A stretch of 19,017 bases of DNA from a bacterium (GTDB lineage Bacteria; Patescibacteriota; Saccharimonadia; Saccharimonadales; Saccharimonadaceae): assembly GCA_030428585.1 (NCBI GenBank), contig JAUIDL010000007.1:1-19017 (forward strand). The letters are read 5' to 3'. Below the pieces are notes generated by a model. It did not search any database and was not told the DNA's origin. It worked only from the letters and a program-made list of their open reading frames with translations. Shown here one piece after another: positions 1 to 19,017 of the stretch; within the stretch, counting starts at the first letter, position 1; each line of letters begins with the position of its first letter. The position numbers were made by a program, and so were the translations under genes.

Positions 1-493
1 CAACGTCGCCCGTGCCGTTGGCGTAGCCGTTAGCCGTCGCGCTCCCGGCAATTGTGGTGATACTTGCGCCGCATGTTCCTTCTTCTGTCACTCCGATGTT
101 TGACCTGTACGCGAATGAGCTATCGGTAGTCGGGTTGCTGACAGAGAGGCAGTATCCATAAGGCTTCAGCTCGTACGAGAGAGCGTTGCCGCCGCTGGAC
201 CTCAAACCTTGACCGCTGTTGGCAGAGGCGGCGTTGATTGGATAGCCGCCACCATTCAGATTGTCGAGCTCGATCACGGTAGCAGTCTGCTTCAAGTCAG
301 ACTTCATCGATGCCTCGATAGCTCGACCAGCGATGCCGTTGAACGCGACGATCGTGATCGCCGCAAGAATCGCGATGACGACGATGATGATGAGGAGTTC
401 GACGATGGTGAAGCCGTCGCGGCGGACGGAGTACTGCTCTTGTCGAGAGTGCGTGGCGATGTCAGGGTTGGTATCGATCGGATCGAGCGCCAT
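1..493 (-). CDS. Type IV pilin-like prepilin (partial, C-terminus beyond left edge)
   Basis: This reading frame on the minus strand starts at the ATG at 493-491 and stays open to the window edge, giving 164 visible codons. An in-frame stop lies a few codons upstream, so the start is well bounded. After a 27-residue polar leader come Gly27 and then FTIVELL, with Glu at +5 of the predicted mature protein, followed by about 20 hydrophobic residues (LIIIVVIAILAAITIV). This is the classic class III signal cut and methylated by prepilin peptidase. The rest is a soluble head with two Cys (in YGYC and GTC motifs) that may form the usual pilin C-terminal disulfide. In the family such proteins polymerise into type IV pili or pseudopili at the cell envelope, for adhesion, twitching or DNA uptake. 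Whether this is a major or minor pilin cannot be told. No Shine-Dalgarno is visible and the predicted 5' UTR is about 5 nt. Confidence 0.88.
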   Translation of the reverse strand, partial: MALDPIDTNPDIATHSRQEQYSVRRDGFTIVELLIIIVVIAILAAITIVAFNGIAGRAIEASMKSDLKQTATVIELDNLNGGGYPINAASANSGQGLRSSGGNALSYELKPYGYCLSVSNPTTDSSFAYRSNIGVTEEGTCGASITTIAGSATANGYANGTGDV

Positions 494-504
494 AACTGCC
501 CATG

Positions 505-533
505 ACTATGAACCATGAGCATGATCTTGTAAA
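505..533 (-). promoter_or_regulatory. Sigma-70-type promoter of the pilin gene
   Basis: Reading the minus strand, TTTACA (533-528) is followed by a 17-bp spacer and CATAGT (510-505). The predicted start of transcription is about position 498, only some 5 nt before the pilin ATG. The assignment rests on hexamer match and spacing alone. Confidence 0.5.
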
Positions 534-728
534 CACCAGTTCTGACGTAGCTTTTACAACAGATGCGAACGGAATATTGACGTCCACCCGTGAGCGTCCA
601 TAATCGGCCTCGCTCCTCGTCGGCGTGCGGCGTAGATGATTCCACCCGGGGATCGTCCGTCGCTTCCAATGAGGAGGCGCACCAAATGATTGTAGGATGA
701 TTGCCTTTAGGTGATTAGTTTAATTTTA
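534..728. other. Gene-poor spacer between the pilin promoter and the orphan gene promoter
   Basis: With its flanks, the gap between the pilin start (493) and the next gene (829) exceeds 300 bases. I find no convincing gene in this part. The plus strand has GAGGAGG (671-677) eight bases before an ATG (686), but that frame stops after four codons, so it may be a remnant. A frame on the minus strand crosses the region (669-304) but overlaps the pilin out of frame and has a low-complexity Ser/Arg composition, so I regard it as a shadow. Confidence 0.5.
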
Positions 729-757
729 TTTACAGAAACATATATTCATTCTATAAT
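729..757 (+). promoter_or_regulatory. Sigma-70-type promoter of the 829 orphan gene
   Basis: TTTACA (729-734), a 17-bp spacer and a perfect TATAAT (752-757). Predicted transcription start is about 764, leaving a leader of some 65 nt that ends in a strong Shine-Dalgarno, AAGGAAGG (815-822). Confidence 0.75.
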
Positions 758-828
758 TAGTCGACTGCTACGGAGCAATCCAGAATCATGCAGCCCCGCT
801 GTTTGACACAACAAAAGGAAGGACCGTG

Positions 829-1224
829 ATGGTTCACAAGACCAGCGTGCCCAGAGTGGGGTACAAGGCGACATACAGTCCCAAAGCGCTTGCGACAGCG
901 TCGCGACCGATTGATGGACGTTCAGTACATCTTCGATTGGTCCGTCTGCGTGAGGAGCTGAAGTCAGAGAGGTTTTCGATTCACAACTTCGAGGTACAGG
1001 TGTTCAAAGGTGAACAGGGTGGCTCGAATCAGTACGGCTTCTCGATTGACTTCACGTTCGACGCCAGTGACTATGAGCAAGAAGAGCTGTTCGCTCACCT
1101 ATACGCCATCATCTCCAAGGTCGCCGAGTATTACTCGGCTGATATCGAGGTGGCTGGCGATCCCGAGCTTCGCACAGTGACAACATGTCACGACTTCATC
1201 CCTCGCGCGCAGCGGCGCTCATAG
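829..1224 (+). CDS. Orphan protein of unknown function, 131 aa
   Basis: I do not recognise this protein. The frame can start at GTG 826 or ATG 829; AAGGAAGG at 815-822 lies 6 nt before the ATG and only 3 nt before the GTG, so 829 is preferred. The first 35 residues are basic and probably flexible. Residues from about 36 to 115 look like a compact mixed alpha/beta domain: an Arg-rich helix, a strand with VQVF, a GG turn, a strand with FSIDFTF, an acidic helix (ASDYEQEELFAHLYAIISKV) and a strand. No signal peptide or membrane segment is visible. It has its own promoter and terminator, so it is monocistronic. Codon use (GAG, GCG, CGA, CTG) differs from the GAA/CGT/CCA style of the housekeeping genes nearby, which suggests weak expression adaptation or a different origin. 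Confidence 0.8.
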   Translation: MVHKTSVPRVGYKATYSPKALATASRPIDGRSVHLRLVRLREELKSERFSIHNFEVQVFKGEQGGSNQYGFSIDFTFDASDYEQEELFAHLYAIISKVAEYYSADIEVAGDPELRTVTTCHDFIPRAQRRS

Positions 1225-1233
1225 TCCGCACCC

Positions 1234-1282
1234 AAGAGATCCCGACATTGTCGGTTGTATCACTTCGGTGTCGGGCTCTCTT
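1234..1282 (+). terminator. Hairpin terminator of the 829 gene
   Basis: AAGAGA-t-CCCGACA (1234-1247) pairs with TGTCGGG-c-TCTCTT (1269-1282): 13 bp with one internal mismatch around a 21-nt loop. The following tract TAATTT is only partly T-rich. The loop begins with TTGTCGG, which could pair with the left arm instead, giving an alternative shorter hairpin at 1242-1254. Confidence 0.65.
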
Positions 1283-1286
1283 AATT

Positions 1287-1295
1287 TGCTATAGT
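1287..1295 (+). promoter_or_regulatory. Extended -10 promoter, leaderless start of the SpoU methyltransferase gene
   Basis: TGC-TATAGT (1287-1295) is an extended -10 element. Its hexamer ends 6 nt before the ATG at 1302, so the predicted transcript starts on that ATG. No clear -35 is seen, which is usual for TGn-extended promoters. Confidence 0.6.
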
Positions 1296-1301
1296 ATGCA
1301 C

Positions 1302-1901
1302 ATGAATACTCGAATAGGTATTGGGCCACACCCAAAGCCTTGGCCAACTGATGAGCGATATGACCCTGAGCTTCTTGAAAAAGGGGATGCACGTAATGTT
1401 ATCGATAAATATCGTTATTGGACAGAGTCGGCGATAATCGATAATTTGGACGCAAATGGTTCATCGCTTGAAATTGCTATCGAAAATCTCGAACGTGATT
1501 TTAATATGGGCACGATTGTCCGTAACGCCAACGCTTTTGGTGTGCGGCATATCCACGTTATTGGTCGCCGGCAGTGGAATAAACGCGGCGCAATGAAAAC
1601 CGATACCTATCTTCACATACATTATTATCCTGACGCTTCGTCGTTTATAGCTGCGATGAAGCGACAGAGAAAACAGGTGATCGCCGTCGATATTGTCGAC
1701 GATGCGGTGCCGCTTGAACAGATTACAATGTCTCATCAGGCGGTTCTGGTGTTTGGCCAAGAAGGCCCAGGGCTGAGCCACGAGATGCTCAGTGCGGCAG
1801 ATGCGGTTGGGATGGTTTCACAGCGTGGCTCGACTCGATCAATGAATGTTGGTGTGGCAGCAGGTATAGCCATGTATATATGGACATCACAACCCCGTTG
1901 A
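1302..1901 (+). CDS. SpoU/TrmH-family RNA 2'-O-methyltransferase
   Basis: A 199-aa protein with the three motifs of SPOUT (SpoU/TrmH) ribose methyltransferases, which use S-adenosylmethionine to methylate the 2'-OH of tRNA or rRNA: motif 1 NMGTIVRNANAFG (68-80, with the conserved Asn and Arg), motif 2 FGQEGPGLS (151-159) and motif 3 STRSMNVGVAAGIAMY (177-192), which builds the deep trefoil knot that binds the cofactor. The RNA target cannot be fixed from the sequence; TrmH-like (tRNA Gm18), TrmL-like or rRNA enzymes are all possible. The frame is open upstream to 1185, but that would overlap the 829 gene and its terminator. ATG 1296 abuts the -10 box, whereas ATG 1302 sits at the predicted transcription start, so I choose 1302. 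There is no Shine-Dalgarno. Codon use is AT-richer than in the neighbouring orphan gene. Confidence 0.88.
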   Translation: MNTRIGIGPHPKPWPTDERYDPELLEKGDARNVIDKYRYWTESAIIDNLDANGSSLEIAIENLERDFNMGTIVRNANAFGVRHIHVIGRRQWNKRGAMKTDTYLHIHYYPDASSFIAAMKRQRKQVIAVDIVDDAVPLEQITMSHQAVLVFGQEGPGLSHEMLSAADAVGMVSQRGSTRSMNVGVAAGIAMYIWTSQPR

Positions 1902-1926
1902 CCCACTATATGTAGCGTGTCATAAT
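1898..1926 (+). promoter_or_regulatory. Promoter of the 1933 gene (leaderless)
   Basis: TTGACC (1898-1903) overlaps the TGA stop of the methyltransferase gene. A 17-bp spacer ends in TGT, followed by CATAAT (1921-1926). Six bases separate this -10 from ATG 1933, so transcription should begin on the start codon. Confidence 0.75.
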
Positions 1927-1932
1927 AGAAAT

Positions 1933-2541
1933 ATGATTAACCCTGAGAATCACCCATCACTGGTTCCTGCTACCTCCTATAGACAGGAGTTCACTCCTAG
2001 TGGAGGACTACTCAATCACCTACGCGCAACGCTAGTTCCAGAGGCGGATAAGACCAAATTGATTATTCTGTCGTCTCGTCAGGCGATTGTGCCCAATTCA
2101 CACGTGAATACACACCTGGTGCAAAGTCGTGTGGAAGATGTTCGGTCGATGACTCGTAACTTCGATACGCCACTGTATCCGACTGGAGAGTTTACTATCA
2201 CGCCTATTTCTGAGGGACGACGCGCAAAGATATCCTTCCAGCTCGCTCAGCAAGCAGAAATGAATAGACTGGCTGATTTTATGGGAAAGATTTCAAATAT
2301 TCCACCAGTGTCAGAAGACGAGGACGTTAACCCATACTTTGTGGTCAATAAGAGCATTCTGGGAGATTCACGACGCATTGATGATGCTCGAGAAAAATTT
2401 ATGGACGAGGCACACGATCCTAAGCGTATTCATTTCCTTCGTCTTACTCCTTTCCAACTCAGAACAGAGGCGCTGATGTTGAAGACTCGCCAACCTTCGC
2501 CTGTCAGTCACGCTGAAGATCCATTTCGCCGTGCATCGTAG
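1933..2541 (+). CDS. Protein of unknown function, 202 aa
   Basis: I do not recognise this family. It appears to be a soluble cytoplasmic protein with no signal peptide or membrane helices. Visible segments are a short hydrophobic strand (TKLIILSS, about 41-48), a central region with a likely strand (GEFTITPI) followed by strand/helix (AKISFQLAQQAEMNRLADFMGKI, about 98-120), an acidic linker (SEDEDVNP) and a basic C-terminal third. The ATG at 1933 is the first in the frame and sits exactly at the predicted transcription start. No Shine-Dalgarno is present. The gene lies 33 nt before hisS, in the same direction and with no terminator between, so the two are probably co-transcribed. That association is the only functional hint. 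Confidence 0.8.
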   Translation: MINPENHPSLVPATSYRQEFTPSGGLLNHLRATLVPEADKTKLIILSSRQAIVPNSHVNTHLVQSRVEDVRSMTRNFDTPLYPTGEFTITPISEGRRAKISFQLAQQAEMNRLADFMGKISNIPPVSEDEDVNPYFVVNKSILGDSRRIDDAREKFMDEAHDPKRIHFLRLTPFQLRTEALMLKTRQPSPVSHAEDPFRRAS

Positions 2542-2574
2542 CGCCTTGCTGGTCGTCTCGAAAAATGAGAGAAT

Positions 2575-3870
2575 ATGACCAGTATGACGACACTTTCTTC
2601 AAAACCTTATAAAGGGACGCGGGATTATTATCCGGCTGACAAACACGCACAGAACTATATTTTTAATGCTTGGCGTCGCGTCGTCGAACGCTATGGCTAC
2701 GAAGAATACGGCGCGCCAATGCTCGAACCGCTAGATGTCTACGCAGCCAAAAGCGGTCAAGAACTTGTTAATGATCAGACATATACTTTTACGGATCGTG
2801 GTGGTCGGGTTGTGGCGATTCGCCCTGAAATGACTCCTAGTGTCAGTCGAATGATTGCAGCCAAGCGTCAAGAATTGTCGTATCCGGCTCGTTGGTACTC
2901 GATCGCCAATTTTATGCGCTATGAACGGCCACAGCGCGGGCGCGAGCGTGAATTCTGGCAACTGAACATCGACATATTTGGTGCTGATAGCACCGAAGCC
3001 GATATTGAGGTTATCACGATTGCTGACGCTATTTTGAAAGAACTGGGTGGGAAAGACGGCGATTATGTCATCCGCGTTAATAGCCGACCCTTCATTCACT
3101 ACATGATGTCGCAATTCTTAGGTCTTGATGAAGTTCAGGGGCAGCAGATGGTGAAACTGTTTGATCGTCGACACAAAATGACCGAAACGGACTTTGCGGA
3201 ACAGGCCGGATTAATTTTAGGTGAGGCAAGTGATGATCGACTCGCGACAATCAAGGGTTTACTTGATGCGACGACACTCGACCAGCTTCCTGAAGACCTG
3301 CGTGATTCTGAGTCTTTGGATGATTTACGCGTCATTATGCAGAAGTTAGGTGATGCCGGAGTGACGTCCTTGCAATTCGATCCAACATTGATGCGCGGGC
3401 TTGATTACTACACTGGTACGGTTTTTGAAGTCTTTGATACACACCCCGACAACAATCGATCCTTGTTCGGGGGAGGCCGTTACGATGGTCTGGTTGGGCT
3501 GTTTGGCGCTGAACCAATTTCTGCCGTCGGCATGGCGCCTGGTAATTCGATGATCGAAAACTTTTTGGCGGTTCGTGGGCTGATTCCTGAATATATACCA
3601 CGCATTGCCGCGGCAATTCTGGTGATCGATGAGGCGTATGACCAAGCGCGAACGTTAGCTAGTCAATTACGGCAAAAAGGCGTGAATATCAGTGTTGATA
3701 TTGGCGGAAAAAAGCTGGATAAGCAAATCAAAAATGCTGATAAACAGCACCTAGACTGTGTCATTTTTGTCGGTCCGGACGATACGACCGACTTTTCGCT
3801 GAAAGACTTGTCAACTGGTCAGGAAGAGCGATTAACTCCTGAGCAGCTGGCCGAGCGGCTTGCGTCCTGA
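2575..3870 (+). CDS. hisS: Histidyl-tRNA synthetase
   Basis: This 431-aa class II aminoacyl-tRNA synthetase charges tRNA-His with histidine at the cost of ATP. The family signatures are in order: GTRDYYP (14-20) at the N-terminus, the RPEMTP loop (83-88), motif 2 around RYERPQRGREREFWQ (115-129), the histidine-binding HisA segment RGLDYYTGTVFE (274-285), motif 3 with GGGRYDGLVGLFG (299-311), and a C-terminal alpha/beta anticodon-binding domain from about residue 340. Length is normal for bacterial HisRS. ATG 2575 is used here; ATG 2584 is a possible alternative, and neither has a good Shine-Dalgarno or a clearly placed -10. It probably depends on the promoter at 1898-1926. The stop is TGA, which shows that TGA is read as stop in this genome. 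Confidence 0.97.
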   Translation: MTSMTTLSSKPYKGTRDYYPADKHAQNYIFNAWRRVVERYGYEEYGAPMLEPLDVYAAKSGQELVNDQTYTFTDRGGRVVAIRPEMTPSVSRMIAAKRQELSYPARWYSIANFMRYERPQRGREREFWQLNIDIFGADSTEADIEVITIADAILKELGGKDGDYVIRVNSRPFIHYMMSQFLGLDEVQGQQMVKLFDRRHKMTETDFAEQAGLILGEASDDRLATIKGLLDATTLDQLPEDLRDSESLDDLRVIMQKLGDAGVTSLQFDPTLMRGLDYYTGTVFEVFDTHPDNNRSLFGGGRYDGLVGLFGAEPISAVGMAPGNSMIENFLAVRGLIPEYIPRIAAAILVIDEAYDQARTLASQLRQKGVNISVDIGGKKLDKQIKNADKQHLDCVIFVGPDDTTDFSLKDLSTGQEERLTPEQLAERLAS

Positions 3871-3888
3871 CTCTACCTCTGTTATAGT
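3860..3888 (+). promoter_or_regulatory. Promoter of tig (near-leaderless)
   Basis: TTGCGT (3860-3865), a 17-bp spacer ending in the extension TGT, then TATAGT (3883-3888). Seven bases separate it from ATG 3896, so the transcript should start at or one base before the start codon. The -35 lies inside the end of hisS. Confidence 0.75.
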
Positions 3889-3895
3889 TAGCTAA

Positions 3896-5182
3896 ATGGA
3901 AAGTACCGTTAAGCAACTAGCAGAGACCAAGGTGCAACTGACAATCACACTCGGCGCAAAAGAACTCAAAGACGCCGAGCAAGTTGCCCTGACAAAATTA
4001 AGTAAAACCACGAAAGTACCTGGCTTCCGACAAGGCAAGGTGCCGGCCAGTGTCGCCGCAAAACACGTCAACCAACAGGAGCTTCAAGAGCAATTACTGG
4101 ATGATGCGATTAGTAAGGCCGTCGCTGAAAGTTTTATTGCCAATAAGATCCAGGCAATTGATCGACCAGCTGTTGAGGTCAAGAAATACGTCCCTAATGA
4201 ACAACTAGAATTTACCGCGGAGGTGGAAACGATGCCAGAGATTACCCTGGGAGACTACAAAAAACTAACCGCTAAGCCAGAAAAAGCCTCAGTATCCGCT
4301 AAAGATGTCGATGAAGTGATTGAACGCATGAGCGCAGGGTATGCTGAATCAGAAGAAATTACCGATCGTGCCGCCAAAGATGGTGACGACGTCGTGATTG
4401 ATTTCGTCGGTAAAAAAGATGATGTGCCGTTTGATGGTGGTGCTGGTAGTGATTACACGTTGTCACTAGGCGCTGGGCAATTCATTCCTGGATTCGAAGA
4501 AGGCATTGTTGGTCACAAGATTGGTGATGAATTCGACCTTGAACTAGAGTTCCCGAAAGAATATCACGCTGCTGACCTTGCTGGACAAAAAGTTGTCTTC
4601 TCGGTCAACCTAAAAAAGATTCTCGAAAAGAAGCTACCAAAAGTTGACGACGAATTTGCCAAGAAAACTGGCTCATTCCAAACCCTTGACGAGCTGAAAG
4701 CTGACATTAAAGCTGAATTAACGAAGCAAAAAGAGCAAGAAGCTGATAACAAGTATAAGGATGCGTTGTTATTGGAACTAATTCAAAAGAGTAAGGTCAG
4801 CGCTCCTGAAGTGATGGTCCAGGACCACATGCGCTCAATCGAACAAGATTTTGAACAGAACTTGATGTACCGTGGTATGACTGTTGACGCGTATGTCCAG
4901 GCACAAGGCTTTAAAGACGTAAATGAATGGCGTGAAAAAGAAGTCCGCCCAACTGCTGAAAATCGCGTGAAAGCTGGACTGGTCTTATCGAAAGTGACCG
5001 AAGCCGAGAATATGACGCTAACTGACACCGAAATTGACGAACACGTTGAAGTACACAAGAAGCAATACGCTAATAATCCGCAAGCGTTGGAGCAAATCAG
5101 TACACCAGAGGCACGTCGCGACATCGCTAACCACTACTTGACGGAAAAGACGATTGACCGTTTGGTTGAACTGAACAAGTAG
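3896..5182 (+). CDS. tig: Trigger factor, ribosome-associated chaperone/prolyl isomerase
   Basis: A 428-aa trigger factor of normal length. The N-terminal ribosome-binding domain carries the signature PGFRQGKVP (42-50), which docks on protein L23 at the exit tunnel. A FKBP-type peptidyl-prolyl isomerase domain follows at about 160-245 (GDDVVIDFVG, then LGAGQFIPGFEEGIVG and FPKEYHA). The Lys/Glu-rich helical C-terminal domain forms the arms that cradle nascent chains. The start codon is at the predicted transcription start, without a Shine-Dalgarno. It precedes clpP, as in many bacteria where tig, clpP and clpX cluster; no clpX is present here. The CIRCE palindrome just downstream, followed by TTTT, may also end this transcript. 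Confidence 0.96.
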   Translation: MESTVKQLAETKVQLTITLGAKELKDAEQVALTKLSKTTKVPGFRQGKVPASVAAKHVNQQELQEQLLDDAISKAVAESFIANKIQAIDRPAVEVKKYVPNEQLEFTAEVETMPEITLGDYKKLTAKPEKASVSAKDVDEVIERMSAGYAESEEITDRAAKDGDDVVIDFVGKKDDVPFDGGAGSDYTLSLGAGQFIPGFEEGIVGHKIGDEFDLELEFPKEYHAADLAGQKVVFSVNLKKILEKKLPKVDDEFAKKTGSFQTLDELKADIKAELTKQKEQEADNKYKDALLLELIQKSKVSAPEVMVQDHMRSIEQDFEQNLMYRGMTVDAYVQAQGFKDVNEWREKEVRPTAENRVKAGLVLSKVTEAENMTLTDTEIDEHVEVHKKQYANNPQALEQISTPEARRDIANHYLTEKTIDRLVELNK

Positions 5183-5199
5183 TTTGAAACAAGTATAAA

Positions 5200-5226
5200 T
5201 TAGCACTCCATTGCGCGGAGTGCTAA
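5200..5226 (+). promoter_or_regulatory. CIRCE operator (HrcA binding site) overlapping the clpP promoter
   Basis: TTAGCACTC (5200-5208), 9 bases, GAGTGCTAA (5218-5226): an exact match to the canonical CIRCE element. The dyad extends to AAATTAGCACTCC / GGAGTGCTAATTT (5197-5209 / 5217-5229). It covers the -35 hexamer and half of the spacer of the clpP promoter, the geometry expected for repression by HrcA at normal temperature and release on heat shock. Because the extended stem is followed by TTTT (5227-5230), it might also act as a terminator hairpin for tig. Confidence 0.93.
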
Positions 5227-5239
5227 TTTTGTATACAAT
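5211..5239 (+). promoter_or_regulatory. Promoter of clpP (leaderless)
   Basis: TTGCGC (5211-5216, inside the CIRCE spacer), a 17-bp spacer, then TACAAT (5234-5239). ATG 5246 follows after 6 bases and should itself be the first transcribed triplet. Confidence 0.72.
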
Positions 5240-5245
5240 AGATAT

Positions 5246-5842
5246 ATGAACAAGCCTTCGAACTATCTCGTCCCTACGGTCATCGAAAAGTCGTACGATG
5301 GCGAACGCGCCTTTGATATTTATTCGCGCCTCTTAAAAGAACGCATCATCTTCCTCGGTGAAGACGTCAATGAGCACACGGCAAACATCGTCGTTGCTCA
5401 GTTGTTGCACCTTGCTTACGATGATCCCGAAAAAGACATCAAGCTATACATAAATAGCCCAGGTGGCAGTGTTTATGACGGACTGGCTATCTATGACACT
5501 ATCCAGCACATTAAGCCAGACGTCCAGACAATTGGTATTGGGCTGCAAGCTAGTATGGGGGCTTTCTTGTTATCAAGCGGCACCAAAGGTAAGCGCTACG
5601 CGTTACCAAATAGTCGTATTATGATTCACCAACCATCGAGTGGGACTCAAGGCAAGATTACTGACCAAGAAATTACCCTCAAAGAAGGTATTTTCTTGAA
5701 ACAGCAACTGAACAAGATTCTTGCAAAAAACACCGGTCAAAAACTAGCAAAGATCGAAAAAGATGCCGATCGTGACTTTTGGATGAGTGCTGAAGAAGCC
5801 AAAGTATATGGGTTGATTGATGGCGTTATTGAAAAAGCCTAA
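5246..5842 (+). CDS. clpP: ClpP protease catalytic subunit
   Basis: A 198-aa S14-family serine protease. Fourteen subunits form the barrel that degrades proteins fed by Clp ATPases. The catalytic triad is visible: Ser103 in QASMGAF, His128 in MIHQP and Asp177 in DRDFWMS. The handle-helix residues after His128 ([11 protein letters not shown]) and the GG of the oxyanion strand SPGGSV (71-76) are present. Length matches the mature family, and a long propeptide is absent. The N-terminus shows the usual [14 protein letters not shown] segment for axial loops and ATPase docking. The gene is leaderless and lies under a perfect CIRCE element, so heat-shock control by HrcA is expected. No terminator follows; the next promoter overlaps its end. 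Confidence 0.97.
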
Positions 5843-5856
5843 AAAAATGCTATAAT
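5829..5856 (+). promoter_or_regulatory. Promoter upstream of the 5955 membrane protein
   Basis: TTGAAA (5829-5834) within the last codons of clpP, a 16-bp spacer ending in TGC, then a perfect TATAAT (5851-5856), making an extended -10. Predicted start is about 5863, giving a 92-nt leader with two small ORFs. Confidence 0.75.
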
Positions 5857-5872
5857 ATCATCACTCCTTCCT

Positions 5873-5905
5873 ATGACATTAGTCTGGGTAAGAGCGATCT
5901 TTTGA
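5873..5905 (+). CDS. Possible leader peptide 1 (10 aa)
   Basis: A tiny frame, MTLVWVRAIF, begins about 10 nt after the predicted transcription start. Its TGA stop overlaps the ATG of the next mini-ORF (TGATG at 5903-5907). It has no Shine-Dalgarno but would lie close to the 5' end of the message. It is reported because of the chained overlaps; translation is unproven. Confidence 0.3.
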   Translation: MTLVWVRAIF

Positions 5906-5958
5906 TGTTCCGATTGCTCAGAAAGCTGAGCACAACAAGAAATGGACATGTGACATGA
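5905..5958 (+). CDS. Possible leader peptide 2 (17 aa)
   Basis: A frame of 17 codons starts at the ATG overlapping the stop of leader peptide 1 and ends at a TGA (5956-5958) overlapping the ATG of the membrane protein gene (ATGA at 5955-5958). It contains a perfect hairpin, GCTCAG-AAAG-CTGAGC (5916-5931). The peptide is basic and Thr/Arg-containing. Translation is unproven. Confidence 0.35.
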   Translation: MFRLLRKLSTTRNGHVT

Positions 5959-6521
5959 TTTTGCATGAAAAGAAGTGGCTAGACTATGCCGAACCTGTCC
6001 TTAAGGAATCCAAGAGGCAATTAGCCATCGTCATCGTACGTGCGCTTGTGTTCGTATTCATGAACACCTTCATTGGCTTCGCGTCGAGTATCGCTTTGAT
6101 GCTGATTCGATTCGCTAATTCTCCTCATCCAGTAGACGCAGCGATTGGTGTAATGTTCCAGTTCGCGGTTGCAAGTATTGCGACTGTGTGGTGGGCGGTT
6201 CCACTGTCGAGCCTCTTGCTATATGTTGCGAATAAATTGCACTTTGCGATATGGCTTGGTTACAGAGGTGTGTTCAAAGGCTCGTTGGTACTGACGGCAA
6301 TCTTTGTTGCACTCACCCTCATTCAGGTGAATAATGATTATTTGCTCAGTAATGATGGACCACTATCGATGACCAGCCTTACGCCGTATCTTGCTGAAAC
6401 ATGGTTTTTCTTTATTGGAGGCACACTTATCTATACGAGTGCTCTGTTGTGTCTTGTGGCGCTGAGCTTGTGGATCATCAATCCGGTTACATTTCGTATG
6501 AAATTACTTGGGGTGAAGTGA
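5955..6521 (+). CDS. Four-helix integral membrane protein of unknown function
   Basis: A 188-aa protein that I cannot assign to a family. A basic N-terminal stretch of about 22 residues precedes four likely membrane helices at about 30-53, 64-92, 109-126 and 150-175, with a polar loop (VNNDYLLSNDGPLSM) between helices 3 and 4 and a short basic C-terminal tail. No catalytic motif is evident. The ATG at 5955 has no Shine-Dalgarno, but it overlaps the stop codon of an upstream 17-codon frame, so initiation may be by translational coupling. The gene has its own promoter and a strong terminator, so it forms a single-gene unit between clpP and the PQ-loop gene. Confidence 0.82.
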   Translation: MILHEKKWLDYAEPVLKESKRQLAIVIVRALVFVFMNTFIGFASSIALMLIRFANSPHPVDAAIGVMFQFAVASIATVWWAVPLSSLLLYVANKLHFAIWLGYRGVFKGSLVLTAIFVALTLIQVNNDYLLSNDGPLSMTSLTPYLAETWFFFIGGTLIYTSALLCLVALSLWIINPVTFRMKLLGVK

Positions 6522-6566
6522 TTCCACCTGAAAAACGATAGAATCGGGTTAAGAGCATCATGGATA

Positions 6567-6625
6567 CCCCTACAAAAACGCAGCCGTCATTCTGGACGAA
6601 GCCGTTTTTGTAGGGGGTGTTTTAT
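6567..6625 (+). terminator. Strong rho-independent terminator
   Basis: CCCCTACAAAAACG (6567-6580) pairs perfectly over 14 bp with CGTTTTTGTAGGGG (6603-6616). An inner CGTC/GACG pairing lies in the loop, and TGTTTTATTTT follows. It ends the 5955 membrane protein transcript. Confidence 0.9.
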
Positions 6626-6632
6626 TTTCGAG

Positions 6633-6638
6633 TATAAT
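6633..6638 (+). promoter_or_regulatory. -10 element of the PQ-loop gene (near-leaderless)
   Basis: A perfect TATAAT at 6633-6638 lies 7 bases before ATG 6646. The best -35 candidate is TTGTAG (6608-6613), in the terminator stem with a long 19-bp spacer, so the -35 is uncertain. Confidence 0.55.
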
Positions 6639-6645
6639 ATTGATT

Positions 6646-6987
6646 ATGCTATTTTCATTTATGCACATTTTGCATCCTCATCATCCACTTTCGAAACACG
6701 TCAAAAAACCGACAAATAAGACCGTAAAAAGGCTGACGGCTTTTGACAGATTAGTCGTGGTTGTATCATTTGTGTACCCACTGAGTGCTATTCCGCAAGC
6801 AATCGACGTATTAGCAGGCAATGTTGAAGGCGTTTCTTTTTGGTCGTGGTTCGGCTTTTTGTTCTGCGCCAGCGTGTTGTTGATTTATGGGATTCGTCGA
6901 AACGTGTTTCCGATGATTATCTCGAATTCAATCTGGGTCATTATGGACGCACTTGTTATCGCAGGTCTCTTAATCTATAGCTTATAA
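6646..6987 (+). CDS. PQ-loop (SemiSWEET-like) small membrane protein
   Basis: A 113-aa protein with a basic, His/Lys-rich N-terminal tail of about 33 residues and then one triple-helix bundle: helix 1 about 35-55, ending in the PQ motif (Pro50-Gln51) in SAIPQAIDVL; then GNVEGVSFWSWFG, the polar segment and helix 2 (65-83); and helix 3 about 88-110 with an SNSIW segment. This is the layout of bacterial SemiSWEETs, which dimerise to form a sugar-conducting pore, and of other MtN3/PQ-loop proteins. The substrate is not predictable from sequence. A TTG at 6640 could extend it by two residues, but ATG 6646 sits at the predicted transcription start and is preferred. It ends in TAA 7 bases before the convergent terminator hairpin. 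Confidence 0.85.
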   Translation: MLFSFMHILHPHHPLSKHVKKPTNKTVKRLTAFDRLVVVVSFVYPLSAIPQAIDVLAGNVEGVSFWSWFGFLFCASVLLIYGIRRNVFPMIISNSIWVIMDALVIAGLLIYSL

Positions 6988-7025
6988 AAAAGAGTGAGCC
7001 CCGCCCGAAAGAGCGGGGAGCTCAC
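6986..7025 (-). terminator. Terminator of the minus-strand 7360 gene, shared convergently
   Basis: GTGAG-CCCCGC (6994-7004) pairs with GCGGGG-ag-CTCAC (7013-7025). Read on the minus strand, the hairpin is followed by CTCTTTTTT (the A tract at 6986-6991). It ends the minus-strand gene. On the plus strand it lacks a T run, so it would stop PQ-loop transcripts only weakly. Confidence 0.85.
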
Positions 7026-7042
7026 ATGGGCGGGGCGGGGTG

Positions 7043-7360
7043 TCAGTACGACTTGTTCGCGACTTGGTCCATCTCGGGAATCCGGTTGGGGCCACCTGCG
7101 ATCAAGATGACCGCATGCGGTCCCTGCGTCACTTTGTAGCGGCGACGTGCGCCGAAGATTGCTCCCACACCTGCATCGATGCGGGTGATGGTGATCGGCT
7201 TGCTGTCGTCGATCTTGGCGATCTTCTCGATGGGTGCGTGTGCCTCGACGGCAACACTGGGCATAGAGATGCGCAGGAGTCCATGGGTGCCCTGGCTTCC
7301 GATGGCAGTGATGCTGAATGCGGATGCGGGCACTTCGTAGACTGGATGGGTGTGTGACAC
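7043..7360 (-). CDS. Orphan protein of unknown function, 105 aa
   Basis: I do not recognise this protein. Strand choice is firm because the minus strand has a promoter (7428-7399), a Shine-Dalgarno (AAAGAGGA, complement of 7367-7374) six bases before GTG 7360, and a terminator just past the stop, while the mirror frame on the plus strand has none of these. The sequence alternates hydrophobic and polar residues (FSITAIG, LLRISM, VAVEAH, ITITRID, HAVILIAGG), which suggests a small beta-rich domain. It has no Cys, no signal peptide and no membrane helix. A TTG at 7366 is an alternative start but overlaps the Shine-Dalgarno. It is transcribed divergently from rpoB, with the two promoters only about 30 bp apart. 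Codon use (CTCGGC/ATC/GTG style) is GC-richer than rpoB. Confidence 0.78.
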   Translation of the reverse strand: MSHTHPVYEVPASAFSITAIGSQGTHGLLRISMPSVAVEAHAPIEKIAKIDDSKPITITRIDAGVGAIFGARRRYKVTQGPHAVILIAGGPNRIPEMDQVANKSY

Positions 7361-7398
7361 GATCAATCCTCTTTCTGTAGGGAGCGAGGTTAATTTAT

Positions 7399-7428
7399 AG
7401 AATATACGATATTATGGGTATTTGTCAA
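7399..7428 (-). promoter_or_regulatory. Promoter of the minus-strand 7360 gene
   Basis: On the minus strand: consensus TTGACA (7428-7423), an 18-bp spacer and TATTCT (7404-7399). Predicted start is about 7392, giving a 32-nt leader with a Shine-Dalgarno. Confidence 0.7.
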
Positions 7429-7455
7429 TATCAAGTATTTGTAAGCAAAAACCTC

Positions 7456-7484
7456 TTGATTATTTCTTAATTTATGCGCATAAT
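7456..7484 (+). promoter_or_regulatory. Promoter of the rpoBC operon
   Basis: TTGATT (7456-7461), a 17-bp spacer and CATAAT (7479-7484). Predicted start is about 7491. It is back to back with the promoter of the minus-strand gene. Confidence 0.7.
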
Positions 7485-7490
7485 GGTGAC

Positions 7491-7645
7491 TAAGAAGTAG
7501 TGTGGCCGTGGTTTCTTATGTCCTTCGCACAGTGTGGCAACTAGTGCGTGGACAATCGCGGTAAGGGAATCTTCGGCGCCAAAGACCCTTTCTCTGATCT
7601 AGACAGAGATAAATAACAATCTAACCGCGAGGACATAGTAGCCAT
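7491..7645 (+). promoter_or_regulatory. Structured 5' leader of rpoB, with element shared with the rpsL leader
   Basis: The leader is about 155 nt. Visible pairings: an upstream hairpin GTCC-ttc-GCAC / GTGC-gt-GGAC (7521-7553 region); then CGCGGT (7557-7562) with ACCGCG (7624-7629), enclosing AAGGG/CCCTT (7563-7567 / 7586-7590) and TCTCTG/CAGAGA (7591-7596 / 7604-7609), a three-way-junction-like fold. The closing strand abuts the probable Shine-Dalgarno GAGGA (7629-7633, 12 nt before the ATG). CGCGG can instead pair with CCGTG at 7506-7510, so two exclusive states are possible. The block GGTAAGGGA, CAAAGAC, CTTTC (7560-7592) recurs in order in the rpsL leader. An 8-codon frame (ATG 7518 to TAG 7544) is also present. 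Regulatory function is inferred. Confidence 0.55.
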
Positions 7646-10600
7646 ATGGCAACGAATAAACGTGCGAACACGAAGCGTGTTTTCTTTACTAAAGATGACA
7701 CCGCTCTCCCAATACCAAACCTAATTGACCACCAAAAAACCAGCTGGCGTGATTTCGTCGAAACCGGACTCGGCGAGATTTTTGCTGAGTTGAACCCAAT
7801 TGACGACTATACTGGTCAGAAATTGGCCCTGCGTTTTGGCAAGTACGAATTTCACGAACCAAAGAACAGCGAAATGGACGCCAAGGAAAACAACTTGACC
7901 TTTGACGCGCCACTGCATGCCATGGTTGAGCTGACCAACAAGGTCACCGGTGAAGTCAAGGAGCAGGAAATCTATTTGGGTGACTACCCATGGATGACTG
8001 ACCGCGGAACCTTTATTATCAACGGTACTGAACGTGTCGTTGTGTCACAGCTGATCCGTTCTGCCGGTGTATTCTTTACCGCCGATCGTGCGGCCACCCG
8101 TAACTATTACGGTGCCAAGTTGATTCCAGGTCGTGGTGCATGGCTCGAATTCGAGACCGCCAGCAACGGTGTTATCTACGTCAAGATTGACCGCCGCCGT
8201 AAACTGCCAGTGACGACGTTGTTCCGCGCCCTTGGGTACAACAAAACCTCTGAAATTAAAGATTTGTTTACTGAGATTGATACCGACGAAGTCAAATACA
8301 TCGAAGCCACACTCGATAAAGACCCAGCTCGCGGTACCAACGAAGCCTTGATCGAAGTCTACCGCCGTTTGCGCCCAGGTGACCTCGCCACTGTCGACAA
8401 CGCCAAGCAAATGATTGAACGCATGTTCTTTGACTTCAAACGTTTCGACTATAGCCGAGTCGGACGGTATAAATTGAATCAACGCCTGAGCCTTGAAGTT
8501 GCGAATACTACTGAAAACCGTGTGTTCCAAGTTAGCGACCTGATTGCGATTGTCCGTGAAATCATCCGCCTGAACAACACTCAAGAAGACGCCGACGACA
8601 TCGACGCGCTGTCGAACCGCCGCGTCAAATTGGTTGGTGAGCTGGTCGCCCGTCAATTCCGCGTTGGTATGCTGCGTATGCAACGAAATGCCATGGACCG
8701 TATGTCTATGTCTGACATCGAGAACGTTTCGCCAAACCAACTGATTAACGCTCGTCCAGTGGTCGCTGCCGTTCGCGAATTCTTTGCGAGTTCACAGCTG
8801 TCACAACTGATGGATGATACTAACCCGCTAGCTGAACTGGCGCACAAACGTCGCCTTAGCTCGATGGGTCCTGGTGGACTTAGCCGTGAACGTGCTGGCT
8901 TCGACGTCCGTGACGCCCACCCAACTCACTACGGTCGTCTGTGTGCCGTGGAAACGCCAGAAGGTGCCAACATTGGATTGGTATTGAACTTGGCTGCCTA
9001 TGCTCGAGTAAACGAGTATGGTTTTATTGAAACTCCATACCTAAAGGTAAAAGATGGTAAAGTCACCGACGAGGTTGTCTATCTGGACGCTTCTCAAGAA
9101 GCAGTCGAAGTGATTGCTGACGCGAACGCGCCACTCAACGACAACGGATCATTCCGTGACGAGCGTGTCTCTGCCCGTAATGGACTGTTGCCAGAACAAG
9201 TTGACGCCGGTGAAGTAACTTACATGGACGCTGCACACAAGCAGATTCTTGGTTCAACCGCCGCACTGGTCCCATTTGTTGAAAAGAACCGTGTTGACCG
9301 TTCATTGATGGCCTCAAGCATGCAGAAGCAAGCTGTGCCACTACTAAAGACCCAAGCGCCAACCGTTGGTACTGGTATTGAAGGCGTGATTGCCCAGAAC
9401 ACCAGTCAACTGGTCGTTGCTGAAGGTGCTGGTGAAGTTGTCCGTGCCGATGGTAACGAAGTTCACGTTAAATACAGTGACGGCGTCAAGATTTACGAGC
9501 CAATGCACTTCGTGAAATCAAACGATGACCGTTCAATCAACCAAAAGGTGATTGTCGAACGTGGTCAAAAGGTCAAGAAGGGCGACATTCTGATTGAAGG
9601 TGCCTCTGTTGCTGATGGTGAAATTGCCCTCGGTAAAGACCTCTTGGTCGCCTTTATGCCATGGTCTGGCTACAACATGGACGACGCGATCGTTCTGAGC
9701 CAACGCCTTGTCCAAGATGATACTCTGACCAGCATCAACATCAAGGACTACACCGTTGAAGTTCGCGAAACCAAACTGGGTCCAGAAATTGTCACCCGTG
9801 ACATTCCAAATGTCTCAGAAGAATCACTGCGTCACCTCGACGAGAGCGGTATTGTCCAGCTCGGTTCTGAAGTTAAGGCCGGCGATGTCTTAGTCGGTAA
9901 GATTACGCCTAAGGGTGAGCAAGAGCTGAGTTCTGAAGAACGACTGCTTCGCGCTATCTTTGGTGAAAAAGCTAAGGACGTTCGTGACACCTCACAACGC
10001 ATGAACAACGCCGCTGGCGGTAAAGTTGTCGGGGTGAAGATCTTTAGCCGTGAAAATGGTCACGAGTTGAAGGCCGGTGTCCTGATGCAGATTCAAATCT
10101 TCGTCGCTCAATTCCGTAAGATTTCTGTCGGTGACAAGCTGGCGGGTCGTCACGGTAACAAGGGTGTCGTCGCTCGTATTCTGCCTGTCGAAGACATGCC
10201 GTTTATGGAAGACGGAACACCAGTTGACGTGATCTTGAACCCACTGGGCGTCCCAAGCCGTATGAACATTGGTCAGTTGTTTGAAACTCACCTTGGTATG
10301 GCTGCGCGAGCCCTGGGCTACCGCGTTGCAACTCCTCCGTTCAACGGAATTTCTGATGAAACAATCTCAGACGAGCTCGAAAAAGCTGGCTTTGCCCGCG
10401 ATGGAAAGAGCCAATTGTTTGACGGCCGTAACGGTGAACCATTTGAAGAGCGCACCACAGTTGGTGTGATGCACATGCTGAAGCTGCACCACATGGTCAG
10501 CGACAAGATCCACGCTCGTTCAACTGGTCCGTACACTATGGTGACGCAACAGCCACTGGGTGGTAAGGCGCAAAACGGTGGACAGCGCTTTGGTGAGATG

Positions 10601-11002
10601 GAGGTGTGGGCACTGGAAGCTTACGGTGCTGCCGCAACCCTTCAGGAAATGTTGACCATCAAGTCTGACGACGTCTACGGACGTGCGAAAGCCTACGAAT
10701 CGATTATCAAGAACGAACCGATTGTTGGTCCAAAACTACCTGAATCATTCAACGTCCTCGTAAAGGAACTCCAAGGCCTTGGCCTACGTGTCGACCTGCT
10801 GGACGAATCTGAAGACGCAGTGGTTGACGCCGAGCAAGTGATCGGAAATGTCATCAACGGCCAGCCAGTCTCTGCCCAAGCGGTTGAAGATGGTGAAGAA
10901 GTTGAAACAGTACTGGATGAAGCCGATGAACTTGGTGACATCGAAGACGGTGTCAGTATCCAGGACATTGATGAAATAGAAGAAATTAAGGAGGAGGCGT
11001 AA
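7646..11002 (+). CDS. rpoB: DNA-directed RNA polymerase subunit beta
   Basis: At 1118 aa this is a short beta subunit, without the large lineage inserts of E. coli (1342 aa). Landmarks are the rifampicin-region block SSQLSQLMDDTNPL (382-395) continuing to HKRRLSSMGPGGLSRERAGF; DAHPTHYGRLCAVETPEG; the catalytic-centre segment MPWSGYNMDDAI; GRHGNKGVVA; and the C-terminal anchor MEVWALEAYGAAATLQEMLTIKSDD. The last 60 or so residues are very acidic. The start at ATG 7646 follows a weak, distant Shine-Dalgarno (GAGGA) inside a structured leader. The stop is one base before the rpoC start, so translation is probably coupled. Proline is almost always CCA, and Asp/Asn/Phe favour C-ending codons, a sign of high expression. 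Confidence 0.98.
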   Translation: MATNKRANTKRVFFTKDDTALPIPNLIDHQKTSWRDFVETGLGEIFAELNPIDDYTGQKLALRFGKYEFHEPKNSEMDAKENNLTFDAPLHAMVELTNKVTGEVKEQEIYLGDYPWMTDRGTFIINGTERVVVSQLIRSAGVFFTADRAATRNYYGAKLIPGRGAWLEFETASNGVIYVKIDRRRKLPVTTLFRALGYNKTSEIKDLFTEIDTDEVKYIEATLDKDPARGTNEALIEVYRRLRPGDLATVDNAKQMIERMFFDFKRFDYSRVGRYKLNQRLSLEVANTTENRVFQVSDLIAIVREIIRLNNTQEDADDIDALSNRRVKLVGELVARQFRVGMLRMQRNAMDRMSMSDIENVSPNQLINARPVVAAVREFFASSQLSQLMDDTNPLAELAHKRRLSSMGPGGLSRERAGFDVRDAHPTHYGRLCAVETPEGANIGLVLNLAAYARVNEYGFIETPYLKVKDGKVTDEVVYLDASQEAVEVIADANAPLNDNGSFRDERVSARNGLLPEQVDAGEVTYMDAAHKQILGSTAALVPFVEKNRVDRSLMASSMQKQAVPLLKTQAPTVGTGIEGVIAQNTSQLVVAEGAGEVVRADGNEVHVKYSDGVKIYEPMHFVKSNDDRSINQKVIVERGQKVKKGDILIEGASVADGEIALGKDLLVAFMPWSGYNMDDAIVLSQRLVQDDTLTSINIKDYTVEVRETKLGPEIVTRDIPNVSEESLRHLDESGIVQLGSEVKAGDVLVGKITPKGEQELSSEERLLRAIFGEKAKDVRDTSQRMNNAAGGKVVGVKIFSRENGHELKAGVLMQIQIFVAQFRKISVGDKLAGRHGNKGVVARILPVEDMPFMEDGTPVDVILNPLGVPSRMNIGQLFETHLGMAARALGYRVATPPFNGISDETISDELEKAGFARDGKSQLFDGRNGEPFEERTTVGVMHMLKLHHMVSDKIHARSTGPYTMVTQQPLGGKAQNGGQRFGEMEVWALEAYGAAATLQEMLTIKSDDVYGRAKAYESIIKNEPIVGPKLPESFNVLVKELQGLGLRVDLLDESEDAVVDAEQVIGNVINGQPVSAQAVEDGEEVETVLDEADELGDIEDGVSIQDIDEIEEIKEEA

Positions 11003-11003
11003 T

Positions 11004-14000
11004 ATGTCACGAGTAGTCACAAACGCAAACAATGGTATCGCTGACTTTGACGCCATTCGTCTGAGCGTCGCCAGCGCCGACGATATCCTAAAATGGAGCT
11101 ACGGCGAAGTTACCAAACCGGAAACCATCAACTATCGAACCCAAAAACCAGAGCGTGACGGTCTGTTCTGTGAACGAATTTTCGGTCCAGTCAAAGACAT
11201 CAACCCGCACGACTCGAAACTAAAAGGTGTTCGTTCTCGTGAAGCAGCGGTCGACAAAAACGGTGACCTAGTCACCAAGTCAATCGTTCGTCGTGAACGC
11301 ATGGGCCACATCCAACTCGCAAGCCCTGTGGCACACATCTGGTTTATGCGTGGTACCCCAAGCGCAATGTCATTGCTCCTTGGCATCACCGTCCGTAACC
11401 TCGAACGTATCGCGTACTTTGCGACCTACGTTATCTTGAGTGCTGACGAAGAAGCTCGCGACAAGTTCCTTGCTGATCTGGAAGCCGAGACCGAGGCTGG
11501 TCGTGTTGCAATCAAAATGCGCTACGAAAAAGAAGCTGAGGCTGAAGGTGCCGATGTTAAGGCGTTGGCCGAAGCTCAGACTCGAGAAATCGAAGAGCTC
11601 GAAGAGAACTACACTACCAAGAAGACGCAACTGGAAAGCCTTGCGAAGCGTGCGCTGCTGAGCGAAGTCGACTACCGAAACTTGCCAGAAGAGTACCAAG
11701 ACTTGATCGAAGTCGGCATGGGTGGTCTTGCCCTTAAGGCACTGCTGGATGACATCGACCTCGACAGTTTGATTGCTGAACTAACCGAAGAAGCTGAAGC
11801 TGCCAAGGGTCAACGTGAAAAGAAGATCCTGAAGCGACTGAAGGTCCTCGAGGGTATGCAGGCAGCAGGTATTCAGCCAGCTGCTCTGACGATGACTGTT
11901 CTACCAGTGATTCCTCCAGACCTTCGTCCAATGGTGCAATTGACCGGTGGTCGATTTGCAACCTCTGACCTAAACGACTTGTACCGTCGTGTCATTAACC
12001 GTAACAACCGTCTCAAAAAGCTGATCGAATTGAACGCGCCGGAAGTTATCCGTCGTAACGAAATGCGTATGCTGCAAGAAGCAGTTGACGCGTTGATCGA
12101 CAACTCAGCAGCTCGTGGTGGCCGCGCGGTCAACGCAACTGGTGGTCGTCGTCGCCTGAAATCAATTAGTGACATGCTAAAGGGTAAGCAGGGACGATTC
12201 CGTCAGAACTTGCTGGGTAAGCGTGTGGACTACTCGGGACGTTCAGTTATCGTCGTTGGTCCTAAACTCAAGATTGACGAATGTGGTCTGCCAAAGCAGA
12301 TGGCACTCGAACTCTTTAAGCCGTTTGTGATCAACTGGTTGATTACTGGTGAATACGCTCACAACATCCGTTCAGCGACTCGTTTGATCGAAGCTGGTGA
12401 AGCGGTTGTCTGGGACGCCCTTGATGCCGTGATTGAAGGTAAGTACGTGCTGTTGAACCGTGCACCATCACTGCACCGTCTGTCTATCCAGGCCTTCAAA
12501 CCTCGTTTGGTCGAAGGAAAAGCCATCCAACTGCATCCATTGGTGGCAAACGGATTTAACGCCGACTACGACGGTGACCAGATGGCGGTCCACCTTCCAC
12601 TGAGTCGCCAAGCGCAACAAGAAGCTCGTGAGCTGATGAGTGCAACGGCTAACTTGTTGAAACCAGCTGATGGTGCGCCGGTACTTTCGATTGCGCAGGA
12701 TGTCGTGCTGGGTAACTACTACTTGACCTACGACAAGCCAAGCGCACAAACTGAAGACGTCAAAGCCTACAGTTCTGTCTATGAAGCAGAAATGGCCTAC
12801 GAAAACGGCCACATCCAACTACAGACACCAATTCGTGTCTGGGCAAAGGGTGAGGCTCGTAACACTACTCTCGGCCGTGTCTTCTTTAACGAAATTCTGC
12901 CAGAAGACTATCCATTTGATAACAACGTTCAGACCAAGAAGCAACTAAAGAAGGTTCTTAACACCATCTTCTTACAATACGGCGCAGAAGTTACCGCCCA
13001 AACGGCTGACCGCATGAAGGGTCTTGCCTTCCGCTTTGCAACGATCGCCGCGGTATCGACCGGTAAGGATGACTACGTTATCTTTGAACAAACCGACGAG
13101 TTCATCGCTGAAGGTGATGCCAAGTCTGCCCTGATTAGCGAACAGTACAACCAAGGGTTGATTACCGACGAAGAACGCTATAACTTGACCGTCTCAAACT
13201 GGCGTGGTGTGACGCGTAAGCTCGAAAACTTCATGAAGGAAGAGCTGAAAGAAATGGACACCAGCGTCTCTGTTATGGTTAACTCTGGTGCTCGTGGTGA
13301 CATCTCAAACGTGATGCTTGCCAGCGCCATGATTGGTATCATGGTCGACGCAACCAACCGTGAGATTGAGCTGCCGATTCGCTCGAGTTACAAGAAGGGT
13401 CTGTCGAGCCTTGAGCAGTTCGTGGCCACTCGGGGTTCACGTAAGGGGCTGATTGACACCGCCCTCAAGACCGCCGACTCTGGTTACTTGACTCGTCGTC
13501 TGGTTGACGTGTCTCAGGACGTGTTTACACTGGAAGACAATGACGGTGAAGATGATGGATTTACTATCTACCGCAACGAAACCGAACTAACAATGATCGA
13601 CTTTGGTAACCGTCTGTATGGACGTTACGCCGCTGAAGATATCGCTGGACACGTTAACGCTGGTGAATTAATCACCCGTGCAATTGCGAATGCGATTGAA
13701 GACGACAAGGATATTACCGAAGCCAAGATTCTGTCCGTCCTTTCAACCAAAAACCTTCGTGGTGTGCCTCGTAAGAGCTACGGTATCGACATGTCAACGA
13801 ACCAATTGGTTGCCAACTCTCAGCCTGTCGGTGTGATCGCCGCACAGTCTGTCGGTGAACCGGGAACCCAGCTGACGCTGCGTACCTTCCACCAAGGTGG
13901 TGTCCAGGAAAGTGACATTACCCAGGGTCTGCCTCGTGTTGAAGAGTTGTTTGAAGCCCGTACACCAAAGGGACAAGCGTACATTACTGAAGTATCTGGT

Positions 14001-14852
14001 GTGGTTGAGCAATGGGAAGATGGCAAGAAATACGTTGTCCAAGTAACCCCAGAAGCTGGCCACGTTGAAAAAATCGCCCTCGAAGGTCGTGACATCAACG
14101 TCAAGGCTGGTGCTGAGGTGAAAGCTGGTGATGTACTCGCAACTGGTGAGAGCGAATCTCGCCCAATCGTTGCGCCATTTGACGGCGTCGTCGAATTTAC
14201 CGACGAACACATCGTCTTGGCAGCGAACGCGAGTTCACCAGTTCGTTACGAAATTCCTGGCAACATGCAACTGTTGGTCAAGAGTGGTGACATTGTCGCT
14301 GCTGGTGACCGCCTGACGTCTGGTTCATTGAACCTGCACGACTTGATGCGCCTCAAGGGTATCGAATCCACACAACGCTACATCATCAACGAAGTGCTCC
14401 GTATTTACGCAGCCCAAGGTCAAGACGTTGCTGACAAGCATCTCGAGATCATCGTTCGTCAGATGTTTAGCCGCGTGCAAATCGAAGACCCAGGTGACAG
14501 CTCATTTGTGACGGGTGACATCGTATCAAAGGCTGCTGTTGTTGAAGCCAACGACGAACTAACTGCCGCTGGTAAAGAACAAGTGACCTACACCCAGCTC
14601 CTCCTCGGTATCACCAAGGTCTCGATCTGGTCAGACAGCTTCCTGTCAGCCGCATCGTTCCAAGACACGACTCGTGTTCTGATCAACGCTGCTGTCAGTG
14701 GCCGCGTCGACCGTTTGCACGGACTGAAAGAAAACGTCATCATTGGACGGAAGATCCCAGTCGGTACCGGTGTCGACAGTGCAACTGCCCTCGACACGCT
14801 GGACGAAGATACTGCCAAAGAAATCGAAGAAGACCTCGAATTCGCCGCGTAG
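11004..14852 (+). CDS. rpoC: DNA-directed RNA polymerase subunit beta'
   Basis: The 1282-aa beta' subunit carries the active-site Asp triad and the clamp. It starts one base after the rpoB stop, with a strong Shine-Dalgarno (AAGGAGGAGG, 10988-10997). Landmarks: ERDGLFCERIFGP (50-62); RRERMGHIQLASPVAHIW (96-113); a coiled, Glu/Lys-rich segment (about 145-215); the switch-2 region LLGKRVDYSGRSVIVVGP (403-420); the catalytic motif NADYDGD (519-525), which reads NADFDGD in nearly all polymerases; NSGARGD (760-766); LIDTALKTADSGYLTRRLVDV; and the trigger-loop segment GEPGTQLTLRTFHQGGV. The cysteines of both usual zinc sites are absent: none between Cys56 and the RRERMGH motif, and none in the NDGEDDG and VPRKSYG regions. 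I see only two Cys in the whole protein. The F-loop after NSGARG is also divergent. A terminator follows. Confidence 0.98.
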   Translation: MSRVVTNANNGIADFDAIRLSVASADDILKWSYGEVTKPETINYRTQKPERDGLFCERIFGPVKDINPHDSKLKGVRSREAAVDKNGDLVTKSIVRRERMGHIQLASPVAHIWFMRGTPSAMSLLLGITVRNLERIAYFATYVILSADEEARDKFLADLEAETEAGRVAIKMRYEKEAEAEGADVKALAEAQTREIEELEENYTTKKTQLESLAKRALLSEVDYRNLPEEYQDLIEVGMGGLALKALLDDIDLDSLIAELTEEAEAAKGQREKKILKRLKVLEGMQAAGIQPAALTMTVLPVIPPDLRPMVQLTGGRFATSDLNDLYRRVINRNNRLKKLIELNAPEVIRRNEMRMLQEAVDALIDNSAARGGRAVNATGGRRRLKSISDMLKGKQGRFRQNLLGKRVDYSGRSVIVVGPKLKIDECGLPKQMALELFKPFVINWLITGEYAHNIRSATRLIEAGEAVVWDALDAVIEGKYVLLNRAPSLHRLSIQAFKPRLVEGKAIQLHPLVANGFNADYDGDQMAVHLPLSRQAQQEARELMSATANLLKPADGAPVLSIAQDVVLGNYYLTYDKPSAQTEDVKAYSSVYEAEMAYENGHIQLQTPIRVWAKGEARNTTLGRVFFNEILPEDYPFDNNVQTKKQLKKVLNTIFLQYGAEVTAQTADRMKGLAFRFATIAAVSTGKDDYVIFEQTDEFIAEGDAKSALISEQYNQGLITDEERYNLTVSNWRGVTRKLENFMKEELKEMDTSVSVMVNSGARGDISNVMLASAMIGIMVDATNREIELPIRSSYKKGLSSLEQFVATRGSRKGLIDTALKTADSGYLTRRLVDVSQDVFTLEDNDGEDDGFTIYRNETELTMIDFGNRLYGRYAAEDIAGHVNAGELITRAIANAIEDDKDITEAKILSVLSTKNLRGVPRKSYGIDMSTNQLVANSQPVGVIAAQSVGEPGTQLTLRTFHQGGVQESDITQGLPRVEELFEARTPKGQAYITEVSGVVEQWEDGKKYVVQVTPEAGHVEKIALEGRDINVKAGAEVKAGDVLATGESESRPIVAPFDGVVEFTDEHIVLAANASSPVRYEIPGNMQLLVKSGDIVAAGDRLTSGSLNLHDLMRLKGIESTQRYIINEVLRIYAAQGQDVADKHLEIIVRQMFSRVQIEDPGDSSFVTGDIVSKAAVVEANDELTAAGKEQVTYTQLLLGITKVSIWSDSFLSAASFQDTTRVLINAAVSGRVDRLHGLKENVIIGRKIPVGTGVDSATALDTLDEDTAKEIEEDLEFAA

Positions 14853-14870
14853 TCATCTGACTGTCTTACA

Positions 14871-14899
14871 AAAGGCTCCCTCATCGTAGGGAGCTTTTT
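14871..14899 (+). terminator. Terminator of the rpoBC operon
   Basis: AAAGGCTCCCT (14871-14881) pairs with AGGGAGCTTTT (14888-14898) around the loop CATCGT, with one G-T wobble, and ends in a T run. Confidence 0.92.
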
Positions 14900-14905
14900 G
14901 GTTGA

Positions 14906-14934
14906 TTGACAATTAATAACATTAGTGGTATAAT
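14906..14934 (+). promoter_or_regulatory. Full-consensus sigma-70 promoter of the micro-operon
   Basis: TTGACA (14906-14911), exactly 17 bp, then TATAAT (14929-14934): every base matches consensus. Predicted start is about 14941, with a 40-nt leader ending in the Shine-Dalgarno GAGGAGGA (14969-14976). Confidence 0.9.
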
Positions 14935-14980
14935 GAAAAAGTAAGATTCATCGCCATTCATCTATCCTGAGGAGGAATAC

Positions 14981-15220
14981 ATGGCGACCGATGACAGCAC
15001 CTACCAGCCCACACCCGGATCGCGACCGCCCGCCGCAGTTGACCTGCGGGGCACCATGGGAGCGGCGAGTTCCAGAGCCGGTCGTTACGGCACCGATCCA
15101 GTACCGCAAGCCGGTAATGGTGTCGTTACCTACGACGCAAGGACCAAGAGCGATTCGCCTCAGCCGCCCGACTGCCTCGGCGCAGGACGGTATTACAACG
15201 ACTCTGTCGAGGAGGAGTGA
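14981..15220 (+). CDS. Small orphan protein, Pro/Gly-rich, 79 aa
   Basis: I do not recognise this protein. It starts at ATG 14981, 4 nt after a strong Shine-Dalgarno, and is driven by a consensus promoter, so it is very probably translated. The protein is rich in Pro, Gly, Ala, Asp, Ser and Tyr, with a single Cys near the C-terminus (in PPDCLG), no hydrophobic stretch, and an acidic end (SVEEE). It is probably disordered or folds only with a partner. The three GAG codons of the EEE tail also form the Shine-Dalgarno of the next gene, and its TGA stop overlaps that gene's ATG. Codon choice (CCC/CCG for Pro, GCC, CGG) is clearly unlike the flanking rpoC and rpsL genes, which use CCA and CGT. An overlapping frame at 14991-15242 lacks a Shine-Dalgarno and was rejected. 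Confidence 0.75.
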   Translation: MATDDSTYQPTPGSRPPAAVDLRGTMGAASSRAGRYGTDPVPQAGNGVVTYDARTKSDSPQPPDCLGAGRYYNDSVEEE

Positions 15221-15381
15221 TGACCAGAGACTCAGCGCCTGATGCGGACGAGTTCCGTGCAACCCATCTCGATGACCCGGACATCCCCCCGGGGATGTTC
15301 GAGGCCATGACAAGGCCGATTCAGGTATCCCCGACCAACGAGGAGCGTCGGCTCGAACGTTTCATCCCTGGGGACGAGTAG
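15220..15381 (+). CDS. Very small orphan protein, acidic, 53 aa
   Basis: ATG 15220 overlaps the stop of the preceding gene (TGATG, 15218-15222) and follows a GAGGAGGAG Shine-Dalgarno. The frame runs 53 codons to TAG 15379-15381. The protein is acidic, with segments such as DADEF, LDDPDIPPGMFEAM and EERRLERFIPGDE. It has no Cys and no membrane segment, and I recognise no domain. Translational coupling, a shared promoter and a terminator 18 nt downstream make it the second member of a two-gene unit. The two products may act together, possibly as a small complex; this is inferred from gene arrangement alone. Confidence 0.65.
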   Translation: MTRDSAPDADEFRATHLDDPDIPPGMFEAMTRPIQVSPTNEERRLERFIPGDE

Positions 15382-15399
15382 GGCATCAGCCCGTGATCA

Positions 15400-15444
15400 G
15401 GCCCGTTGACCAATCGTCAGCGCTCGCCCGGTCACGGGCCTTTT
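15400..15444 (+). terminator. Terminator of the micro-operon
   Basis: GGCCCGTTGACC (15400-15411) pairs with GGTCACGGGCC (15430-15440), with one bulged T, followed by TTTT (15441-15444). Confidence 0.9.
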
Positions 15445-15451
15445 CATTGGC

Positions 15452-15480
15452 TTGCAAAATCGACACATTTTTAGTAAAAT
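15452..15480 (+). promoter_or_regulatory. Promoter of the str operon
   Basis: TTGCAA (15452-15457), a 17-bp spacer and TAAAAT (15475-15480). Predicted start is about 15487. Confidence 0.75.
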
Positions 15481-15486
15481 AACAGG

Positions 15487-15635
15487 TGAGTTTCCGCTAG
15501 AGACAAGGTGAACCGTGTACAAGACACCTCGTACGTCTAGCCTCGCTGGTAAGGGATGCTGAACCGAACCGGCAAAGACGCGTCTTTCAAGGCGCGAGTT
15601 AATCATTAATCAAGATAAGGAACGTATAGTTTACT
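15487..15635 (+). promoter_or_regulatory. Structured 5' leader of rpsL, with element shared with the rpoB leader
   Basis: The leader is about 149 nt. GCTAGA/TCTAGC (15496-15501 / 15536-15541) with inner AGGTG/CACCT (15506-15510 / 15525-15529) forms a first hairpin. CTCGC (15542-15546) can pair with GCGAG (15594-15598), enclosing a CTGG/CCGG pairing and an AAAGA-CGCG-TCTTT hairpin (15574-15587). The ordered blocks GGTAAGGGA (15548-15556), CAAAGAC (15573-15579) and CTTTC (15584-15588) match the rpoB leader. A weak Shine-Dalgarno AAGGAA (15617-15622) lies 13 nt before the start codon. Function is inferred; autogenous control by a ribosomal protein or a common regulator are both possible. Confidence 0.55.
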
Positions 15636-16049
15636 ATGCCTACAGTTAATCAATTGGTGCGCAAACCACGCCAAATTGCTGGAAAAAAGAGTAAATCTCC
15701 AGCCCTTGGCCGTATTCACAATGCACTAAAGGTCCGTTACTACGATCAGAACGCCCCACTGAAGCGCGGTGTTTGTATTAAGGTGACCACCAAAACTCCA
15801 AAAAAGCCTAACTCAGCCCTTCGTAAGGTCGCTCGTGTCCGTTTGACCAACAACCAAGAAGTCTGGGCATACATTGGTGGCGAAGGTCACAATCTCCAGG
15901 AACACGCCGTTGTGCTGGTCCGTGGTGGTCGTGTGCCGGACCTTCCAGGTGTGCGGTATCACATCGTCCGTGGTGCCCTTGACCTTCAAGGCGTCCAAAA
16001 CCGTAAGAAGGGTCGCTCGAAGTACGGCGCCAAGAAGGAAGGTAAGTAG
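15636..16049 (+). CDS. rpsL: 30S ribosomal protein S12
   Basis: A 137-aa S12, the decoding-site protein of the small subunit. It has the universal N-terminus (VNQLVRKPR), a linker about 13 residues longer than in E. coli (of the kind also seen in Firmicutes), [20 protein letters not shown] (46-64) with the first decoding loop, GEGHNLQEH (82-90), and the second loop [14 protein letters not shown] (96-109). Asp102, matching the residue modified by RimO in E. coli, is kept. The residue before it, Lys88 in E. coli and a classic streptomycin-resistance site, is Pro101 here. It is the first gene of the str operon; rpsG begins 2 nt after its stop. Confidence 0.98.
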
Positions 16050-16051
16050 TC

Positions 16052-16531
16052 ATGCCACGCAAGAAAACTGTCAGCCTCCAACGTCGTCTGAGTCCAGACC
16101 GCAAGTACCAAAGTGTATTAGTACAACGCCTGATCAACAAGTCTATGCTTGATGGTAAAAAACTGCTCGCAGAACGCGCTGTCTACAAAGCACTGGAAGC
16201 TGCGGCCAAGAAAGTCGATAGCGAAGACCCACTGGAAGTATTTGAAAAAGCACTCAAGAATGTTGCGCCTAACTTTGAAGTTAAGTCACGCCGTGTCGGC
16301 GGTGCGAACTACCAGATTCCATTTCCTGTCGCTGGTCACCGTCAACTCCACTACGCGTTTAGCTGGTTAGTCCAATCAGCCCGTGCGCGTAACGGCATGC
16401 CATACGAACAGCGCTTGGCGCTAGAAATCGTTGACGCGTACAACGAAACCGGTGCTGCCTTCAAGAAGAAGGAAGACACCCACAAGATGGCCGAAGCGAA
16501 CCGTGCGTTCGCACACTTTGCCCGCGGGTAA
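16052..16531 (+). CDS. rpsG: 30S ribosomal protein S7
   Basis: A 159-aa S7, which nucleates assembly of the 3' major (head) domain of 16S rRNA and contacts the E-site tRNA. It shows the family segments INKSMLDGKKLLAERAVYKAL (28-48), DPLEVFEKALKNVAPNFEVKSRRVGGANYQIPF (about 59-91), RLALEIVDAYNETGAAFKKKEDTHKMAEANRAFAHF (about 121-157). Length is typical. The Shine-Dalgarno lies in the last codons of rpsL (GAAGGAAGG, about 9 nt before the ATG). The gene is co-transcribed with rpsL and fusA. Confidence 0.98.
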   Translation: MPRKKTVSLQRRLSPDRKYQSVLVQRLINKSMLDGKKLLAERAVYKALEAAAKKVDSEDPLEVFEKALKNVAPNFEVKSRRVGGANYQIPFPVAGHRQLHYAFSWLVQSARARNGMPYEQRLALEIVDAYNETGAAFKKKEDTHKMAEANRAFAHFARG

Positions 16532-16571
16532 TAACTTAGTCGAATAATCATATAGAAAGGGAAGCATTGTA

Positions 16572-18662
16572 ATGGCTCAAAAAGACGTCCCACTAAAGGA
16601 CTATCGCAATATTGGTATTATTGCCCACATCGATGCGGGTAAGACGACCACCACCGAAGGTATTTTGTACCGAACCGGTATTAGCCACAAAATTGGTGCC
16701 GTTCACGAAGGTGAAACGACGACTGACTGGATGGCTCAGGAACGTGAACGTGGTATCACGATTACTTCTGCTGCCGTGACCGCCTTCTGGAAGGGTCACA
16801 AGATTAACATCATCGACACCCCAGGTCACATCGACTTTACGGTTGAGGTTGAACGTTCACTCCGTGTCCTTGACGGCGCGGTGACCGTCTTCGATGGTAA
16901 AATGGGTGTCGAAGCACAAACCGAAACTGTCTGGCGCCAGGCCAACAAGTACGGCGTGCCTCGTATCTGTTTCATCAACAAGATTAACCAAATCGGTGGT
17001 GACTTTTACAAGTCCCTCGATTCAATTCACAACCGTCTGTCAAAGCACGCGCTACCTATTCACTTGCCAATCGGCTTTGAAAAAGACATCAACGGCGTTG
17101 TTGACCTCGTTGACATGACCGTGTACACCTATGACGACTTTACTGACCACGAACTCAAGACCAGCAAGGACATTCCTGCTGACATGGTCGAAAAGGTAAA
17201 GAACGCCCGCAGCCTATTGGTTGAAGCAGCGGTTGAAGCTGAAGACGAACTATTCGAACGCTACCTTGAAGAAGGTGAGGAATCGATTACTGTTGAAGAA
17301 CTACGTCGAGCACTGCGTAAACGTGTGTTGGCTGGTGATTTCTTCCTCGTGACTGGTGGTGACGGACGTGGCGTTATCGTTGAAAAAGTTCTTGACCTGG
17401 TTATGGAATACTTGCCATCACCACTCGATATTGGTGCTGTTCAAGGAACAAACCCAAAGAGTGGCGACGTTGTCGAACGTCAACCTGACGCCAGCGAACC
17501 GTTGTCTGCCTTGGCCTTCAAGATTGCGACTGACCCATTCGTTGGCCGTCTGATCTTCGTCCGTGTCTATAGTGGAAAATTGACCGCTGGAAGCTACATC
17601 CTAAACACCACAACCGGTGAAAAGGAGCGTGTTGGCCGTATCGTTCGTATGCACGCCGACAAGCGTGAGGAAATCGACTCAGTTGGCGCTGGTGACATCG
17701 CCGCAGTCGTTGGTCTCAAGGGCACCTTTACTGGCCACACGTTGACTGACGCGGCGAACCCAATTCTGCTCGAATCGATTGAATTCCCAGAACCACCGGT
17801 TTCGATTGCGGTTGAACCAAAGACTAAAGCTGACCAAGAAAAAATGGGTATTGCTCTGCAGCGTTTAGCTGAAGAAGACCCAACCTTCCGCATTCACACT
17901 GATGATGAAACGGGACAGACGATTATGTCTGGTATGGGTGAGCTTCACCTCGAAATCCTGATTGATCGTATGAAGCGTGAATTTAACGTCGAAGCAAACG
18001 TTGGTGAGCCACAAGTTGCCTTCCGTGAGACCATCCGTGGTGTCGCTGAAGCACAAGGTAAGCACGCCAAGCAATCAGGTGGTCGCGGTCAGTACGGTGA
18101 CGTTTGGATCCGTTTCGAGCCGACCGAATCTGGTGAAGGCTTCGAATTCGCTGATGAGATTAAGGGTGGTGTGGTTCCGCAAGAGTACCGCAAGCCAGTC
18201 GAAAAGGGTATTCATGACACATTGGAGGGCGGTGTTATCGCTGGTTATCCAATGATCGGTGTCAAAGCAACCCTGTACGACGGAAGCTACCACGATGTTG
18301 ACTCGAGCGAACTTGCCTTTAACCTCGCCGGTGTTTTGGCGGTTAAAGCCGGTATTCCAAAGGCGAAGCCAGTGATTCTCGAGCCTGTGATGAAAGTCGA
18401 AGTGTCAACTCCTGAAGACTTCATGGGTGACATCATCGGCGACCTTAACTCGCGCCGTGGCCGTATCGACGCCATGGAAGACATTCCTGGTGGCGCCAAG
18501 TTGGTCCGTGCCTTTGTGCCGCTAGCAAACCTCTTTGGTTACACGAACGACATCCGTTCGATGAGCCAAGGACGCGCTGCTTCAACCATGGAGCTGGCCC
18601 AGTACGAAGAAGTACCACCAAACGTTGCTCAAGAAATCATCGAGAGCCGAACGAACAAGTAG
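16572..18662 (+). CDS. fusA: Translation elongation factor G, with unusual G4/G5 motifs
   Basis: A 696-aa EF-G of normal length, the GTPase that drives translocation and, with RRF, ribosome recycling. Seen in order: P-loop [12 protein letters not shown] (18-29); switch [10 protein letters not shown] (59-67); DTPGHIDFT (82-90); then domain II, domain III (GMGELHLEI), domain IV ([12 protein letters not shown]) and domain V ([14 protein letters not shown]). The fourth GTPase motif, normally NKMD, is NKIN (136-139), and the fifth, normally GSA(F/L)K, reads VTGGD (260-264). Both contact the guanine base, so this is a notable departure. AAAGGGA (16556-16562) lies 9 nt before ATG 16572. It is the last gene of the str operon; no tuf follows, and a terminator comes next. 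Confidence 0.97.
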
Positions 18663-18680
18663 CTACTACTTTCGAAAGAA

Positions 18681-18708
18681 AAATCGCCTCAATTTGGGGC
18701 GATTTTTT
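18681..18708 (+). terminator. Terminator of the str operon
   Basis: AAATCGCC (18681-18688) pairs with GGCGATTT (18698-18705), continuing into a T run. It ends rpsL-rpsG-fusA. Confidence 0.92.
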
Positions 18709-18751
18709 GTTGGATAAGACCAAGTTAATTCTTTATCGATACGCTAGGAAT

Positions 18752-19017
18752 ATGAGTATACAAGTGAACCTGAAGCCACGAGAAAAGTTGCAAAAGTATT
18801 CAACACGTTTATTGTCAGACCACGAGCTGCTCCAAGTTATTATTGGCAGCGGATTTTACTATGCTGATGTTAAGGTACTCGCCAGAAAGGTGCTGAAAGC
18901 ATTTAGACAAACTCCGAAGCCAGATATTAGTGAGTCAACACGTATTAAAGGCGTGGGGGTTGCAGTTGCGGCAAAGTTACTCGCTGCTCATGAATTAGGG
19001 GTTCGTCTGGCGCAAGC
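18752..19017 (+). CDS. RadC-family protein, N-terminal part (partial, runs off right edge)
   Basis: The frame from ATG 18752 stays open for 88 codons to the window edge. It shows the N-terminal pattern of the RadC/UPF0758 family: KPREKLQKYSTRLLSDHELL (8-27), then IIGSG, and a helix-hairpin-helix-like segment IKGVGVAVAAKLLAAHELGVRL. The C-terminal JAB/MPN metalloprotease-like domain expected in the family would lie beyond the window. The role of RadC is unsettled; it was once linked to DNA repair, and that link is doubtful. TACGCT (18740-18745), 6 bases before the ATG, might be a leaderless -10, but there is no good -35 and I do not annotate it. Confidence 0.82.
   Translation, partial: MSIQVNLKPREKLQKYSTRLLSDHELLQVIIGSGFYYADVKVLARKVLKAFRQTPKPDISESTRIKGVGVAVAAKLLAAHELGVRLAQ

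Follow-up and report, generated by a model that had tools for sequence, protein, structure and literature searches.

The window (the whole stretch of DNA that was analysed, 19,017 nt) comes from a genome of 697 kb and has two operons for core machinery, rpoB(-rpoC) and rpsL-rpsG-fusA. Both have the long leaders that the first-pass annotation had given them, 155 nt for rpoB and 149 nt for rpsL, and each leader begins, at a predicted transcription start, 6 nt after the 3' end of a promoter-like site. The genes and promoter-like sites are:

7456..7484, + strand: promoter-like site of rpoB, TTGATT-17-CATAAT (consensus scan)
7646..11002, + strand: rpoB (ORF list, homologues)
15452..15480, + strand: promoter-like site of rpsL, TTGCAA-17-TAAAAT (consensus scan)
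15636..16049, + strand: rpsL, encoding uS12 (ORF list, homologues)
16052-16531, + strand: rpsG, encoding uS7, 2 nt after rpsL (Pfam)
16572-18662, + strand: fusA, downstream of rpsG (Pfam)

Pfam gave ClpP, a weak MtN3-like match or nothing for the five ORFs 5' of rpoB, and neither L10 nor L7/L12 (rplJ/rplL) among them. The conserved structures of both leaders begin at the predicted transcription start, and the parts of the rpsL leader are as follows:

15487..15573, + strand: leader RNA core, matched by covariance model R1 (E 1.2e-15, for a leader that is itself one of the 13 sequences in the model; covariation)
15488..15495, + strand: conserved GAGUUUCC at the predicted transcript start, able to pair with the rpsL ribosome-binding site
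15496..15501, + strand: P1 5' strand (covariation)
15506..15510, + strand: P2 5' strand (covariation)
15511..15524, + strand: P2 loop with conserved GUGUACA(AGA) (sequence conservation)
15525..15529, + strand: P2 3' strand (covariation)
15536..15541, + strand: P1 3' strand (covariation)
15545..15573, + strand: P3 hairpin, whose conserved loop is AUGCUGA (15556-15562)
15574..15587, + strand: P4 hairpin (AAAGAcgcgUCUUU), unconserved in sequence

All 20 pairs in the rpsL alignment A1 (13 leaders) are changed on both sides at least once, and 85.3% of its cells are paired, compared to 62.2% for shuffles and a maximum of 44.8% for slid versions, against which the structure is favoured because it was read off folds of the same sequences. 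With strict filters R1 matches only 25 of the 151 family genomes, once in each, and all 25 places are upstream of rpsL with none before rpoB; in several family genomes the rpsL leader is reduced to P3 alone. Searches with S12 found 80 loci, 30 of which were searched with R1 and with the corresponding rpoB model, R2. Among six Saccharibacteria-titled loci R1 matches two (L129 and L128) and R2 three (L128, L133 and, at E 0.075, L129), and the hit of R1 to L145, a Neobacillus locus, has a chance-level E of 0.16. In 13 of 17 genomes the start block GAGUUUCC pairs over a longer stretch with the ribosome-binding region of rpsL than with the rpoB one; the two are equal in three genomes, and in one the rpsL pairing is the shorter.

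Could the rpsL leader be sensing free 16S rRNA by pairing with its loops? A region that is alike in the three 16S genes examined, extending approximately from h43 to the decoding site in uS7 territory, is complementary to the loops GUGUACAAGA and UUGCUGA taken in order, and R1 aligns to 16S antisense with 14.3 bits. However, the E-value of that alignment is borderline (0.013 for one 16S locus, 0.077 for five rRNA loci), the loop flanks in other family genomes deviate from the 16S complement and the reduced rpsL leaders are without the P2 loop; we consider such sensing highly improbable. Leaders of this kind often, though not necessarily, resemble the rRNA site of their ligand. In three 16S loci and two 23S loci R1 has no sense-strand match with E < 2, and with filters off neither model gives a convincing sense match there by which mimicry would name the ligand; these loci include no 23S from the source genome, and 16S came from three of five genomes.

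The rpoB leader has a different set of parts:

7492..7594, + strand: leader RNA core, matched by R2 (E 5.2e-19, the source leader again being one of the model's 13 sequences; covariation)
7494..7497, + strand: P0 5' strand GAAG, first bases of the predicted transcript
7506..7513, + strand: P1 5' strand CCGUGGUU (covariation, folding)
7520..7530, + strand: P2 5' strand (covariation, folding)
7535..7539, + strand: P2 loop UGGCA, conserved, with a possible kissing interaction with GCCA (7578-7581)
7544..7553, + strand: P2 3' strand (covariation, folding)
7554..7561, + strand: P1 3' strand AAUCGCGG (covariation, folding)
7563..7590, + strand: P3 hairpin, AAGGG-AA-UCUU / loop CGGCGCCA / AAGA-CCCUU
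7571..7574, + strand: P0 3' strand CUUC, overlapping the P3 stem

In its alignment, A2 (13 leaders), all 14 of the P1/P2 pairs have a change on both sides, and 74.3% of cells are paired (P1 88.6%, P2 only 59.8%), with 59.4% in shuffles and no more than 49.7% in slid versions, over which this structure has the same advantage of derivation as that of A1. R2 matches 86 of the 151 family genomes at 87 places, and all 30 of those places that were checked are upstream of rpoB, with none before rpsL. A second copy in one genome (G056) was considered as a new gene context and rejected, as it too precedes rpoB.

The outer helix P0 has four standard pairs in all 21 leaders that were chosen by eye and anchored by hand (18 GAAG/CUUC, one GAAG/CUUU and two GAGG/CCUC), and in the family alignment A4, read on the first 49 of 62 rows since it, like A3, includes weak chance rows, 48 of 49 rows have the initial GAAG and a downstream CUUC, with the 49th misaligned at its start. 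The leader is also found before rpoB in other orders of the class, with a match in 28 genomes; 22 stretches from these have P0 with four pairs in 19, with three pairs in two and no block in one, GAGG/CCUC being assigned by eye in L248 and L273, and no rpoB block was found in the order-level stretch L247. P0 is GAAG·CUUC within the order of the source genome and mostly GAGG·CCUC in the other orders, a compensatory change that may have been a single event in the ancestor of the latter. When 18 order- and class-level leaders were folded with their flanks, P0 was kept in the minimum-energy fold in only 11 with 25 nt of downstream sequence and in only nine with 40 nt. Beyond the class, 16 stretches upstream of rpoB that represent other classes in the phylum (L250-L265) show no motifs, nor did R2 find the leader in them (best E 0.36).

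This exchange bears on whether the starts, AAGAAGUAGUG for rpoB and GAGUUUCC for rpsL, are tuned merely for promoter escape or 5'-end stability with the helices doing no more than protecting the mRNA. In the window both starts begin 6-7 nt past the -10 hexamer, and a scan found no terminator-like site within either leader, as such a role would have it. But a promoter signal would not need the pairing that P0 has kept through a double change between orders, and there are conserved loops far downstream of the start (UGGCA, CUUCGGCGCC, GUGUACA and UGCUG); we consider that explanation unlikely.

In the source genome and close relatives the CUUC of P0 is within the P3 hairpin, and since it is also part of the P3 stem, P0 and upper P3 are mutually exclusive. 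A kissing pair between UGGC of the P2 loop and GCC(A/G) of the P3 loop is suggestive only: as judged by eye the variable pair is mostly U-A or U-G, with C-G in L060 and L124, and the exceptions are a C/A mismatch in L105 and a replacement of GGCA by GGGA in L107. Of 17 genus genomes, 13 have GCGAGG ahead of rpoB. Pairing between UCUUCG, the loop of the rpoB leader, and CGAGGA, the ribosome-binding site, was considered as a conserved contact but is not supported: it is hardly longer than that with the rpsL site (longer in eight, equal in seven and shorter in two of 17), and L055 and L056, which have UCUUCA, retain CGAGGA.

Is there one ordered element in both leaders that co-regulates the two operons? 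The first-pass annotation had pointed to three strings, and they are indeed seen in the same order in both leaders:

7560-7568 (rpoB leader) and 15548-15556 (rpsL leader), + strand: GGTAAGGGA (sequence)
7580-7586 (rpoB leader) and 15573-15579 (rpsL leader), + strand: CAAAGAC (sequence)
7588-7592 (rpoB leader) and 15584-15588 (rpsL leader), + strand: CTTTC (sequence)

Folding bears out the imperfect hairpin described at the start of each leader. The AAAG/CTTT pairing said to be kept in both turns out to differ, with AAAGA pairing back onto UCUU of P3 in rpoB and making the P4 hairpin in rpsL. Most of GGTAAGGGA and CAAAGAC is contained in P3 of rpoB, with GGTAAGGGA and CAAAGA in opposite arms; in rpsL most of GGTAAGGGA is in the 5' arm of P3, and CAAAGAC with CTTTC constitutes P4. 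With the blocks in different structural parts and each model found at its own gene wherever the place was checked, the proposal of a shared element that couples synthesis of RNA polymerase with the S12-S7-EF-G operon is not supported.

Nor are the blocks conserved in leaders of related genomes, an outcome that the first-pass annotation had named as refuting the shared element, while the structure of each leader is. Across the 697 kb genome GGTAAGGGA-N6-30-CAAAGAC has two matches, one in each of these leaders. A slightly looser pattern is matched in eight of 100 genomes, the source included, and in none of 16 same-genus genomes, whose leaders also have no exact block pair; the eight places outside the source genome have no rpoB start or rpsL within the examined flanks (up to 1.5 kb each side). 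In the 300 nt upstream, GGTAAGGGA is found in two of 30 rpsL stretches (the source genome and L022, where it sits at the rpsL ribosome-binding site) and one of 30 rpoB stretches (the source only), and CAAAGAC in one of 30 and three of 30 respectively. The ordered-block score of the two leaders, 37, compares with a mean of 21.4 and a maximum of 43 in dinucleotide shuffles, being equalled or exceeded in 10 of 1000, and is reached by five of 272 cross-genome leader pairs; for a pair selected by eye these chance statistics are mild.

Besides the exact blocks in the source genome, the case for a shared element has within the genus an excess of ordered blocks in same-genome pairs (29.3 versus 23.0 permuted at k 5; 0/5000 permutations), a self-chosen measure that is strongest at that k, with 10/3000 and 8/3000 at k 4 and k 6. 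Neither leaders shuffled over 60 rounds (largest 4.1 versus 6.7) nor 71 control offset pairs (largest 3.1 versus 6.2) show it. Against this, the excess fails at k 7 (582/3000), equal 150-nt stretches give 43, 0 and 168/4000 for k 4, 5 and 6, order-free shared words lose it altogether (521, 2798 and 1965/4000 for k 5, 6 and 7) and it is weak in 14 other family genomes (145, 302 and 769/4000 for k 4, 5 and 6), three of 17 genome pairs (G030, G032 and G021) having been left out as their start or fit was not found. The blocks are missing from the 16 same-genus genomes and lie in different structures, and no checked place of either model is at the other gene. From patterns, block counts, shuffles, permutations, offset controls and the family replicate together, a shared element was rejected, and we give it next to no credence. 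The string common to the two leaders is a coincidence: two different RNAs resemble each other by chance in a single genome.

What did survive of the earlier view is that both leaders, to judge from the compensatory changes, are very probably structured RNAs with a cis-regulatory role, and covariance models searched in relatives recovered both leaders, as two separate folds with no common element. Single-sequence folding is unremarkable (z -1.00, -0.65, -2.08 and -0.94). Comparison with Rfam yielded no family for either leader: in the window there is one match only, sub-threshold and outside both leaders, and 18 leader loci have none at E <= 1. That both leaders are small-molecule riboswitches would accord with their compact conserved loops and with the protein ligands being candidates. 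However, they are gene-specific and at core machinery genes, with one match per genome except in G056 and without an Rfam match, and we regard this as very improbable.

We think it probable, with appreciable reservation, that these are two unrelated structured 5' RNAs, each serving its own operon by translational feedback, and translation is the level at which both most likely act. In the rpsL leader, with GAGUUUCC as its first bases, then P1/P2 and then the hairpin with loop UGCUG, binding of product protein uS7 or uS12 to the folded RNA would tip GAGUUUCC towards pairing with the ribosome-binding site. In the rpoB leader, whose first transcribed bases GAAG close P0 with CUUC, the effector would be RNA polymerase or its beta subunit, moving the balance of P0 and P3 and thereby altering access to the rpoB ribosome-binding site GCGAGGA. 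A bolder version of the latter, which we offer tentatively and hold to be rather unlikely, is an RNA of several orders of one class that gauges the amount of polymerase: its initial GAAG or GAGG would either close P0 or be displaced by P3, and bound polymerase or beta would choose between them.

Alternatively, the rpoB leader might act on polymerase during transcription rather than on translation, by antitermination or pausing in the manner of put RNA. It lies at the first transcribed bases of rpoB in several orders of the class, and there is a terminator-like match just inside the gene (7666-7682). That match is weak though, and its kind turns up at a similar frequency in shuffled sequence (23 versus 19.4 in shuffles), leaving this a distinctly unlikely alternative to translational feedback.

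The rpsL leader shares with known ribosomal leaders (r-leaders) a covarying structure in the 5' UTR of a ribosomal protein gene, always 5' of that gene here (25/25). Eckert and Weinberg (2020) described 20 r-leaders (PMC7247131); Table 1 of that paper includes neither a uS12 nor a uS7 leader and names neither Saccharibacteria nor Patescibacteria, and its main text is without 'saccharibacteria', 'patescibacteria', 'candidate phyla' or 'rpob'. The parts of the literature covered by our search describe no structured leader in Saccharibacteria. The Escherichia coli str operon has the same rpsL-rpsG-fusA content, and autogenous translational control, there by uS7, is likewise the model for it in a review (PMC10931766); there the uS7 site is between rpsL and rpsG, whereas here the structured RNA precedes rpsL, and a site of that type is impossible because the gap is 2 nt. 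The same review gives E. coli rplJL-rpoBC control by L10(L12)4 and a separate autogenous control of rpoBC. That feedback on RNA polymerase genes is like the one proposed for the rpoB leader, but here rpoB is preceded by a leader and a predicted promoter of its own, with no rplJ/rplL adjoining upstream, and the window has no Rfam match to the L10 leader.

Two compact leaders, both gene-specific and one of them traceable across several orders, make the matching of RNA polymerase and ribosome synthesis in Saccharibacteria directly testable. If the rpoB leader does gauge polymerase, it and the rpsL leader would provide host-dependent ultrasmall bacteria with one RNA feedback loop for polymerase and another for ribosome synthesis, in genomes that are very small, 0.5-1.7 Mb among those listed.

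Two core elements have to be distinguished in the window, numbered here by their helices:
7492..7594, plus strand, core of the rpoB leader, helices P0 to P3, of which P0, the outermost, joins GAAG with CUUC
15487..15573, plus strand, core of the rpsL leader, helices P1 to P3, followed by P4

The leaders, 155 nt (rpoB) and 149 nt (rpsL) long and each starting 6 nt past a promoter-like site, do both carry GGTAAGGGA, CAAAGAC and CTTTC where the first-pass annotation had located them. The genome, of 697,248 bases and 87% complete, with the window as its contig 38, has the combination GGTAAGGGA-N6-30-CAAAGAC twice, once in each of these leaders. Ordered short blocks in two leaders of such length are nevertheless only mildly unusual, with 10 of 1000 shuffled pairs reaching the ordered-block score of the real pair. 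A looser pattern matches 8 of 100 genomes, own included, and none of the 16 from the same genus, and none of its 8 places outside the own genome is near rpoB or rpsL. Among the upstream stretches first fetched, 30 for each gene, GGTAAGGGA is present before rpsL in two (the window's own and L022, a relative's locus, where it sits at the ribosome-binding site), while CAAAGAC is in the own one alone; before rpoB, GGTAAGGGA is in the own stretch alone, its variant GGTTAAGGGA in 12, CAAAGA at any position in 18 and CAAAGAC in 3. AAGGGA...CAAAGA is thus common among the rpoB leaders of the genus and not among its rpsL leaders.

The blocks, proposed to be one regulatory element shared by both leaders, fall in different structural parts. 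In rpoB GGTAAGGGA and CAAAGA occupy the arms of P3; in rpsL GGTAAGGGA lies within the 5' arm of a different P3, and CAAAGAC/CTTTC forms the P4 hairpin directly after it (some hairpin, of differing sequence, is at that place in most of 14 folded genus leaders). Since the hairpins differ, the likeness is a coincidence of two different RNAs. The two leaders of one genome have more ordered 5-mers in common than leaders paired across genomes (29.3 versus 22.6, 17 genus genomes). In permutation tests this excess was not confirmed by order-free measures and was weak in another 14 genomes of the family; it may be due to chance.

The rpsL leaders of relatives have in common GAGUUUCC at the start, P1, P2 (loop GUGUACA) and P3 (loop UGCUG). 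All 20 tested pairs have both sides changed in at least one sequence, and 85.3% of cells are paired versus 62.2% in shuffles and at most 44.8% when the structure is slid by 1-3 columns, the latter comparison favouring the structure because it was taken from folds of the same leaders. With strict filters R1, the covariance model built from genus rpsL leaders, matches 25 of 151 family genomes, every time before rpsL. Read by eye, 35 of the 36 stretches upstream of rpsL in the family have GAGUUUC and the remaining one is truncated at a contig end, but several genera retain the P3 hairpin alone. The start block could form 5-8 pairs with its own ribosome-binding site, longer than with that of rpoB in 13 of 17 genomes, and the full-length fold of the window's leader has the two paired. 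R1 also gives alignments to 16S rRNA in antisense, preserving the order of GUGUACAAGAC and UUGCUGA, at three loci:
L268, 2885-2960, minus strand
L269, 1605-1680, plus strand
L267, 2824-2899, minus strand

Among 14 rpsL stretches taken from the order's other families, GAGUUUC is present in one (L226), and 8 have a third, unrelated leader, approximately GUAAUCUGAGCC, a hairpin with loop AGGCA, then GCAGCAGUAGAUUAC, directly upstream of rpsL and close past rpoC, with no Rfam match among those loci searched:
L217, L219, L221-L225 and L227, upstream of rpsL, third leader
L133, alike by eye

Between rpoC and the rpsL leader the window has a gap (14853-15486) in which TTGACA-17-TATAAT with TG, at 14906-14934, matches a promoter perfectly. 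A terminator-like hairpin on the minus strand immediately precedes this site, and open reading frames of about 80 codons beyond it (14981-15220, 14991-15242) have no Pfam match.

Relatives' rpoB leaders share AAGAAGUAGUG at the predicted start, P1, P2 (loop UGGCA) and then P3 with AAUCUUCGGCGCC. Both sides have changed in at least one sequence for 14 of 14 tested P1/P2 pairs; 74.3% of cells are paired versus 59.4% in shuffles, P1 being far better kept than P2 (88.6% versus 59.8%). R2, the corresponding model, matches 86 of 151 family genomes. Location was checked at 30 loci, all preceding rpoB, and at a second place in genome G056. This genome carries the start of rpoB twice, each time with a leader and on a separate contig (C3 and the end of C2; L126, L127); the two starts are 88% and 87% identical to the first 300 residues of the window's rpoB, and the assembly perhaps includes a second strain.

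Other families of the order have a shorter rpoB leader, GAAG-UAGUG-P1-GU..U-CUUC, whose very start pairs with CUUC (P0) round a small internal loop, in 17 of 18 stretches (L247 is without it). Other orders of the class mostly have, at the same place, GAGG-AYGC-UUAAA...UUUAG-AAA..-CCUC, and of 22 stretches drawn from the 28 matching genomes, 19 show four standard P0 pairs, two show three and one has no block. This A-U to G-C exchange between the own order and the others is the best evidence that P0 exists, though it may be one single event. Minimum-energy folds keep P0 in 11 of 18 with 25 nt of downstream flank and in 9 of 18 with 40 nt. Nothing resembling the rpoB leader was seen in the 16 stretches taken from other classes. 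CUUC also belongs to P3, so P0 and upper P3 are mutually exclusive in the window, and the predicted pairings suggest a switch between P0 and P3. In the own genome, UCGCGGU of the P1 3' side (7556-7562) and ACCGCGA (7631-7637), next to the ribosome-binding site of rpoB, are 7-nt complements, and their pairing is an alternative to P1 when the leader is folded at full length.

Compared with Rfam, as the first-pass annotation had proposed, neither leader matches any family. The table of 20 new r-leaders of Eckert and Weinberg differs in having no uS12 or uS7 leader, and Patescibacteria are absent from their main text (PMC7247131). Passages of PMC11665869, PMC8040213 and PMC11109978 contain no description of such leaders, and a literature search, with supplements and most subscription papers outside it, found none of a Saccharibacteria riboswitch, leader or start site, nor of rpsL or rpoB leaders like these. 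Each is rated a new family of an already known kind.

How might they act? Neither leader contains a terminator-like site, and control of translation initiation (or decay) is therefore likelier than attenuation for both; one weak terminator-like match lies in the first rpoB codons (7666-7682), such matches being about as common in shuffles. For rpoB, autogenous control of rpoBC as in E. coli, where separate control of this kind is mentioned in passages of a review (PMC10931766), would be a candidate mode. For rpsL the putative ligand would be uS7, the known str-operon repressor, whose E. coli site lies, by the same source, between rpsL and rpsG; that gap is only 2 nt in the window, so a leader before rpsL would be a natural replacement.
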